Below the pieces are notes generated by a model. It had not been told where the DNA came from and did not search any database. It saw only the letters and a list, made by a program, of their open reading frames with translations. The translations under genes were made by a program, and so were the position numbers. Source: Rhodoflexus caldus (GTDB taxonomy: Bacteria > Bacteroidota > Bacteroidia > Cytophagales > Thermoflexibacteraceae). From it: a stretch of DNA of 64,000 nucleotides. The stretch covers positions 372,001 to 436,000 of the forward strand of contig NZ_JAJPRF010000003.1 in assembly GCF_021206925.1 (NCBI RefSeq), given 5' to 3'. Positions 1-64,000 of the stretch are shown here, piece by piece. Numbering within the stretch: position 1 is the first letter of the stretch; each line of letters begins with the position of its first letter.

Positions 1-1201
1 ATTCTTTGGCAAGGGTGCGGAAGCCCAACGTGTAGCCGTGGTCGGTAATGTCCGCCCCGATGATGGGGTCAAAACCGTTGGGATAAATGGAAGGAATGTT
101 GCGTTCGCTGTCGGCAAAGCGCGTCCATGCGTAGGCTTCGCCCTTGCGCAGGTTCGTTCCGCCGAAGGCATACAAGTAGCTTTTCGCGCTGACGGGCAGG
201 CGTGCGTTCAGGTAAAGGGACGCATTGCGCACGCGCGGGTCGCCGTATTCGCGGCGTGCCAAGTCGTCGGGGTCGGTGTTGGCGCGGTTCGTATGGTCGC
301 GGAAATTAAAATCGCCTGTCAGGTTCACAAAACCTTTCTGCCCGACGGTAAAGCCGTAGTTGGCGTTGATATTATAGTTTAATCCGTCAAAATTTTTGTC
401 ATCAAACCGATATTTTGCCTGATACATCCCCGCGTTGGCATTAACGGTGAGTTCGTTGGTGGACTGTTTCAGTACGATATTGATAACCCCTGCAATGGCA
501 TCCGAGCCGTATTGCGCCGCTGCACCGTCGCGCAGAATTTCAATGCGTTCAATAGCAGCGGCAGGGATGGCGTTTAAATCCGTGCCTGTGTTGCCGCGCC
601 CGCGTGTGCCGTAGATGTTCACCAAAGAGGACTGATGTCGGCGCTTGCCGTTGATGAGCACCAGCGTTTGGTCGGGTCCGAGTCCGCGCAGCGAGGCAGG
701 GTCAACGTGGTCGGTGCCGTCCGAACCTGTTTGGCGGTTAGAGTTGAACGAAGGGGCTACAAATTGCAGCAGTTGGTTGATGTCCAGTTGTCCGGTTTTG
801 GCGGTAATGGCGCTGATGTCAATCACATCCACGGGGGCGGGGGTTTCCGTAACGGTGCGGTTCAGGCTGCGCGTACCTACAATTTCCAATTCGGCGAGCT
901 TGGTTACGTCTTCTTCCATCGTAACATCCAGTGTTGCACCTTCCTGCCCGACACTTACTTCGCGAATTTGCACGGCATAGCCTACAAAACTAAACCGCAC
1001 GCGATAGTTGCCCGGTTTGAGCGTCAGGCTGTAAACGCCTTCCGAATTGGTAACGGTGTTTTTGTTGGCATCCAACACACTGACGTAAACACCCGGCAGC
1101 GGCTCATTGCCCGTTCCGACGACTTTCCCTTTGAGTTCCTGCGCATAGGCTTGCATCAAACAGCCTATTACGCAACCGACGATGAGTAAAAGTTTGCGCA
1201 T
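1..1201 (-). CDS. TonB-dependent receptor with carboxypeptidase-like N-terminal domain (partial, 3' end beyond window)
   Basis: This is the first 400 codons of an outer-membrane TonB-dependent receptor read leftwards off the window edge. The start is the ATG at 1199-1201. Residues 1-20 are a signal peptide ending QAYA. Residues about 23-95 form a carboxypeptidase-regulatory-like sandwich (KGKVVGTGNEPLPGVYV, ending near FVGYAVQIREV), typical of Bacteroidota receptors. Residues about 118-245 are the plug, with clear landmarks LRGLGPDQTLVLINGKRRH, AAIERIEILRDGAAAQYGS and AIAGVINIVLK. The beginning of the beta-barrel follows. By family it should import a ligand bound at the cell surface, powered by TonB-ExbBD. 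The substrate cannot be told, and no SusD-like partner is visible on this side. The long plus-strand reading frames across it are shadows. Confidence 0.95.
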   Translation of the reverse strand, partial: MRKLLLIVGCVIGCLMQAYAQELKGKVVGTGNEPLPGVYVSVLDANKNTVTNSEGVYSLTLKPGNYRVRFSFVGYAVQIREVSVGQEGATLDVTMEEDVTKLAELEIVGTRSLNRTVTETPAPVDVIDISAITAKTGQLDINQLLQFVAPSFNSNRQTGSDGTDHVDPASLRGLGPDQTLVLINGKRRHQSSLVNIYGTRGRGNTGTDLNAIPAAAIERIEILRDGAAAQYGSDAIAGVINIVLKQSTNELTVNANAGMYQAKYRFDDKNFDGLNYNINANYGFTVGQKGFVNLTGDFNFRDHTNRANTDPDDLARREYGDPRVRNASLYLNARLPVSAKSYLYAFGGTNLRKGEAYAWTRFADSERNIPSIYPNGFDPIIGADITDHGYTLGFRTLAKE

Positions 1202-1226
1202 AAAAGTTGGGGGTTGAGATGTGTAC

Positions 1227-1257
1227 AAAAAAAGCCGATTGAAAAACTCAATCGGCA
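1227..1257 (-). terminator. Rho-independent terminator of the RDD gene
   Basis: Read on the minus strand, a 9-10 bp stem (GCCGATTGA paired with TCAATCGGC, loop of about five bases) is followed by a run of seven T. It lies just after the RDD gene and before the receptor gene on the same strand, so the two are probably transcribed separately. Confidence 0.8.
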
Positions 1258-1316
1258 GCTAATCTACGCAAATTATCAGGATGTCAAAATATGCAGACAA
1301 CTTGCATCAATTTTTT

Positions 1317-1700
1317 TTACTCTTGCACGACTACGGTTTTTGCCCACTTGTCGCCAAAGCGGCGGCGGTCACCTGAAAATACCATGAGTGCATCTATGAT
1401 GTTAAAAAACGGAATCAACAGAGAAACATAGCGAATGATGCTTGTTCCCCAGTCGCCGGTAATCATTTCGCCCGTATCTTCTTTTACGACCTTAATTTTC
1501 ATGGCTTTTTTGCCGATGCTTTGCCCGCCAAGTTGCGGGATGGCATCCTTGGTGAGTTGATAACCAAGCCCCAGCAGGTTTACTACTGTGCCTAAGCTTG
1601 AATTGATAGCACTTGCCGCCAGTACGGCAACAGTAACAACAAGTCCATCAATCAGGGCTGCCAGAAAGCGCTGCCCGGGAGTAGCTAATTGGAATTCCAT
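1317..1700 (-). CDS. RDD family membrane protein
   Basis: A 127-residue integral membrane protein of the RDD family. The N-terminal motif with Arg11 and Asp18 (RFLAALIDGL) begins the first membrane helix. A second signature, GGQSIGKKAMKIKVV, follows in the middle, and the last hydrophobic stretch (YVSLLIPFFNIIDALMVF) precedes a DKWAKTVVV tail, as is usual for the family. RDD proteins are small inner-membrane proteins; some have been linked to ion/proton exchange, but most have no known job. It stands alone, divergent from the ceramidase-like gene and upstream of the TonB receptor on the same strand, with its own terminator. Family assignment is confident; the function is not known. Confidence 0.85.
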   Translation of the reverse strand: MEFQLATPGQRFLAALIDGLVVTVAVLAASAINSSLGTVVNLLGLGYQLTKDAIPQLGGQSIGKKAMKIKVVKEDTGEMITGDWGTSIIRYVSLLIPFFNIIDALMVFSGDRRRFGDKWAKTVVVQE

Positions 1701-2018
1701 AATTTGTTTGATATGTGGTGGAATTTGAAGTTGAAGAAAAACGCAATGAAAAACAAATTATCGTCGGTGAAATTTCAAGCGGCAAATGTTGTTCAATAAC
1801 GGACAAGCGATGTGCTGATTGTGGACAATAAAAGGCAAGCAGGAAAATGTGTCCTGAAAATAAAATACTGCAAATCAGTTGGTTGTGAGTATCGGCATTG
1901 TGCTTGCCAATTATTGGCCTGAGACGTTAATAAATCGCTTCATCGTCAAGTTAGTTTATAAAAGCAGGGCTTTGCTCTGCTTTTGTATTTTTGTGGCTGT
2001 ACAATCTTTTGACTCATT
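1701..2018. other. Divergent intergenic region with one hairpin
   Basis: About 318 bases between the RDD gene (minus) and the ceramidase-like gene (plus). I see no convincing gene in it; a 60-codon frame at 1879-2061 has no family resemblance and overlaps the next gene. It holds a perfect 8-bp inverted repeat (AAAAGCAG / CTGCTTTT) at 1960-1984 followed by GTATTTTTG, which looks like a weak terminator. The TATTTTTG at 1986-1993 also matches the Bacteroidota -7 consensus, but no TTTG sits 19 bases upstream. Confidence 0.5.
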
Positions 2019-3383
2019 TTGTTACGCCGATTTTTCCGTGGCATTTTATATGTCGTTATAGCTGTCTTATTGTTAGCAGTGGGTTTATTTGCCCCTATTG
2101 ATAACCGCCATTATGCCGAGCAAGATTTTTATCAGGCCGATTTGCAGGCAATAGATGAGGCAGACTGGTCAGTCGCACGGTCGGCAGGTGGTATCCGCGT
2201 AGGCTGGGCAAGAGCAGCCATCGTTCCGACAAGTCCTACACCAATGGCAGGTTATGGCATCAGCCGTGGCGATTTTCAAGCCGTACACGATTCTGTTTAT
2301 GTGAATGCAGTGGTGCTGCAAAACGGTTCGGAGCAGTACGCCATCGTCAGTGTCGATTTGTTGGTGTTCCCTCCTGCGGTTGCTGACTATCTGCACGAAA
2401 ATGTACAGCAGCAGACGGGCATAGCCTTTGAAAAATTATTTCTAACGGCTACTCACACGCACAGCAGTATAGGCGGTTGGGCAGATAGACTGGCCGGTAG
2501 GTTGATGGCAGGGGGCTATCGTCGGGAAATCGTAGAAATGATTGCCCGAAAAATCATGGATGCATTAAAGCAGGCGCAAAGTACCGCACGACCTTTGGCG
2601 GGTATCGGATTTGGCAAAACCGATGCGCCCGAACTGATGAGTAATCGCCTGTCCAAAAAGCAGCGGGCAACCATAGACGGATATTTGCGCTGCATCCGCT
2701 GGGTGCGCAACGACGGCAGCAATGCCCTTTTAGCAGCTTATCAGGCACATGCCATTTGCGTACATCCGCGCCTGCACGACCTCAGCCGTGATTATCCGGG
2801 GTATTTTACCGATTCATTGGAGCAAAGCGGTAAATCAGATTTTGCCCTGTTCGGTTCGGGCATGGTTGCCAGCCACGTTCCGAACTACAACTGGGGCTTA
2901 GACAGCTACGACCTTGCCCGCGATTTAGGTAAAAAACTTGCTGCACGTTCAATTTCGCTGTTAGATAGCGTGGCAACAGATACTTTGCAAACAATAGCGG
3001 CGTGGCAAATTCCCATTTCAGTAGGTGAGCCTCAACTGCGAATTACAGACGCGATTATTGTGCGCCCTGCTGTTTTTAAATGGCTTTTTGGTGAGCAGCG
3101 ATTGTATTTGTCTGTGCTGCGGCTGGGAAAGATATTATTGATTGGCGTTCCATGCGATATTTCGGGGGAGTTTGCCACCGAGTTGATGGAAAAGGCTGCG
3201 GCTAAAAATCTGGATTTGGTAGTAATGAGTTTCAATGGGGGATATATTGGCTACATCACCCCCGATGAATACTACGAACAGTACGCCCCCGAAGTGAGGG
3301 AGATGAATTGGGTAGGGCCTCACAAAGGAAGTCTTTTTAAAGAACTTATCAGTCGCATCATTGAAAAGCAGCGTAAAGGTTAG
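2019..3383 (+). CDS. Neutral/alkaline ceramidase-like hydrolase (N-terminal ceramidase domain)
   Basis: A 454-residue protein matching the N-terminal domain of neutral/alkaline (non-lysosomal) ceramidases, zinc amidases that split ceramide into sphingosine and fatty acid. Landmarks are VGWARAAIVPTSPTPMAGYG near the start, the zinc-binding ATHTHSS near residue 145, and QAHAICVHP near 245. A hydrophobic segment (residues about 7-24) serves as signal anchor. The C-terminal domain of full-length ceramidases is absent; bacterial single-domain members of this size are common. The start is a TTG at 2019, because an in-frame TGA lies at 2010-2012 and the first in-frame ATG is only at residue 76, beyond the membrane segment. 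Bacteroidota make sphingolipids, so a lipid substrate is plausible, but it is inferred. The gene ends in a 4-base tail-to-tail overlap with the next gene. Confidence 0.8.
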   Translation: MLRRFFRGILYVVIAVLLLAVGLFAPIDNRHYAEQDFYQADLQAIDEADWSVARSAGGIRVGWARAAIVPTSPTPMAGYGISRGDFQAVHDSVYVNAVVLQNGSEQYAIVSVDLLVFPPAVADYLHENVQQQTGIAFEKLFLTATHTHSSIGGWADRLAGRLMAGGYRREIVEMIARKIMDALKQAQSTARPLAGIGFGKTDAPELMSNRLSKKQRATIDGYLRCIRWVRNDGSNALLAAYQAHAICVHPRLHDLSRDYPGYFTDSLEQSGKSDFALFGSGMVASHVPNYNWGLDSYDLARDLGKKLAARSISLLDSVATDTLQTIAAWQIPISVGEPQLRITDAIIVRPAVFKWLFGEQRLYLSVLRLGKILLIGVPCDISGEFATELMEKAAAKNLDLVVMSFNGGYIGYITPDEYYEQYAPEVREMNWVGPHKGSLFKELISRIIEKQRKG

Positions 3384-4906
3384 CCCAAACTTTCTGTTAT
3401 CAACTCCTTAACCTCCTTATCCGCACAACCCAAGCCGATGAGCACCACTTCGCGGTTTTGGTGCAAATATTTTTGATGATATCCCTTCGCTTTGATTTGT
3501 GCCAGCGCTTCCGCCGCGCTGCCGTTCACCTTGAACTCAATCACAAAGAACGCATCGGGTGTATATACCACTACGTCAATCCTGCCTTTGGCGGTTTGCA
3601 CTTCGGTCTGCGTGTAAGTTTGCATCAGCGAAAACGCCATGAAGAAAATGGCATGGTAGAACGCCTCGTAGCGTTCCATGAATTGTTCGTAGGGAATGTT
3701 GGCCAGCAGTGTGTTGAGCGCATCCTGAAACTGTTCGTAGTTCCGCTGTTGTAGGTGTTGCAACATGTTGAAAATCAACGGGCTGATTTGCTTTTTACCG
3801 CTAAAATCGCTCAACATGAATTGCAACAGTGCGTGCCGTACTTCCCGATTGGGGTAAGAAAGCGTGTAAATGTCCTCTATCTTGTTTTGAATCGTCAGGT
3901 AGCCCGTTTGGAACAGCAAAGCCATTTCATCCACGTTTTCCACCTGAAAATTGCCTAATTGGATTTCGGAAAGTTGTACTTCTTCCAAGTTATAGGTAAA
4001 CTTTTCGCGCAGCTTTTTGACCAAAAACGTGGGCGTACCCGTGGCAAACCAGAAGTTACCGAACTGCTGTTGCGACATGAGGTTCAAAACCGAAAACGGA
4101 TTATACACGGTTTCCTTGCCGCCCCAGAGGTAGCCGTTGTACCACGTGCGGATTTTTTCCAGCATCTCATGGCGACTTACGCCTTCGTTTTGTGCCAAAA
4201 GGTCAATTTCACGGTCAAAATATTGTTCCAGTTCAGCCTGTGTGTAGCCCAGCAACGTGGCATATTGCGGGTGAATGGTAATATCGTGCAGATTGTTCAA
4301 ATCCGAAAAGATAGACACCTTGCTGAACCTCGAAACGCCCGTGAGGAAGAAAAAGCGAATGTACGGGTCTAAACCTTTGACGGGTGAATACAGGTTTTTA
4401 AGCAGTTCGCGATGTGCAACGGCGCGGTCGGTATCTTCCAAAAAGTCGATAATCGGCTTGTCGTATTCGTCAATCAGAATGGCAACCTGTCCGTATTTTT
4501 GATAGACTTGTCTGATAAGTTCGCGCAGGTAGTCGCCCGCATCGATGCCGCTGACCGATACTCCATAGTCGGCGGCAATTTTATGCAGTTCGGCAATGAT
4601 TTTGGTTTTCAGGTCGGTAGCCTGATAGGTCAGTTGGCTGAAATCTAAATGAATCACGGGGCTTTTGCGCTGCCAGTCTATCTTATCTTCAATCCAAAGC
4701 CCTTTGAACAGTTGTTGATTGCCCAGAAATATCTCTTTCATCGTGCTGAGCAGCAACGACTTACCAAAGCGGCGCGGACGGGAAAGGAAATAGTACTTAC
4801 CTTGGTCTATCAAACGGAAAATATGCGGGGTTTTATCAATATAGACATAGCCGCCCCTGCGCAACTCGCCAAAATCCTGAATGCCGATGGGGTATTTCTG
4901 AATCAT
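3380..4906 (-). CDS. AAA-ATPase-like / PD-(D/E)XK nuclease-family protein
   Basis: A 508-residue protein of the abundant Bacteroidota family that joins an AAA-ATPase-like region to a C-terminal PD-(D/E)XK domain. It opens with the typical IGIQDFGELRRGGYVYIDKT. A P-loop-like SRPRRFGKSLLLST lies at residues 42-55, with Lys49-Ser50, and a Walker B-like VAILIDEYDKPI follows near 140-152. At the C-terminus Asp444 and Glu457-x-Lys459 (IDVVVYTPDAFFVIEFK) form the nuclease-fold signature. The family occurs in many copies in single genomes and its role is not established; nuclease activity is inferred from the fold only. The gene appears intact, with no transposase or restriction genes beside it. It converges on the ceramidase-like gene and diverges from the carboxypeptidase gene. 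Confidence 0.85.
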   Translation of the reverse strand: MIQKYPIGIQDFGELRRGGYVYIDKTPHIFRLIDQGKYYFLSRPRRFGKSLLLSTMKEIFLGNQQLFKGLWIEDKIDWQRKSPVIHLDFSQLTYQATDLKTKIIAELHKIAADYGVSVSGIDAGDYLRELIRQVYQKYGQVAILIDEYDKPIIDFLEDTDRAVAHRELLKNLYSPVKGLDPYIRFFFLTGVSRFSKVSIFSDLNNLHDITIHPQYATLLGYTQAELEQYFDREIDLLAQNEGVSRHEMLEKIRTWYNGYLWGGKETVYNPFSVLNLMSQQQFGNFWFATGTPTFLVKKLREKFTYNLEEVQLSEIQLGNFQVENVDEMALLFQTGYLTIQNKIEDIYTLSYPNREVRHALLQFMLSDFSGKKQISPLIFNMLQHLQQRNYEQFQDALNTLLANIPYEQFMERYEAFYHAIFFMAFSLMQTYTQTEVQTAKGRIDVVVYTPDAFFVIEFKVNGSAAEALAQIKAKGYHQKYLHQNREVVLIGLGCADKEVKELITESLG

Positions 4907-5013
4907 AGCTTAAAAATACGGTTTTCGCCTCATTTCAGCTGAAAAATTGCGATTTGTGTGGCAAGCGGCTAAATTGAGGTTTTAAATTTATTCACCTTTT
5001 GTTGTCAGTACAT

Positions 5014-7611
5014 ATGAAGCAATTTTTCTATGGCATTTTGTTCACGCTGGTGGCCGGCATTGGACATGTGCAGGCACAGGAACTATCCTATTATCTGCCT
5101 GATTCGGTTAAATACAATTCGGCAATACCAACGCCGGAGTCGGTAATGGGGCATAAGTTTGGTGAGTGGCATATGACTCACGATAAACTGGTTTATTACT
5201 TCCGCGCATTGGCGGCAGCCTCCGACCGCATCAAAGTAGAAGAGTTTGGACGCACGTATGAAGGTCGTCCGCAGTTATTGGTTATTATTTCATCTGCCAA
5301 AAATCAGGGCAACATGGAGAGTCTCCGCCAGCAGCATCTGCAACTTACTGACCCTGCAAAATCGGCTGCTCTGAATCTGGAAAGTATGCCTGTGGTGGTT
5401 TGGATGGCGGCAACTATTCACGGCAACGAACAGAGCGGCGTAGGGGCAATGGTGCTAATGGCCTACCACTTGGCAGCAGCACAAAACGCCCGAGTGGAGG
5501 AAATGCTCGATAAAACCATCATTGTGATGGAGCCTTGCCAAAATCCTGACGGCATGAACCGCTTTTCCACTTGGGTGAATATGCACAAAAGCATTGGCAC
5601 TACCGTATCGGATGCTGCTGCACGGGAATTTAACGAAAATTGGCCCGGTGCCAGAACGAACCATTACTGGTTTGACCTTAACCGCGACTGGCTGCCTGCA
5701 CAACACGTAGAAAGCCGTAACCGTTTGGTGAAATATCACGAGTGGAAGCCTAACGTAGTAGCCGACCAGCACGAAATGGGAACTAATGCCACTTACTTCT
5801 TCATGCCCGGTGAGTCGGCAAGAACCAACCCTATTACACCGCCTGTCAATCAGGAACTGACAGTGAAATTCAGTCGCTACCATGCGGCGTTTATGAACCG
5901 CATTCAATCGCTTTACTACACCCGTGAAGGTTTTGACGATTTCTATTACGGCAAAGGCTCAACTTACCCCGACGGCAATGGAGCAGTGGGTATTTTGTTT
6001 GAGCAGGCAAGTTCCCGAGGACATGCACAAGAGAGTGAAAACGGTATTGTAACCTATCCGTTTACTATTCGCAACCAGTTGGCGACTTGTCTTTCTACTT
6101 GGCAGGCATCTTATGACTTGCGGTTAGATTTGCTGAAAATGCAGCGCGACTTCTATCAGTCGGCTATCCGCGATGCGAACGCTTCAGCCGTTAAAGGCTA
6201 TGTGTTTGGCGATGCTTACGACAAAGGTCGCAACTATCATTTTGTGGAATTACTGCGCCGTCATCAGATAGAAGTTTATGAACTGAAAAACAGTGTGCAA
6301 GCCGGCGGTATCACGTTCCCGCCTGCCACGAGCTATGTAGTACCAACCGCACAGCCTCAATACCGTTTGGTGCGTGCCATTTTTGAAAAAACATTGGGTA
6401 ACTACTACAAAGATAGTCTGTTCTACGATGTTACTACTTGGACAATGCCGCTTGCGTTTGGGTTGCCCTATGCCGAACTGCAAACGCCTGTAACTGCTTT
6501 GCTGGGCAATAAAATTGAGGGAATGCCCCAAATGCCCAAAGGTGAAATGGTTGGCGGCGTGAGCAGCTACGCCTACATTTTTGAATACGATGAATACTAT
6601 GCGCCAAAGGCATTGTATGATATTTTGAACAGGAACATAACGGCGCGAGTGGCTGCACAACCGTTTGAAATAATGCTGGCCAACGGGACTAAGCGCAAAT
6701 TCAACACGGGGGCGGTGATGGTGATGGCAGGTGCTAATCCTCAAATGACACACGACCTGCTGAAAAACATTGCCGAGCAAACAGGTGTAACGGTTTTTGC
6801 CGTCAATACGGGTTTGGCAGACGCAGGCCCTGATTTGGGTGGCCGCTACTTCCAAAAAGTGCGCAAACCTTCCATTTTGTTGTTTGCCGGCCAAGGAACA
6901 AGCAGCTACGATGTAGGCGAAATCTGGCATTTATTTGATAACCGATTCCGTATGCCTGTTTCTGTGGTAGACCTCCGCGATGCTTCACGTGCCAACCTCG
7001 ACCGCTACAATACCATCATTATGGCTAACGGCAGCTATTCGGAAATAGGTCAGGCGTTGCAAGCGCGTCTCAAAAGCTGGGTGCAAAACGGCGGCACGCT
7101 CATTGCCATAGAAGATGCGGTTTCATGGGCAGTACGCAACGGCCTCACCGATGCTGCTTTTAAAACCGAAAAGAAAGATTCCGCACAAGTGAACGTGCCT
7201 TATGCAGGTTTGGAAAGTCTGGCCGGTGCACAACAAATCGGCGGCAGCATTTTTGAAACCCGCTTAGACTTGACCCATCCGTTGGCCTACGGCTACCGCA
7301 ATGCTTCTGTCAGCATATTCAAAAACAACAAACTGTTTTTGAAACGCGGCAACAATTCGGCAGTAAGCCCGCTCAACTACACGGCGAACCCGCTCCAAAG
7401 CGGTTATATCTCTAAGCAAAACTACGAGCAGATTAAAAACAGCGGTGCTGTTCATGTAAGTGCACAAGGCAGAGGCAGGGTTATCAGCATGACGGAAAGC
7501 CCTAATTTCCGTGCTTTCTGGTACGGCGGCACCAAGTTGTTCATGAACAGTGTGTTCTTCGGCAACCTGATTCGCACCTCATTTAGTACCTTTGGTGAAG
7601 AAGAAGACTAA
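5014..7611 (+). CDS. Secreted M14-family zinc carboxypeptidase
   Basis: An 865-residue exported metallopeptidase of the M14 (carboxypeptidase A-like) family. The ATG at 5014 is chosen over the upstream TTG at 4999 because it starts a clean signal peptide (MKQFFYGILFTLVAGIGHVQA, cleaved before QELSYY). Zinc ligands are the HGNEQ pair near residues 136-139 and the His in ADQHEMG near 252; the catalytic Glu is likely in GILFEQASS near 331. Landmarks between them are EPCQNPDGMNRFS and DLNRDW. The remaining 450 residues form C-terminal domains, including a glutamine-amidotransferase-like region (LLFAGQGTSSYDVGEIWHLFD onward) often seen in this Bacteroidota subgroup. It should trim peptides in the periplasm or outside the cell. 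No T9SS sorting tail is seen. Confidence 0.88.
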   Translation: MKQFFYGILFTLVAGIGHVQAQELSYYLPDSVKYNSAIPTPESVMGHKFGEWHMTHDKLVYYFRALAAASDRIKVEEFGRTYEGRPQLLVIISSAKNQGNMESLRQQHLQLTDPAKSAALNLESMPVVVWMAATIHGNEQSGVGAMVLMAYHLAAAQNARVEEMLDKTIIVMEPCQNPDGMNRFSTWVNMHKSIGTTVSDAAAREFNENWPGARTNHYWFDLNRDWLPAQHVESRNRLVKYHEWKPNVVADQHEMGTNATYFFMPGESARTNPITPPVNQELTVKFSRYHAAFMNRIQSLYYTREGFDDFYYGKGSTYPDGNGAVGILFEQASSRGHAQESENGIVTYPFTIRNQLATCLSTWQASYDLRLDLLKMQRDFYQSAIRDANASAVKGYVFGDAYDKGRNYHFVELLRRHQIEVYELKNSVQAGGITFPPATSYVVPTAQPQYRLVRAIFEKTLGNYYKDSLFYDVTTWTMPLAFGLPYAELQTPVTALLGNKIEGMPQMPKGEMVGGVSSYAYIFEYDEYYAPKALYDILNRNITARVAAQPFEIMLANGTKRKFNTGAVMVMAGANPQMTHDLLKNIAEQTGVTVFAVNTGLADAGPDLGGRYFQKVRKPSILLFAGQGTSSYDVGEIWHLFDNRFRMPVSVVDLRDASRANLDRYNTIIMANGSYSEIGQALQARLKSWVQNGGTLIAIEDAVSWAVRNGLTDAAFKTEKKDSAQVNVPYAGLESLAGAQQIGGSIFETRLDLTHPLAYGYRNASVSIFKNNKLFLKRGNNSAVSPLNYTANPLQSGYISKQNYEQIKNSGAVHVSAQGRGRVISMTESPNFRAFWYGGTKLFMNSVFFGNLIRTSFSTFGEEED

Positions 7612-7638
7612 TTTTGCGGCAATCACTTTATTTATTCC

Positions 7639-8079
7639 ATGAAAACAGCAGAAATCCATACCAAATACGGTGTGATGAAGGTGGAATTCTTTGAAAAGGA
7701 TGCCCCCGGAACGGTAGCTAACTTTGTAAAACTGGCAAAATCAGGTTTTTACGACGGGCTTACCTTTCACCGCGTTATCCCCGGCTTTGTTACGCAAGGC
7801 GGATGCCCTAACGGCATTGGCAACGGCGGCCCCGGCTACAAAATCCCTTGCGAACTGGACGGAGACAATCAGTACCACGATACAGGCGTGCTTTCTATGG
7901 CACATGCAGGCCGTAATACAGGCGGTTCCCAGTTCTTTATTTGCCACAATCGCGAAAACACGAAGCACTTAGACCGCAACCATACCGTTTTTGGCAAAGT
8001 GGTGGAAGGTCTGGATATCATCCCTAAAATCAAGCAGGGTGATAAAATGGACAAAATCGTGATTCACGAAGAAGCATAG
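7639..8079 (+). CDS. Cyclophilin-type peptidyl-prolyl cis-trans isomerase
   Basis: A 146-residue single-domain cyclophilin that catalyses cis-trans isomerisation at proline. Conserved blocks are [20 protein letters not shown], the catalytic Arg in [22 protein letters not shown] and [16 protein letters not shown]. No signal peptide is present, so it is cytoplasmic. It lies 27 bases after the carboxypeptidase gene on the same strand and ahead of a strong terminator, so the two may share a transcript. A TAATTTTG element overlaps the carboxypeptidase stop codon and could give it a promoter of its own, but I see no matching -33 element. Confidence 0.95.
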
Positions 8080-8083
8080 TACC

Positions 8084-8128
8084 ACAACACCCGAGGGGTT
8101 TCTAAAACCCTTCGGGTGTTGTATTTTC
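8084..8128 (+). terminator. Rho-independent terminator after the cyclophilin gene
   Basis: A long stem (ACAACACCCGAGGGGTTT pairing with ACCCTTCGGGTGTTGT around a short A-rich loop) starts five bases after the stop codon and ends in TATTTTC. Confidence 0.85.
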
Positions 8129-8163
8129 AATCATTTCCAACCCGGTATTAACCGACTGTAAAT

Positions 8164-10593
8164 ATGAAATACATTAAACTACTGCTTTCGCTGGCCGTAA
8201 CGGCAGCACTCACTTTTGCCCTGAACAGCAAGTTTGGACAAGTCCCTCCTTTGGGCAAGTTCTTAAACCCTTTTGACGGTTTCTGGCAAAATGCACAGAA
8301 CAAAGACCATGTGCAAGGTGCCCCTGCCGATGTCAAACTGGAAGGTTTGAAAGGCAAGGTACAAGTGATTTATGACGACCGCTTAGTGCCGCATATTTTC
8401 GCCGAGAACGAAGAAGACCTGTATTTTATGCAGGGCTATGTAACCGCTCAACATCGCCTTTGGCAAATGGAATTTCAAACCCATGCCGCTGCGGGGCGTG
8501 TATCCGAAATTGTAGGAAAGGCCGCCGTGGACTTTGACCGTGGCAACCGCCGCAAGGGCATGATGTATGGCGCAGAGCGCGCTATCCGCCAAATGGATAC
8601 CCTACCTTTGGCAAAGATGATGCTTACCAACTATACAAAAGGGGTAAACGCATATATTAACAGCCTGAGCATCAAAGATTTGCCGGTAGAGTACAAACTG
8701 CTTGACTACCGCCCCGAAGAGTGGCAGCCCGTAAAAACTGCCTTGCTGCTGAAATACATGGCCAATACGCTGGCTTCGGGAGATGATGCTATTGAAAACA
8801 CAAATGCACTCAAACTGTTGGGGCGTGAAACGTTTGACTTGCTCTTCCCCGATTATCATCCCGAGCAAGCCCCCATTGTGCCTACCGACGGCAAATGGAA
8901 GTTTGAGCCTTTAAAAGTAAATACGCCCAATGTGCAATTCTCCGATAAATTTTACCATGTTATCCCGATGCCCAAAACCGAGCCGGGTGTAGGAAGCAAT
9001 AACTGGGCTGTGGCAGGCAGCAAAACGGCTTCGGGGAATCCTATCCTTTGCGATGACCCGCACCTAACCCTCAGCCTGCCTTCTATCTGGTATGAAATGC
9101 AATTAGTTGCCCCGGGTGTCAATGTATACGGCGTAACGCTTCCGGGAGCGCCCAATATCATTATCGGCTTCAATAATGATGTGGCTTGGGGTGTAACCAA
9201 TGCACAGCGTGATTTAGTGGATTTATATGCGATTCAGTACAAAGACGGTTCGCGCAACGAGTATTTTCTGGACGGCAAATGGGAAAAAACCACCAAGCGC
9301 ATTGAAGAAATCAAAGTGCGCGGCGACAAAACCTACTACGACACAGTGGTTTACACCCACTGGGGGCCTGTTGCTTACGATGAAACCTTCCATCAGGACA
9401 AGCAACATTCCGACCTTGCCATGCGATGGATTGCCCACGACCCTTCGCTGGAACTGCTGACGTTTTACTACCTGAACCGTGCAAAAAACTATCAGGACTA
9501 TGTGCGCGCCCTAACTTACTATGACTGTCCGGCTCAAAATTTTGCCTTTGCAGCCACCAACGGCGACATTGCCATGCATATTCAGGGCAAGTATCCCCTC
9601 AAATGGCGAGAGCAGGGCAAGTTCATTTTAGATGGTACCACAAGCGCCTCCGCTTGGCAAGGATATATTCCCGATGAACAAAATGTACATGTTCTCAATC
9701 CGCAGCGCGGCTATGTAAGCTCTGCCAATCAGCACCCGTCAGATACGCTGTATCCGTATTATGTCCATGCCAATAACTTTGAGTATTACCGCAACAGGCG
9801 TATCAATCATCTGTTGGATTCCATGAAAAACATTACTCCGCAGATGATGATGGACATGCAAAATGACAATTTCAACCTGAAAGCCGCCGAGAGTTTGCCT
9901 TACTTTTTGGCGCAGGTAGATGAGAACAGCCTCAATGCACAGCAAAAGTCGGCCTACCAGCTGTTGAAAAAATGGGATTTTTACAATCATGCCGATGTAG
10001 AAGCCCCAAGCTACTACGAGGCATGGTGGGATAAACTTTTCCCCTTGGTTTGGGATGAACTGCTGGGCAAAGAAATACCCTACAACCGCCCCGATGCGTT
10101 CACTACCATTAAACTGTTGAAAACCAAACCGCAACACCCAATGTTTGACAATAAGAGCACGCCCGATGTAGAAAGTGCAAAGGAAATTATCGCCAAAGCC
10201 TTTCTGCAAGGTGTGGACAGTGTCAATAATTGGAAAAAAGCAAATGACAACAAAATGCCGCTTTGGGCAGACTACAAATCAACTTCTGTACAACATTTGG
10301 CGCGGCTGGCGCCTTTCAGCGTGAATAACGTGCGCAATGGCGGCAATCACAATATCGTCAATGCAACCAGCGAACGGCACGGCCCTTCTTGGCGTATGGT
10401 GGTAGAATTGGACAAAAAAGGTGTGAAAGGATGGGGCGTATATCCCGGCGGGCAGTCGGGCAACCCGGGCAGTCCTTATTATGCCGATATGATGGACACA
10501 TGGCGCGACGGCAAGCACTACGAGCTGTTGTTCATGCAAAGCCCGACACAAACGGCAAAAAACATCCTCTTCCGTCAAACTTTTTCTAACTAA
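8164..10593 (+). CDS. Penicillin acylase family N-terminal nucleophile hydrolase
   Basis: An 809-residue member of the penicillin acylase/amidohydrolase superfamily, enzymes that hydrolyse N-acyl bonds and mature by self-cleavage. An N-terminal hydrophobic segment (residues 4-20) marks export. The self-cleavage site is GVGSNNW, giving Ser278 as predicted nucleophile of the beta chain; the alpha chain would be residues up to about 277. Other family blocks are YGVTLPGAPNIIIGFNNDVAWG and, towards the end, GGNHNIVNAT. Natural substrates of such enzymes include acyl-homoserine lactones and other N-acyl compounds; the one here cannot be read from sequence. It is followed after 17 bases by a small membrane protein gene, probably cotranscribed. 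Confidence 0.92.
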   Translation: MKYIKLLLSLAVTAALTFALNSKFGQVPPLGKFLNPFDGFWQNAQNKDHVQGAPADVKLEGLKGKVQVIYDDRLVPHIFAENEEDLYFMQGYVTAQHRLWQMEFQTHAAAGRVSEIVGKAAVDFDRGNRRKGMMYGAERAIRQMDTLPLAKMMLTNYTKGVNAYINSLSIKDLPVEYKLLDYRPEEWQPVKTALLLKYMANTLASGDDAIENTNALKLLGRETFDLLFPDYHPEQAPIVPTDGKWKFEPLKVNTPNVQFSDKFYHVIPMPKTEPGVGSNNWAVAGSKTASGNPILCDDPHLTLSLPSIWYEMQLVAPGVNVYGVTLPGAPNIIIGFNNDVAWGVTNAQRDLVDLYAIQYKDGSRNEYFLDGKWEKTTKRIEEIKVRGDKTYYDTVVYTHWGPVAYDETFHQDKQHSDLAMRWIAHDPSLELLTFYYLNRAKNYQDYVRALTYYDCPAQNFAFAATNGDIAMHIQGKYPLKWREQGKFILDGTTSASAWQGYIPDEQNVHVLNPQRGYVSSANQHPSDTLYPYYVHANNFEYYRNRRINHLLDSMKNITPQMMMDMQNDNFNLKAAESLPYFLAQVDENSLNAQQKSAYQLLKKWDFYNHADVEAPSYYEAWWDKLFPLVWDELLGKEIPYNRPDAFTTIKLLKTKPQHPMFDNKSTPDVESAKEIIAKAFLQGVDSVNNWKKANDNKMPLWADYKSTSVQHLARLAPFSVNNVRNGGNHNIVNATSERHGPSWRMVVELDKKGVKGWGVYPGGQSGNPGSPYYADMMDTWRDGKHYELLFMQSPTQTAKNILFRQTFSN

Positions 10594-10610
10594 ACCCATT
10601 CTGCACGACC

Positions 10611-10961
10611 ATGTTTTTGATTCAGGTAATTACGCTTTCCGTAGTTTGTGCCGTTTTTCAGATATTATTGCCCGGCTATGCAGTATATGTTGTAGCTGCT
10701 GTGTCTTTGGTTTTTGGCTTAATTTTCGGACAGAAGCCCTTTCAGGCATTTGCCATGGGGTTGCTGGGTGTAGGGCTGTTGTGGGGAGGCTACGCCGCAT
10801 GGCTTGACCAAATAACCGACTCCATTTTAGGTGCAAAGGTTGCTGCCCTGTTTTCTTTGCCCAATGCACTGGTTCTGGCACTTGTTACCGGACTTATCGG
10901 CGGCTTGCTGGGCGGTTTTGCTGCTCTTACGGGCGCATTGCTGCGCAAGTTAGTGAAGTAA
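10611..10961 (+). CDS. Small polytopic membrane protein of unknown function
   Basis: A 116-residue, very hydrophobic protein with about four predicted membrane segments and a Gly-rich last helix (VTGLIGGLLGGFAALTGALL) ending in a basic tail RKLVK. I do not recognise a named family. It begins 17 bases after the penicillin-acylase-type gene and is likely in the same transcript. Role unknown. Confidence 0.7.
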   Translation: MFLIQVITLSVVCAVFQILLPGYAVYVVAAVSLVFGLIFGQKPFQAFAMGLLGVGLLWGGYAAWLDQITDSILGAKVAALFSLPNALVLALVTGLIGGLLGGFAALTGALLRKLVK

Positions 10962-10983
10962 TAAAACAGCGGATTTCGGATAG

Positions 10984-11097
10984 CGGACTTGGGGATTTGG
11001 ACACATAAAAATTCGCAATCCGAAATCTGCCACTCACATAAAAAATGTCGGACTTTGGGATTTGGGCACATAAAATCCGAAATTCGCAATCCGAAAT
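10984..11097. repeat. Imperfect tandem direct repeat (two copies, about 43 and 49 bp)
   Basis: Copy one (10984-11026) and copy two (11049-11097) share CGGACTT-GGGATTTGG, then CACATAAAA and ATTCGCAATCCGAAAT. Copy two carries an extra TCCGAA-type insertion. An inverted partner GCGGATTTCGGA lies just upstream near 10971. The same GGATTTCGGAT words recur at 52110-52352. The repeat fills the gap before purC, and a frame running through it is not coding. Confidence 0.75.
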
Positions 11098-11108
11098 TCC
11101 AATCGTTC

Positions 11109-12047
11109 ATGCAGGCGCTCAAACAGACCGATTTTCAATTTCCCGCACAAACGGGCTTCTATCGCGGCAAAGTGCGCGATGTGTATTTTTTTGGCAACAG
11201 GCTGGCAGTAGTGGCCTCTGACCGCATTTCTGCGTTTGACGTAGTACTGCCCCGTGCCATTCCCTACAAAGGGCAGGTGCTCAACCAAATTGCAGCGCAC
11301 TTTTTGCGGGCTACCGCCGACATTGTGCCTAATTGGCTGGAAGCTACTCCACATCCGCAGGTAAGTATAGGGAAGCGCTGCGAACCGTTTCGGGTAGAGA
11401 TGGTTGTTCGCGGCTATTTGGCAGGCCACGCATGGCGCGAGTACAAGGCCGGTAAGCGCACCATTTGCGGCGAGGCTATGCCCGAAGGCATGCGCGAAAA
11501 CGACCCTTTCCCGCAGCCTATCATTACGCCGACCACCAAAGCCGAAGCCGGACATGACCAAGACATTTCCGAAGCAGAAATTATTGCACAAGGCATCGTA
11601 AGCCCCGAAGACTACGCCGTTCTCAAAAAATACACATTGGCACTTTACAAACGGGGCGCTGAAATGGCAGCCGCACGCGGGCTTATTCTGGTAGATACCA
11701 AATATGAGTTCGGCAAATGGAATGGGCAGATTTACCTCATTGACGAGGTACATACCCCCGACTCCTCCCGCTACTTTTATGCGGAGGGCTATGCCGAACG
11801 GCAGGCAAAAGGCGAACCGCAGCGGCAACTTTCCAAAGAGTTCGTACGCGAGTGGCTCATGGCAAACGGTTTTCAGGGAAAAGAAGGGCAACAAATACCC
11901 GAAATGGACGATGAGCGAGTAGCGGCCATCTCCGACAGATACATAGAACTTTTCGGGCAAATTACGGGGCAACCTTTCCAAAAGCAGGATTATGCTAATA
12001 TCACAAACGATATTAAGTCTGCCATTCAAAATTTTTTGGAAGACTGA
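11109..12047 (+). CDS. purC: Phosphoribosylaminoimidazole-succinocarboxamide synthase (SAICAR synthetase)
   Basis: A 312-residue SAICAR synthetase, which joins aspartate to CAIR using ATP in purine synthesis. Conserved blocks are [10 protein letters not shown] (nucleotide loop), [31 protein letters not shown], and [12 protein letters not shown]. The start is set at the ATG at 11109. An upstream TTG-type extension of 40 codons would be encoded by the direct repeats and has no family counterpart. The length is that of the longer bacterial form. A STAS gene follows after 27 bases; no other purine gene is in view. Confidence 0.96.
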
Positions 12048-12074
12048 GTATCTTTACGGGAAACCACAAAGAGT

Positions 12075-12455
12075 ATGCAGCATACCATTGAGAAATTTGA
12101 TAGATATACCTTACTGACCGTTCAGGAAGAAAAACTGGCAACCACTATCTCCCCACAGCTGAAAGCAGAAATTGTCAGGCTTTTCCAAGAAGACGGAACA
12201 ATCAATCTGATGATTGATATGTCAGCCGTGAAGTACGTAGATTCATCGGGGCTGAGCGCCATTTTGGTAGCTAATCGTTTAGCAAATGAATCCGAAGGAA
12301 CCTTGGTTTTGGCCGGCGTAACAGACCATGTGATGAAACTCATCAGCATTTCCAAATTAGACAACGTACTCACCATTGTACCGACAATTGCAGAAGGCGT
12401 AGATGCCATTTTTTTAAATCAAATTGAGCGGGATTTGAATGCGGAAGACGAATAA
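12075..12455 (+). CDS. STAS-domain anti-sigma factor antagonist-like protein
   Basis: A 126-residue single STAS domain protein. The phosphorylatable serine motif is YVDSSGLSAIL, with Ser57 or Ser58 as target, followed by the usual LVLAGVTDHVMKLISISKLDNV. In the family, such proteins switch partners with a serine kinase/anti-sigma factor. No kinase or phosphatase gene is nearby, so the partner is unknown. It sits 27 bases after purC and ahead of a strong terminator, so it is probably the last gene of that transcript. Confidence 0.88.
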   Translation: MQHTIEKFDRYTLLTVQEEKLATTISPQLKAEIVRLFQEDGTINLMIDMSAVKYVDSSGLSAILVANRLANESEGTLVLAGVTDHVMKLISISKLDNVLTIVPTIAEGVDAIFLNQIERDLNAEDE

Positions 12456-12483
12456 TTCTTATAACAATAGCACATTGATGCAG

Positions 12484-12521
12484 AACCCTAAGGATAAAAA
12501 CAAATCCTTAGGGTTTTTTTT
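12484..12521 (+). terminator. Rho-independent terminator after the STAS gene
   Basis: A perfect 12-bp stem (AACCCTAAGGAT with ATCCTTAGGGTT, loop of eight bases) leads into a run of T and ends nine bases before the next start codon. Confidence 0.92.
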
Positions 12522-12529
12522 AAGTTGCC

Positions 12530-13588
12530 ATGAAAACAATTAATCCTATACTGAGGCGCCTGATATGGTTATTAATGAATCCACAGTTTCAGCGCTTGCT
12601 GAAAGCCGGCGCTTTGTTGTTGCTTTGTGCTTTGTTTGGTACAGTTGGCTATGTGCTGATAGAGGGTCGCAGCTTTACTGATGCCTTTTTTCTATCCATG
12701 ATAGTCATTTCAACGGTTGGTATGAACGAAGTAGGGCCGTTGAGTTTAGAGGGGCGTATTTTTACCTCTATCTTCATAGCTGCCAATTTGGTGGTAGTAA
12801 CTTACATCGTTTCTATATTTACACGATACCTGTTTGAGGGCGAACTGCAAACCATTTTGAAGAACATTATGCAAAAACAACATGTCAGGGAAATGCATCA
12901 TCATATTATTGTATGTGGTTTTGGGCGTTATGGCAGAAAAGTTTGCGAACATTTGGAAGCCAATCATATTCACAACTTTCTCATCATAGAGCGGGAAAGA
13001 AACAAAGTATTGGAAAAATATCCGGACTTGTCCCAAATCTCATTTATTGAAGGTGATGCAACGGCAGACGATATACTGAAACAGGCCGGCATAGAAAAGG
13101 CTAATGCCGTTATAACCTCACTTACCGAAGATGCAGGCAATGTATATGTAACCCTAACCGCACGTGAGCTGAATCCGGCCATCAAAATTGTTGCACGTGC
13201 TTCGGGCGAAGCAGTTGCTAACAAACTATATCGTGCAGGTGCTAATTATGTAGTAATGCCCGACGTTATGGGAGGCATGTACATGGCCAACCTTCTCATC
13301 AGACCTGAGGCCGTACAATTTATGGAACTGTTGAATGGCATTGGTGAAGAAAAGTTGCGAGTAGATGAGTTTCACTATGAGCGATTCAAAGACAGCTACA
13401 AAGGAATGTCGCTTGGCGATTTACTGAAACAAAACACATCAGGCGCAGCAGTGATAGGCTTTAAGGATATTACAAATGGTTTTGAGGTAAATCCTCCCGA
13501 AACACGCCTACTCAGTCAGGGAGATGTGCTGATTGTGATAGGGAAAGATGCCCAACTTAAAGTATTTAGCGATATTTATTTACGATAA
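12530..13588 (+). CDS. Two-helix K+ channel with cytoplasmic RCK (TrkA-N/TrkA-C) domains, unusual filter
   Basis: A 352-residue channel subunit. Two membrane helices (about 24-44 and 76-99) flank a pore loop. The filter reads STVGMNEVGPLS, so Thr62-Val63-Gly64-Met65-Asn66 stands where TVGYG or TVGFG is usual. From residue 124 a Rossmann-type RCK/TrkA-N domain follows (HHIIVCGFGRYGRKV, the GxGxxG nucleotide site), then acidic IERERN, and a TrkA-C domain (about 265-352). Such channels pass K+ and are gated by ligands on the RCK ring. The loss of the second filter glycine makes selectivity uncertain. It has its own start right after the terminator and no adjacent partner. Confidence 0.9.
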   Translation: MKTINPILRRLIWLLMNPQFQRLLKAGALLLLCALFGTVGYVLIEGRSFTDAFFLSMIVISTVGMNEVGPLSLEGRIFTSIFIAANLVVVTYIVSIFTRYLFEGELQTILKNIMQKQHVREMHHHIIVCGFGRYGRKVCEHLEANHIHNFLIIERERNKVLEKYPDLSQISFIEGDATADDILKQAGIEKANAVITSLTEDAGNVYVTLTARELNPAIKIVARASGEAVANKLYRAGANYVVMPDVMGGMYMANLLIRPEAVQFMELLNGIGEEKLRVDEFHYERFKDSYKGMSLGDLLKQNTSGAAVIGFKDITNGFEVNPPETRLLSQGDVLIVIGKDAQLKVFSDIYLR

Positions 13589-13776
13589 CTATAACAAATA
13601 ACTTCAACAACGATTTCATTTATTACATGAGTGCGCTCCGACCTTGATGGCTATCAGGGATAATTTAAAAATTTAGAACTATTCTAAATTACCTTGTTTG
13701 GTTGTATGTTTCCTGAAAAAAGCCTCAAAATGAATGTTATGAGCAATTATTTTTCCGTTTACGACGGCTGTTAAAG

Positions 13777-13807
13777 TTTGTTATCAGTATTTCGGCAATT
13801 ACCTTTG
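13777..13807 (+). promoter_or_regulatory. Bacteroidota-type promoter of the act-cox operon
   Basis: TTTG at 13777-13780, exactly 19 bases, then TACCTTTG at 13800-13807: a full match to the TTTG-N19-TAnnTTTG consensus. Transcription would begin near 13813, leaving a leader of roughly 57 bases before actA. Confidence 0.75.
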
Positions 13808-13870
13808 CAAAGCGAATGAAAGCGTATTAGTGCGAATTATAACATTAACATACTATTCAACTACATAACG

Positions 13871-15163
13871 ATGCTCAGGTTTAAGTTCTCATCTCTAATG
13901 GCGTTAGTTGTTTGGTGTGCTCTTGCATTTTCTGTTCCAACGTTTGCACAAGACGGCGGAGGAGATGGAGGGGCTGCCGATAGTGCGCCTGCTGCTGCAA
14001 GCGGTGCAGCGGGATTGTCTGCTGACCAGGCTATTATTGACCAAGGAAAGGGTCTTTTTGATGCTAACTGTAAGCAGTGCCACGCGGTACATGAAAAAAT
14101 CGTTGGCCCTGCTTTGGCAAAAGTATATGAAAGGCGTACTGTACCTTGGTTAGTTAACTTCATTAAGTATCCGCAGAAAACCATTGAAAGCGGAGATGCT
14201 TATGCAGTTGCTCTTTACAAAGAGTATCAGCAGTACATGCCTAACCACGATTTTTTGAAAGACGATGAAGTAAAAGCCATTCTTTCATGGGTGCAGGCCG
14301 AAACCATCAAAGGCCCTGCAACAGCTGCTACCGCTCCCACAGCCGCAGGCGGAGATGCTGCCGCTGCTGCGGGTGGAAGTTCTAACTCTGGCCTGCTGAC
14401 AGCTATTGTAGCCGGTTTGGCGTTCCTACTGATTGTTACGCTTGCCGTACTTGCCCTGATGGCCGCTACTCTGAGCAAATATTTGAAGAAAGAAACTAAC
14501 CTTTCTGAGGAAGACCAAGAGTTGCTTAACCAACGCACAGACTGGGCAGGCATATTCAAAAGCCAAGCATTCATTGGCATTACTGCCTTCATTTTTGTAG
14601 CGTTAGTATTGAAAGCAACCGTAGAAGGACTTATCACCATTGGTGTGCAACAAGGCTATGCGCCCACGCAGCCTATTCCTTTCTCCCACAAATTACATGC
14701 AGGTCAATACGAAATTGATTGTAAGTATTGCCACACAGGGGTAGAAAAAGGAAAGTCGGCAAATATTCCTTCTGCCAATATCTGTATGAATTGCCACAAC
14801 GCAATCAAAACAACCTCGCCTATTATTCAGAAAATTTACGAACACATTGAGAAAGATGAGCCTATCCAATGGGTACGTGTACACAACTTGCCCGACTTGG
14901 CATATTTCAATCACCAGCAACACGTTAAAGTAGCCGGTCTGGATTGCGAAAACTGCCATGGCAATATCAAAGAAATGGAAGTTGTTCAGCAGGCATCCCT
15001 GCTTACAATGGGTTGGTGTATCGATTGTCATCGCAAAACAGAAGTAAATGCGAAAGACAATGCTTACTATGACAACTTGGTACAATTACATGCCAAGTCT
15101 TCAAAATCTCCGATGAAAGTAGAAGACATTGGCGGTTTGGAATGTGCGAAGTGCCACTATTAA
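13871..15163 (+). CDS. actA: Alternative complex III subunit ActA, six-heme cytochrome c
   Basis: A 430-residue multiheme cytochrome c of alternative complex III, the membrane complex that oxidises menaquinol and passes electrons on. A signal peptide (1-27) is followed by an Ala/Gly-rich linker, a monoheme cytochrome c domain with CKQCH at 67-71, a second Ala/Gly linker, two membrane segments (about 174-200 and 233-258), and the pentaheme part with CxxCH at 284, 305, 359, 383 and 425. Rhodothermus ActA is pentaheme, so the N-terminal monoheme domain is an addition relative to that reference; it could shuttle electrons to the oxidase. First gene of the operon, with a clear promoter 64 bases upstream. 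Confidence 0.93.
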   Translation: MLRFKFSSLMALVVWCALAFSVPTFAQDGGGDGGAADSAPAAASGAAGLSADQAIIDQGKGLFDANCKQCHAVHEKIVGPALAKVYERRTVPWLVNFIKYPQKTIESGDAYAVALYKEYQQYMPNHDFLKDDEVKAILSWVQAETIKGPATAATAPTAAGGDAAAAAGGSSNSGLLTAIVAGLAFLLIVTLAVLALMAATLSKYLKKETNLSEEDQELLNQRTDWAGIFKSQAFIGITAFIFVALVLKATVEGLITIGVQQGYAPTQPIPFSHKLHAGQYEIDCKYCHTGVEKGKSANIPSANICMNCHNAIKTTSPIIQKIYEHIEKDEPIQWVRVHNLPDLAYFNHQQHVKVAGLDCENCHGNIKEMEVVQQASLLTMGWCIDCHRKTEVNAKDNAYYDNLVQLHAKSSKSPMKVEDIGGLECAKCHY

Positions 15164-15223
15164 TCACAGACAAACCCAAGACAACTTAAAATCACTGTTT
15201 CGTAAAACTTTGACGACTGAGTA

Positions 15224-18200
15224 ATGGAAGAGACAAAAAAAATATATTGGAAAGGTATTGAAGAGCTTACGAACGATGCAGAGTTCGTGAAGTATGCAGA
15301 AAAAGAGTTTCCGCATTACCTTCCTATCAAAGACAGCTATGGCGACAACGAATCCGCAGAACCTACCCGTCGCGACTTCTTGAAGTTGATGGGTTTCAGC
15401 GTAGCTGCCGTATCGCTGGCTGCTTGTGAAACACCCGTTAAAAAGGCTATTCCATGGCTGAACAAGCCTGAATCGGTAGACCCAAGCATATCTAACTACT
15501 ATGCCTCTACATTTTTGGATGGCAGCGACTATTGCTCCGTAGTAGTAAAAGCTCGCGACGGCCGTCCTATATTCATTGAAGGAAATACTTTCTCCAATGT
15601 TACCAAAGGCGGTATAAGCGCTACGGCCACAGCTTCTATCATGTCGCTGTATGATATTGAGAAAGCCAAGGCACCTTCAAAAGGCGGCAAAGAAACCGAC
15701 TGGGCTACCATAGACAAAGAAATTACCGACCAATTGTTGCAAATTGCACAGGCGGGCGGTCAAATTCGCATTGTGAGCAATACCATTATGAGCCCTTCTA
15801 CGCAAGGAGTTATTAATGAGTTTATTGCCAAATACCCTACTACCAAGCACGTATCATACGATCAAGTTTCTGCACACGGAATTTTGCAAGCCAATGCGCA
15901 GCAATTCGGCAAAGCCATGATTCCTTCTTATCACTTTGATAAGGCTGAAACCATTGTAACATTTGGTGCTGACTTTTTAGGAACATGGATTTCTCCTGTT
16001 GAATATGCCAAGCAATTCAACGCAACCCGTAAAATCGGTAAGGACAAGAAAACCATGTCGCGCTTGTACGCTTTTGAGTCTATCATGAGCATTACAGGTG
16101 CTACTGCCGACTATCGCACACCAATTAAGCCTTCTCAGGAAGGTTTGGCAGTTGCTAAACTTTACAATCTGATTGCTCAGAAAGCCGGTAAAGCAACTGT
16201 TCAGGTGTCAGATGTAAAAGTGCCTTATTTGGAGGCCGCCGCCGACAAACTTTGGAGCACCAAAGGCAAGTCGTTGGTAGTAAGCGGCTCAAACGATGTG
16301 AACGTTCAGTTGATGGTTAATGCCATTAACGAGATGCTGGAAAGCTACGGCTCAACCATTGATACTGCCGTTCCTTCTTTCCAAAAGAGAGGCAATGATG
16401 CCGAAATGGCCGCCTTCGTAAAAGAAGTGGAAAGCGGTGCTGTACAGGCTGTTATTTTCCTGAATGCAAACCCTGTGTACGACCACCCGATGGGTGTTTC
16501 TTTGGAGGCAGCGTTGAAAGGCAAAAAAGTGCAACTGACCGTTGGTATCTCCGACCGCTTGAATGAAACCACTTCACTCTGCGGCTACCATGCACCGGAC
16601 AGCCATTTCTTAGAATCATGGAACGATGCAGAGCCTAAAAAAGGTCATTTCAGCCTTGGCCAGCCTGCCATTGCCCATATTTTCAACACACGTCAGGCGC
16701 AGCAATCGCTGCTGACATGGGCCGGTTCTACTACCGACTATTATACCTTTATCCGCAACTTCTGGAAAGCCAACCTGTTTAAATTGCAGAATAAAGAAAC
16801 AGAGTTCGAGTCTTTCTGGAATCGCTCATTGCACAACGGTGTATTTGAACCTGCCGAGTTGGGCGGATATACTTCTGTATTTGAAAAATCTGCTGCTGCC
16901 GGCGCTGTTGATATGAATGCGGTAGCGGCACAAGTAGAGGCTAACTACAAAGCCGGAAACGCTATGGAGTTAGTTATCTATCAAAAAGTAGCGATTGGTA
17001 CAGGTACACAAGCTAACAACCCTTACTTGCACGAAACACCTGACCCGATTTCTAAGGCTTGCTGGGGTAACTATATTTCTATCCCTGTTTCTTTGGCTAC
17101 CCAATTAGGTTTCTCTCAAAAAGAAGGTAAAACCCAGATGGGTAAACTGACCGTAGGTAAGCACACTGTTGAATTGCCTGTGCTGATTCAACCCGGTCAG
17201 GCAAAAGAAACCGTGGCAGTCGCCATTGGCTTTGGCCGCAAAGATGCAGGTAAAGTAGCTACCGAAGCCGGTGGTGCCAATGCCTATCCTCTGGCCTCTA
17301 TGCTGGGCGATGCGGTTCGTTTTGCCAACCTGAAAGATGTGAAGTTAGAGAAAGTTGAAGAGCGCGTTCGTTTGGCTCAGACACAAACGCACGAAACCTT
17401 CATGGGTCGCGAAAGCATCATTCAGGAAACAATACTGGCAGAATATGTAAAGAACCCCAAAGCCGGTCGTTACGAGCCGATGATTGCTACCTACAAAGGC
17501 ACAGAGCGTCCGACAGATATTTCTATGTGGGATATCCGCGGCGATGGCTATGGCAAAAAATCGGGCGAACTGACCGATTATGAGAAAACCTTGTGGGAAA
17601 ATCGCAAAGAAGCCCTTGGTGTTTCTTCCGGTGCAGCAGATATTCACGTATATGCTAACCACCACTGGGGTATGGCGATTGACCTGAACTCTTGTACAGG
17701 TTGTTCTGCCTGCGTAGTAGCCTGCCACATTGAAAACAACGTACCGATTGTTGGTAAGAAAGAAATTATCAACCGTCGTGAAATGCACTGGATTCGCATC
17801 GACCGTTATTACAGCTCCGACGGTGCTCCCAAAGATTACGATGCTTTGGAAATTGCCTCCGAAAATCCGGAAGTAGTATTCCAGCCGATGATGTGCCAGC
17901 ATTGTAACAATGCACCTTGCGAAACAGTATGTCCTGTGGCTGCTACCACACACAGTTCAGAAGGCTTGAACCAGATGACATATAACCGCTGCGTAGGTAC
18001 GAAGTATTGCGCAAATAACTGCCCATACAAAGTGCGTCGCTTTAACTGGTTTAGGTATCATCAGAACAATGAGTTCGACTATCACATGAATAACGATTTG
18101 GGTCGTATGGTATTGAACCCGGATGTTACCGTTCGTTCACGCGGTGTGATGGAAAAATGTTCATTGTGTGTGCAGCGCATCCAGTCTGGCAAGTTGAAAG

Positions 18201-18433
18201 CCCGTAGCGAGCAACGCCGCCCGGTAGATGGAGAAATCAATACGGCATGTGCTTCCGCTTGTCCTTCAGATGCAATCGTATTTGGCGACTTGAACGACCC
18301 TTCATCTCGCATTTCCAAGCTGCTTGATAACGAAGTGAAAGAGCGTGCATACAATGTTCTTTCCGAAATCAGCACCAAACCAAACGTATATTACCTGACC
18401 AAAGTCCGCAACAAGGATAAGGCACAGGCATAA
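15224..18433 (+). CDS. actB: Alternative complex III subunit ActB, molybdopterin-like/iron-sulfur protein
   Basis: A 1069-residue fusion of a molybdopterin-oxidoreductase-like domain and a ferredoxin domain, as expected for ActB. A Tat motif (TRRDFLKLMG, Arg49-Arg50) is followed by a lipobox-like SLAAC with Cys68, so export and lipid anchoring are likely. The first 750 residues resemble the molybdopterin fold; ACIII members are known to lack the cofactor. The C-terminal iron-sulfur part has CTGCSACVVAC near 823, CQHCNNAPCETVCP near 892, CVGTKYCANNCP near 923, and CSLC plus ACASACP near 978 and 1009. The Thr in CVGTKYC replaces a cluster cysteine, which fits the 3Fe-4S cluster of the family. 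Confidence 0.95.
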   Translation: MEETKKIYWKGIEELTNDAEFVKYAEKEFPHYLPIKDSYGDNESAEPTRRDFLKLMGFSVAAVSLAACETPVKKAIPWLNKPESVDPSISNYYASTFLDGSDYCSVVVKARDGRPIFIEGNTFSNVTKGGISATATASIMSLYDIEKAKAPSKGGKETDWATIDKEITDQLLQIAQAGGQIRIVSNTIMSPSTQGVINEFIAKYPTTKHVSYDQVSAHGILQANAQQFGKAMIPSYHFDKAETIVTFGADFLGTWISPVEYAKQFNATRKIGKDKKTMSRLYAFESIMSITGATADYRTPIKPSQEGLAVAKLYNLIAQKAGKATVQVSDVKVPYLEAAADKLWSTKGKSLVVSGSNDVNVQLMVNAINEMLESYGSTIDTAVPSFQKRGNDAEMAAFVKEVESGAVQAVIFLNANPVYDHPMGVSLEAALKGKKVQLTVGISDRLNETTSLCGYHAPDSHFLESWNDAEPKKGHFSLGQPAIAHIFNTRQAQQSLLTWAGSTTDYYTFIRNFWKANLFKLQNKETEFESFWNRSLHNGVFEPAELGGYTSVFEKSAAAGAVDMNAVAAQVEANYKAGNAMELVIYQKVAIGTGTQANNPYLHETPDPISKACWGNYISIPVSLATQLGFSQKEGKTQMGKLTVGKHTVELPVLIQPGQAKETVAVAIGFGRKDAGKVATEAGGANAYPLASMLGDAVRFANLKDVKLEKVEERVRLAQTQTHETFMGRESIIQETILAEYVKNPKAGRYEPMIATYKGTERPTDISMWDIRGDGYGKKSGELTDYEKTLWENRKEALGVSSGAADIHVYANHHWGMAIDLNSCTGCSACVVACHIENNVPIVGKKEIINRREMHWIRIDRYYSSDGAPKDYDALEIASENPEVVFQPMMCQHCNNAPCETVCPVAATTHSSEGLNQMTYNRCVGTKYCANNCPYKVRRFNWFRYHQNNEFDYHMNNDLGRMVLNPDVTVRSRGVMEKCSLCVQRIQSGKLKARSEQRRPVDGEINTACASACPSDAIVFGDLNDPSSRISKLLDNEVKERAYNVLSEISTKPNVYYLTKVRNKDKAQA

Positions 18434-18465
18434 TCAACATTAGGGGAAATTAAAACTTACAGCAT

Positions 18466-19896
18466 ATGCAAATTATATCTGAAGTAAGGGAACCATTGGT
18501 AACAGGCGGAAAAACCATTAAAGACGTTACCAATGACATTGCCCGCCACGTAGAAAATCAGCCTACTCGGTTGTGGTTTATCTGCATGGCTATCTCAATC
18601 ATCTTATTAGGTACAGGTGGTTACTTTGTAGGCGATTTGGCTTGGAACGGCATTGGTCGCTGGGGGCTTAACAAGACCGTTCAGTGGGCTTGGGACATTA
18701 CCAACTTCGTATGGTGGGTAGGTATTGGTCACGCGGGTACACTGATTTCAGCTATCTTGTTGTTGTTCCGTCAGAAGTGGCGTACGTCTATCAACCGCGC
18801 AGCAGAAGCGATGACTATTTTTGCCGTTATCTGTGCGGCATTCTGGCCGGTAATCCACATGGGTCGTCCGTGGGTAGGTGCCTACTGGGTATTGCCATTG
18901 CCCAACACGTTTGGCTCTCTGTGGGTAAACTTTAACTCACCGCTTTTGTGGGACGTGTTCGCGATTTCTACCTACTTCTCAGTATCATTAGTGTTCTGGT
19001 ACGTAGGCTTGATTCCGGATTTTGCAACCATCCGCGACCGCGCTACTTCAGCAGCATCACGTTTCTTCTATGGTATCCTTAGCTTCGGATGGACAGGTTC
19101 TGCCAAAGACTGGATGCACTATGAAGCAGTATCTCTGATTTTAGCAGGTCTTTCTACGCCGCTTGTACTTTCTGTACACACCATCGTAAGTTTTGACTTT
19201 GCAACCTCTGTTATTCCCGGTTGGCACACCACCATCTTCCCTCCATACTTCGTTGCCGGTGCGATTTTCTCCGGTTTTGCAATGGTATTGACGCTGATGC
19301 TGGTAATCCGCAAGGTGTATCGCTTGGAAGACTATATCACAATGGAGCACATTGAGATGATGAACATCATCATTATCGTAACAGGCTCTATCGTAGGTAT
19401 CGCCTATACAACAGAGTTCTTTATAGCATGGTATTCCGGTGTGGAATATGAACAATACGCATTCATCAACCGCGCTACCGGGCCTTACTGGTGGGCTTAT
19501 TGGGCAATGATGACCTGCAACGTAATTTCTCCTCAGTTGTTCTGGATTAAGAAAATACGCACCAGCTTGGTTTGGACATTCTTCCTGTCTATTATTGTGA
19601 ATATCGGTATGTGGTTCGAGCGTTTTGTAATTATTGTTACTTCTCTGCATCGCGACTACCTGCCTTCAAGTTGGGTATATTTCACTCCGACTATTCACGA
19701 CATCATGTCATATGTATTCACCTTTGGCTTATTCTTCTCCCTGTTCTTCCTGTTTGCTAAATTCTTCCCGGTAGTAAATATGGCAGAAGTAAAAGCTGTT
19801 TTGAAAGACAGCAATTCCAAAGTTTATCGCGCGCGCCGCACACTTGTGAATGAACCTTTACCACAGTTAGAAGAAAACACAGTAGAAGCCAAATAA
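18466..19896 (+). CDS. actC: Alternative complex III subunit ActC, NrfD/PsrC-like quinol-binding membrane protein
   Basis: A 476-residue polytopic membrane protein of the NrfD/polysulfide reductase subunit family, with about ten hydrophobic segments. It provides a quinol site facing the periplasm and is one of the two large membrane subunits of ACIII. Typical stretches are [40 protein letters not shown] and [11 protein letters not shown]. It begins 32 bases after actB and is followed after 14 bases by actD, so translation of the block is tightly linked. Confidence 0.96.
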
Positions 19897-19910
19897 ACAA
19901 CGTATCAATC

Positions 19911-20534
19911 ATGGCAATGGAAAAAGATAAGCACTATTTAATCGGCGTATTCAGCGACCATGACGATTTGTTGCATGGCATTGAAGATATGCGCGCCAAA
20001 GGTGTGAAAATACATGAAGTATATTCACCGTATCCTGTACACGGTCTGGAACATGCGCTTGGCTACAAGCGTTCGTGGATGCCCAAAGCTGCATTTGGTT
20101 TTGGTGCGTTAGGAACAACGCTTGCCATTACTATGCAGGTTTCAATGATGGCTATTGACTGGCCAATGATTATTGGCGGTAAGTCTTACTTGGCTGTTCC
20201 GGACTTTGTGCCAGTTAGCTTTGAAATGACGGTACTGCTTGCAGCTTTCGGAATGGTTGGTACTTTCTTAGTTACCAGAGATTTGAAACCTTACAAAGTA
20301 CCTCGCATTTTTGATATTCGGGCAACAGACGACAAACACATTGTAGCTGTTGATTTGGCTGCCAATAAGCTATCCGAAGAACAAATTTCATCTTTGTTCA
20401 AAGAGGCTCACGCAGAGGAAGTATATCGCCGTGATTTTGCAGATGAAGAGAAATCTCCTTCTTTCATCAGCTATATGGTAGATTTATTTACCAACGGTGT
20501 AACTCGTTCAAGCCGAATTTCAACTCATCGTTAA
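19911..20534 (+). CDS. actD: Alternative complex III subunit ActD (DUF3341)
   Basis: A 207-residue protein of the DUF3341 family. Two membrane helices (about 58-80 and 96-120) follow an N-terminal cytoplasmic part beginning YLIGVFSDHDDLLHGIEDM, with YSPYPVHGLEHALG before the first helix, both typical of ActD. It is a structural membrane subunit without cofactors. It begins at the ATG at 19911; a second ATG two codons later is equally possible. Confidence 0.95.
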   Translation: MAMEKDKHYLIGVFSDHDDLLHGIEDMRAKGVKIHEVYSPYPVHGLEHALGYKRSWMPKAAFGFGALGTTLAITMQVSMMAIDWPMIIGGKSYLAVPDFVPVSFEMTVLLAAFGMVGTFLVTRDLKPYKVPRIFDIRATDDKHIVAVDLAANKLSEEQISSLFKEAHAEEVYRRDFADEEKSPSFISYMVDLFTNGVTRSSRISTHR

Positions 20535-20554
20535 TTCCAAGCTCGTTTATAATC

Positions 20555-21205
20555 ATGTTTAAGACATCATATATCACATTGTTTGTTGCTGCTTCTGTGC
20601 TGCTGGCCGGCTGCACGGGAGCAAGTGGCGATGACCCCGGCGTAGAATATGCCCCGCAGATGTATCATTCGGTCGCATATGACCCACTGTCGCAAGTAGT
20701 GGACGAGACCAGTCCTTACTACAATTCTGCTCCTTTCAACGACTATCAGGGAAAGAAGAAAATCAACCTGATGACTCCTGTTGAAGGGGTCGTGGCGCGT
20801 CAAAATTATGTAGGTGCTACGCAGTCTGTTTTGCCTTCCGAAGACCAACCGCTGCTGATTTATGAGCTGCATAAAGACAGCCTCGACATGGCGGCTCGCA
20901 TTTTGAAAAACCCTGTTGCGTTGGATTCTGCCGGCAAAGTAATCGAGCAAGGTAAGCATTTATATCTTGGCTTCTGTGCGCCATGCCACGGGGTAAATGG
21001 CCAAGGCGACGGCAAAGTAGGCGAACAGTATAAAGGCGTTCCTAATTATTCTGTTGGCCGTTATAAAACCCTGTCCGAAGGTCATATTTTCCATGTAATT
21101 ACACACGGAAAAGGTCGTATGTGGCCTCATAAGAGTCAGCTTTCGCCCGAAGAACGCTGGAAAGTTGTTCATTATGTACAAAAATTACAGAAAGGCGAAT
21201 CGTAA
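20555..21205 (+). CDS. actE: Alternative complex III subunit ActE, monoheme cytochrome c lipoprotein
   Basis: A 216-residue lipoprotein cytochrome. The signal peptide ends in a lipobox LLAGC with Cys20, giving a lipid anchor on the periplasmic face. One heme site, CAPCH (Cys141, Cys144, His145), lies in a class I cytochrome c fold; the Met ligand is probably in HGKGRMWPHKSQL. The region before it (MYHSVAYDP, FNDYQGKKKINLMTPVEGVV) is the ActE-specific N-terminal part that binds the complex. It passes electrons from ActA towards the terminal oxidase or a soluble carrier. Confidence 0.95.
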   Translation: MFKTSYITLFVAASVLLAGCTGASGDDPGVEYAPQMYHSVAYDPLSQVVDETSPYYNSAPFNDYQGKKKINLMTPVEGVVARQNYVGATQSVLPSEDQPLLIYELHKDSLDMAARILKNPVALDSAGKVIEQGKHLYLGFCAPCHGVNGQGDGKVGEQYKGVPNYSVGRYKTLSEGHIFHVITHGKGRMWPHKSQLSPEERWKVVHYVQKLQKGES

Positions 21206-21232
21206 CAGAGCGCTGATGGTTAGACTTTAATT

Positions 21233-22570
21233 ATGATTAATGCGATGAAAGCTGAAGTACATCATCATAACATAGAAGAAAACTTTGTGTTTTCCGACAC
21301 AGCCAAAAAGTCAATTTTTACTGTGCTCGTGATTGGCATCATCATGTTTGTTATTGGCGTGGCAATGCTGGCCTTAGGCGGCGATTCTCATGCTCATGAC
21401 AGTCATGCCTTAGCAAACAACGGCGGCGATTTCGTTACCGTATCGGAAGGACACGACCACGGCCATGGGCACGCCTATCACTGGACAAATCGCCTGAAAG
21501 TAACTTTTTGGCATAATAGCGTATTCTTTATAGGTCTTACGATTGTCGGTATTTTCTTTACAGCTATTCAGTATGCGGCACATGCAGGCTGGTCTGCGGT
21601 ATTGAAACGCGTGCCTGAAGCATTTGGCAGTTTTCTGCCTTATGCAGCCGTATTGCTGATTGCGTCATTTGCTTGGGGCTATCATGAAATTTTCCACTGG
21701 ACAGATTCTTCTCTGATGGACCCTAACAGCCCTAATTATGACCCGATTATTGCCGGTAAGAAAGGCTTTTTGAATTTGCCGTTTTACATAGGCCGCATGA
21801 TTGTATTTATTGCCGGCTGGTACGGATTCTATTTCTTCCTTCGCAAAAATTCTTTAGCAGAGGATTTGGAAGGTGGCACACACCGTTTCTGGAAAATGAA
21901 AGTAATTGCCACTTTGTTCATTATTTTCTTTGCTATTACAACTTCAATAGCTGCTTGGGACTGGGTAATGTCTATTGATACGCACTGGTTCAGCACCATG
22001 TTTGGTTGGTACAACTTTGCAAGCTGGTTTGTTGCAGGTCTTGCTACCATTACGCTGGCTGTGCTGTACCTGAAAGATGCAGGCTACTTGAAGGCAGTTA
22101 ATGAAAACCACCTGCACGATTTAGGTAAGTTCGTATTTGCATTTAGCGTATTTTGGACGTATATTTGGTTCAGTCAGTTTTTGCTGATTTACTACGCAAA
22201 TATTCCTGAGGAAACTATCTACTTTGTAGAACGCTTGCGCAGCGACCAATACGGAAAGTTCATTTTTATTAATTTGTTCTTGAACTTTTTCTTTCCATTT
22301 TTGGTATTAATGACACGCGATGCTAAGCGCAAAGCAATTATCTTAAAAATCGTGTGTTATGCGGTTATCATCGGGCACTGGTTAGATTTCTACCTGATGA
22401 TTACCCCCGGAACCTTGAAAGAACATGGTGGCTTGGGGCTGTTAGAGATAGGTTTAGCACTTATTTACTCCGGTGCATTTGCTTTCGTAATAGCACAGGC
22501 ATTGGCTAAGGCGCCTCTGATAGCTAAGAACCACCCGATGTTGCAAGAAAGTTTGCATCATCATATTTAA
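21233..22570 (+). CDS. actF: Alternative complex III subunit ActF, second NrfD-like membrane protein
   Basis: A 445-residue polytopic membrane protein, the ActF paralogue of ActC, with about ten membrane helices. A second ATG four codons downstream (21245) is an equally good start. After the first helix there is a His-rich exposed loop, roughly residues 45-80 (SHAHDSHAL, then GHDHGHGHAYHW), which could bind metal. Later landmarks are WDWVMSIDTHWFSTMFGWYNFAS and FAFSVFWTYIWFSQFLLIYYANIPEE, typical of this family. It is the last act gene, and a long hairpin separates it from coxB. Confidence 0.95.
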   Translation: MINAMKAEVHHHNIEENFVFSDTAKKSIFTVLVIGIIMFVIGVAMLALGGDSHAHDSHALANNGGDFVTVSEGHDHGHGHAYHWTNRLKVTFWHNSVFFIGLTIVGIFFTAIQYAAHAGWSAVLKRVPEAFGSFLPYAAVLLIASFAWGYHEIFHWTDSSLMDPNSPNYDPIIAGKKGFLNLPFYIGRMIVFIAGWYGFYFFLRKNSLAEDLEGGTHRFWKMKVIATLFIIFFAITTSIAAWDWVMSIDTHWFSTMFGWYNFASWFVAGLATITLAVLYLKDAGYLKAVNENHLHDLGKFVFAFSVFWTYIWFSQFLLIYYANIPEETIYFVERLRSDQYGKFIFINLFLNFFFPFLVLMTRDAKRKAIILKIVCYAVIIGHWLDFYLMITPGTLKEHGGLGLLEIGLALIYSGAFAFVIAQALAKAPLIAKNHPMLQESLHHHI

Positions 22571-22578
22571 AAAAATTC

Positions 22579-22612
22579 GTGTGCAGGCAAAAACCTTTTG
22601 CCTGCACACTTT
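22579..22612 (+). terminator. Intercistronic hairpin between actF and coxB (attenuator or processing site)
   Basis: A perfect 14-bp stem (GTGTGCAGGCAAAA with TTTTGCCTGCACAC, 3-base loop) starts nine bases after the actF stop. Only three T follow, so it may stop transcription partly or stabilise the act message rather than end it fully. Confidence 0.7.
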
Positions 22613-22654
22613 GTCAAGCATTTAGTGTTTAATTTTATTTCTAAATAAAGCAAC

Positions 22655-23689
22655 ATGACAGGTCTTCTTCTTTTAACGGGTGGCATTTTGGTAATTGCCG
22701 TGTTTGCTTTGGTATATCGCATACTTTCTTTGGTAAATATTGCCAAAGGTAACCAAGGAAAGCGCGTCGGTACCAGCAATGCCGTAAACAGTTTTTTGTT
22801 TATTCTGTTTTTCTTTGTAGGCTTTGGGCTTATCTTCTGGTACTCAGGCAAGGCAAGTGAAAACTTCCTGCCCGAAGCTGCTTCTGAGCATGGTAAGCTG
22901 ACCGACAAACTGTTTTGGATAACAACAGCCATCACATTTGTTGTATTTTTTCTGACACACATTGTCTTGTTTTTTTCGCCGTATTTCTTCCGCTATCGTG
23001 AATCTCGTACTGCCTACTGGTGGCCGGATAATACTAAGTTGGAAGTTGCATGGACAGTAGTTCCTGCAATTGTTCTTACGGTGCTTGTACTCACCGGATG
23101 GTGGGCATGGCGCGATATTACTGCACCTGCTCCCGATGACAGCTTGCAAGTTGAAATTGTTGGTAAGCAATTTAACTGGATGACTCGTTACGGAGGCAAA
23201 GACGGTAAGATAGGTAAGTATGACTACCGTAAAATTGATGCTACTAATCAGTTAGGTATGGACTTCGCTGCTGACAAGTCTAATTTTGATGATTTTACTC
23301 CACGCGAAATCCATTTACCAAAAGGGAAAAGCGTATTATTGAAAATCCGCGCACGCGATGTATTACACAGCGTTTTCATGCCTCACTTCCGTGTAAAAAT
23401 GGATGCTGTGCCGGGTATGCCTACTAACTTCTGGTTTACACCCACTAAAACTACCGAAGAAATGCGCAAAGAGTTAAATGACCCCAATTTCAATTATGAG
23501 TTAGCTTGTACCGAAATTTGTGGTCAGGGACACTTTGCCATGCGCATGGTAATCGTCGTATCAGAACCTGAAGAATTTGAAAAATGGTATGCTTCTCAAG
23601 AGCCTTGGGCTAAGCAAAATGCAGACTATATTGCATCATTAAATCTCGAGAACAGCAAAGAGTTAGCTAGTCTTTTCAACCAGAAATAA
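22655..23689 (+). CDS. coxB: Cytochrome c oxidase subunit II
   Basis: A 344-residue subunit II of a heme-copper oxidase. Three hydrophobic segments occur at the N-terminus (one more than usual), then the cupredoxin domain. The CuA site is complete: His in RDVLHSVFMPHF, and CTEICGQGHFAM with Cys285, Cys289, His293 and Met296. There is no CxxCH motif, so this is an aa3-type subunit without the fused cytochrome c of caa3 oxidases; electrons would come from ActE, the extra ActA domain or a soluble cytochrome. It lies 84 bases after actF beyond a hairpin and 28 bases before coxA. Confidence 0.96.
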   Translation: MTGLLLLTGGILVIAVFALVYRILSLVNIAKGNQGKRVGTSNAVNSFLFILFFFVGFGLIFWYSGKASENFLPEAASEHGKLTDKLFWITTAITFVVFFLTHIVLFFSPYFFRYRESRTAYWWPDNTKLEVAWTVVPAIVLTVLVLTGWWAWRDITAPAPDDSLQVEIVGKQFNWMTRYGGKDGKIGKYDYRKIDATNQLGMDFAADKSNFDDFTPREIHLPKGKSVLLKIRARDVLHSVFMPHFRVKMDAVPGMPTNFWFTPTKTTEEMRKELNDPNFNYELACTEICGQGHFAMRMVIVVSEPEEFEKWYASQEPWAKQNADYIASLNLENSKELASLFNQK

Positions 23690-23717
23690 ATTTTTGCATT
23701 ATTAAACATTATCTGTT

Positions 23718-25586
23718 ATGGCAACAGTAGATATTGACTTGCACAAGTCAGTTGGTGAGCATGCTCACCACGATGACCATCATGAGGAGCATCACCATCA
23801 TGAGGAGACGTTCATCACCAAGTATCTTTTTACGGAAGACCATAAAATGATTGCCAAGCAATTCCTGCTTACAGGTATGTTTTGGGCAATTGTCGGTGGT
23901 ATTCTTTCCATTCTTTTCCGTTTGCAACTCGGCTTCCCCGATGCAAATTTGGAATTTTTGCGTCCGTTGCTGGGTGATTGGATTACTACCCAAGGTAAAT
24001 TAGACCAGAATTTCTACTTGGCTCTTGTTACCATGCACGGTACCATCATGGTGTTCTTTGTATTGACCGCCGGCCTGAGTGGTACTTTCAGCAACTTCTT
24101 GATTCCGCTGCAAATTGGTGCACGCGACATGGCTTCTGGTTTTATGAACATGCTTTCGTATTGGTTCTTCTTCCTTTCAAGCGTTATCATGTTCATTTCT
24201 CTGTTCATTGAAACAGGGCCTGCCAGTGGCGGTTGGGTGGTATATCCTCCATTGAGCGCTCTGCCTCAGGCAATGCCGGGCTCAGGTTTGGGTATGACGC
24301 TTTGGTTGGTCAGCATGAGTTTGTTTATTGTATCGTCTCTGCTGGGTGGTATTAACTACATTGCTACTGTTATCAACCTGCGCACAGACGGCTTGTCTTT
24401 CTCTAAGTTGCCACTGACCATCTGGGCGTTCTTCCTGACAGCCGTTTTAGGTTTGTTGTCATTCCCTGTGTTGTTTGCTGCGGCTCTGTTGCTGATTTTT
24501 GACCGTAGCTTTGGTACAAGTTTCTATCTGTCAGAAATTTACATCAACGGCGAGCCTTTGCATAACATGGGTGGCAGCCCTGTATTGTATCAGCACTTGT
24601 TCTGGTTCTTGGGACACCCTGAAGTATATATCGTAATGTTGCCCGGTTTGGGTATTACTTCTGAGATTATTGCTACCAATGCACGTAAGCCAATTTTCGG
24701 TTATCGTGCGATGATTGGTTCTTTGCTGGCAATTGCTTTCTTGGCATTTATCGTATGGGCACACCACATGTTCGTTTCAGGCATGAATCCATTCCTTGGT
24801 ACAATCTTCATGTTCCTGACGCTGATTATTGCGGTGCCTTCTGCGGTGAAAGTGTTTAACTATTTGGCTACTTTGTGGCGCGGTAATATCGTATTTACTC
24901 CTGCGATGTTGTTCTCTATCGGTCTGGTATCGTTCTTTATCTCCGGTGGTGTAACAGGTATTGCGCTGGGTAATACAGCAATTGACATCCAGTTGCACGA
25001 TACATACTTCGTTGTAGCGCACTTCCACTTGGTAATGGGTTCTGCTTCATTCTTCGGTATGCTGGCTGGCATCTATCACTGGTTCCCCAAAATGTTCGGA
25101 CGCATGATGGATGAGAAGTTAGGCTATGTACACTTCTGGATTACTTTCATTGGTGTTTACATGGTATTCTTCCCAATGCACTATATCGGTATTGCAGGTT
25201 TCCCTCGCCGCTACTATTCATGGACTAACTTTAATGCATTTGATACATTCTCCGATTTGAATGCATTTATCAGTACTGCCGCGATTATCACATTGAGTGC
25301 ACAGTTGATATTCTTGTTCAACTTCTTCTATTCAATGTTCAAAGGTCGTTTGGCTCCTGAAAATCCATGGCGTTCCAATACATTGGAGTGGACAACACCT
25401 CGCTTCCCCGGACACGGCAACTGGCCCGGTAAGATTCCTACCGTATATCGTTGGCCATACGATTACAGCAAACCCGGTGCGAAGGAAGATTTCATCCCTC
25501 AAACTGTACCATTCTCTGCTACTCCAGAATCAAACCTTCCTCATGAAAATGAGATGATTGAACTGGAAAAAGAGTTTGCAAAATAA
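23718..25586 (+). CDS. coxA: Cytochrome c oxidase subunit I
   Basis: A 622-residue heme-copper oxidase subunit I with about twelve membrane helices; it reduces O2 to water and pumps protons. Landmarks are the heme a ligand region in VTMHGTIMVFF, the CuB/cross-linked site WFLGHPEVYIVMLPG, the CuB histidine pair VWAHHMF, and HDTYFVVAHFHLVMG with the heme ligands. The Glu of GHPEVY marks the A1-type group. An unusual His/Asp/Glu-rich stretch (residues about 14-30, HAHHDDHHEEHHHHEE) precedes the first helix and may bind copper or zinc. Subunit III, heme synthesis and assembly genes do not follow here; a terminator does. Confidence 0.97.
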   Translation: MATVDIDLHKSVGEHAHHDDHHEEHHHHEETFITKYLFTEDHKMIAKQFLLTGMFWAIVGGILSILFRLQLGFPDANLEFLRPLLGDWITTQGKLDQNFYLALVTMHGTIMVFFVLTAGLSGTFSNFLIPLQIGARDMASGFMNMLSYWFFFLSSVIMFISLFIETGPASGGWVVYPPLSALPQAMPGSGLGMTLWLVSMSLFIVSSLLGGINYIATVINLRTDGLSFSKLPLTIWAFFLTAVLGLLSFPVLFAAALLLIFDRSFGTSFYLSEIYINGEPLHNMGGSPVLYQHLFWFLGHPEVYIVMLPGLGITSEIIATNARKPIFGYRAMIGSLLAIAFLAFIVWAHHMFVSGMNPFLGTIFMFLTLIIAVPSAVKVFNYLATLWRGNIVFTPAMLFSIGLVSFFISGGVTGIALGNTAIDIQLHDTYFVVAHFHLVMGSASFFGMLAGIYHWFPKMFGRMMDEKLGYVHFWITFIGVYMVFFPMHYIGIAGFPRRYYSWTNFNAFDTFSDLNAFISTAAIITLSAQLIFLFNFFYSMFKGRLAPENPWRSNTLEWTTPRFPGHGNWPGKIPTVYRWPYDYSKPGAKEDFIPQTVPFSATPESNLPHENEMIELEKEFAK

Positions 25587-25604
25587 TTGACGTAATCATT
25601 TGAA

Positions 25605-25637
25605 AATGACCCACTCGCAAAAGTGGGTCATTTTTTT
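25605..25637 (+). terminator. Rho-independent terminator after coxA
   Basis: An 11-bp stem (AATGACCCACT with AGTGGGTCATT) and a run of seven T close the act-cox transcript seven bases before the next gene. Confidence 0.9.
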
Positions 25638-25643
25638 GTACCT

Positions 25644-26015
25644 ATGGAAATAAAGGGTTTAGACCACATATCGCTACATGTGGCAGACGTACGGCAAAGC
25701 GTCGCATTTTATGAAGAAGTAATGGGTTTAATGCAGGTGAAAAGACCCGATTTTGATTTCCAAGGTGCATGGTTTAGCTTGGGCAACGGGCAGACCTTGC
25801 ATTTGATAGAGGGAAGAACAATGCCGCCGCATTGGGGCAGTCGGGCGACGCACATTGCTTTCGCTGTGCCCGATATAGCACTTGCGGCAAAGTACTTCGC
25901 GGGCAAAGGTGTTTTTCATACACCCATTAAGGAGCGTCCGGATAAGGTGAAACAGTTTTTCATTACAGACCCTGACGGGTATTGTTTAGAGATTTGCGAG
26001 GCGGCTTATGTTTAA
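25644..26015 (+). CDS. VOC-superfamily (glyoxalase-like) protein
   Basis: A 123-residue single-domain protein of the vicinal oxygen chelate fold. The N-terminal half contains GLDHISLHVADVRQSVAFYEEVMGL and the second half ATHIAFAVPDIALAAKYFAGKG and ITDPDGYCLEICE, giving the His and Glu positions usual for a metal centre. The reaction cannot be assigned; members include glyoxalase I, dioxygenases and resistance proteins. The ATG at 25644 lies just past the coxA terminator; the longer frame beginning at 25623 runs inside the terminator and is rejected. Confidence 0.88.
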   Translation: MEIKGLDHISLHVADVRQSVAFYEEVMGLMQVKRPDFDFQGAWFSLGNGQTLHLIEGRTMPPHWGSRATHIAFAVPDIALAAKYFAGKGVFHTPIKERPDKVKQFFITDPDGYCLEICEAAYV

Positions 26016-26028
26016 TCGCTGATAAAAT

Positions 26029-26059
26029 TTTGAATATTAGCGAGATATACCTACATTTG
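26029..26059 (+). promoter_or_regulatory. Bacteroidota-type promoter of rpmE2
   Basis: TTTG at 26029-26032, 19 bases, TACATTTG at 26052-26059: a full consensus match. The predicted leader before the L31 start codon at 26111 is about 45 bases. Confidence 0.78.
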
Positions 26060-26110
26060 CACTCCTTTTCCGAACATCAGGCATAGCATAAGTATTTTAT
26101 TCATACAGTC

Positions 26111-26359
26111 ATGAAGAAAGACATCCATCCAAACTACCGTGAAGTTGTATTTCTGGACACTCAGAGCAACTTTAAGTTCATCACCCGTTCTACCATTGAA
26201 ACAAAAGATACGATTGAGTGGGAAGATGGCAAGACTTATCCTTTGGTGAAAATTGAAATCAGTTCTGCTTCACATCCTTTCTATACAGGCAGTACAAAAG
26301 CATACGTGGCAACTGCCGGTCGTGTGGAGAAATTCCTCAAGAAGTACAACAAAAAATAG
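26111..26359 (+). CDS. rpmE2: Type B 50S ribosomal protein L31
   Basis: An 82-residue L31 of the type B (zinc-free) form. It begins [16 protein letters not shown] and lacks the CxxC pairs of the zinc-binding form; the C-terminal block [21 protein letters not shown] is characteristic. It is a component of the large ribosomal subunit. It has its own consensus promoter and a strong terminator, so it is transcribed alone. Confidence 0.97.
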
Positions 26360-26375
26360 TCGTTTTATTGCGTAA

Positions 26376-26420
26376 AAATGAGTCCTTTCGGCATAACTAC
26401 ACCGAAAGGACTCATTTTTT
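26376..26420. terminator. Terminator after rpmE2, likely bidirectional
   Basis: A 17-bp stem (AAAATGAGTCCTTTCGG with CCGAAAGGACTCATTTT, 10-base loop) is flanked by A and T tracts on both sides. It ends rpmE2 and could also stop the convergent OsmC gene. Confidence 0.88.
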
Positions 26421-26493
26421 ATACAAAAGGTACATTGTTTTTGCGTCAATTATTCAAAATCAGATACTGCATCCGACAGGGCGCAATGGCTTG

Positions 26494-26928
26494 TCAGGTT
26501 TGTTCAGGTGTGGTTGGTAAAATTTCAAAGCTGTGCGAAATTTCAGCCGTAGAGCGTAGCATGGCAGCTACGGAGCAGTATTTGTCCACAGAAAGCGTAA
26601 TGGCTCTTGCTGCTTTTTCATCGGGGATAGCACCTGTTAAGACAAAATGCATGTGAATGTGCGTAAATACAGCAGGGATAGCATTTTCGGCTCTTTTGGC
26701 ACTGATTCGCAGGCGAATATCTTGCAGGTTGAGCCGTTGTTTTTTCAAAATATCAATCACATCTATTGCGGAGCAGCCACCAAGTGCCGCCAGTACCATT
26801 TGCATGGGGCGCATACCTGCATCGTGGCCGCCAATTGCCGGAGCGGCATCTATTTCAACCGTTCGGCCTGACTCATTAACTGCCCGCATGTGAAAGGCAT
26901 CATCTATGCGTTGAATATCTATAATCAT
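26494..26928 (-). CDS. OsmC family protein
   Basis: A 144-residue member of the OsmC/Ohr fold, thiol-dependent peroxidases that act on organic hydroperoxides. Both conserved cysteines are present: Cys52 in ALGGCSAIDV and Cys118 in DKYCSVAAM. The motif RPMQMVLAALGGC places it in the general OsmC rather than the Ohr branch. It is cytoplasmic, transcribed towards rpmE2 and divergent from the PhzF-like gene with a 53-base gap. Confidence 0.92.
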   Translation of the reverse strand: MIIDIQRIDDAFHMRAVNESGRTVEIDAAPAIGGHDAGMRPMQMVLAALGGCSAIDVIDILKKQRLNLQDIRLRISAKRAENAIPAVFTHIHMHFVLTGAIPDEKAARAITLSVDKYCSVAAMLRSTAEISHSFEILPTTPEQT

Positions 26929-26981
26929 TTGCGGTTTCGTGTTTGATTTTACAAATTACGTGAAAATACACAGTAACCTTT

Positions 26982-27776
26982 ATGCAACGAATACCGATTT
27001 ATCAGATAGATGCTTTTACGCGCAAGGTGTTTGGGGGTAATCCTGCTGCGGTTTGTCCTTTGGAAGAGTGGTTGCCGGAGGCTGTTATGCAGGCAATCGC
27101 CGCTGAGAACAACTTGGCTGAAACGGCCTTTTTTGTTCCGCGCGGCCGCGAGTTTGAAATTCGCTGGTTTACGCCTGAGGTAGAGGTGGATTTGTGCGGA
27201 CATGCTACGCTGGCGGCTGCTTACGTGATTCTGAATGAGTTGGGAAGTCCGAATAACTACGTGCATTTCCACTCGCAAAGTGGTTTGCTGAAAGTATATC
27301 GGAAGCATGATTATTTGGAACTGGACTTTCCGAGTCGTCCGCCGCAACCTGCGGAGTATCCTCCGGGATTAATTGCAGGATTGGGCGCAATGCCGCAGCA
27401 TATTTTGCGTTCGCGCGATTATGTGTGTGTATATGAAACAGCGGAGGAAGTGGCAGCGCTGGAGCCGCGGTTTGAAGAGCTCGCGAAATTAGATGTACTC
27501 GGCATTATCGCCACTGCACCGGGCACAGATGCTGACTTTGTTTCCCGTTTTTTTGCTCCCGGTGCGGGTGTAAATGAAGACCCCGTTACAGGCTCGGCGC
27601 ACAGTACGCTGATTCCTTATTGGGCAGAGCGCTTAGGCAAGCAGAAAATGTTTGCCCGTCAGATTTCAAAACGAGGCGGCGAACTGTTCTGCGAATTGCA
27701 TGGCGAGCGTGTGAGAATCGGAGGATATGCCGTTCCTTATTTAAAGGGTGAGATATTATTGCCCAAAAGCGATTGA
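26982..27776 (+). CDS. PhzF family isomerase
   Basis: A 264-residue protein of the PhzF/diaminopimelate-epimerase fold. The first half contains QIDAFTRKVFGGNPAAVC and the catalytic Glu47 in NNLAETAFF, then VDLCGHATLAAAYV; the second half has EDPVTGSAHSTLIPYW. True PhzF isomerises a phenazine precursor, but no other phenazine gene is near, so the substrate is unknown and the name should be read as a family label only. The start codon follows closely on a TAACCTTT stretch. Confidence 0.92.
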   Translation: MQRIPIYQIDAFTRKVFGGNPAAVCPLEEWLPEAVMQAIAAENNLAETAFFVPRGREFEIRWFTPEVEVDLCGHATLAAAYVILNELGSPNNYVHFHSQSGLLKVYRKHDYLELDFPSRPPQPAEYPPGLIAGLGAMPQHILRSRDYVCVYETAEEVAALEPRFEELAKLDVLGIIATAPGTDADFVSRFFAPGAGVNEDPVTGSAHSTLIPYWAERLGKQKMFARQISKRGGELFCELHGERVRIGGYAVPYLKGEILLPKSD

Positions 27777-27817
27777 TACCACATTTGACGAAGTAATAAT
27801 TTCAAAGACAACCAACA

Positions 27818-28399
27818 ATGAAGCGATTAATCATACTTTGGACAATAATAGCACTATTGGTTGCTGCCTGCAACCCCATGAAAGTATATGTGCGCAAAGA
27901 TGAGGCGGCTGATTTCAGCAAATACAAAACATTTGCTTTTTTGCAGCGTCCTCCCGATGAGCGTGTGTACGGCAGTTTGCTTGCCGAAAATGAAATGATT
28001 TACGGTATTCAGGAGGAGTTAGAGGCGCGCGGACTGAAAGCAGATACGACTGCGCCTGATTTATTGGTTTCGTTCAAGTCTAATGCACAGGTTTCCCAAA
28101 AGCAGGTAACAAGCGTGCCGCCTATGTGGGGAATGCCCATGTGGGGTTTTTATGACCCGTTTTTTTGGGGGCCGGCCATGATGAACCCATGGAATCAACG
28201 GCAAACGCAAACCATCACAGAGGCCAAAGGAACTATTGAGTTGTTTTTGTTTGAACGAATTACCAAAAAACCGGTTTGGCAGGGTGCGGCTATCGGAAAC
28301 GCCGATAACCCCTATGAAAATGTGCGATTGTCGCTTCAGAAACTGTTTAGCCGATTCCCGTTGAAACGGCAGCGGCCTTACCCGAAGTACGACTTATAG
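27818..28399 (+). CDS. DUF4136 lipoprotein
   Basis: A 193-residue lipoprotein of the DUF4136 family. The signal peptide ends LLVAAC with Cys18 as lipidated residue. The family core runs from YKTFAFLQ through GIQEELEARGLKADTTAPDLLVSF, then a Trp/Pro/Met-rich segment (about 105-130) and TITEAKGTIELFLFERITKKPVWQGAA. Proteins of this family are envelope components of unknown role. It lies 41 bases after the PhzF-like gene, and a terminator follows. Confidence 0.88.
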   Translation: MKRLIILWTIIALLVAACNPMKVYVRKDEAADFSKYKTFAFLQRPPDERVYGSLLAENEMIYGIQEELEARGLKADTTAPDLLVSFKSNAQVSQKQVTSVPPMWGMPMWGFYDPFFWGPAMMNPWNQRQTQTITEAKGTIELFLFERITKKPVWQGAAIGNADNPYENVRLSLQKLFSRFPLKRQRPYPKYDL

Positions 28400-28420
28400 C
28401 AGATGTGTTAATTTTAAGTG

Positions 28421-28446
28421 AAAGCGCCTAAAAAAGGCGCTTTTTT
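28421..28446 (+). terminator. Rho-independent terminator after the DUF4136 gene
   Basis: The stem AAAGCGCC with GGCGCTTT around a short A-rich loop is followed by a run of T. Confidence 0.88.
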
Positions 28447-28542
28447 GTTTTTTTATGCTGAAATTTGAAGGCTATTTTGTAAAATGGTGCCTGTATTTGC
28501 GAAAATCAAGTAAAATTTCATACCACTTAACGCTATTCAACA

Positions 28543-30726
28543 ATGTCCAGACTAAGATTTATTGCTTTGGAACAAGCCGCCTCCCGCGGTATTGTAGATG
28601 TGGCAGCGCCTTCCAAGAAGGTATCTGACTACTATGGAATGAACGTATTCGGCGACGAAGCGATGAAAAGCTATCTTTCATCGGATATGTACAAAAAACT
28701 GAAAGCACATGTGCAGAAGGGTGAAACGCTGGATGAGGCGCTGGCAGATGCCGTAGCGGCTGCGATGAAAACTTGGGCTTTGGAGCGCGGTGTTACGCAT
28801 TATACCCACTGGTTTCAGCCTCTGACGGGTTCTACTGCCGAAAAGCACGATGCTTTTTTTGAACCTTCGGACAACGGCAAAGTTTTGGAAAAATTCAAAG
28901 GCAGTGCGCTGGTGCGTCAGGAGCCTGATGCGTCTTCCTTCCCGAGCGGTGGTATCCGTAATACGTTTGAGGCGCGTGGTTACACTGCATGGGACCCTAC
29001 ATCGCCTGCTTTTATTATTGAAAACGGCAGCAGCAAAACGCTTTGTATCCCTACGGTTTTTGTATCTTACACAGGTGAGGCACTCGACCACAAAGCTCCT
29101 CTGCTGAAATCTCTGGCATTGATTGATAAAGCGGCTACCGCTGTTTGCGAATATTTTGACAAAGATGTTACACATGTTTATGCCACATTGGGCGTAGAGC
29201 AGGAGTATTTCCTGATTGACCGCGCGCTGTATTTCGCGCGCCCCGACTTAGTGATGTCCGGTCGTACACTGTTTGGGCATACGCCGGCCAAAGGTCAGCA
29301 ATTGGAAGACCATTATTTTGGCTCCATTCCTTCGCGTGTGCGCGCCTACATGCAGGATTTGGAGATTGAAGCCTACAAACTGGGCATTCCGCTGCGCACC
29401 CGCCACAACGAAGTTGCTCCCAGCCAGTTTGAATGTGCGCCTACTTTTGAGGAAATCAACCTTGCCAATGACCACAACCAGTTGTTGATGGATATTATGG
29501 AGAAGGTTGCCGAGCGCCACAACTTCAAAGTTTTGTTGCACGAAAAACCCTTTGCCGGTATCAATGGCAGCGGCAAGCATAACAACTGGTCGCTGGCCAC
29601 TAACACGGGCGTAAATCTATTGCAACCAACCAGCAAAGCCAAAGAAAACCTGCAATTCCTGACCTTCTTTGTCAATATCATCAAGGCGGTATATGAAAAT
29701 GCGGATTTGTTGCGTGCTTCCATAGCTTCTGCCGGTAATGACTTCCGCTTGGGTGCCAACGAAGCTCCGCCGGCTATTATGTCGGTATTTATCGGCGAGC
29801 AACTGACCGAAGTTTTGGATGAACTGGAACACAACGGCAATATCAAGATTGACAAAGGCGATAATATGTACATGAAGCTCGGTATTGATAAAATTCCGCC
29901 GATTTTGCTTGATAATACCGACCGCAACCGTACCTCGCCGTTTGCATTTACAGGTAATAAATTTGAGTTCCGTGCCGTGGGTTCATCTGCCAACTGTGCA
30001 ACAGCACTGGTCGTATTGAATACCATTGTAGCCGACCAACTAAAGAAGTTTAAAGCAGAGGTAGATGCACAAATTGAAGGCGGCAAGAAAAAAGAGGTTG
30101 CCATTGTAGATGTACTGCGCGAATACATCAAGCAATCCAAAGCTATTCGTTTTGAAGGCAACGGTTACAGCGATGAGTGGGTGGAAGAGGCAGCTAAGCG
30201 CGGTTTGTCCAATATCAAAACAACTCCTCATGCGTTGGAAGCCTATCTGAGCAAAAAGTCCCGTCAGGTGTTGGTTGGCAACGGCATTTTCAGCGAGGTA
30301 GAACTGGAAGCACGTGTAGATGTTATGTTGCATAACTATGCGCTGAAAGTACAAATAGAGTCGCGTGCATTGGGTACTTTCGCCATGAATCAGGCCATTC
30401 CTTCGGCGTTGGAGTTCCAGAATAAACTGATTGAAAATGCCCGCGGATTGAAAGAATTAGGCTTGAAAGAAGAGTCGGAACACCTGAAAGACCTCATCAA
30501 AGACCTTTCCCGTCATGTAAATGCCATTAAGACCAACGTGGACGCAATGATTGAAGCCCGTAAGGCAGCCAATGAATTGGATACACATCACATGGCAATT
30601 GCTTACTGCGAGAAAGTAAAACCTTTCTTTGATGTGATTCGCTACCATGTGGACAAGTTGGAACTGATGGTGCCTGATGATATGTGGCCGTTCCCTAAAT
30701 ACCGCGAGTTGTTGTTTATCAAATAG
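28543..30726 (+). CDS. glnN: Type III glutamine synthetase
   Basis: A 727-residue glutamine synthetase of the GSIII class, which makes glutamine from glutamate, ammonia and ATP. The length matches GSIII (about 700-730) and not GSI (about 470). Landmarks are FPSGGIRNTFEARGYTAWDP, the metal-binding VEQEYFLID, the ATP-site KPFAGINGSGKHNNWS, and NRTSPFAFTGNKFEFRAVGS. The C-terminal 170 residues are the GSIII-specific helical region. It stands alone between terminators; no nitrogen regulator is adjacent. Confidence 0.97.
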   Translation: MSRLRFIALEQAASRGIVDVAAPSKKVSDYYGMNVFGDEAMKSYLSSDMYKKLKAHVQKGETLDEALADAVAAAMKTWALERGVTHYTHWFQPLTGSTAEKHDAFFEPSDNGKVLEKFKGSALVRQEPDASSFPSGGIRNTFEARGYTAWDPTSPAFIIENGSSKTLCIPTVFVSYTGEALDHKAPLLKSLALIDKAATAVCEYFDKDVTHVYATLGVEQEYFLIDRALYFARPDLVMSGRTLFGHTPAKGQQLEDHYFGSIPSRVRAYMQDLEIEAYKLGIPLRTRHNEVAPSQFECAPTFEEINLANDHNQLLMDIMEKVAERHNFKVLLHEKPFAGINGSGKHNNWSLATNTGVNLLQPTSKAKENLQFLTFFVNIIKAVYENADLLRASIASAGNDFRLGANEAPPAIMSVFIGEQLTEVLDELEHNGNIKIDKGDNMYMKLGIDKIPPILLDNTDRNRTSPFAFTGNKFEFRAVGSSANCATALVVLNTIVADQLKKFKAEVDAQIEGGKKKEVAIVDVLREYIKQSKAIRFEGNGYSDEWVEEAAKRGLSNIKTTPHALEAYLSKKSRQVLVGNGIFSEVELEARVDVMLHNYALKVQIESRALGTFAMNQAIPSALEFQNKLIENARGLKELGLKEESEHLKDLIKDLSRHVNAIKTNVDAMIEARKAANELDTHHMAIAYCEKVKPFFDVIRYHVDKLELMVPDDMWPFPKYRELLFIK

Positions 30727-30744
30727 TAGCCGGCAACTGTCATA

Positions 30745-30781
30745 AAAATGAGCCATCCTGTTTTTGGGGTTGGCTCATTTT
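30745..30781. terminator. Bidirectional terminator between glnN and the Gfo/Idh/MocA gene
   Basis: The 11-bp palindrome AAAATGAGCCA / TGGCTCATTTT lies between two converging genes and reads the same on both strands. Confidence 0.82.
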
Positions 30782-30806
30782 GTTGTGAAATTATCGCAAT
30801 TGCGCC

Positions 30807-32186
30807 TTATGATAAAGTCATTTCCGCAGGATTCCACTGCACGATGCGTCTTTCGGCAGCGCTCAGATTTGCTGCCAAGCAAGGCCCTGCTGCCCGAACG
30901 CCGAAGGCCGCATCCTGAATATTGGGTTTGCCTTCCCTGATGCTTGCGTAAAAGTTGCGGAAGTGGTCGGTGCGCTCATCGTAGCCTTGCGGTTGTTTAA
31001 ATACGATGTCTTCCAATTTGGGAGCCTTGCGGTCTTCTTCTTTCCAGCGGCTTTTGTATTGCTGTTCAAAGGCTTCTTGTTGCTCCTTGGTGAAAGTATT
31101 GAACGAGTCATAGCCGCCATAGCCCGGCGCTTTGGGCAAAGGCGAGCGTTTAAGTGTAAACCCTGTCCATGTGAGTTCTATCATGCCCTCCGTGCCTATG
31201 ATGCGGGTAAATTCGCCGCCGCCGGAGCCATCGGCAAAATTGACGGAAAGAACCATCTGAAAGGCAGGATGTGTGGCTGTGGCGGGGTACTCCATTACGG
31301 CCGAAACTACATCGGGCACATCGCGGCCGTCTTTCCAGTAGGAGAGTTGTCCCGATGCAAACACGCGCTCGGGGCCTAAAGAACCGGTGATGTAGTGCAC
31401 GCCCGAAATCAGATGTACAAACAAATCGCCCGGGATGCCCGTGCCGTAGTCGCGGTAGTTGCGCCAACGGAAAAATCGCGTCGCATCAAACGGCGTTTTA
31501 GGTGCATTACCCAAAAAGGTCTCATAATCAACGGTTTGCGGATTGGCATCGGGTGGAATGGAGTATTGCCATGCACCGAGCGAGCTGTGCCGCCCCATAT
31601 TGGCCACTACCATATTAATGGCACCGATAGCCCCCTGTTCATAATATTTTTTGGCTTCGTTAAATGCCAGACTGCTGACGCGCTGGCTGCCTACCTGCAA
31701 AATTTTACCCGATTTTTTCGCAGCTTCTACCAGCATTTTGCCTTCTTCGGGTTTGTGGATGAGCGGCTTCTCGCAATAGACATGTTTGCCTGCTGCCAAG
31801 GCATCCATTGCGATGCGTGTATGCCAATGGTCGGGGGTGGCAATGATGACGGCATCAATATCTTTGCGGGCGAGCAGTTCGCGGTAGTCGCGGGTGGTGA
31901 ACAGATTTTTCCCGTATGTTTCCTTAGCCTTGGTAAGGCGACCTGTGTAGAGGTCGCAAGCAGCTACTATTTCACTACCCCCTGCTTCCAGCGCCGACTT
32001 AATGTCGTATTGCGAAATAATGCCCATACCGATACATCCCAAGCGGATTTTATCATTGGCGGCAAATCGGGAAGGAACGGGCGCTTGTTGCAGTTCTACG
32101 ACCTGTGCATTTGACAGCGGAACAATGCCCGCACCTGCCAGCACGGAGGCTCCCAGCGTTTTTCTGATGAAATTGCGTCTTTTCAT
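30807..32186 (-). CDS. Tat-exported Gfo/Idh/MocA family oxidoreductase
   Basis: A 459-residue NAD(P)-dependent dehydrogenase of the Gfo/Idh/MocA family with a Tat signal (MKRRNFIRKTLGASVLAGAG). The ATG at 32184-32186 is preferred over the TTG four codons upstream because it places the twin-arginine motif at the start. The Rossmann part shows IRLGCIGMGIISQYD and the family motif CEKPLIHKPEEGKML; the C-terminal part has HLISGVHYITG. Periplasmic members often act on sugars or glycans, and some carry out redox-neutral glycosidic cleavage; the substrate is unknown. A DUF58 gene ends 46 bases upstream and may share the transcript. Confidence 0.9.
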   Translation of the reverse strand: MKRRNFIRKTLGASVLAGAGIVPLSNAQVVELQQAPVPSRFAANDKIRLGCIGMGIISQYDIKSALEAGGSEIVAACDLYTGRLTKAKETYGKNLFTTRDYRELLARKDIDAVIIATPDHWHTRIAMDALAAGKHVYCEKPLIHKPEEGKMLVEAAKKSGKILQVGSQRVSSLAFNEAKKYYEQGAIGAINMVVANMGRHSSLGAWQYSIPPDANPQTVDYETFLGNAPKTPFDATRFFRWRNYRDYGTGIPGDLFVHLISGVHYITGSLGPERVFASGQLSYWKDGRDVPDVVSAVMEYPATATHPAFQMVLSVNFADGSGGGEFTRIIGTEGMIELTWTGFTLKRSPLPKAPGYGGYDSFNTFTKEQQEAFEQQYKSRWKEEDRKAPKLEDIVFKQPQGYDERTDHFRNFYASIREGKPNIQDAAFGVRAAGPCLAANLSAAERRIVQWNPAEMTLS

Positions 32187-32218
32187 ACTTACTGACAATC
32201 AATTACAATGCAGTAAGT
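32187..32218. promoter_or_regulatory. Inverted repeat just upstream of the Gfo/Idh/MocA start codon
   Basis: ACTTACTG at 32187-32194 and CAGTAAGT at 32211-32218 form perfect 8-bp arms 16 bases apart, directly abutting the start codon. It could be an operator or a translation-blocking hairpin. Confidence 0.45.
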
Positions 32219-32232
32219 TAGAAAATGATTGG

Positions 32233-33120
32233 CTATTTCTTCGTCGTCAGATTGCGGACTTTGAAGAGTTTTACCAAACGAGGTACGTAGTCTTCCGATG
32301 TATCTACGAACAAATAATTGGCATTGAACTGGTGGCACAATTTTTCTAATTGCTCACGCTTTTGGCTGAATTGTCCTGCAATTTTATCGCGAAATGCCTC
32401 TGATGACGTATTTACCCAAACGGTGCGGCGCGTTTCTTTATCTAACAGCGGTACAATTCCCATGGGTGGCAGTGTGCTTTCGCGATGGTCGGCGAGGTGA
32501 ATAACAATCAGGTCGTGTTTTTTTGCCATTGCTTTCAGGTTGCGCTCGTAGCCTTCGTCTACAAAGTCGCTTACCAGTACTACGATGCTTTTGCGCTTAA
32601 TGATGTTCATTGCCACTGCCAGAGCCTTGTTCAAACTGGTTTTGAACGATTCGGGTTGCAGGCGAAACATGGATGTAAGCAGTTCGTAGGCGTGTTTAGT
32701 GCCTTTTTTGGGCTTGATGTATTTTTCGCGTTGGTTGCTGAAACAGAGCAGCCCTACCGAACTGTTTTCTTTCAGTGCCGAGATGGTTAGGATGCCGCAT
32801 ATTTCGCGGCCATAGTCAATTTTTTGCTGATTCGGCTTGCCGATGTATTGCGAGCCGCTCACATCGAGAATCAGGAAAACATTCTGTTCTTTTTCTTCCT
32901 TGAACGTTTTAACATAGATGCCGTGGCCTTTGGCACTTACGTTCCAGTCGATAGTGCGTACATCGTCGCCGTATTGGTAGGCGCGCACGTCGTCAAACTC
33001 CAGCCCCGAACCTTTGAATACAGAGTGAAAGTCGCCCTGCATTTGGGTGTTTACAGCCTTGCGGATTTTGATTTCGTAGCGGCGCAACTTGAAGAATATT
33101 TCGCGAAGATTGTTTTCCAA
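32233..33120 (-). CDS. DUF58 domain protein (vWA-like)
   Basis: A 295-residue protein of the DUF58 family. The signature is GSGLEFDDVRAYQYGDDVRTIDWNVSA followed by the vWA-like metal site LILDVSGSQ (Asp-x-Ser-x-Ser). Family members usually work with MoxR-type AAA ATPases as chaperones for large complexes or in wall/cell-envelope assembly. No MoxR gene is visible in the window, so the partner must lie elsewhere. It is divergent from ccmB with a 57-base gap. A TAAGTTTG element on the minus strand (33146-33153) matches the -7 consensus without a clear -33. Confidence 0.92.
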   Translation of the reverse strand: MENNLREIFFKLRRYEIKIRKAVNTQMQGDFHSVFKGSGLEFDDVRAYQYGDDVRTIDWNVSAKGHGIYVKTFKEEKEQNVFLILDVSGSQYIGKPNQQKIDYGREICGILTISALKENSSVGLLCFSNQREKYIKPKKGTKHAYELLTSMFRLQPESFKTSLNKALAVAMNIIKRKSIVVLVSDFVDEGYERNLKAMAKKHDLIVIHLADHRESTLPPMGIVPLLDKETRRTVWVNTSSEAFRDKIAGQFSQKREQLEKLCHQFNANYLFVDTSEDYVPRLVKLFKVRNLTTKK

Positions 33121-33177
33121 AGCCTTTCAGGGAAATTAGCTTAAGCAAACTTACGCAATCGCTGCGTAACTTGCAGT

Positions 33178-33846
33178 ATGATTATGCGTGAAATCCTCAT
33201 TTTGCTGGGTAAGGAACTGCGCTTGGAGTGGCGCAGAAAGTACGCCTTTAACGGTATTTTGCTGTACATTGTCGCTACAGTATTTGTGGCCTATCTGAGT
33301 TTTAACCTGAAAAAGAGTCAGTTAAGCCCGCTTACATGGAATGCGCTGTTTTGGATTATTCTGTTGTTTACAGCCATCAGTGCCATTGCCAAAAGTTTTG
33401 TGCAAGAGCCTGAAAGCCGTCATTATTACTACTACCAATTGGTGCGCCCCGAAAGCGTGATTATATCTAAAATTCTGTATAACAGCTTGTTAATGGTTGT
33501 TATGTCTGTCATCGGGCTGTTGATATACGTCATTTTGCTGGGCAATCCGGTGCAGGATATGTCTTTTTTTCTGCTGGATGTGGCACTGGGCAGCATGGGG
33601 TTTGCTGCTGCACTAACGCTGGTTTCCGCCATTGCCGCCAAAGCGCAAAGCAGCGGGACACTAATGGCAGTGCTGGGTTTTCCTGTTGTGCTGCCAATGA
33701 TTATGCTGCTCATCAAAGTTTCAAAAAATGCGATAGACGGCCTCGCACGCAGCCAAAGCCACGATGAGTTGCTGATGCTTGGCGGCATTAATCTGATTGT
33801 GCTGGCGGTTTCGTTCCTTTTATTCCCCTTTTTGTGGAAGGCGTAA
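33178..33846 (+). CDS. ccmB: Heme exporter subunit CcmB
   Basis: A 222-residue membrane protein with six predicted helices, the CcmB component of the system I cytochrome c maturation ABC transporter. Typical features are the amphipathic start LGKELRLEWRRKYAFNGILLY, FVQEPESRHYYYYQLVRPES after the second helix, and AQSSGTLMAVLGFPVVLPMI. It would serve maturation of ActA and ActE. CcmA, CcmC and other partners are not adjacent, which is unusual. The start could equally be the ATG two codons later. Confidence 0.9.
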   Translation: MIMREILILLGKELRLEWRRKYAFNGILLYIVATVFVAYLSFNLKKSQLSPLTWNALFWIILLFTAISAIAKSFVQEPESRHYYYYQLVRPESVIISKILYNSLLMVVMSVIGLLIYVILLGNPVQDMSFFLLDVALGSMGFAAALTLVSAIAAKAQSSGTLMAVLGFPVVLPMIMLLIKVSKNAIDGLARSQSHDELLMLGGINLIVLAVSFLLFPFLWKA

Positions 33847-33968
33847 AGCCTGACAGCCCTGCCGTTAGCCTTCCGACTTTTCGTGAGTGGCTAAGTCCCC
33901 ACAAGCCGTTACGCAAAAGCGCAGGGGTGCGAAAAATATGTGTGTAAATACTTGAAAAATAGGTATTT

Positions 33969-34001
33969 AAACCTGACAGGTTTCCAATGCCTGTCAGGTT
34001 T
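33969..34001. terminator. CCTGACAGG-type palindrome, possible bidirectional terminator
   Basis: A perfect 12-bp stem (AAACCTGACAGG with CCTGTCAGGTTT, 9-base loop) lies between converging ccmB and the T9SS cargo gene. T-runs are short on both sides. The same core occurs in the hairpin at 46974 and as a half-site at 51329. Confidence 0.65.
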
Positions 34002-34083
34002 GCTTATAACACGCAACATCCTTTTAACCGCCAAGAACGATGAGAAAAAACTTAGTGGATTGGGTGCTAAGAATCTGTATTGC

Positions 34084-37000
34084 TCACTCCACTACCAGCC
34101 GAAGTGTTGTCTGCTGTCCGGCCGTTGCAATTTTCAAAAGATACACCCCGTTTGCCAGCATGGGCAGTTGCAAGGCTGATTCGCCCGAGAGGTTTTGTTG
34201 ATGCACTTCACGCCCCGACATATCTAAAACGACGATACTTGCAGACTGAAACACATCGTTAAAATAAACTTCGCTGCCCGAACGCGCAGGATTCGGGAAT
34301 AGGCGCAAGGTACGTACCATGCCTGCGCTTCCCTCCCAAACAAGACTTACAATGCCCGAATAGTGAATCGTACCGTCAAAATCGCGTTGTGCAAGGCGGT
34401 AGTAGTTGATACCGGTAAAAGGCTCTTTATCAACAAATTGGTAGTTGGTCAATTGGTTGCTGTTGCCTCTGGCGGCCACTTGGCCGATATTTATCCAGCG
34501 TTTGCCGTCGGCACTTTTCTCAATGCCAAAAGTTTCGGCATCTTTTTCCCATGCGGTTGCCCATTGCAGCAGCGCTGAGGTTTCCTGCTTGGCAGCCGTG
34601 AAACTCACCCATTCCACGGGTGTAAGTTGGTCTTCAAATACAGGGACAAAGTCGGAAAAGGCAGAAAAGCCTGTGCGGGTATAGTTAGCGGCAAAGGTAC
34701 TGCCCGAAAAACCCCATGCGGCCGTTGCATTGGCACGGCGTGCAATGGTCGGGCCTCCGCAAACATTGCTGGCGCCACAGGTAAAGCCGTTGGGGAATAA
34801 TTGCATCGCATAAGTGCCTGAAATAGGCGTATCGGGCTCAAATGTCCAAAAGCCACCCGCGCAGGGGCTGTAAGCGCGGATACAACTTGGAACGGAAAAA
34901 CTTGTCAGGGCATCGGTGTTGTTAAACCAAGCGGTTACGTGCGATACATTCAGAGAGGTAGTGATGGTTAGGCGGGCTAACTCATAGCGGGTATTACTGC
35001 CTACGGGGAAGTCATAAATAACATTATTAACGTTCTGCACATTGCGGCGCAATTTGCCAAATACATAATTGTTGGGTGCAGAGGCGTAGGAAAGTGTACT
35101 GAAGTTAAAGCCTGCCACTACATGCCCGCTGACAGCAGCAGGGGCATCATCTGTTACGCGAAACTCATATTCCATGCCTGTAGCGCCGGTTTGCAGCACG
35201 CCTGTTTCCAGCCGCAGCCGTGAGGCGCTGAAATTACTGGTTAGCATCACGCGGCTGTTATTGCTGACGGCAAAAGTTCCGCGCTCCCAATTGACAGCAG
35301 AGTTCTGAAAGGCAGTCTGCATAGCTGTTCCGTTCAGGCGGACTAAACTGCTGACTGCTCCGGCGCTGTTGCCCGTAATTGTTACCGTTCCCGCATTTTG
35401 GGTGAAACTGCCGGCGATATTGAGTTGTGCAAAGCCATTGTCCACATCGCGTGAAGAAAGATTGAGCGTGCCGCCTTCTTGTAAAAAATTTCCTGCCACA
35501 TTAATTACAGGCTGAGTGGCAGTATGTGTAAGCACTAATGTTCCTCCTGTAATAGTCAGGTTGCCATTGATAGCACGCGTTACCGTAGCGGCAGCCACAG
35601 TATTCACCCAACGTTTTTCTCCTCCCCCTGAAATGATTAAGTGGTGATAAACAGTTATAAATGGTGTTCCCGATGTGTTAACAACCTGAATCCCTGATGT
35701 GGCGTGATAGTCTATCGTATTGCCAGGGTGGTCAGCATCCAGTCCACCGACATTCATCGGGCGCTGATTCAGACCAGCGTAGCGCAAAAGTGTGCGGTTT
35801 TCAAAAGTAGAGGTGGCGTCGGTGCCATTCAGCAAGCCGTTAATCACCAAGCCGTCTGTCGGTTCGCTGACCATGTTGGTGAGCACTACATTGCCCCCTA
35901 CAATTACCTGACCATCAAATACAATGCTACTGCTTCCACTGATGTTTTGGTTATTGGTCGTGAAACTGTAAGTGCCTGTTCCTGAGTTGAAACTGAATCC
36001 GTTATGTTCCAAACCGCCCCGCAAGGTGATGTTTTCGTTGGCGGTGTTGTTCCATGCGCCGTTGATGGTAACTTTTCCCGTTAAAATTTTTTCACCTTGT
36101 ATGTTATTCCACTCCAAAGTTGCTCCGGCTGCAATCTGGGAAGTTCCCAGCACGGTAAGTTCTACCTGCCCTATTTCGGAAATGGAGTTGGTAGGATTGG
36201 TATTAACCGAGAGGTTGCCGTTCACGAATATAGAGGAGGTAACAGTGCCGTTAATTCTACCCCCTTGCATAATGACATTATTTAGATTCGTAGTGCCTGT
36301 TATGCTGTTATCTGCCATAGTTGCCAGCCTGAGCGTAGTAGTTCCTGACACTATCAGGTTGAAGGTTGACAACTGAAAGACAGGTTTTGAGGCATCGCCT
36401 ACGGCCAGCAAGTCGCCTAAAACATCTGTGCCTGCGGCCAGCGTTTTGGTACTGCTGCCGTTGTGTTGCAGCTCTAAGTGGTAGTAGCCATTGACCGTGC
36501 CGATGATATTTTGGTTGTTGCTGCCGCTGTAAATCACTCTGGATTGGTTGGGTGGTGTAGCACTTACCGGCTCAAATTGACCGCCACCCGTGAAGTTACC
36601 TCCGCGCAGGTCAAAAATACCTGTGCCTGTAATGCGAATAAAGTTACGTGGTGAGAGCGTATTGGTATTCATGGTTACGCCATTGGTAATATTGGCCCTG
36701 CCATTGGCAATGAGTATCCCGCAGCGACGGTTACCGTTAGCTGTTTCAGGCATGGTGATAGAAGCGGCATTCAGCGTTCCATCGCCTACATTAATTTGGT
36801 TGGTGGTGTTATTATTTGTCGGTTCGCCAATGTCTATATTGCCGGTATTCATTGTGCGGCCTGCATTAATAATAATGGTAGTGGCAGCACCACCGCCTGT
36901 CATAGTAACATTGCCGAATGTAAAGTCCGCATTAATTGTGAGGGTAGCACCGTTGGCCAAGATTATATTATCACCCGCTACAGGCAATGAGGGAGTCCAT

Positions 37001-37143
37001 GTACCCGTGGTAGGCGTTCCTGCGCCTGTAAGCGTTTTTTGCGCATAACTAACCGGTATGCTAAACAGCGCTAACCATAGAAAAAAAAATCCTTTATGTT
37101 GATAAAGATTACGCAAAGTAATCTTTGGCAGTAAATGTATCAT
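34084..37143 (-). CDS. Secreted beta-solenoid-like protein with T9SS type A sorting domain
   Basis: A 1019-residue exported protein. The signal peptide (about residues 18-35, FFFLWLALFSIPVSYAQ) is followed by GTWTPSLPVAGDNIILANGATLTI, a G8-like/parallel beta-helix opening, and some 700 residues of Asn/Thr/Gly-rich beta repeats (for example NGNLTITGGTLVLTHTA). The last 75 residues are a type A T9SS C-terminal signal: LFPNPARSGSEVYF, VVLDMSGREVHQQNLSG and LANGVYLLKI. By analogy it crosses the outer membrane through the T9SS and is attached to the surface or released. No catalytic motif is visible; an adhesin-like or structural role is possible. Confidence 0.9.
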   Translation of the reverse strand: MIHLLPKITLRNLYQHKGFFFLWLALFSIPVSYAQKTLTGAGTPTTGTWTPSLPVAGDNIILANGATLTINADFTFGNVTMTGGGAATTIIINAGRTMNTGNIDIGEPTNNNTTNQINVGDGTLNAASITMPETANGNRRCGILIANGRANITNGVTMNTNTLSPRNFIRITGTGIFDLRGGNFTGGGQFEPVSATPPNQSRVIYSGSNNQNIIGTVNGYYHLELQHNGSSTKTLAAGTDVLGDLLAVGDASKPVFQLSTFNLIVSGTTTLRLATMADNSITGTTNLNNVIMQGGRINGTVTSSIFVNGNLSVNTNPTNSISEIGQVELTVLGTSQIAAGATLEWNNIQGEKILTGKVTINGAWNNTANENITLRGGLEHNGFSFNSGTGTYSFTTNNQNISGSSSIVFDGQVIVGGNVVLTNMVSEPTDGLVINGLLNGTDATSTFENRTLLRYAGLNQRPMNVGGLDADHPGNTIDYHATSGIQVVNTSGTPFITVYHHLIISGGGEKRWVNTVAAATVTRAINGNLTITGGTLVLTHTATQPVINVAGNFLQEGGTLNLSSRDVDNGFAQLNIAGSFTQNAGTVTITGNSAGAVSSLVRLNGTAMQTAFQNSAVNWERGTFAVSNNSRVMLTSNFSASRLRLETGVLQTGATGMEYEFRVTDDAPAAVSGHVVAGFNFSTLSYASAPNNYVFGKLRRNVQNVNNVIYDFPVGSNTRYELARLTITTSLNVSHVTAWFNNTDALTSFSVPSCIRAYSPCAGGFWTFEPDTPISGTYAMQLFPNGFTCGASNVCGGPTIARRANATAAWGFSGSTFAANYTRTGFSAFSDFVPVFEDQLTPVEWVSFTAAKQETSALLQWATAWEKDAETFGIEKSADGKRWINIGQVAARGNSNQLTNYQFVDKEPFTGINYYRLAQRDFDGTIHYSGIVSLVWEGSAGMVRTLRLFPNPARSGSEVYFNDVFQSASIVVLDMSGREVHQQNLSGESALQLPMLANGVYLLKIATAGQQTTLRLVVE

Positions 37144-37320
37144 ATGAAGTAAAAAGTTTGTTAGTTATCAGCAACTTACATCAAAACGGTTAAGTGAAAG
37201 GTTGTTATTTTGATGTAGTTTTAACCCTAAATTATGACAAAAAAAGAGAAAATGCAATAAAAATATGCAAAAAAATACATCATACTTACATTGCGGCACA
37301 ATTGTCATACATTTGTTCGG

Positions 37321-39291
37321 ATGCACACCACCGACATACATGCACTGCTGAAACAGTACTGGGGCTATGATGCTTTTCGACCCTTGCAGGAGGATATCAT
37401 CCGCCATGTGTTGGCAGGTAGCGATGCGCTTGCATTGTTGCCTACGGGCGGGGGTAAATCGGTTTGTTTTCAAGTACCGACACTGGCAATGGGAGGGCTG
37501 TGCATTGTTGTTTCGCCGCTGATTGCCCTGATGAAAGACCAGGTAGAGCAACTCAACCGCAGGGGAATACATGCAGTGGCTATTTACAGCGGCATGACGC
37601 AAAAGGCAATAGATATTGCGTTAGACAATTGCATTCACGCACAGTCCCATCCGGTGCGCTTCCTGTATGTTTCACCCGAGCGGTTGCAAACAGAACTGTT
37701 TCGTACACGGGCAAGTAAAATGAATATTTGCCTGCTGGCCATTGATGAGGCGCACTGTATTTCGCAATGGGGCTACGATTTCAGGCCGCCCTATTTGGAA
37801 ATTGCTGCATTCCGCGAGCATATCGGCATAAATATCCCCTGCCTTGCACTCACCGCTACGGCCACCCCCGAAGTGCAGCAGGACATACAGGAAAAATTGC
37901 TTTTCAGGCAAGGCAGCCGCGTATTTCGGAAAAGTTTCCTGCGCGATAACCTGTCCTATTCTGTTTTTGAAACCGAAGATGTTTACAACCGCCTGTTGCG
38001 GGTGTTGGCAGGAGTGCCCGGCACCTCGGTTGTATATGCGAACACACGCCGCGAAACCGAAGAAATAGCCCGATGGCTGCGGCAAAACAGTGTTTCGGCT
38101 GACTTTTACCATGCCGGATTGCCGCCGCAGGAAAGGTCGGCTAAGCAGGATGCATGGATTAAAGGCAAAACGCGCGTGATAGTAGCTACCAATGCCTTTG
38201 GGATGGGCATTGACAAACCCGATGTGCGTTCGGTGATACACTTAGCTCCGCCGGCATCGCCCGAGGCCTACTATCAGGAAGCAGGGAGAGGAGGCCGCGA
38301 CGGTAAACGTGCCTATGCCGTTTTACTTTACAAACCCGACGAAATCCGGCATTTGACCCAAAGAGTCGAGCAAAGCTATCCCGATGTGGAAATATTGGCT
38401 ACCGTTTACCATCGGCTGGCCAATTACCTCCAAATGCCTGTTGGTGTAGCGCCGCCTGCTCCGCAGGAGTTTGATATGGAGCACTTTCTGCAAACTTTTA
38501 AGGCTGCCGGCTTGGCTATTGCAACACCGACTGCTTTTCAGGCGCTCAATCGCTTAGAGGAGTTGGGGCTGATTCAGCGCAATGAGGCCTCCGAAACACA
38601 GGATAAGTTCCTGTTTCAGGCAGCATTTGAAGAAATTTACCGCTTTCAGGTAGCTCATGCAGCTTTCGAACCTTTGTTGAAATACCTGCTTCGCAACTTT
38701 GGCGGCGAGGCTTTCTCCGATTTTACGCCTTTTTCAATCAGTCGGGCGGCAACCTTGCTGAAAGTCAGCCCATCTGAAATTGTGAAACAATTACAAGTAT
38801 TGGAACAGCAGGGGATAATCTGTTTTGCGCCTGCCCGTACCAAACCTCAAATCAGGTTTACCATGCCGCGCATGAGGGCAGATTACTTTCGGATAGACAA
38901 AAGTTTCTATCAGTTGCGCAAGCAGCAGGCAATGAGCAAGGCCTTGGCGATTGTCAATTACCTGCAAACCAAAGGCTGTCGCCAACAAGCCCTGCTTACT
39001 TATTTTGGCGAACGGCGCGAAACACCTTGCGGCATTTGCGACAACTGCATGGCTGCAAAAAAGCAGGCAATCAATAAGTTAGCCGATGTGTATGAATCGG
39101 CCGTCAGTGAACATTTGAGCAAACAACCTCTGCTGCCCGATGAGCTTCTGCGCAAAGTTTTGCCCGACAATGAAACCGTTTTCGCCGAAACGCTGCGGCA
39201 AATGGTAGCGCGCGGCCTGATAAAATATCTGGAAAACGGAAAAATCGCGCTCCAAGCAAAAAAAAATCGGAACACAGACGGTGCGGATTAG
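37321..39291 (+). CDS. recQ: ATP-dependent DNA helicase RecQ
   Basis: A 656-residue RecQ-family 3'-5' helicase. The ATG at 37321 is chosen over a TTG ten codons upstream. Domain order is helicase core (Walker A PTGGGKS at 41-47, DEAH box near 142 in AIDEAHCISQWGYDFRP, motif VI EAGRGGRDG), then the RecQ-C zinc site (CRQQALLTYFGE, CGICDNC near 565-580) and a winged-helix tail. No HRDC domain is evident. The last codons run into an inverted repeat that serves as terminator for the convergent peroxiredoxin gene. A TACATTTG at 37308-37315 could be a -7 element only five bases from the start. Confidence 0.95.
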   Translation: MHTTDIHALLKQYWGYDAFRPLQEDIIRHVLAGSDALALLPTGGGKSVCFQVPTLAMGGLCIVVSPLIALMKDQVEQLNRRGIHAVAIYSGMTQKAIDIALDNCIHAQSHPVRFLYVSPERLQTELFRTRASKMNICLLAIDEAHCISQWGYDFRPPYLEIAAFREHIGINIPCLALTATATPEVQQDIQEKLLFRQGSRVFRKSFLRDNLSYSVFETEDVYNRLLRVLAGVPGTSVVYANTRRETEEIARWLRQNSVSADFYHAGLPPQERSAKQDAWIKGKTRVIVATNAFGMGIDKPDVRSVIHLAPPASPEAYYQEAGRGGRDGKRAYAVLLYKPDEIRHLTQRVEQSYPDVEILATVYHRLANYLQMPVGVAPPAPQEFDMEHFLQTFKAAGLAIATPTAFQALNRLEELGLIQRNEASETQDKFLFQAAFEEIYRFQVAHAAFEPLLKYLLRNFGGEAFSDFTPFSISRAATLLKVSPSEIVKQLQVLEQQGIICFAPARTKPQIRFTMPRMRADYFRIDKSFYQLRKQQAMSKALAIVNYLQTKGCRQQALLTYFGERRETPCGICDNCMAAKKQAINKLADVYESAVSEHLSKQPLLPDELLRKVLPDNETVFAETLRQMVARGLIKYLENGKIALQAKKNRNTDGAD

Positions 39292-39344
39292 CTGCCCGTG
39301 CTTCAAGCAAAAAAATCGGTGCTATCCGTATAATCTGTGTTCCG
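39268..39344 (-). terminator. Imperfect inverted repeat acting as terminator of the peroxiredoxin gene, overlapping the recQ end
   Basis: Arms CGGAACACAGA (39268) and TCTGTGTTCCG (to 39344) are perfect for 11 bp and continue imperfectly inward (GCGGATTAGC against GCTATCCG). Read on the minus strand the hairpin is followed by nine T. A related AAAAAAATCGG...TGCTATCC segment recurs at 39389-39418. Confidence 0.7.
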
Positions 39345-39482
39345 AGGGGGCAGATGAGCAAAGTAAATCGCTATTTTCGGGTTGGGGATTAAAAAAATCG
39401 GCAAAGACCGTGCTATCCCCCAAAATCCGCGCACTTGTGTACGATGCGCTTTACATTACTCAACTGCTTTGCTGTTGTCAGC

Positions 39483-40130
39483 TTACAGCGACTTTTTCGC
39501 CAAATACCAATCTACCATTTCCAAATTGCTGGCTTTGCGGGCTACAAGTTCTTCCAGTGTTTTTGGCGCAGGAACGATAACCTTATCGCCGGGCTGCCAA
39601 TCCAGTGGGCAAGCTACTTTGTTTTCCGAAGCAGTTTGCAGAGCCACCAGCGCACGTTTGATTTCTTCCATGTTGCGACCGATGTTCAGCGGATAGTACA
39701 TAATCAAGCGAATAATGCCTTCCGGGTCAATGAAAAACACGGCGCGAACGGCGGCTGTTTCGCTTTCGCCGGGTTGCAACATGCCGTACAATTTAGATAC
39801 GCTCATGTCTATATCGGCTACAATCGGGAACTCAAACAGCACACCTGTTTTTTCATACACAGCATTTACCCATGCAATGTGTGCGTGGATGCTGTCAATG
39901 CTAAGCCCCATCAGCAGGGTGTTGTGGTCGGCAAAGAATTGTTTTTCTTTGGCAAAACCTGTCATTTCAGTGGTACAAACAGGGGTGAAGTCAGCAGGGT
40001 GAGAGAAGAAGATAACCCACTTGCCTTTGTTGTAGTCTGAAAATTTAATTTTGCCAAGCGTGGTAAGTGATTCAAAATCAGGAGCTTTGTCGCCGATGCG
40101 CGGCATGGCATATGTTTGTTGATTTTCCAT
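39483..40130 (-). CDS. Peroxiredoxin, 1-Cys (Prx6-like) type
   Basis: A 215-residue thiol peroxidase. The active-site signature PADFTPVCTTE places the peroxidatic Cys52, with Thr49 in the usual position. Length and the C-terminal extension (PGDKVIVPAPKTLEELVARK) are those of the Prx6 subfamily. A second Cys occurs in VACPLDWQPG, so an internal resolving role cannot be excluded. It reduces hydrogen peroxide and alkyl hydroperoxides in the cytoplasm. It is transcribed towards recQ and away from nadE. Confidence 0.95.
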   Translation of the reverse strand: MENQQTYAMPRIGDKAPDFESLTTLGKIKFSDYNKGKWVIFFSHPADFTPVCTTEMTGFAKEKQFFADHNTLLMGLSIDSIHAHIAWVNAVYEKTGVLFEFPIVADIDMSVSKLYGMLQPGESETAAVRAVFFIDPEGIIRLIMYYPLNIGRNMEEIKRALVALQTASENKVACPLDWQPGDKVIVPAPKTLEELVARKASNLEMVDWYLAKKSL

Positions 40131-40310
40131 ATCTGTTTGTTTTGTGAATAAATAACTTCAAATAGTACCACAAAATTAAGCCACGCGCTTTTTTGTATCA
40201 GTTACTTTTGTTACAAATCAAAGTGTAAAAAATACGTTAAGTTTCTGCTGAAAACGCTAACTTGTGGCATTAAAAAAGCGTTTCCATCAAGTAACGATAT
40301 ACCTACTTCT

Positions 40311-42314
40311 ATGCAACTCATCAAAGTGGCCGGGGCTGTACTGAATCAGACACCCTTGGCATGGGTTCAAAACAAGCGAAATATACTATCGGCCATTGGT
40401 CAGGCACGCGCCGAGCAGGTAAGCATCCTCTGCCTGCCGGAACTTTGCATCACGGGCTATGGCTGCGAGGATATGTTTTACGCACCCGGTGTGCATCAGA
40501 CTGCCTTACAGGTTTTGGAAGAAATCAGGCCGCATACCGAAGGAATGGCCGTATGTGTCGGCTTGCCGTTGATGTACCAAAACCGCATTTTCAATACAGC
40601 CTGTTTGCTGGTAAATGGCGAAATTGTCGGGTTTGTTGCCAAGCGATTTTTGGCAGGTAACGGCATCCACTACGAGCCGCGTTGGTTTACGCCTTGGCCT
40701 GAAGACGAGCAAGTGCAAATCAGCATCAACGGCAAAAAATATCCGCTGGGCGATATTTATTTCAACGTCGGTGGCGTAAAAATCGGTTTTGAGATTTGCG
40801 AAGACGCGTGGGTTGCTAATCGCCCGGGGCGGAAATTATACCGCTACGGCGTGGATGTACTGCTCAACCCAAGTGCAAGCCATTTTGCTTTTCAGAAGTT
40901 GGAAGTGCGCAAGCGCTTTGTGCTGGAAGGCAGCCGTGCGTTCGGTACGGCTTATGTTTACGCCAATTTGTTGGGCAACGAAGCGGGTAGAGCTATTTAC
41001 GACGGCGGCACGCTCATTGCCTCATCGGGGCAATTGCTGGCAGTAGGTGAGCGGCTGACTTTCCACGACTATCTGCTGACTTCTGCTGTGGTGGACATTC
41101 AGGAAGCCCGTATGGCACAGGCGCAGGCAAGCACGGTTTTTAACATCCCCGAATTGCAGGAAAATTGCATTGAGGCCGATTTTCATTTCCCCGACATACT
41201 GCCCGTGGTGCAACAGGCCAAAGATGCCGCATGGGAAAAAAGTGAACATTTACAGGAGGAAGAATTTGCACGCGCCCTTGCACTGGGATTGTATGATTAC
41301 ATGCGCAAGAGCTATTCACGCGGATTTGTGGTGTCGCTCAGCGGCGGTGCGGATTCGTCTGCTATCAGTTGCTGTGTGCGCCTGATGCTTGAATTAGGTA
41401 TCCAAAGCATTGGCTTGGAAGCATTTAAAGCGAAGTTGGGCTATTGGCAGGCGATTCAGCCGTGCCAAACTTCAAAAGAAATGATGCGCCTGATGCTTAC
41501 GACTGCCTACCAAGCAACGCGCAATAGCGGCGAGGTTACGCGCACGGCAGCCCGTGAGTTGGCACACAGCTTAGGCGCTACTTTCTATGAGTTAGACGTA
41601 GATGCAGTAGTAGAAGGCTATAAGCAAATGGTTGCCGATAGCATCGGCAGGCCATTGAGTTGGGCTACCGACGACATCGCCCTGCAAAACGTACAGGCGC
41701 GGGTGCGCAGCCCAAGTATCTGGATGCTGACCAACCTCAGCGGCGGGCTGCTGTTATCTACTTCCAACCGCTCAGAGGCGGCGGTAGGGTATGCCACTAT
41801 GGATGGCGATACCTCAGGCGGCCTTAGCCCCATTGCAGGCATTGATAAAGCATTTTTGAGACAGTGGCTGCGCTGGTTAGAAAAGAAAGGTATTTTGCTT
41901 GCCGATGGCAGCTACTTGACCGTTCCGGAATTACGCTATGTAAACGAACAAGCCCCAACGGCAGAACTGCGCCCACCCGACCGCAAACAAACCGACGAAG
42001 ACGATTTGATGCCCTACGACCTGCTGGATGCGATAGAAGAAGCTGCCATCCGCGACAAAAAAATGCCGATTGAATGCTTTGAACTCATGCGGATTCGTTT
42101 TCCGCAATATACCATTCTGCAACTGCATGAGTGGGTCAAACGCTTTTTCCGCCTGTGGTGCCGCAACCAGTGGAAACGCGAGCGGTATGCGCCATCATTC
42201 CATCTGGACGACAAGAATTTAGACCCCAAAACGTGGTGCCGCTTCCCGATTCTTTCGGGGGGCTATGAGTGGGAACTGCAACAGTTGGACAATTACGTTA
42301 CGACAAAATATTGA
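40311..42314 (+). CDS. nadE: Glutamine-dependent NAD+ synthetase
   Basis: A 667-residue two-domain enzyme that makes NAD+ from deamido-NAD+ with glutamine as nitrogen donor. The N-terminal glutaminase (nitrilase fold) has Glu44 in LCLPELCITGYG, a Lys in GFVAKRFL, and the catalytic Cys in GFEICEDAW near residue 162. The C-terminal synthetase has the P-loop LSGGADSS starting near 343 and STSNRSEAAVGYATMDGDTSGG. The 3' end overlaps the convergent LytTR gene by 17 bases. A short inverted repeat (AAACGCT / AGCGTTT, about 40252-40283) lies in the leader. Confidence 0.96.
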   Translation: MQLIKVAGAVLNQTPLAWVQNKRNILSAIGQARAEQVSILCLPELCITGYGCEDMFYAPGVHQTALQVLEEIRPHTEGMAVCVGLPLMYQNRIFNTACLLVNGEIVGFVAKRFLAGNGIHYEPRWFTPWPEDEQVQISINGKKYPLGDIYFNVGGVKIGFEICEDAWVANRPGRKLYRYGVDVLLNPSASHFAFQKLEVRKRFVLEGSRAFGTAYVYANLLGNEAGRAIYDGGTLIASSGQLLAVGERLTFHDYLLTSAVVDIQEARMAQAQASTVFNIPELQENCIEADFHFPDILPVVQQAKDAAWEKSEHLQEEEFARALALGLYDYMRKSYSRGFVVSLSGGADSSAISCCVRLMLELGIQSIGLEAFKAKLGYWQAIQPCQTSKEMMRLMLTTAYQATRNSGEVTRTAARELAHSLGATFYELDVDAVVEGYKQMVADSIGRPLSWATDDIALQNVQARVRSPSIWMLTNLSGGLLLSTSNRSEAAVGYATMDGDTSGGLSPIAGIDKAFLRQWLRWLEKKGILLADGSYLTVPELRYVNEQAPTAELRPPDRKQTDEDDLMPYDLLDAIEEAAIRDKKMPIECFELMRIRFPQYTILQLHEWVKRFFRLWCRNQWKRERYAPSFHLDDKNLDPKTWCRFPILSGGYEWELQQLDNYVTTKY

Positions 42315-43077
42315 GGCTGCTTAAAAATCCCGAACGGTAAGAGTTTCCGATAGGAATTTCGCGGTTAGGCATCACTACTTTGTCGTCTTCAATGGAGCGG
42401 ATGCAATCCGTATTGATGATGAACGAGCGATGTACGCGGACAAAGGTATTTTCGGGCAGTTTCTTTTCCATGCCCTTCATGGTGCTGTGAACCACGTAGC
42501 AGTTACCTGAAAGGGTATGGATTTCTACATAGTCGGAAAGTGCCTCAATGAACTCTATTTCATTGGTTTGCAGGTGTACGATTCGCCCGTCATCTTTGGT
42601 TTTCACAAAGAAATTTTCACCCTGAGCGGCTTCCTGTGGTGTGGCCATAATTTCCGGCTGCACGCGTTTTACGACAGGTTCGGCAACGGCCTTTACAGGC
42701 GGCAGTTGCAATTTGGAAGTTTCGCGTTGCAGGTTGCTTTCGGCGCGGTCAACGGCGCGCAAAAAACGCGGATATTCTACGGGCTTTACCAAAAAATCGG
42801 TTACGTCGTAGTCAAAAGCCTCTACCGCATAGTTCTTATTGCCCGTAACGACAATAATCTGCGGCATTTTTTTGAGGGTTTTCAGCAAATCCAACCCCGA
42901 CATTTCCGGCATTTCCACGTCCAAAAAAATGATATCCACTTCTATGTTTTTCAATAGCTGATAGGCTTCAATCGCACTGCTGCATTCGGCTACTAGCTCG
43001 AGGTTGGTAGTCCGCTTTACCAATTGTCTAATTACGGTGCGGGAGAAAGCGTCATCATCTACAATAATGCAATTCAT
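42298..43077 (-). CDS. LytTR-family response regulator
   Basis: A 259-residue response regulator. The receiver domain has the acidic cluster VDDDAFS, the phosphoacceptor Asp53 in IIFLDVEMPEMSG, and a Lys in DFLVKPVEYPRF. A linker (about 125-155) leads to a LytTR DNA-binding domain (FIEALSDYVEIHT, LPENTFVRVHRSFIIN, GNSYRSGF). The cognate histidine kinase is not in view, so the input is unknown. It overlaps nadE tail-to-tail by 17 bases. Confidence 0.94.
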   Translation of the reverse strand: MNCIIVDDDAFSRTVIRQLVKRTTNLELVAECSSAIEAYQLLKNIEVDIIFLDVEMPEMSGLDLLKTLKKMPQIIVVTGNKNYAVEAFDYDVTDFLVKPVEYPRFLRAVDRAESNLQRETSKLQLPPVKAVAEPVVKRVQPEIMATPQEAAQGENFFVKTKDDGRIVHLQTNEIEFIEALSDYVEIHTLSGNCYVVHSTMKGMEKKLPENTFVRVHRSFIINTDCIRSIEDDKVVMPNREIPIGNSYRSGFLSSLNILS

Positions 43078-43159
43078 GGCAGTGCAAGGGGGATTTTGCT
43101 GTTTATGTGGCTTACTATATTAACCGTTTTTGGGGCGTGATATTGTGTTGCAGTGCAAC

Positions 43160-43765
43160 TTATTTAGCGGCAGCAGGCATGTGCAAATCCATAATGCGCT
43201 TGATGTACTTGCCTAATATATCAAATTCCAGATTTACGCGGTCGCCAACCCGAAGGCTGTGGAAGGTGGTGTGTTCGTAGGTATAGGGAATAATGGCAAC
43301 GCTGAACTCTCCGATTTTGCTGTCCACCACCGTCAGGCTCACCCCATTGACGGCAATAGAGCCCTTTTCAACGGTAAAGTTGCCAACAGAGGCATCGTAG
43401 GTGAACGTATAGCGCCAACTGCCGTTTTCATCGGCAATGCGGGTGCAAAGGCCTGTCTGGTCTACGTGTCCCTGCACAAAATGTCCGTCAAAGCGGCCTG
43501 TGGCAGGCATACAGCGTTCTAAATTGACCAAAGAGCCGACTTGGAGCGTTCCCAAATTGGTTTTATCCAATGTTTCCTGAATGGCTGTAACAACGTGCGT
43601 GTCGTTTTCAATGGCTACAACGGTCAGGCATACACCGTTGTGCGAAACGCTCTGGTCTATTTTCAACTCATGCGAAACAGGCGAAGTGATATGCAGGTGG
43701 ATATTACTTTTATCCCGACGAATGGCCGCTACTTTGCCCAATGCTTCAATGATGCCTGTGAACAT
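43160..43765 (-). CDS. ribE: Riboflavin synthase (alpha subunit)
   Basis: A 201-residue riboflavin synthase, which converts two molecules of dimethyl-ribityl-lumazine into riboflavin. It starts with the diagnostic MFTGIIEALGKV and has the two internally repeated lumazine-binding halves: the first has SVSHNGVCLTVVAI and the second GSIAVNGVSLTVVD; FVQGHVDQTG marks the active site. It is divergent from the UMF1 gene with a gap of only 30 bases. No FMN riboswitch is visible. Confidence 0.97.
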   Translation of the reverse strand: MFTGIIEALGKVAAIRRDKSNIHLHITSPVSHELKIDQSVSHNGVCLTVVAIENDTHVVTAIQETLDKTNLGTLQVGSLVNLERCMPATGRFDGHFVQGHVDQTGLCTRIADENGSWRYTFTYDASVGNFTVEKGSIAVNGVSLTVVDSKIGEFSVAIIPYTYEHTTFHSLRVGDRVNLEFDILGKYIKRIMDLHMPAAAK

Positions 43766-43771
43766 TTAGTT

Positions 43772-43796
43772 TATATTTGTGTTTCTGGCAAAATTA
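43772..43796. promoter_or_regulatory. Two facing -7 elements in a 30-base divergent gap
   Basis: TATATTTG (43772-43779, plus strand, towards the UMF1 gene) and TAATTTTG on the minus strand (43789-43796, towards ribE) both match TAnnTTTG. Neither has a TTTG at the usual 19-base distance, so this is tentative. Confidence 0.35.
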
Positions 43797-45109
43797 TGCA
43801 AAAAAAGGATGACCCGCGTATCATACACGCATGGTGTATGTACGACTGGGCTAATTCGGCTTACATGCTGGTAATTAGCTCAACACTTTTTCCGGTATAT
43901 TACAATTCGGTTACACGTAGCGCTTTTAATGGAGATATTGTTGATTTTCTTGGCTGGCGCGTGAGTAATACTGTTTTATATTCATATTCCCTTGCTTTCG
44001 CTTTTTTGTTGGCGGCGCTGCTTTCGCCGCTGCTGGCGGGCATTGCCGACTACGGCAGGTTTCGCAAACCGATGATGCGTTTTTTTACCCTGCTTGGTTC
44101 GCTGGCCTGTATCGGTTTGTTCTTTTTTGAAGGAGATAATATTGTCTGGGGTATTTTGTGTAACATTTTGGCCTGCTTTGGCTATACGGGCAGTTTGGTT
44201 TTTTACAACGCCTACCTGCCCGAAATTGCAAGCCGCAACCGTTTAGACAGTGTGAGTGCCCGTGGTTTTGCCTATGGTTATATGGGTGGTGTGGTGCTGT
44301 TAGTCATCAATCTGATAATGGTGCAGCAACCCCAATGGTTTGGGATTATCAATCAGTCGTCGGCCGTGCGCTTATCGCTGGCTTCTGTCGGGATTTGGTG
44401 GATTGTTTTTGCACAATATACTTTCTGGTATCTGGAAACCGCCCGCAAAGAGTCGGATATTTACACCAATATACTTACGCGCGGTTATGATAAACTGCGG
44501 TCGGTGTGGAAGCAGTTGCAACACCTGAAATCTACGCAATATTACCTGGTTGCCTTTTTCTTTTACAGCATGGGCGTACAAACCGTTATGCTGCTGGCAG
44601 CCACGTTTGGCGAAAAAGAAATTAAAATGAGTGCCGACAAGCTCATTATTACCGTGCTCATTATTCAACTGATTGCCATACCTGGCGGCTATTTGTTTGC
44701 ATGGCTTGCCAAATCGGTAAGTAACCGCCTGTCTATCAACATTATGCTGGGGCTTTGGTTAGTGGTTTGCATGGGGGCTTATGTGGTGCAGGAAGAAACC
44801 GGATTCTATTTGCTGGCAGCGCTTGTAGGGCTGATTATGGGCGGTATCCAATCGGTTTCGCGTTCTACCTATACCAAACTGATTCCCAAAGATACGGCAG
44901 ACAATACGTCATTTTTCAGTTTTTATGATGTGGTGGAGAAAGTTTCCATCATTGGCGGCACATTCACCTTTGGTCTGGTAGAACAAATCACCCAAAGCAT
45001 GAGAAACAGTGCGCTCGCTTTGGGTGTGTTTTTTATTCTGGGACTGTTGGTGATGACTCTTGTGCACGTGCCACGCCACAGGGTGCTTCTGAGGCGAATT
45101 GCATCATAG
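43796..45109 (+). CDS. UMF1-family (Atg22-like) MFS transporter
   Basis: A 437-residue transporter with about twelve membrane helices. The ATG at 43796 is chosen; the open frame extends upstream but would run antisense through ribE. Family hallmarks are IIHAWCMYDWANSAYMLVI at the start, CFGYTGSLVFYNAYLPEI and GLIMGGIQSVSRSTYTKLIP. UMF1 proteins resemble yeast Atg22, a vacuolar amino-acid exporter; the bacterial substrate is not known. A small STAS-like gene converges on it with a 4-base gap. Confidence 0.92.
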   Translation: MQKKDDPRIIHAWCMYDWANSAYMLVISSTLFPVYYNSVTRSAFNGDIVDFLGWRVSNTVLYSYSLAFAFLLAALLSPLLAGIADYGRFRKPMMRFFTLLGSLACIGLFFFEGDNIVWGILCNILACFGYTGSLVFYNAYLPEIASRNRLDSVSARGFAYGYMGGVVLLVINLIMVQQPQWFGIINQSSAVRLSLASVGIWWIVFAQYTFWYLETARKESDIYTNILTRGYDKLRSVWKQLQHLKSTQYYLVAFFFYSMGVQTVMLLAATFGEKEIKMSADKLIITVLIIQLIAIPGGYLFAWLAKSVSNRLSINIMLGLWLVVCMGAYVVQEETGFYLLAALVGLIMGGIQSVSRSTYTKLIPKDTADNTSFFSFYDVVEKVSIIGGTFTFGLVEQITQSMRNSALALGVFFILGLLVMTLVHVPRHRVLLRRIAS

Positions 45110-45113
45110 TCGG

Positions 45114-45521
45114 CTATTGATTCAGCCATTCAAAAGCCTTGGCTTCATCTTCAAAAAATGCGGTCTGATATTCAGCCGTAGTGTCTTCTTCTATGGTTTG
45201 CTGCACCGAAAGCGCCGCATAGAAGTCTGCACTAATCAATACAGCCATTTTTTTAAGTCCGATTTCGCGGTAGGGTTCGGACAGAAGTTCGTTTGTCCAT
45301 GCTTGCAACTCCGGCGTGATGGTGTTTCTGTTATTGACCCCATCGGCAAAAATCTTATCGGGGCGCTTTTCCAGTATGATATCCTTGTATTTAAAGAATA
45401 TGTCTTTGTAAAGCTCGGCATCTACACTTTCCGGCATTGTCCAGCGGGTAATAAGCGTGTTGGTGGCGGTGTCGTAGCTCATAACGACCTTATCACTTGC
45501 ATAGAGGGTTTCCATGGGCAT
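45114..45521 (-). CDS. Small cytoplasmic protein, possibly STAS/SEC14-like
   Basis: A 135-residue soluble protein without signal or membrane segment. The pattern TLITRWTMPESVDAELYKDIFFKY, KIFADGVNNRN and the ending AFFEDEAKAFEWLNQ resembles the SpoIIAA-like/STAS-SEC14 proteins common in Bacteroidota, but I assign it only on that impression. No phosphorylatable Ser motif is evident. An alternative start lies two codons downstream. It converges on the UMF1 gene. Confidence 0.65.
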   Translation of the reverse strand: MPMETLYASDKVVMSYDTATNTLITRWTMPESVDAELYKDIFFKYKDIILEKRPDKIFADGVNNRNTITPELQAWTNELLSEPYREIGLKKMAVLISADFYAALSVQQTIEEDTTAEYQTAFFEDEAKAFEWLNQ

Positions 45522-45753
45522 TTTAGCTTAGTAGTTGTATAATGGATAACGCATATGCCCACTTTCTGTTTTGTAGTCGTGTACAAATATTTTTAATCGC
45601 ATTCAAAGAGTATGCGGATTGTTGCAAATGAATGAACTTTCGCGCAGCTTTTTTAAACGACTATTTTTTCAACAATTTATACAAAAGTTTCTTGCAAACC
45701 TTTGCACTTTTATATATAAATCCGCAATCCCGCCCCCGCAATGCTTACGGTTC

Positions 45754-46887
45754 TTACTCCCCCGTAAAAGTTTTAAAAGGAATCGGTGCGTAGTATATCA
45801 TTGTACCGATGATGAGTGCAACCGCAAAGCCGTAGGGCATTGCAAAAGCCACAACACCCGACAAAACAGCTATCAGAAAATTGCGTTTTTCATGGGCTAA
45901 ATCTTTTACCAAAAATATCAGGCTCAAACCCTCAAAGAAGAGGATGACTCCCAAAACAGGGAGCGGGAAAATTTGCACAATTTGCTGAAACCCATTGCCG
46001 AAAAACAGCCCCAACACCATGTAGAACAAGCCGTAAATCAGTACGGAGCCGCCATTGCGACCGCCGAAGGTATAGTGCCCCACCATGCCGCCCGCACCAT
46101 GGCAGCAGGGAATCCCACCCAGAAAAGGTGCTATCAAGTTCATCAGCGAATAGGTAATACCTATTTTTTTTACGGTAATATCTTTCCGTTCGGGGAAAAG
46201 GTCGCCGCTGATTTGCTTAGTGGCAATAATGGAATTGCCCAAAGAGAGCGGTATTTGCGGTATGGCGAGCAATACAAAGCCTTTGGCAATATCATCGGCC
46301 GTGGGTATAAAAAGTTGCGGCAGCCGAAAAGCAACGGCATCGGTAAAACTTGCAGCAGATACCTTAAACACCAGTGCATAAATCAGCCCCAGCGCTATTA
46401 CGGCCAGCGCTGCGGGATATTTTTTGTTGTCCAGCAAAGCAAGGACAAATACAAATGCTACTGCGGCCAGTACATAACCTTGCCACTGTTCCGCTGCCAC
46501 GTATTCTTTGATAGCCAGCGAGCACAGGCTAATACCTAACCCCAGTTGCAAGCCTCTGACAACAGCCTTGGGAATAAGCCGCATGAGGCGGTCTAACGCA
46601 CCCGTCAGCGACAGCGCAAGCATTACCAGCCCGATGGCAAGCCCTGCCCCCAGCAAAATATTGCCTGCAATTTTCTGTGCGATGACCAGCGATGCCATCG
46701 CTTTGAGCGGCTGTACAGGCATCGGCATACGGTAGGCAAGAGCAGTCAGCACCTGCAACAGCCCGAAAATAGTCAGCACGTTGGCGCTTTCCAGCCCCGA
46801 AGCGATAATAACGGCCACCAGCAGCGGAAAATCCGTGCCGATGTCGCCAAATGCACCGGCCAGTTCCTGTCGGTTAATTTTGAGCAT
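45754..46887 (-). CDS. MOT1-like molybdate/sulfate transporter
   Basis: A 377-residue polytopic membrane protein of the MOT1 branch related to the SulP superfamily. The start RQELAGAFGDIGTDFPLLVAVI and the internal PFLGGIPCCHGAGGMVGHYTFGGRNGG are the two family motifs; the repeat-like RGLQLGLGISL lies between. MOT1 proteins carry molybdate, while close relatives carry sulfate; the substrate here is open. No molybdenum cofactor genes are adjacent. Its upstream region holds a CCTGACA hairpin that ends rny. Confidence 0.88.
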   Translation of the reverse strand: MLKINRQELAGAFGDIGTDFPLLVAVIIASGLESANVLTIFGLLQVLTALAYRMPMPVQPLKAMASLVIAQKIAGNILLGAGLAIGLVMLALSLTGALDRLMRLIPKAVVRGLQLGLGISLCSLAIKEYVAAEQWQGYVLAAVAFVFVLALLDNKKYPAALAVIALGLIYALVFKVSAASFTDAVAFRLPQLFIPTADDIAKGFVLLAIPQIPLSLGNSIIATKQISGDLFPERKDITVKKIGITYSLMNLIAPFLGGIPCCHGAGGMVGHYTFGGRNGGSVLIYGLFYMVLGLFFGNGFQQIVQIFPLPVLGVILFFEGLSLIFLVKDLAHEKRNFLIAVLSGVVAFAMPYGFAVALIIGTMIYYAPIPFKTFTGE

Positions 46888-46973
46888 AATTTGTTTGAGC
46901 AGATGCGCAATTTAAAAACTTAGCACTTACCGCCAAGCAAAGGTTTTGTTGGTGCAACTATAAATAAAAACAT

Positions 46974-47013
46974 CAGACCTGACAGGCTACGGCAACTTGT
47001 CAGGTCTGTTTTT
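46974..47013 (-). terminator. Terminator of rny with CCTGACA core
   Basis: A perfect 11-bp stem (CAGACCTGACA with TGTCAGGTCTG) lies between rny and the upstream region of the MOT1-like gene; T-rich sequence follows in the minus direction and five T also follow in the plus direction. Confidence 0.75.
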
Positions 47014-47035
47014 ATATTCCGCGATTTTTCAAAGG

Positions 47036-48631
47036 TTACTTCGCGTAGCTCACCGAGCGGGTTTCGCGAATAACCGTAACTTTGATTTGACCCGGGTATT
47101 GCATGTCTTTTTCTATCTTCTGCGAAATATCAAAAGACATTTGGCTTGCCTTTTTGTCTGATACATTGTCTGCATCAACAATTACGCGCAGTTCGCGGCC
47201 TGCCTGAATTGCATAGCATTTGTTCACGCCTTTGAACGACAGCGCCAGTGCTTCCAAGTCTTTGAGGCGTTGCACATAGCTTTCCATCATTTCGCGACGG
47301 GCACCCGGGCGCGAGCCTGAGATGGCATCGCAAGCCTGTACGATGGGGGAGATGAGTGAGGTCATCTCAATTTCGTCGTGGTGCGCACCAATGGCATTGC
47401 ATACTTCGGGGTTTTCCTTGTACTTCTGTGCCAGTTCCATGCCCAGCAGCGCATGCGGCAGTTCGTGTTCTTCGTGCCATACTTTGCCAATGTCGTGGAG
47501 TAAGCCCGCACGTTTGGCCAACTTAGCATTGAGTCCCAATTCGGCAGCCATGATGCCGCACATTTTGGCAACTTCTTTGGAGTGCTGCAATAGGTTCTGC
47601 CCGTAGGAAGAGCGGAAACGCATCCGCCCCACCATTTTAATCAGTTCGGGGTGCAGGCCGTGAATACCCAGCTCAATGACTGTGCGCTCACCGATTTCAA
47701 CAATTTCTTCTTCAATGGCTTTTTGCGTTTTGGCCACCACTTCCTCAATGCGTGCAGGGTGAATGCGGCCGTCGGCAACGAGGCGGTGCAGTGCCAGTCG
47801 GGCAACTTCGCGGCGCACGGGGTCAAATCCTGAAAGGATGATGGCCTCGGGCGTGTCATCAACGATGATTTCTACGCCGGTGGCAGCTTCCAGCGCACGT
47901 ATGTTGCGGCCTTCGCGCCCAATGATTTTGCCTTTCAAGTCGTCGCTTTCCAGATTGAACACCGAAACGCAGTTTTCAATGGCATGTTCGGTGGCGGTGC
48001 GCTGGATGGTATTGATGACGATTTTCTTGGCCTCTTTTGTAGCAGTGAGGCGCGCCTCTTCCATGATGCTCTTGATTTCGGCAGCGGCTTTGGTTTGTGC
48101 CTCGCTCTTCAGCGCATTGATGAGTTGCTCGCGGGCTTCGTCGGCTTTTAAATTGGCTATTTTTTCCAACTGTGCCACCTGCGAGAGGCGCAACTGCTCG
48201 GCTTCCTCAATCTTTTTGGCAGCAACATCCAACTGCTTGGCAACTGTTTCGCGCAGCTTTTCGGCCTCTTCCATCTTCTCTTTGAGTTGCTCCTGCGCTT
48301 TGGTGAGGGTTTGCTCTTTCTTTTTGAGGTTGGCTTCTACTTGTTTAAGTTTGTTTTCGTACTGCTTAACCTTTCCTTCGTTGGTGATGATTTGCTCTTT
48401 GCGGCGGTTCATTTCGTTCTCAAACTCCGATTTTTGTTTGAGAACTCGCTCCTTAGATTCAATCTCCTTGTTTTTCCAAAAAGTTTCGGCTTTCAGTTCG
48501 GCTTCTTTAATAATAAGATTGGCCTTTTCGGCGGCCTCAGCTTCTTTTTGTTTGAAAACCCGCATCAGCAGGAAGTATCCGATGCCGACACCTACCAGCA
48601 GGGATACAATAGCAATAATTACGTCTGTCAT
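47036..48631 (-). CDS. rny: Ribonuclease Y
   Basis: A 531-residue membrane-anchored endoribonuclease that starts mRNA decay. The ATG at 48629-48631 begins the anchor [20 protein letters not shown]; a longer frame with 18 extra codons is rejected because it precedes the helix. Then come a long coiled coil (about 25-215, rich in Lys, Glu, Gln), a KH domain ([27 protein letters not shown]), and an HD domain with [20 protein letters not shown] and [10 protein letters not shown] as metal site. It follows zapA with 90 bases between the start codon and zapA stop, so cotranscription is likely. Confidence 0.97.
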
Positions 48632-48721
48632 TGTACAATGTATATAAAAAATAAAACCATCATGCAGGCGCTGCAACCGACACAATGAACAGACTTTACA
48701 GAAAGAAAAAACGAAACAGCA

Positions 48722-48994
48722 TTACAGCGTATCAGGTATCAAACGCTCCAATTCCGACACTTTGTGGTGTATGGCTTGTATGCTTTCTTTATTGGCCAAC
48801 TCTTCTACGATGATATCAAATGCCACCATTGCCAATAAATCCTGCTTGTCGTAAATGCGCATACGCTCCTGTTTATCCTGAATGCGTTGTTTGAGCAATG
48901 TGGCTGCCCTCTCGAGCAACGGGGCATCTTCGGGGGCAACCCTGAGGTTATATTCCCGATTGGCAATTACCACTTTCACATTTTGGCTCTGCAT
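48722..48994 (-). CDS. zapA: Cell division protein ZapA
   Basis: A 90-residue ZapA, which bundles FtsZ filaments. The N-terminal NVKVVIANREYNLRVAPEDAPLLERAATLLKQRI is the ZapA head, followed by a helix with DLLAMVAFDIIVEELANKE. It lies between rny and a coiled-coil gene, an arrangement frequent in Bacteroidota. No signal peptide. Confidence 0.93.
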   Translation of the reverse strand: MQSQNVKVVIANREYNLRVAPEDAPLLERAATLLKQRIQDKQERMRIYDKQDLLAMVAFDIIVEELANKESIQAIHHKVSELERLIPDTL

Positions 48995-49022
48995 ACAGGG
49001 TGATATCTATTCCAAATAATGC

Positions 49023-49415
49023 TTAGTCGTTTTTGGGCAGCTGACTGTTCAGAAAAACCAGCACGTGGTCAATCTTTTTGATGTATTGGTCAAGCCACTC
49101 TTTTAATTCTTCTGTTGTCAAATCATCGGTTGTCAGTGCTGCAGCCAACTTGTCCGTCAGCAGTGCTGCGGTTTGGGCAGCCTGACGGGAAGTTTCCTGC
49201 ATATCACCAATCGCTTTGCGAAGACCGGCTACCTCTTCGGTTAGCTGCAAACGCTGCTTTTCTGATTCCCTATACGCACTTAAAAGGCTGATTATCTTGT
49301 TTTCCAGCCGTTGTAAGTTTACCTCGGGGCTATCAGGCGCAGATTCTGTTGCAGGTATCACAGATAAGGTACTCAATTCAACAGCAAGCGATTCACTTTG
49401 ATTCTTAACTATCAA
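49023..49415 (-). CDS. Coiled-coil protein of unknown function upstream of zapA
   Basis: A 130-residue soluble protein with a long heptad-rich region (about 32-90: LQRLENKIISLLSAYRESEK, QLTEEVAGLRKAIGDM) and a separate C-terminal helix (EELKEWLDQYIKKIDHVLVFL). It ends 28 bases before zapA and is almost surely cotranscribed. Position and structure suggest a divisome accessory, comparable in layout to ZapB, but there is no homology I can state. Function inferred only. Confidence 0.7.
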   Translation of the reverse strand: MIVKNQSESLAVELSTLSVIPATESAPDSPEVNLQRLENKIISLLSAYRESEKQRLQLTEEVAGLRKAIGDMQETSRQAAQTAALLTDKLAAALTTDDLTTEELKEWLDQYIKKIDHVLVFLNSQLPKND

Positions 49416-49477
49416 AAATAGAACTTAACTTTGAATAATGCAAAAACCGACGGGTGAATCGTGCAAATTTGCCTGTG

Positions 49478-51295
49478 TTATCCAATCATCAGGTAGGTTC
49501 GCGGATATTTGAGTAGGTTGCTTTTGGGCGTTCCGCTGAGTGCAATGGCCAGCGTCAGAGGCCCAATGCGCCCGATGAACATAGATACAATGATGATGAT
49601 TTTTCCGCCTACGCTCAGCGAAGAGGTGAGATTCATGCTCAAACCAACAGTGGCAAATGCCGAAATTTGCTCAAATACCAACACGTGAATCGGTTGCTGC
49701 GGTTCAGTAAGGGTGAGCAGCAATACGGCGATGCTGTTGTAGGTAAATGCAAACAGCAGCAAAGTAAATGCTCTGTTTACCAATTCGTTGGGAATGTAGC
49801 GCTGTTCAATAATGATTTTTTTCTCGCCGCGGATGTTGCGAATGGCGGAAAGTACTACCAGTGCAAAAGTGTTGATTTTGATGCCGCCGCCCGTACTGCC
49901 CGGCGCCGTTCCGACAAACATAAGAAATATGCACAGAATAATGGTTGGGTTGTGCAATGCGCCGAAATCCATGGAGTTAAAACCGGCGGTGCGCGTTACT
50001 GCCGATTGGAACAAGGCTGTAATCAATGCCTGCCCGATATTAAGCACCCGCAGTTTTTCATATTCCAATACCATGAATGCCAGCGTTCCGCCTGTAAGCA
50101 GGATAAATGTGCCGGTGAGTGGAATTTTCGTGCTGAGTTGCAACTTTTTCCAAGGTTTGGCAATCCGCTCCCGAATGTTGGCGGGTGAGAATACATCTTC
50201 AATCACGTTGAAGCCCATGCCGCCAAATATGACGATGATGGTTGTAATAAAATGCAGACCAAACATCTCGTGGATGAAGAACTGATGGTTGTAGTATCCG
50301 TCGGTAAACAGGCTGAAGCCCGCATTGCAAAAAGCTGATATGGAGTGAAATACGGAGTAAAAAATTCGTTCGGCGGTATTGGCAAAAGGGCTTGCGCCGC
50401 CTGCCCAGCGTTCATCGTCCCAAGCGTTGTAAATAGCGATGGCGCCTAACAGTTCTATGATAAAAGTAATGACTACAATTTTCCGCAAGGCTGCTTTGGC
50501 CTCTGTAAGCGACTCGGCGCTGAGGTGGTTCTGAATCATGGACTGTTGTTTGATTCCCACGCCGCCGCTCATGAAGGTGGCAAAAAAAGTGGCAAATGAA
50601 ACTACTCCCAAACCGCCCAACTGAAAAAGCAGCATGATAACAACCTTGCCTTTAAAGGTGAAAAAGGTTGCTGTATCTACCACAATCAACCCTGTTACAC
50701 AACTTGCACTTGCCGAGGTGAACAAGGCATCAAGAAAGGAGATTTCGCCCTCTACGGTCATGGCGGGCAGCATCAGCAAGCCCGTACCTGCCAAAATGAG
50801 CAATGCGAAACTTGCCATAAAAATTACACCCGGCTTTACCTGAATTTCGGCGAGCAGTACCGAGAGCCGCGCCAAATCCAAAATGGTAAGCATCACCATA
50901 AAAACGCCTGTCAGGTGCTCGTAAATTAACGGGGCAGGCTCTATGGAAAACAGCAGCAGATAATACAGCAGCGGCGGAATACCCATAATTTGCTCTATAA
51001 TGATATGGATAATCAGCAACCCGTACAGCGCTGCCTCCGGCTGCGACTCGCGCAGAAACGTCAGTCGGTTAATACTGAAAAACCAGCGCGCTAAAAATAC
51101 ACACAGAAATAATAGCAAAAGCAGCTTATACATTTCCTGTATCTGCGCATACTCGTGCTGGGTATGGATAAAACCATACCGATAGGTGAGCAGAATCACT
51201 GTCAGCACGGAAGTAATGTAGGATAGCCATTGCAGTAAGCGATTGGCAGGTTCGCGATACTGAAAAAAGAAACTATCCAAGCGGCTCCAAGCCAT
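49478..51295 (-). CDS. TrkH/KtrB-type K+ uptake channel subunit
   Basis: A 605-residue potassium transporter subunit. About 150 N-terminal residues form extra helices (four to five) before the core, a layout frequent in Bacteroidota. The core carries the four pore repeats, seen in SASASCVTGLIVVDTATF, HSISAFCNAGFSLF, SAVTRTAGFNSMDFG and QISAFATVGLSMNLT, where one Gly per repeat lines the filter. The TrkA/KtrA-type regulatory subunit is not adjacent. A TACATTTG on the minus strand (51319-51326) 24 bases upstream is a good -7 element. Confidence 0.94.
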   Translation of the reverse strand: MAWSRLDSFFFQYREPANRLLQWLSYITSVLTVILLTYRYGFIHTQHEYAQIQEMYKLLLLLFLCVFLARWFFSINRLTFLRESQPEAALYGLLIIHIIIEQIMGIPPLLYYLLLFSIEPAPLIYEHLTGVFMVMLTILDLARLSVLLAEIQVKPGVIFMASFALLILAGTGLLMLPAMTVEGEISFLDALFTSASASCVTGLIVVDTATFFTFKGKVVIMLLFQLGGLGVVSFATFFATFMSGGVGIKQQSMIQNHLSAESLTEAKAALRKIVVITFIIELLGAIAIYNAWDDERWAGGASPFANTAERIFYSVFHSISAFCNAGFSLFTDGYYNHQFFIHEMFGLHFITTIIVIFGGMGFNVIEDVFSPANIRERIAKPWKKLQLSTKIPLTGTFILLTGGTLAFMVLEYEKLRVLNIGQALITALFQSAVTRTAGFNSMDFGALHNPTIILCIFLMFVGTAPGSTGGGIKINTFALVVLSAIRNIRGEKKIIIEQRYIPNELVNRAFTLLLFAFTYNSIAVLLLTLTEPQQPIHVLVFEQISAFATVGLSMNLTSSLSVGGKIIIIVSMFIGRIGPLTLAIALSGTPKSNLLKYPRTYLMIG

Positions 51296-51318
51296 ATTTT
51301 GTTTTTTTACTTACTTTG

Positions 51319-51326
51319 CAAATGTA
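51319..51326 (-). promoter_or_regulatory. Candidate -7 element of the TrkH gene
   Basis: TACATTTG on the minus strand matches TAnnTTTG and would give a leader of about 17 bases. No TTTG is found at the expected distance upstream. Confidence 0.4.
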
Positions 51327-51380
51327 AGAAACCTGTCAGGATTAGACCTTACGGGGGCTGTAATTTACCCGCCGATATTT

Positions 51381-52085
51381 ATGTCAAATGATACTATCGT
51401 CCGCCTGAGCGATGTTACCATTGCCCATGCACAACATCCTGTTGTTGAACATGTAAGTTTTGAAATCAGCAAAGGCGAGTTTGTCTATCTGTTAGGCAAA
51501 ACCGGCAGCGGCAAAACTTCGCTCCTGCGAGCTATTTATGCCGACTTGCCGCTGCTTAGCGGCACGGGCGAAGTGGCAGGATATGCGCTGCAAAACCTTC
51601 GGCGGCAAGACCAGCCTTTTCTGCGCCGAAAACTCGGCATCATTTTTCAAGATTTCCAATTGTTTCACGACCGAACGGTAGCCGACAACCTGCTGTTTGT
51701 AATGAAAGCCACCGGTTGGACAGACCGCGTGCATATGAAAACCCGCCTCAACGAAGTGCTGATGCAGGTAGGGCTGCTTAGTAGCATTAACAAAATGCCG
51801 CATCAGCTTTCCGGCGGCGAACAACAGCGGGTTGCAATTGCCCGCGCCTTAATCAACGACCCGTACCTGCTGCTTGCCGACGAGCCGACCGGCAACTTAG
51901 ACCCCGCAGTAGCTTCCGATATTTTGGATTTGTTTGTGCGTATTCATCAGGGTGGAACAGCCGTTTTGATGGCTACACATAATCACAGTTTCCTGAAACG
52001 CTTTCCCGCGCGCGTGCTGTTGTGTGAAAATCATACCATTCGCGATATTCCCCGCGAGCACATCATCCGCAAAATCAATGAGTAA
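51381..52085 (+). CDS. ftsE: FtsE-like ABC transporter ATPase
   Basis: A 234-residue ABC ATPase most like FtsE, the ATPase that with FtsX controls wall hydrolases at the division site. Walker A is GKTGSGKT (39-46), the signature [15 protein letters not shown] begins near 141, Walker B is [13 protein letters not shown], and the switch His is in ATHNHSFL. FtsX is not adjacent; Bacteroidota often have the two apart. A lipoprotein-export (LolD-type) ATPase is an alternative reading. It is followed by a repeat-bearing intergenic region. Confidence 0.85.
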
Positions 52086-52122
52086 GCAAGCGAAGTGAAA
52101 TGTTATTTCGGAATTCGGATTT

Positions 52123-52179
52123 GGGATTTCGGATGCGCAGTGAATCGCTTCATCCGCAACAACCTGCGTGCTGTTGTGT
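52123..52179. repeat. 57-bp direct repeat, copy 1
   Basis: It begins GGGATTTCGGATGCGCAG and ends CTGCGTGCTGTTGTGT. It can fold into two small hairpins: GGATG with CATCC around AGTG/CGCT, and ACAAC with GTTGT. Confidence 0.85.
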
Positions 52180-52295
52180 AGTGCGTTATTCCTGATATGT
52201 AGCACTTGTAATGACTTATTGCGGTCAAATTAGAAAAATAACGTAAGTGGCTGATAATCAAGTTTTTTAATTTTTCTGAAAGGCGGACAAGTCAG

Positions 52296-52352
52296 GGGAT
52301 TTCGGATGCGCAGTGAATTGCTTCATCCGCAATAACCTGCGTGCTGTTGTGT
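52296..52352. repeat. 57-bp direct repeat, copy 2
   Basis: It is identical to copy 1 except for two C-to-T differences (GAATTGCTT and GCAATAACC), and its start is 173 bases downstream of the copy 1 start. In the first hairpin GCT remains, so pairing is partly kept. Confidence 0.85.
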
Positions 52353-52390
52353 TTCTGATTGGCTCAACTGCTTGGCAACAAAATAAAACA

Positions 52391-52445
52391 GCCAAAGGGG
52401 GTCTTCATTTCCATATTTGTTGCGTTGAACAAACTCCCCTTTGGC
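52391..52445 (-). terminator. Terminator-like inverted repeat of the secreted two-domain protein gene
   Basis: GCCAAAGGGG and CCCCTTTGGC form a 10-bp stem with a loop of about 35 bases, followed on the minus strand by TGTTTTATTT. The large loop makes it weaker than the others in the window. Confidence 0.55.
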
Positions 52446-52471
52446 TTGAAAAAATAAATCAGTGGTGGAAA

Positions 52472-53050
52472 TTAGCGAGCGATGCGGACGGTTTGAGAAA
52501 TAACTTGCTCGCCACAGGTAATAGTGAAGGTGTAGTTACCTGAAGGTTGTTTGGTGAGGTCAAAAAAGCGGTAGAAATCTTCGGCAGTAGAGCTTCCATT
52601 GTACACTTCTTCGCCTTTTTCATTGAAAATGCTGATATCTACCTTCTCTTTGGCAAAATTCTGGAAATATGCCAAATGAAACAGCCCTTTCTGAGCACCT
52701 TCGGTAACATTCATGACCAGTTTGGCGGTGTCTTTGCCGCGCACTTCCACCAATTGCGTAGTAACGCCGTCTTTGCCAATCAACTCAAACTGATAAGCAC
52801 CTTTGCCTAACAGGCTGACATCGTACAAACGTGCAGCAGATTGCGCAATCGTTTCTTGATGTACTACCTTGCCTGTTTGGTCTTTGATTTTCAGCACCAA
52901 CTTTTCTCCGGCTGCATTATCGCAGGCAAAAATCACTTTCTCGGCGTTTTTTACTGCCGCAACGTTAAACTTAGGCCCATCGGCCGCCCAAAGAGGTACT
53001 ACAGCCATCCCGGCTGCCAGCACCAAGGTTGCTTGAATTAACTTTTTCAT
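52472..53050 (-). CDS. Secreted protein made of two similar beta domains
   Basis: A 192-residue exported protein. Signal peptide 1-22 (ending PLWA before ADGPKF). Two segments look alike: residues about 52-104 (LKIKDQTGKVVHQETI to VEVRG) and 139-192 (DISIFNEKGEEVYNGS to QTVRIAR), each with a GK/GE turn, a Tyr-x-[VF]-x-x-[LD] centre and a GxYxF strand. The second resembles the Ig-like fold of T9SS sorting domains, but the usual PNP start is missing. I do not recognise a named family. A TATTTTTG -7 element on the minus strand lies at 53087-53094. Confidence 0.75.
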   Translation of the reverse strand: MKKLIQATLVLAAGMAVVPLWAADGPKFNVAAVKNAEKVIFACDNAAGEKLVLKIKDQTGKVVHQETIAQSAARLYDVSLLGKGAYQFELIGKDGVTTQLVEVRGKDTAKLVMNVTEGAQKGLFHLAYFQNFAKEKVDISIFNEKGEEVYNGSSTAEDFYRFFDLTKQPSGNYTFTITCGEQVISQTVRIAR

Positions 53051-53086
53051 TTTTGTAATGAATTAGTTTAAACATTTAATTCATCG

Positions 53087-53094
53087 CAAAAATA
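53087..53094 (-). promoter_or_regulatory. Candidate -7 element of the secreted two-domain protein gene
   Basis: TATTTTTG on the minus strand matches TAnnTTTG, about 37 bases upstream of the start codon, within a very AT-rich stretch. No matching -33 box is seen. Confidence 0.4.
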
Positions 53095-53232
53095 AGCCAT
53101 TATTTTTAAAAATTCATAATTTTGAAATTAAAAAAAATACATTAAACTGATTATCAGAGTTTTAATTTTTATCAATTAATAATAGCGTAACAAAAAATAT
53201 GTATCGTTAAAATATTAGCAATTAAATACCTG

Positions 53233-54594
53233 CTACTTTTGAATATGAGTAGGTGTGCGTTGCTTTACACTAATGGTTGTGTGCCCAAAGTAGTGGGCAA
53301 AAGAACGATTAGCCCAGTTACTCGTATCCGGTATGAAGTCTCCCTTCCAGATAGTTAAAGGCAGTGCCTGCAAAGTATCTAATACTAATGGTTGATTCCC
53401 TGCCCGTTGTCTGCGCATTATTTGATAGCGCTGCATTATTTCCATGTCATGCCTGGCAGCACTTCCTGACCTGATATCCACCCACATATGCCGCATATTA
53501 GATACATACTGCGGCAACAACAGCGTTAGCAGCATTGCCCCGAAAACAACAGAGTGCCATCCGCGGCCTGCTTCACGAAGGAACTTCTGCCTTTGCAGGA
53601 AATCTGCCAGATATACCAGAGATAAAATCCAGCCTGTTATAAAAAATACCAGCCCTGTATCAATTTGCCGGGAGGCAATGTAATTCACCAATAGTTTGGG
53701 AGTAAAAAACCATAGGTAGCCAAAAGCAAAAGTAGCTGCAAAAGGTAGCCACAAAGGCAGCCGTAACTGCGGCACTACCCGCCTCTCTGCCAACCAGCCA
53801 ATAAATGCAACAGAACTCAGCATAAACAGACTATCAGAAAACCATTTAGCGAGATAGTCGCGATACATATTGAAGGCAAACAATGCAAGCGAAAGTATCG
53901 GACGCTCGACTAAACTCTGATGGCCGCCTTCTGATATACGGCGTGCGGTACCGGGTGCAGTGAGTAGGTATGCCAATACAAGTAACGCGAGTAATAATAA
54001 GAAGCCTAAAGCCAGCCGTTTTTGTCTTTGACCATTCAGTAAGGCATAGAGCAGCGCGCCCGCACATAGCCCGACGGTCAGCAAGGATACCACGGGCAAT
54101 GAACCCATTGCCAGCAGCATAGCAACTATAACCATTATATATTTACCCGCCATCCCAACAGAGCTGTCAATACACAGATATCGCGTCAGTAGGGCGATAA
54201 ACAAGATTGCCAGTACATAACCGGAGGTATAGCCAATAGCAGACATGCTCCAGAAAATAGTTTGCATGGGGCTTTCCATCAGCCTGAAAAAAACGGCAAA
54301 GCAGGCAAGTGCAAATAACCACCGTTCACTTGTCGTACTATGACGTGGCAGCAGTGCCGCTATACCTGTATAAAATGTTACCAGATATACCAGTACAATT
54401 CCTATAGGAACTATGCGAAAACCGATGCCCTGCACATCTGCCGGCTGAAACAATGCCTGCGCCAACACGCCTGTGTAGGAAGCCGAGCGTTTCATAAGCG
54501 CCATTGCCGTTTGCCAAATACTTTGTGTATGTACCAGCAATCCGCTGACTTCAAAATCGTCTGCTCCTGCATGATTATAGCGGGATATGTACAA
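53233..54594 (-). CDS. Polytopic membrane protein, DUF6056-like, with disrupted 5' end
   Basis: A membrane protein of at least 453 residues with about ten to eleven hydrophobic segments and a soluble C-terminal tail. The opening YNHAGADDFEVSG and the layout resemble DUF6056/GT-C-type membrane proteins. As drawn it begins at a TTG (54592-54594), which cuts the first membrane helix: the same frame continues upstream through LVYALAIIVLIIAPLLYISR to a TGA at 54652-54654. An ATG overlaps this stop at 54653-54655 but in another frame; one A fewer in the AAA that follows would give MNRIPLVYALAII and a perfect start. So either a frameshift, a sequence error or a non-AUG start is involved. Function unknown. 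Confidence 0.65.
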   Translation of the reverse strand: MYISRYNHAGADDFEVSGLLVHTQSIWQTAMALMKRSASYTGVLAQALFQPADVQGIGFRIVPIGIVLVYLVTFYTGIAALLPRHSTTSERWLFALACFAVFFRLMESPMQTIFWSMSAIGYTSGYVLAILFIALLTRYLCIDSSVGMAGKYIMVIVAMLLAMGSLPVVSLLTVGLCAGALLYALLNGQRQKRLALGFLLLLALLVLAYLLTAPGTARRISEGGHQSLVERPILSLALFAFNMYRDYLAKWFSDSLFMLSSVAFIGWLAERRVVPQLRLPLWLPFAATFAFGYLWFFTPKLLVNYIASRQIDTGLVFFITGWILSLVYLADFLQRQKFLREAGRGWHSVVFGAMLLTLLLPQYVSNMRHMWVDIRSGSAARHDMEIMQRYQIMRRQRAGNQPLVLDTLQALPLTIWKGDFIPDTSNWANRSFAHYFGHTTISVKQRTPTHIQK

Positions 54595-54731
54595 TAAAGG
54601 AGCTATGATGAGTACAATTATAGCGAGCGCATAAACCAGCGGAATTCGATTTCATATTTTTTGCAGCATACCACAACGGTTTTTAGCTGCGATAATAAAA
54701 TATTTACTCTGTCAATTCGCACAAAATCACC

Positions 54732-54739
54732 TACTTTTG
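54732..54739 (+). promoter_or_regulatory. Candidate -7 element of the NifU-like gene
   Basis: TACTTTTG matches TAnnTTTG and lies 32 bases before the start codon; a TCTG 20 bases upstream is a 3-of-4 match to the -33 box. Confidence 0.45.
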
Positions 54740-54771
54740 TGTTTATATTTAGTCTAAATCCTGACGTATCT

Positions 54772-55386
54772 ATGAAACCTGCCTATAACGTTGATAACTT
54801 GTATAAAAAGCTCATCAACATCTACACGGAAGCCGTTCCCAATCCCAATGCGATGAAGTTTGTGGCCAATACCATGCTGGTTGCCAATGAAGACATCGTG
54901 AAAGATTATCCCGATGCGGCATCGGCCACTGATTCGCCGCTGGCACAGGAGCTGTTCAAGTTCCCGTTCGTACAGCGCGTATTTATTGCGTCCAACTTTG
55001 TAACCATCACTAAGGATGAGGCTTCAGATTGGGTGGAGCAAATCCCTGTAATGCGCCATTTCCTGAAAAACTATCTGGAAGAGGGCAGCCCGGTTTTTGA
55101 AGGTGAGGATGCGGAGGAAAATCCGGCAGCTAACCCAAACGATTCGGAAGCGGTAAAAAAAATCAAAGGCATTTTGGATGAATACATCCGCCCTGCCGTT
55201 GAAATGGACGGCGGACACATCATGTTCCACTCGTTTGAACCTGAAACAGGGGTGGTAAAGGTGCTGTTGCAAGGCTCTTGCAGCGGTTGCCCGTCTTCTA
55301 CCATTACGCTGAAAGCCGGCATTGAAAACCTGCTGACGCGCATGATGCCCGGCGAAGTGAAGTCGGTGGTAGCCGAAGGTGTATAA
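54772..55386 (+). CDS. NifU-like iron-sulfur cluster scaffold protein
   Basis: A 204-residue protein with an N-terminal Scaffold protein Nfu/NifU N domain (EAVPNPNAMKFVANTML, SPLAQELFKFPFVQRVFI) and a C-terminal NifU-like domain with the cluster-binding CxxC in LLQGSCSGCPSSTITLK. It carries Fe-S clusters to apo-proteins. The ATG at 54772 is chosen; the open frame extends upstream 37 codons but runs through the promoter. It stands alone, with its own terminator. Confidence 0.95.
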   Translation: MKPAYNVDNLYKKLINIYTEAVPNPNAMKFVANTMLVANEDIVKDYPDAASATDSPLAQELFKFPFVQRVFIASNFVTITKDEASDWVEQIPVMRHFLKNYLEEGSPVFEGEDAEENPAANPNDSEAVKKIKGILDEYIRPAVEMDGGHIMFHSFEPETGVVKVLLQGSCSGCPSSTITLKAGIENLLTRMMPGEVKSVVAEGV

Positions 55387-55398
55387 CATCTTACAGCC

Positions 55399-55446
55399 CA
55401 ATGCACTGCAAAGGTTTATAGTCCTTTGCGGTGCATTGTTTTTTTT
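55399..55446 (+). terminator. Rho-independent terminator after the NifU-like gene
   Basis: The stem CAATGCACTGCAAAGG with CCTTTGCGGTGCATTG (one mismatch) is followed by eight T. Confidence 0.92.
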
Positions 55447-55520
55447 AAACGCAAATTATCAGGCGGTTAAAAATATCTCTTTTGGCAGATAAAGCCTCTG
55501 CCGTGTTTCAACAGTCTTTG

Positions 55521-56423
55521 TTATCGTTCCAATGCCTGATACCGATTGGCATTTGTCGGGTCTATGCGTGTGAGAATCGTTGCGGCTTCTTTGCGGGTAG
55601 CAGCGTCGGCTTGTGAAAAAATATTGACAATCTCCTCTGCTTTAGAGTCAAAAAAAGCATTCACCATGACAGCGTTGGGGCGCACCTGATTGACTTGTGC
55701 AATTTTTTTGATGGCTTCCAAAATATTTTTTCTGCCTGCTTCGGCATTTTCGGCAAAGTAATCCAGCCCTTTGCGATGGTAGAGGTACAGTGCTTCGCGA
55801 TAACCGCTCAACTGCGGATTGTTCAGATTTTCGGAAATAAAGTAGCGGTTGCGGGTATCGCTGTTGTTCCAGCCTTGTGCATTGGCTTGTTGTGAGTTGT
55901 TCAAAATGTTCAGAATACGCTCAATGTACGCATTGCCGCCCTGCGGTGCAAAACTGTCTGCATCCAATGCCAAAATCGTGTAGGCGTAGTAAGCAAGCAT
56001 GGCCGTCAGGTTGGTAGAAAACAGGTTTTCTGTAAAAATGAGTGGCTGCGAAGGAAAAAACTCAAAGTTGAAGTTGCGGTCAAAAAATGTGAGCAGCACC
56101 GTTTCGTAATTGCTCCCGTAAACAGGCCTGCTGGACTGAATTTGTACGTTGGCCGTGTAGCGCCCATTGACAAGGTCAGTTCCGCCGGTGAGGGTAATCA
56201 GGATGTTGCACTTTATCCGCTCGTGTTGTTTGTAGTTATCGTTTGTCCAGCGGGTAGTATTCATAAAATTGGCGATTGCATCGCGCAGTTGTTGAATAAC
56301 TTGCCGCTCTTGTGTTTGTACTTGTGCATCATTGATAATGATATTGGCATTTAATTCCTGTGCCAACGCACTGCAAGCCATTGCAAAGCTCAGTGCAAGT
56401 ATCAGAAGTTTGTTAAACCACAT
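55521..56423 (-). CDS. porD: T9SS component PorD (DUF4835)
   Basis: A 300-residue exported protein of the DUF4835 family, named PorD for its link to the type IX secretion system. A signal peptide (1-21, ending SALAQ) leads into ELNANIIINDAQVQTQERQVIQQLRDAIANFMN, the family start, and AMLAYYAYTILALDADSFAPQGG in the middle. It is the last gene of the bamD-rpoZ-coaBC-porD cluster and its start overlaps the coaBC end by 11 bases. Its exact role in the T9SS is unclear. Confidence 0.9.
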   Translation of the reverse strand: MWFNKLLILALSFAMACSALAQELNANIIINDAQVQTQERQVIQQLRDAIANFMNTTRWTNDNYKQHERIKCNILITLTGGTDLVNGRYTANVQIQSSRPVYGSNYETVLLTFFDRNFNFEFFPSQPLIFTENLFSTNLTAMLAYYAYTILALDADSFAPQGGNAYIERILNILNNSQQANAQGWNNSDTRNRYFISENLNNPQLSGYREALYLYHRKGLDYFAENAEAGRKNILEAIKKIAQVNQVRPNAVMVNAFFDSKAEEIVNIFSQADAATRKEAATILTRIDPTNANRYQALER

Positions 56424-57633
56424 GCGATTTAGCTTGAAGAATATTTGTAAGATGCCGAACGATGATGCGTGCTACTTCGCTTTTGGGCAGAAGGGGCAAT
56501 ACCTCGCGCTTGCCTTCACGAAACAGCAGCGATACGCGGTTAGTGTCATGCCCGAACCCCGCGCCCGCATCGTTGAGCGAATTGAGTACAATCAGGTCAA
56601 AGTTTTTGCGTTCCATTTTGCTCTGCGCATGTGCCTGCTCGTTTTCGGTTTCTAATGCAAAGCCTGCGTGCACCTGCCCTGCCTGCAATTTCTGCCCTGT
56701 ATCGGCTGCAATATCAGGATTTTTGACCAGTTCAATGGTCAGCTTATCGCCTTGTTTTTTGATTTTTTGTGTGGCCGCATGTGCCGGTGCGTAGTCGGCA
56801 ACGGCTGCACAATGCACAATAATATCGGCGGTTGCCGTGCGTGTAGTTACTGCTTCGTGCATTTGCCGTGCGGTTTGTACATGGGTAATTTGTACCGACG
56901 GGTGCTCTAATTGCAAGGCCACAGGCCCTGAAATGAGATTTACTTGTGCGCCTGCATCGGCAAATGCTTGTGCCAGTGCATAGCCCATTTTACCCGTGGA
57001 GTGGTTGGTAATGTAGCGTACGGGGTCAATGGGTTCTATGGTCGGCCCTGCGGTAAGCAATACATTTTTGCCTGCCAAGGGGCGGCCTGCGGAGAAAAAA
57101 GTAGCTATCCATTCGGCCATTTGCTCGGGTTCTGCCATCCGCCCTTTGCCGTGCAAGCCGCTGGCGAGTTCCCCCTCGCCCGGTGAGATGATTTGACAAC
57201 CGTCTGCCTGCAATTGGCTGATGTTGCGTTGTGTGGCAGGATGCAACCACATGTCCAAATCCATTGCGGGAGCAAGCACAACAGGGCTGCGCGCAGAAAG
57301 GTAAACAGCCGTCAGCAGATTATCACAGTGGCCATGGGCTATTTTGGCAATCGTATTGGCCGTAGCCGGTGCAATTACCATCAGGTCTGCCCATAGGCCA
57401 AGCGCCACATGATTGCTCCACTCTCCTGTGTTGTCATCGGCTACATAGCGGGTCAGTACAGGATTTTTGGACAGCGTAGCAAGCGTAAGGGGGGAAATAA
57501 AATCGGAGGCTGCGTCGGTCATAATAACCTGCACTTCAGCCTCCTGTTTTATCAAAAGCCGAACAAGGGTTGCAATTTTATAGGCGGCAATGCTGCCGCA
57601 CACGCCCACCAAAATTTTTTTCCCTTTCAGCAT
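56413..57633 (-). CDS. coaBC: Bifunctional phosphopantothenoylcysteine decarboxylase/phosphopantothenate-cysteine ligase
   Basis: A 406-residue CoaBC, two steps of coenzyme A synthesis. The CoaC half is a flavin-binding decarboxylase (GKKILVGVCGSIAAYK, the active His in SNHVALGLWADLMVIAPATANTIAK, VLAPAMDLDMW). The CoaB half starts near residue 195 (LLTAGPTIEPIDPVRYITN) and has HSTGKMGYALAQAF and KMERKNFDLIVLN. It begins nine bases after the rpoZ stop and overlaps porD by 11 bases, so translation is coupled. Confidence 0.97.
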   Translation of the reverse strand: MLKGKKILVGVCGSIAAYKIATLVRLLIKQEAEVQVIMTDAASDFISPLTLATLSKNPVLTRYVADDNTGEWSNHVALGLWADLMVIAPATANTIAKIAHGHCDNLLTAVYLSARSPVVLAPAMDLDMWLHPATQRNISQLQADGCQIISPGEGELASGLHGKGRMAEPEQMAEWIATFFSAGRPLAGKNVLLTAGPTIEPIDPVRYITNHSTGKMGYALAQAFADAGAQVNLISGPVALQLEHPSVQITHVQTARQMHEAVTTRTATADIIVHCAAVADYAPAHAATQKIKKQGDKLTIELVKNPDIAADTGQKLQAGQVHAGFALETENEQAHAQSKMERKNFDLIVLNSLNDAGAGFGHDTNRVSLLFREGKREVLPLLPKSEVARIIVRHLTNILQAKSHVV

Positions 57634-57642
57634 ATGGGGGTT

Positions 57643-57969
57643 CTATTCTGTATCGTCGTTGCGATGGTATATCAATTTGCCTTCCAGATACTCATCGGTG
57701 GCGATGGTTGTAGGTTTGGGCAGTCGCTCATAATAGCGCGAGATTTCAATTTGCTCGCGGTTCTCATGAATTTCTTCCAAATTGTCAATACCTGTTGAAA
57801 ATTCTTCCAATTTGCCTGCCAGTTCTTCTTTGAGTTTGGAGGCTATCTGGCGGGAGCGCTTGGCAATAATTACGACGGCTTCGTATATGTTGCCGTTGGC
57901 CAGTTCTGCTACCTTGGCAATATCGCGGGTAGTCAGTGAGGTATTGCTGTTATACTTAGACTTAGACAT
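57643..57969 (-). CDS. rpoZ: RNA polymerase omega subunit (Bacteroidota type)
   Basis: A 108-residue Rpb6/omega-type protein. The core is TTRDIAKVAELANGNIYEAVVIIAKRSRQIASKL, the omega helix region, followed by an acidic C-terminal part (EISRYYERLPKPTTIATDEYLEGKL) typical of the Bacteroidota form. It helps RNA polymerase assembly. Position between bamD (32 bases upstream) and coaBC (9 bases downstream) is the standard arrangement of this phylum. Confidence 0.92.
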   Translation of the reverse strand: MSKSKYNSNTSLTTRDIAKVAELANGNIYEAVVIIAKRSRQIASKLKEELAGKLEEFSTGIDNLEEIHENREQIEISRYYERLPKPTTIATDEYLEGKLIYHRNDDTE

Positions 57970-58001
57970 ATGAACAGTGTTTTGATGATTGCGGGTTGAT
58001 G

Positions 58002-58871
58002 TTATTTCTGTGCCGTTTTTTCGGCTTTCTCTCTTTCTTTTTGCATGGCTGCCTCTATGGATGCCACGTTTTTGAGTTGGCGCTGCGTGTTTTCAAAGAT
58101 GTTTTCCGCCTGCCTCAGAAAAATGCTTTTCGGATATTTGTCGACGAAAGCCTGATACATTTTTACCACTTCCGTAAATCGCTCGCGCTTTTTGTCAATA
58201 TAACTGTTTTGTGCCAGTTCATATTGCGCCTCTATTCTGCGGAAAGCCGCTTCTTCCTGATAACGGGAGTCGGGAAAATCTTTCTGAAAATTGTCGTAGG
58301 CAATCACTGCGGCCTTGTAACGCTCTAACTGCTGGTAAAGTTTGGCATTTTTAAATGCCTTTGTTTCCAACTTGGCACGCAGGGTGGTAATAGCACCGGC
58401 TGCTTGCTGTGCATAGCTGCTGTTAGGATAGCGGTTGATAAAGTCCTGAAACGCATCAATGGCCGTAATGGTGTTTGCTTGGTCAAGGTGTATCGGAGGC
58501 GAGCTCATGTACAACGAATAGCAGTGCATGTACAGCGCTTCTTCGGCAAACTTGCTGCGATTGTATGTATCATGAAATTTCTTGAACTCTGCCGCACTGG
58601 TTTCGTACTGCCCTTGTTTGTAGTAACAATAAGCCCAATAGAACTGCGCCTTTTCAGCCTCGGGTGTACCGCGAATGATAGGCACTAAATCTTCCAACAG
58701 CACGCCTGCACGATAATAGTCGCCCTTTTTCTCGTAGTACTCCATGGCAGCATTGTAGCGGAACTTCCAGTCCTCGTTTTTGATGATTTTCTGAAACTTA
58801 CTGCACGAGGAGCCGCCTAACAATACAACAAGGATTGCGATGGCAACAGATACGTTTTTGCGGATTAACAT
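58002..58871 (-). CDS. bamD: Outer-membrane assembly lipoprotein BamD
   Basis: A 289-residue lipoprotein with TPR-like repeats, the BamD component of the complex that inserts beta-barrels into the outer membrane. The lipobox is LLGGSSC with Cys23. Repeats are seen in YYRAGVLLEDLVPIIRGTPEAEKAQFYWAYC, ETSAAEFKKFHDTYNRSKFAEEA and DAFQDFINRYPNSSYAQQA. First gene of the bamD-rpoZ-coaBC-porD operon. Its consensus promoter ends only five bases before the start codon, suggesting a leaderless or nearly leaderless message. Confidence 0.95.
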   Translation of the reverse strand: MLIRKNVSVAIAILVVLLGGSSCSKFQKIIKNEDWKFRYNAAMEYYEKKGDYYRAGVLLEDLVPIIRGTPEAEKAQFYWAYCYYKQGQYETSAAEFKKFHDTYNRSKFAEEALYMHCYSLYMSSPPIHLDQANTITAIDAFQDFINRYPNSSYAQQAAGAITTLRAKLETKAFKNAKLYQQLERYKAAVIAYDNFQKDFPDSRYQEEAAFRRIEAQYELAQNSYIDKKRERFTEVVKMYQAFVDKYPKSIFLRQAENIFENTQRQLKNVASIEAAMQKEREKAEKTAQK

Positions 58872-58876
58872 AAAGG

Positions 58877-58907
58877 CAAAATTATGCTTTAAGCTGCAAA
58901 CTGCAAA
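58877..58907 (-). promoter_or_regulatory. Bacteroidota-type promoter of the bamD operon
   Basis: On the minus strand TTTG (58904-58907), 19 bases, TAATTTTG (58877-58884): full consensus match. The start codon of bamD begins at 58871. Confidence 0.75.
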
Positions 58908-58954
58908 AAATATGCGACTTAGGCGGCTTCATGCTTGCCCGAATAAAATTTATG

Positions 58955-58986
58955 TTGCAGATTATCGTTAAAGTTTTATAGCTTTG
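58955..58986 (+). promoter_or_regulatory. Candidate promoter of the CBS-nadK genes
   Basis: TAGCTTTG at 58979-58986 fits the -7 box; TTG at 58955-58957 lies 21 bases upstream, two more than usual. The leader would be about 60 bases. Confidence 0.45.
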
Positions 58987-59055
58987 ACCAACTGACTGCG
59001 TGAAAAGTGAGGATGTCCAAACGCCTTTTCTGTTTTTTACTTAAATAACAAGCCT

Positions 59056-59772
59056 ATGGATACAGGCTTAGCACCTTCTCCGGAAGAACGCACCGCTTTG
59101 GGAATGTGTGCAAAAGATTTTATTAATCCGATGGTGCCGCCGCTCAAACCGGCTGACAGTGTTGGGCGCGCCTTGGCGTGGATGGAAGAATTTCGCGTAC
59201 ATCAATTGCCGTTGGTTGAAGATGGGGTTTACAAAGGCATGTTTTCCGAATCGGCACTGTATGATGCGAATCTCTCTCCCGACGTGCTGCTTGGCAGCCT
59301 TACCCCCGATTTGGCAGAGTGTTTTGTAACAGAAGACCAGCATTTTTATGAAGTAATCCGCATTGCCGAGTCGTTTAAGGTGCAAACCGTTCCAGTGCTT
59401 TCCAATGAGCGCGCATTCAAAGGCGTGATAGTACTGCGCGATACGGTGGGAGCTTTGGCGCGTGCATTTGCCACCCAAAACCCGGGGGGTATTATTGTGC
59501 TGCTGATGCCTGCCTACAATTATTCGCTGGCAGAAATCAGCCGACTGGTAGAGTCCAACAATGCCAAAATTCTCAGCAGCTATGTAGAACCCGACACACA
59601 AGACCCTACGATGGTAAAAGTAACACTCAAACTCAGTGTGATGGAAATTTCAAGGGTAATTGCCACACTGGAGCGCTTTGGTTATCATGTGGCGGCGCGT
59701 TTTGATGAGAATGAAGACGTTGATATCAGTCGCGAGCGCTTGGATATTCTTTTAAAATACCTTGAAATCTGA
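59056..59772 (+). CDS. CBS-pair protein with C-terminal ACT-like domain
   Basis: A 238-residue cytoplasmic protein. Two CBS motifs (about 20-70: MVPPLKPADSVGRALAWMEEFRVHQLPLVED; and 85-135: CFVTEDQHFYEVIRIAESFKVQTVPVLSN) are followed by an ACT-like region (GGIIVLLMPAYNYSLAEISRLVESNNAKILS to LERFGYHVAARF). CBS pairs usually sense adenine nucleotides. Its TGA stop and the nadK ATG share a base (TGATG), so the two are translationally coupled; a role in regulating NAD kinase is a guess from position. Confidence 0.92.
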   Translation: MDTGLAPSPEERTALGMCAKDFINPMVPPLKPADSVGRALAWMEEFRVHQLPLVEDGVYKGMFSESALYDANLSPDVLLGSLTPDLAECFVTEDQHFYEVIRIAESFKVQTVPVLSNERAFKGVIVLRDTVGALARAFATQNPGGIIVLLMPAYNYSLAEISRLVESNNAKILSSYVEPDTQDPTMVKVTLKLSVMEISRVIATLERFGYHVAARFDENEDVDISRERLDILLKYLEI

Positions 59773-60647
59773 TGAAAATAGCTTTGCATAGCCGCCCTGT
59801 CGAGAGCCGGAAACAACCCTATATACAAACTATTTTTGAAGAACTTCATAAACTGGGCGCGCAGTTGCGTATCTCCGAGTCATTCAAAGCACACATGGAC
59901 GAAACAGGTTTGGACGTTGCCTGCGAATATACTTTTTCCAGTTATCACGAATTGGCAGATACCGACCTGATGCTGAGTGTTGGCGGAGACGGCACACTGC
60001 TGGAAACCATCACATTGGTACGCCATACAGGTATTCCTATTCTGGGCATTAATTTGGGTAGGCTCGGATTTTTGGCCACCCTGTCCAAAGAAAATATTGC
60101 CGAAGGTTTGCGTGCTGTTATAGAAGGCAGATACAGCATAGAGGAGCGCTCTATGATTCGCTTAGACAGCAGCATTAACCTTTTCGGCGACCTAAACTTT
60201 GCACTGAACGAATGCACTATCAGCAAGCGGGACAGTGCCTCAATGATTATCGTACATGCCTATTTGGACGGCGAATACCTCAACTCTTATTGGGCAGACG
60301 GCTTGATTGTGGCAACGCCCACAGGTTCTACGGCCTACTCTATCAGTGTGGGAGGCCCCGTAGTGCTGCCCGATTCGCGCAGCTTTATCATTTCGCCCAT
60401 CAGCCCCCACAACCTGAACGTGAGACCTTTGGTGATACACGACGGCTGTGTGCTTTCCTTTGAGATAGAAGGGCGAAACAATAATTTTCTGGTATCGCTG
60501 GACTCCCGTTTCCGAACGGTAGATTCCAACGTAAAACTCTCTTTGCGCAAATCGGATTTTAATGCGCGGCTGTTACGGTTGGAGGGCGATAACTTTCTGC
60601 ACACGCTGCGACAAAAACTTAATTGGGGAACCGATTCAAGAAATTAA
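59772..60647 (+). CDS. nadK: NAD kinase
   Basis: A 291-residue NAD kinase that makes NADP+ from NAD+ and ATP. Motifs are the phosphate loop SVGGDGTLLETI with catalytic Asp, GINLGRLGFLA, NECTISKRDSASMI and the second conserved site ATPTGSTAYSISVGGPVV. It overlaps the CBS gene by one base and precedes the PorG-like gene by 89 bases. Confidence 0.97.
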   Translation: MKIALHSRPVESRKQPYIQTIFEELHKLGAQLRISESFKAHMDETGLDVACEYTFSSYHELADTDLMLSVGGDGTLLETITLVRHTGIPILGINLGRLGFLATLSKENIAEGLRAVIEGRYSIEERSMIRLDSSINLFGDLNFALNECTISKRDSASMIIVHAYLDGEYLNSYWADGLIVATPTGSTAYSISVGGPVVLPDSRSFIISPISPHNLNVRPLVIHDGCVLSFEIEGRNNNFLVSLDSRFRTVDSNVKLSLRKSDFNARLLRLEGDNFLHTLRQKLNWGTDSRN

Positions 60648-60736
60648 ATCCTCGTAAATTTGTAAAGTTGTCATTTTGAGGCATTTTTTTTGTGCGTTGA
60701 TATCGGGCAGGCCGATACTGCATTCTTCCAAAAAGC

Positions 60737-61831
60737 ATGGTTATGAAATCATTCAGTTTACGCTTTTTACCTTTCCTCTTGTTTGTAACGGCATTTTTGT
60801 CGGTGCAACAGGCTGATGCGCAGCTTATTGAGAACAGGGAGAATCCTAAATTCAAGCAAAATCCTAAGCATACATGGTCATGGTTTAACCGCAAGAAATA
60901 CTGGAGCATAGGGGCAAGTATCAATGCCATGAATTACTTCGGCGATATTGTGCCGCAGCCCTATTTCACCAGTATGGATTTGGGGTATACGCGTCCTAAT
61001 TTTGCTATCCATGCACAAAAGCGCTACCGTCCTAACTTCAGCATGCGCTATTCGCTTTCATGGGGCAGGGTAAAAGGAGACGACACAACCAACATAGGGC
61101 CTGACAAGCCACGTTGGGAACACAACCAGTTTCGCTACATTCGCAACCTGCGTTTCCGCAATGATATTTTGGAACTGTCTGCCGTGGGTGTTTGGGATTT
61201 GGTAGGTAATCGCGGCACATTCTATCAACGCCCCAAGCGCGTGATTCCTTATTTGGTAGGCGGTGTAGCTGTTTTCAGGCATAACCCTAAGGCACAAGCC
61301 CCCGAGGCTTTCGGAGGGGGGTGGGTGGCTTTGCAGCCGCTGGGAACCGAGGGGCAAGGCTATGCCGATGAGTACGGTAAGAAATATTCACGCTGGCAAA
61401 TTGCCATCCCCATGGGTTTTGGTATGCGCTACCGAATTGCTACCCGCTGGGACTTGGCTTTTGAGGTTTCTTATCGCAAACTCTTTACCGACTATATAGA
61501 CGATGTCAGCCGCAACTATGTGGATTTGGGCATTTTTGGCGACAACGACTTAGCGCGTGCCATGTCTGACCGTTCGCTGGAAGGAGGCCGCAGAATTGAC
61601 CAGTTGGGGCTGACCTTCAGACCTAATTTCTACACCTATGTAGGTGCGGACGGGCGCGTTTACAGAACGCTGGAAGGATTTGGCAATGAGCAGTACGAAG
61701 ACAACATCCGCGGTAACTATCGCGATAAGGACGTGCTCATTACCGCCGGTATTCATTTGATGTATATTATCCCCGGTCAGGTGCGCTGCCCCGAACCGTT
61801 CAAAAAACGCTTCCGCAGACACCGCCTGTAA
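60737..61831 (+). CDS. DUF6089 outer-membrane protein, PorG-like
   Basis: A 364-residue protein predicted to be an outer-membrane barrel. A signal peptide (about 1-29, ending QQADAQ) is followed by WSIGASINAMNYFGDIVPQPYFTSMDLGYTRPN, the DUF6089 start; some members are named PorG in the type IX secretion system. Alternating strands run through FSMRYSLSWGRVKGDD, RVIPYLVGGVAVF and FGMRYRIATRWDLAFEVSYRKLFTDYIDDVS. The end (DVLITAGIHLMYIIPGQVRCP) is near-C-terminal. In relatives this position after nadK precedes uppS and bamA, which are not here. A TAAATTTG at 60655-60662 is a weak -7 candidate. A second ATG lies two codons in. Confidence 0.85.
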   Translation: MVMKSFSLRFLPFLLFVTAFLSVQQADAQLIENRENPKFKQNPKHTWSWFNRKKYWSIGASINAMNYFGDIVPQPYFTSMDLGYTRPNFAIHAQKRYRPNFSMRYSLSWGRVKGDDTTNIGPDKPRWEHNQFRYIRNLRFRNDILELSAVGVWDLVGNRGTFYQRPKRVIPYLVGGVAVFRHNPKAQAPEAFGGGWVALQPLGTEGQGYADEYGKKYSRWQIAIPMGFGMRYRIATRWDLAFEVSYRKLFTDYIDDVSRNYVDLGIFGDNDLARAMSDRSLEGGRRIDQLGLTFRPNFYTYVGADGRVYRTLEGFGNEQYEDNIRGNYRDKDVLITAGIHLMYIIPGQVRCPEPFKKRFRRHRL

Positions 61832-61857
61832 TAACAACATTGCTTGTAATTTGTTGT

Positions 61858-61888
61858 AAAGCCATTCTGCATTAGGAATGGCTTTTTT
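61858..61888 (+). terminator. Rho-independent terminator after the PorG-like gene
   Basis: The stem AAAGCCATTC with GAATGGCTTT is followed by further T residues, right after the end of the gene. Confidence 0.9.
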
Positions 61889-61893
61889 GTTGA

Positions 61894-62436
61894 TTATTTC
61901 TTCATGTGGGCTACTATTTTCTTCCGAATGGTAAACAATTGCTTGGCAACTTGCCAAAGCCCGTAAACTAATTTCTGTGCGGTAGCTTTCCCGAAAAAGT
62001 ACAGATAAACGGCTGAGGCAACGGGGGAAAGCAACAGCAGCCATTCTTCCATTAATACGGCTTGATACAGCGGGTATATGTTGGCTGCACCCACAATGCC
62101 TTTCAGGCTGTTTTCCCAAAACGTGGTTTGTTTCTCAAAAGCATTTAAAAATGCAGTGGTTTTTTCAAAGTGCAGGTTAATATGCTCTTTGTAGTGATTG
62201 TGCCAGTCGGCAGGGTCATACTGCTCCTGTGCCGGATTAGGTATGAAATTGATGACATCGCCAAACCCAATGACAGTGCGCAGCATGAAGGTATTGCCCT
62301 GATAGGTAAAAGGTGTTTCTATGCTATGTCCGCCTTCTTTCAGCAAATTGCGGGCAAACCGAAGCGCACGAACAGGTTTTTGCAGCCATTCCGTGGTGTT
62401 TTTCCATAATTGAGAAAGGTTGCGTTCAGCAGGCAT
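61894..62436 (-). CDS. Hypothetical protein with C-terminal membrane segment (right-edge cluster)
   Basis: A 180-residue protein I do not recognise. The ATG at 62434-62436 overlaps the TGA of the upstream gene (TGATG), which points to translational coupling; a GTG one codon upstream is possible. The N-terminal two-thirds look soluble (FARNLLKEGGHSIETPFTYQ, DWHNHYKEHINLHFEKTTAFLNAFEKQ). A hydrophobic stretch near residues 130-152 (EEWLLLLSPVASAVYLYFFG) may be a membrane helix, and a basic tail (RKKIVAHMKK) ends it. Function unknown. Confidence 0.7.
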   Translation of the reverse strand: MPAERNLSQLWKNTTEWLQKPVRALRFARNLLKEGGHSIETPFTYQGNTFMLRTVIGFGDVINFIPNPAQEQYDPADWHNHYKEHINLHFEKTTAFLNAFEKQTTFWENSLKGIVGAANIYPLYQAVLMEEWLLLLSPVASAVYLYFFGKATAQKLVYGLWQVAKQLFTIRKKIVAHMKK

Positions 62437-63326
62437 CACTTCTTACTGAAAATTTGATTGAACGATTTTCCGGCTAAGTTGATAACGGTAGTGAACAGCG
62501 TATTCCAAAACTGTGTGGAGGTGTTAATGGAGCGGTTATGCACGCCCATGATAATTTCCTTGATTTGCTCGGGCATGTTGATATACTGCGGCGTAATGTA
62601 TGAGGTAACATCGCCTTCTACCTGAATAACGGTTTGCAGCACAATTTGCTCGGTACCTATCTCATAGGCTTTGTAAATCATACCCAGCATATCGGGCAGA
62701 AACGGCAGCTCAACGGCGCTGTTCATATGTCCCCAGTCCAAATCGTTGTTCCAAAGCGCGGTTTCCTGATGCGAGCGGAACGGCACGCATGACAGCGGCA
62801 ACTCGCGGCGTTGATAACGCAAATAATTGAAATGCTCTTTATCTACGTAATAGATTTGCTTGTCTTCATCCTCGTGCTCGTTGCTTTGGGTGAGCGTATC
62901 AGGGGCAAGGTCGCGGCGGAACAGTTTAAATATCCCAATCACATTATAGCTCTGATTGCTAATCCGCTGCAAAATTTTATGACGACTGTTCAGCGTGTTC
63001 AGCTTGGCAGGGTCTGTTTCTTTCTGCATCAGTTCTTCCATCAGTTTCACGCCGCGCCCCGATTGGAGCGCCAATTCTTTAAAAGAAAACTCGCCGCCAA
63101 ACTGCCATCGCAATACCTTGCCTGCATCTTCTGCCGTGATATCGGGGTCATTGGGCGACTTGACAAGCCCGTAGTCAATCAGCGTTTCCCGATAAATATC
63201 TGCCAGCTTGCGCAATAGTACCCGCTTGTTGCCGGGTATTTTTTCGGCAGACATATTTTGCTTAATAATAGTGTTGATTTCTAACCGCAACAGGTCAGAA
63301 GCAAGGTTTTTAATAAAATCACTCAT
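62436..63326 (-). CDS. Hypothetical protein (right-edge cluster)
   Basis: A 296-residue soluble protein with no signal peptide and no family I can name. The N-terminal 60 residues are helical and basic (DLLRLEINTIIKQNMSAEKI, NKRVLLRKLADIYRETLIDYG). The centre holds VLRWQFGGEFSFKELALQSG and a charged NEHEDEDKQIYYVDKEH; the end has VEGDVTSYITPQYINMPEQ and a C-terminal helix FWNTLFTTVINLAGKSFNQIF. Its stop overlaps the next start. It belongs to a same-strand set of at least four genes. Confidence 0.7.
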   Translation of the reverse strand: MSDFIKNLASDLLRLEINTIIKQNMSAEKIPGNKRVLLRKLADIYRETLIDYGLVKSPNDPDITAEDAGKVLRWQFGGEFSFKELALQSGRGVKLMEELMQKETDPAKLNTLNSRHKILQRISNQSYNVIGIFKLFRRDLAPDTLTQSNEHEDEDKQIYYVDKEHFNYLRYQRRELPLSCVPFRSHQETALWNNDLDWGHMNSAVELPFLPDMLGMIYKAYEIGTEQIVLQTVIQVEGDVTSYITPQYINMPEQIKEIIMGVHNRSINTSTQFWNTLFTTVINLAGKSFNQIFSKK

Positions 63327-63356
63327 TGAGCTTAGGTTATTAGCCGATGCAAAAAA

Positions 63357-63878
63357 TTATTGAGCGTCTTCGTTGGGGTTGATAACAAACCCGGGGTTGT
63401 TGTCTGTAACAATTTCGTTGGAAAAACTGCTGCTCAAAGCAGTAAAACTGTCATTGGCGGCCGACAGACTGCTGCTGCTCATATCGGGTTGGGTAATATT
63501 GCTGCCGCCATAGGCCGGAGGCGGCAAATTGATATTAAGCGGCGCATTGCCTTGCAACTGTTGGTACATGTTTACCAATGAAAGAATTGTAGCAATATTG
63601 TTCTGAATGACCTGATAGCCGTGCGCTTCTTTCTCTTTGTGGAATTGTCGCACCCAGTCATAGCGCGAGGTGGTCAGTTCCTGACTCATGCGCACGGTGA
63701 TATCGCCCATGAGCATATTGATGCGGCTTTCCAGAATGAGGTATTCACCGCCTGCGGGCTGTACGTTTTCCTTGCTGTCGAGCTTAAAATCGCCGACAAT
63801 GGTTTTGATATCGAGCGTGGTCATGCGCGAAAGGCTGTCTTTGATGCGCTCCAAAAAACTGTTGAATTGGGAGTCCAT
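63357..63878 (-). CDS. Hypothetical protein with low-complexity C-terminus (right-edge cluster)
   Basis: A 173-residue soluble protein. Residues 1-110 are helical and compact (FNSFLERIKDSLSRMTTLDI, MGDITVRMSQELTTSRYDW, VIQNNIATILSLVNMYQQLQ). The last 60 are Pro/Ser/Asn-rich and probably disordered (NLPPPAYGGSN, DMSSSSLSAANDS). It ends 30 bases before the preceding cluster gene begins. No family recognised and no catalytic motif seen. Confidence 0.7.
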   Translation of the reverse strand: MDSQFNSFLERIKDSLSRMTTLDIKTIVGDFKLDSKENVQPAGGEYLILESRINMLMGDITVRMSQELTTSRYDWVRQFHKEKEAHGYQVIQNNIATILSLVNMYQQLQGNAPLNINLPPPAYGGSNITQPDMSSSSLSAANDSFTALSSSFSNEIVTDNNPGFVINPNEDAQ

Positions 63879-63912
63879 GTTGTTCTGATTTTGAATTGGT
63901 AAGACAAGTTAA

Positions 63913-64000
63913 TTAAAAATTTGTAAGCGGCTGCTTTTGTGCATAATCTGCCAGCAATTGTACAATGCCTGCCATATCGGTGTGTCCGCTTTCGTTCTCA
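63913..64000 (-). CDS. C-terminal end of a further right-edge cluster gene (partial, start outside window)
   Basis: An open minus-strand frame enters from the window edge and ends at a TAA (63913-63915). It encodes 28 visible residues, ENESGHTDMAGIVQLLADYA followed by QKQPLTNF. It lies 34 bases upstream of the next cluster gene on the same strand. Too short to assign. Confidence 0.6.
   Translation of the reverse strand, partial: ENESGHTDMAGIVQLLADYAQKQPLTNF

What the first reader, a model, noticed from the sequence alone, without database searches (positions are those of the whole stretch)
61894..64000. Four consecutive minus-strand genes without recognisable family at the right edge
Three complete genes and the tail of a fourth are packed closely (gaps of 34 and 30 bases, then a TGATG overlap). 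None shows a motif I can assign. One ends in a likely membrane helix, one in a disordered Ser/Pro/Asn tail, and one is basic at its start. Such tight coupling suggests one complex or pathway. The opposite neighbour (PorG-like) is separated by a strong terminator, so this is a distinct unit. It is the best candidate in the window for an undescribed system, though the evidence is only the absence of known families.
Basis: partly seen in the sequence, partly recalled or inferred. Interest (0 to 1): 0.6.

Follow-up and report, generated by a model that had tools for sequence, protein, structure and literature searches.

The report
Unnamed conserved three-gene unit
Three unnamed neighbouring genes at the edge of this window belong to a scattered but repeatedly found set in several bacterial phyla; each makes a different version of the same small protein domain and one probably sits in the membrane, so they look like an undescribed molecular machine whose job is not yet known.

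Summary
The three complete minus-strand genes (A 63357-63878, B 62436-63326, C 61894-62439) are real and match no family above chance in Pfam, PHROGs, NCBIfam or PADLOC, nor any solved-structure sequence. The fourth gene does have a family: it is the tail of a FecE-like ABC ATPase. In 148 genomes of the order, A and B occur in exactly the same 28; C, by profile, in 27 of these. In six of the 28 the genes lie on different contigs yet are all present. In 44 loci from a public genome set (Cytophagales, Bacteroidales, Thiotrichales, Desulfobacterales, anammox planctomycetes, others) A adjoins B in 39, C adjoins B in 32, both in 29. Profile comparison shows A-B and B-C are distant relatives (E 1e-7, 4e-7); models give each the order helix-three strands-helix, with a helical insert in B, and a nearly invariant Asp and His. 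C carries the hydrophobic helices. A joint A+B prediction scores as if the two pack together. Best reading: a hetero-oligomer of three paralogous subunits, A and B cytoplasmic, C the membrane anchor. The cellular role is unknown; a scaffold or gate at the inner membrane is my guess. YbaB membership, PADLOC families and phage linkage (A and B only) were tested and not supported.

The parts
63357..63878 (-). gene A, 173 aa: helix-three strands-helix domain (residues 2-108) plus disordered Ser/Pro/Asn tail
   Evidence: ORF; relatives in 28 of 148 order genomes; model md73a91f995c6
62436..63326 (-). gene B, 296 aa: same domain with a helical insert of roughly 200 residues between strand 1 and strand 2
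   Evidence: ORF; relatives in 28 of 148 order genomes; hhalign to A E 1e-7; model
61894..62439 (-). gene C, 180-181 aa: same domain followed by hydrophobic helices and a basic C-terminus
   Evidence: ORF; profile match in 27 of the 28 A+B genomes; hhalign to B E 4e-7; model m5de5fbeb020f
63696..63722 (-). GD motif of A (residues 53-61, INMLMGDIT); its conserved His80 is at 63639-63641
   Evidence: D59 and H80 in 38 of 38 rows
62592..62636 (-). GD motif of B (residues 231-245, QTVIQVEGDVTSYIT); its conserved His263 is at 62538-62540
   Evidence: D239 and H263 in 30 of 31 rows, the other row has a gap
62239..62277 (-). GD motif of C (residues 54-66 counted from the ATG at 62436, TVIGFGDVINFIP); its conserved His89 is at 62170-62172
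   Evidence: D in 34 of 36, H in 36 of 36 rows
63913..64000 (-). 3' end of a FecE-like ABC ATPase gene (346 aa; the rest lies outside the window, L002:3914-4954)
61858..61885 (.). terminator-like hairpin between C and the DUF6089 gene
   Evidence: L002:1859-1886; a consensus match only

Best explanation
A, B and C are three diverged copies of one small domain (helix, three-stranded sheet, long helix, with a Gly-Asp turn and a His on the following helix). They most likely assemble into one hetero-oligomer: A and B are soluble cytoplasmic subunits that pack on each other, and C holds the assembly at the inner face of the cytoplasmic membrane through its hydrophobic C-terminal helices. Shown here: the genes, their co-occurrence and order, the shared ancestry of A-B and B-C, the Asp/His signature, hydrophobic helices confined to C. 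Predicted: the secondary-structure order and the A-B contact. Inferred: that C joins A-B, and that the complex works as a membrane scaffold or gate, with the Asp-His pair shaping each subunit's turn or binding a ligand. The cellular process is not identified.
For: A and B occur in the identical 28 of 148 order genomes; C, by profile, in 27 of those 28 plus two marginal partial hits elsewhere. Of 44 genome-contig loci A lies before B on the same strand in 39, C after B in 32 (E < 1e-3), both in 29, within 600 bases; median gaps 12 and 3.5 bases, largest 423. Where not adjacent they are mostly still present: A on another contig for L110, L112, L117, L121; C elsewhere in the genome for L110, L118, L119, L123, L126, L133 (in which 17 of the 44 loci's genomes were searched). 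Shared ancestry: A-B prob 94 E 1e-7, B-C prob 93 E 4e-7. Models: C pLDDT 85.8, pTM 0.62; A+B read as one chain pLDDT 81.1, pTM 0.79. B is 296 of the 480 residues, so pTM would stay near 0.62-0.65 if A were not placed relative to B (my arithmetic). TM-like windows: C 26 of 36, A 2 of 38, B 0 of 31; last 20 residues of C net positive in 36 of 36. Asp and His nearly invariant in all three families. Purifying selection against L099.
Against: A and C are linked only through B: direct comparison is weak (prob 12, E 0.002). No complex with C was predicted, and no coordinates or error map were available, so contacts are not seen. The linker in the A+B chain may favour contact. The window's own C does not reach the hydropathy threshold (1.50), nor do 9 of the other 35 rows. 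C was not recognised for L127 (a 1.1-Mb assembly), L131 and L141, although an ORF stands in its place in the last two. The ORF in C's place in Azospirillum (not in the alignment) has the GD but no His at the expected spot. No significant fold match of any kind.
Confidence: 0.5

Rival explanations
1. A defence or self-killing module: C is a membrane-disrupting effector held inactive by A and B, which sense infection.
For: Patchy distribution across phyla (28 of 148 order genomes; 3 of 395 in a phylum sample, the window's own genome included; 5 of 62 in the order of a Brocadia genome; 10 of 42 in the order of a Thiotrichales genome); a small hydrophobic component; C diverges fastest.
Against: No PADLOC match for A, B or C of the window or L130; no relatives of A or B in viral contigs or of B in phage records; the genes are unlinked yet retained together in several genomes, which a mobile cassette would not predict; lineage-wise groups in the tree of B. 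The neighbourhoods were not scanned for defence genes.
Confidence: 0.15
2. A cell-wall or lysis device: the complex controls access of a peptidoglycan hydrolase.
For: Four loci have a CHAP/PG_binding_1-type gene upstream: L137 (CHAP E 2.8e-8, PG_binding_1 E 1.9e-14), L138 and L090 (PG_binding_1), L139 (by similarity to these). In L137, L138 and L090 an A-like gene and a 540-aa protein lie in between. L141 has a weaker relative (PG_binding_1 E 4.9e-5) about 3.4 kb downstream.
Against: The clustering joins no such gene next to the trio in the other loci, and none lies beside the window trio; L083 and L131 have the 540-aa gene without the hydrolase next to it; the 540-aa protein has no peptidoglycan-binding match. 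Only selected neighbours were scanned with Pfam.
Confidence: 0.12
3. A DNA-organising or segregation factor: helix-three strands-helix is the topology of YbaB/EbfC, and in Azospirillum the trio follows parA and parB.
For: Topology; YbaB entries 1j8b and 1pug among the VIA rows for C, Z 4.2 each; ParA-ParB-A-B-C order in 3 of 3 Azospirillum records read, of 7 found; a ParA-like ORF about 1 kb downstream of C in the Brocadia locus L130 (E 2.5e-7).
Against: No profile similarity of A, B or C to YbaB (prob < 1); Z 4.2 is background level by the tool's own note; in loci L079-L142 no ParB was found and only two ParA-like ORFs (L130; L082, partial, E 1.3e-5); A is mostly acidic (median pI 4.9, range 4.2-9.2); C is hydrophobic.
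Confidence: 0.08

Closest known systems
YbaB/EbfC nucleoid-associated family (PF02575)
   Same: predicted order helix-three strands-helix; 1j8b and 1pug appear in the VIA list for C at Z 4.2
   Different: no profile similarity; the His is missing from the YbaB consensus; C has hydrophobic helices; the genome has its own true YbaB elsewhere (G000 contig 5)
Enlarged unit found here in Bacteroidales (L137, L138), Carboxylicivirga (L131) and two genomes of the window's order (L083, L090)
   Same: contains A and B, and a C-like gene after B where the contig reaches that far; the 540-aa protein's end resembles C's domain (prob 43, E 2.4e-4), though not B's (prob 0.7)
   Different: adds an A-like gene and a 540-aa protein, and in L137, L138 and L090 a peptidoglycan-hydrolase-like gene; the added A-like and 540-aa proteins are unnamed too
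Tripartite alpha-pore-forming toxins (recalled, not searched)
   Same: three related proteins from one operon, at least one membrane-active (recalled)
   Different: those are secreted long helical proteins (recalled); B has no and A hardly any hydrophobic segment

Membership tests
YbaB/EbfC (PF02575) | profile similarity over the about 90-residue domain | tested here: not met
   hhalign of A, B and C alignments against 25 YbaB sequences of the order: prob 0.6, 0.2, 0.2
YbaB/EbfC (PF02575) | alpha-beta-beta-beta-alpha fold | tested here: inconclusive
   same element order in the models; VIA Z 4.2 (rmsd 9.7 over 89 residues for 1j8b; 4.9 over 72 for 1pug), background level
known anti-phage defence system (PADLOC) | a component matches a PADLOC model | tested here: not met
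   no match for A, B, C of the window or of L130 at E <= 1; the C-like protein of L137 has LeoBC at E 0.0056, 13.8 bits
phage or prophage gene cassette | relatives in phage genomes or viral contigs | tested here: not met
   none in viral contigs (B; A) or phage records (B); C was not used as a query
ParABS partition accessory | constant linkage to parA/parB | tested here: not met
   linked in Azospirillum; in loci L079-L142 no ParB, and one ParA-like ORF near the trio (L130, about 1 kb after C)
lysis cassette with peptidoglycan hydrolase | hydrolase gene in the unit | tested here: not met
   found beside A-B only in L137, L138, L139, L090; the window trio's neighbours are the ABC ATPase and DUF6089
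tripartite alpha-pore-forming toxin | long helical bundle with a hydrophobic hairpin head | not tested
   recalled comparison; no search against that family was made beyond the general Pfam scan
ABC transporter operon | permease or binding protein among A-C | tested here: not met
   no Pfam or NCBIfam transporter match for A, B, C

The most novel reading that the evidence does not exclude
A, B and C define an undescribed bacterial superfamily (a GD-His helix-sheet-helix domain) that forms an obligate three-paralog, membrane-anchored machine, kept for a long time in parts of Cytophagales, Thiotrichales, Desulfobacterales, anammox bacteria and Azospirillum, with an enlarged version in Bacteroidales and a few relatives that has recruited a peptidoglycan hydrolase.
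Probability: 0.45. Interest if true: 0.7.

Novelty: categorically new. Interest (0 to 1): 0.55.

Why it matters
A three-gene unit whose subunits are diverged copies of one domain, found together in nearly every genome examined that has B, even where the genes are scattered, looks like a genuine hetero-oligomeric machine. It is unnamed in Pfam, NCBIfam, PHROGs and PADLOC, and occurs in hard-to-study groups (Thiomargarita, Beggiatoa, anammox bacteria) as well as in Azospirillum brasilense, which can be cultured and manipulated (recalled), so its function can be tested.

Tried and rejected
Single-sequence profile searches gave only chance-level matches: Pneumo_ncap E 0.15 for A; phrog_30220 E 0.014 and phrog_33084 E 0.2 for B, phrog_25758 E 0.11 for A; SsaE chaperone E 0.0013, 19 of 129 bits, for C, MoaA E 0.0025, 17 of 325 bits, for the A-like protein of L137, PepO E 0.15 for C of L130; LeoBC E 0.0056 for the C-like protein of L137. 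Profile searches of solved-structure sequences: best E 0.27 (B), 0.99 (A), 0.52 (C), 0.025 (540-aa protein).

Fold searches: Foldseek against PDB for C and for A+B, and against BFVD for A+B, had no match at E <= 0.001. VIA rows were mostly long helices and BAR-type bundles at Z <= 6.0. No library of predicted cellular proteins was available, and the shared domain was not folded alone, so a fold match is not excluded.

Considered and dropped: YbaB membership; ParABS accessory; a peptidoglycan-binding domain in the 540-aa protein, which I saw by eye but which no profile supports; tape-measure matches of that protein (phrog_167, three of five members, best E 3e-5), which I read as composition of amphipathic helices, without a test.

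Literature: no paper found that describes the unit. Searches: topic words; host names; Azospirillum locus tags. I looked for the Azospirillum tags in PMC6159551, PMC12826043 and PMC11837500 by term search of the main text only (occurrences); of the other listed papers I saw the listing and abstract starts only. The held library lacks most subscription papers and holds no preprints.

Full report
What is there. Comparison with L099 gives dN/dS of 0.10 (A), 0.05 (B) and 0.19 (C), as expected of working genes. The window lies in a 3.96-Mb genome. Reading past its edge shows that the fourth gene is a 346-aa FecE-like ABC ATPase, so the claim of four unassignable genes falls to three.

No known family. 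A, B and C had no match above chance in Pfam, PHROGs, NCBIfam, PADLOC, or, as family profiles, among the sequences of solved structures.

Conservation. Single-sequence searches of 148 genomes of the order found B in 28 and A in 28, and the two lists are identical. C is more divergent: one sequence finds 17; a profile finds 29, of which 27 are among the 28 and two are marginal partial hits. In the one miss, G044, the contig ends just after B. A scan of a public genome set with a B profile returned 44 loci: Cytophagales with five Flammeovirga, Bacteroidales and Carboxylicivirga, Thiotrichales including Beggiatoa, Thiomargarita and Venteria, Desulfobacterales, anammox planctomycetes, and others. 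Among these 44, A stands before B on the same strand in 39, C after B in 32 (E < 1e-3), both in 29, within 600 bases, with median gaps of 12 and 3.5 bases. The scan used patterns from the window's order, so its reach outside is a lower bound. tblastn found B also on 7 Azospirillum megaplasmids.

Together even when apart. In four of the five loci without a neighbouring A (L110, L112, L117, L121) A lies on another contig of the same genome (contigs matched by length); the fifth, L141, has a weak A-like ORF in place (E 2e-4). Twelve loci lacked a neighbouring C in the first profile search. The genomes of eleven of them were searched again with an enlarged profile (17 genomes in all): C is elsewhere in the genome for L110, L118, L119, L123, L126 and L133 (for L133 I did not match the two contigs), adjacent after all in L137 and L140, and not found for L127, L131 and L141. 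The twelfth, L138, has an adjacent ORF similar to that of L137. In six of the 28 order genomes (G001, G018, G068, G093, G109, G134) the three genes do not share one contig, and in G018 each is on its own. Retention without linkage suggests that the proteins need each other.

Distribution. The trio is accessory: 28 of 148 in the order, 3 of 395 in an even phylum sample including the window's own genome, 5 of 62 in the order of a Brocadia genome, 10 of 42 in the order of a Thiotrichales genome. A tree of B from 31 rows (the window, 29 of the 44 loci and one Azospirillum) groups six Thiotrichales (100/99), three Brocadiaceae (100/99) and eight Cytophagales-type rows (100/99), with nine label changes over five phyla against 15.7 when shuffled. 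The second anammox lineage (L113) does not join Brocadiaceae, and long branches make the deeper order unsure.

Three copies of one domain. hhalign of enlarged alignments joins A to B (prob 94, E 1e-7) and B to C (prob 93, E 4e-7); A to C directly is weak (prob 12). Smaller alignments gave the same picture (prob 80 for A-B, 7 for A-C, 84 for B-C). A YbaB alignment as control gave prob below 1. The common core is a strand ending in Gly-Asp, then a helix with a His: Asp and His are present in 38 of 38 A rows (two of them A-like extra genes), 30 of 31 B rows (one gap), and in 34 and 36 of 36 C rows. The ORF in C's place in Azospirillum, which is not among those rows, has the GD but no matching His. 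The models agree on the order of elements: A is H2-19, E21-33, E39-54, E59-65, H71-108; C is H3-34, E37-45, E48-56, E61-64, H75-118 and further helices; B has H182-195 and E198-206, a helical insert, then E412-419, E424-428 and H437-478 (numbers of the A+B chain).

Assembly. The A+B chain, predicted from 65 rows of which 17 hold both proteins, has pTM 0.79. B is 62% of its length and 57 residues in a row have pLDDT below 50, so by my arithmetic A must be placed with some confidence relative to B. No coordinates were available to inspect the contact. C is the membrane component: TM-like windows in 26 of 36 C, 2 of 38 A and 0 of 31 B. Two hydrophobic stretches follow the domain (30 and 31 of 36 rows), the last 20 residues are net positive in 36 of 36, and the N-terminal part in 27 of 36; by the positive-inside rule this suggests that both ends face the cytoplasm. 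The window's own C is borderline (1.50).

An enlarged version. In L137, L138 and L090 the order is PG_binding_1 gene (with CHAP in L137, the one scanned for it), A-like gene, 540-aa protein, A, B, and a C-like gene after B in L137 and L138 (L090's contig ends there); L139 has the hydrolase-like gene but no 540-aa gene; L083 and L131 have the 540-aa gene without the hydrolase beside it. The 540-aa protein ends in a C-like domain (prob 43, E 2.4e-4; not with B).

Judgement. I think a membrane-anchored hetero-oligomer of paralogous subunits is the best reading (0.5); scaffold or gate is a guess about role. Defence, lysis and segregation were each considered and have specific evidence against them.

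Noticed in passing
L180, L181, L182 (Azospirillum megaplasmids), about 6400-10470: The trio sits directly behind parA (AAA_31) and parB genes (Pfam tested in L180) in the three records read of seven found; it is annotated only as hypothetical proteins.
   Followed up: partly
L137:4443-8667, L138:452-4658, L090:306-4230, L083:5601-8915, L131:5544-9294: Enlarged unit with an unnamed 540-aa protein (amphipathic helices, C-like end) and an A-like gene; L137, L138 and L090 add a PG_binding_1 gene. In L131 a chemotaxis-receptor-like gene (HAMP, MCPsignal) precedes it.
   Followed up: partly
L002:3914-6068 (just right of the window): Upstream of A lie a FecE-like ABC ATPase whose ATPase match ends about 100 residues before its C-terminus, and a 354-aa protein matching only a coiled-coil family (CCCAP, E 8.5e-8); the pair precedes the trio in L099, L100, L101 and L136.
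   Followed up: partly
L002:10990-16194: Four similar-looking genes beside rpoB; the two scanned match Porph_ging (PF09697).
   Followed up: no
L103, L104 (MAGs titled Thalassobius and Thalassovita): L104's B groups with Flammeovirga (97/85 in the tree) and L103's A resembles L104's, so these contigs may be misbinned Bacteroidota.
   Followed up: no
loci: Many named carriers are large, filamentous or gliding bacteria (Beggiatoa, Thiomargarita, Venteria, Flammeovirga, Flexibacter; their habits recalled); anammox bacteria and Azospirillum are exceptions. Not tested.
   Followed up: no
L082 and L083:7300-8915 (genome G049): This genome holds a typical trio (L082) and a second, divergent one of the enlarged type (L083).
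   Followed up: partly
L130:10171-10944: A ParA-like ORF (E 2.5e-7 to the Azospirillum ParA) about 1 kb downstream of C in a Brocadia locus.
   Followed up: no
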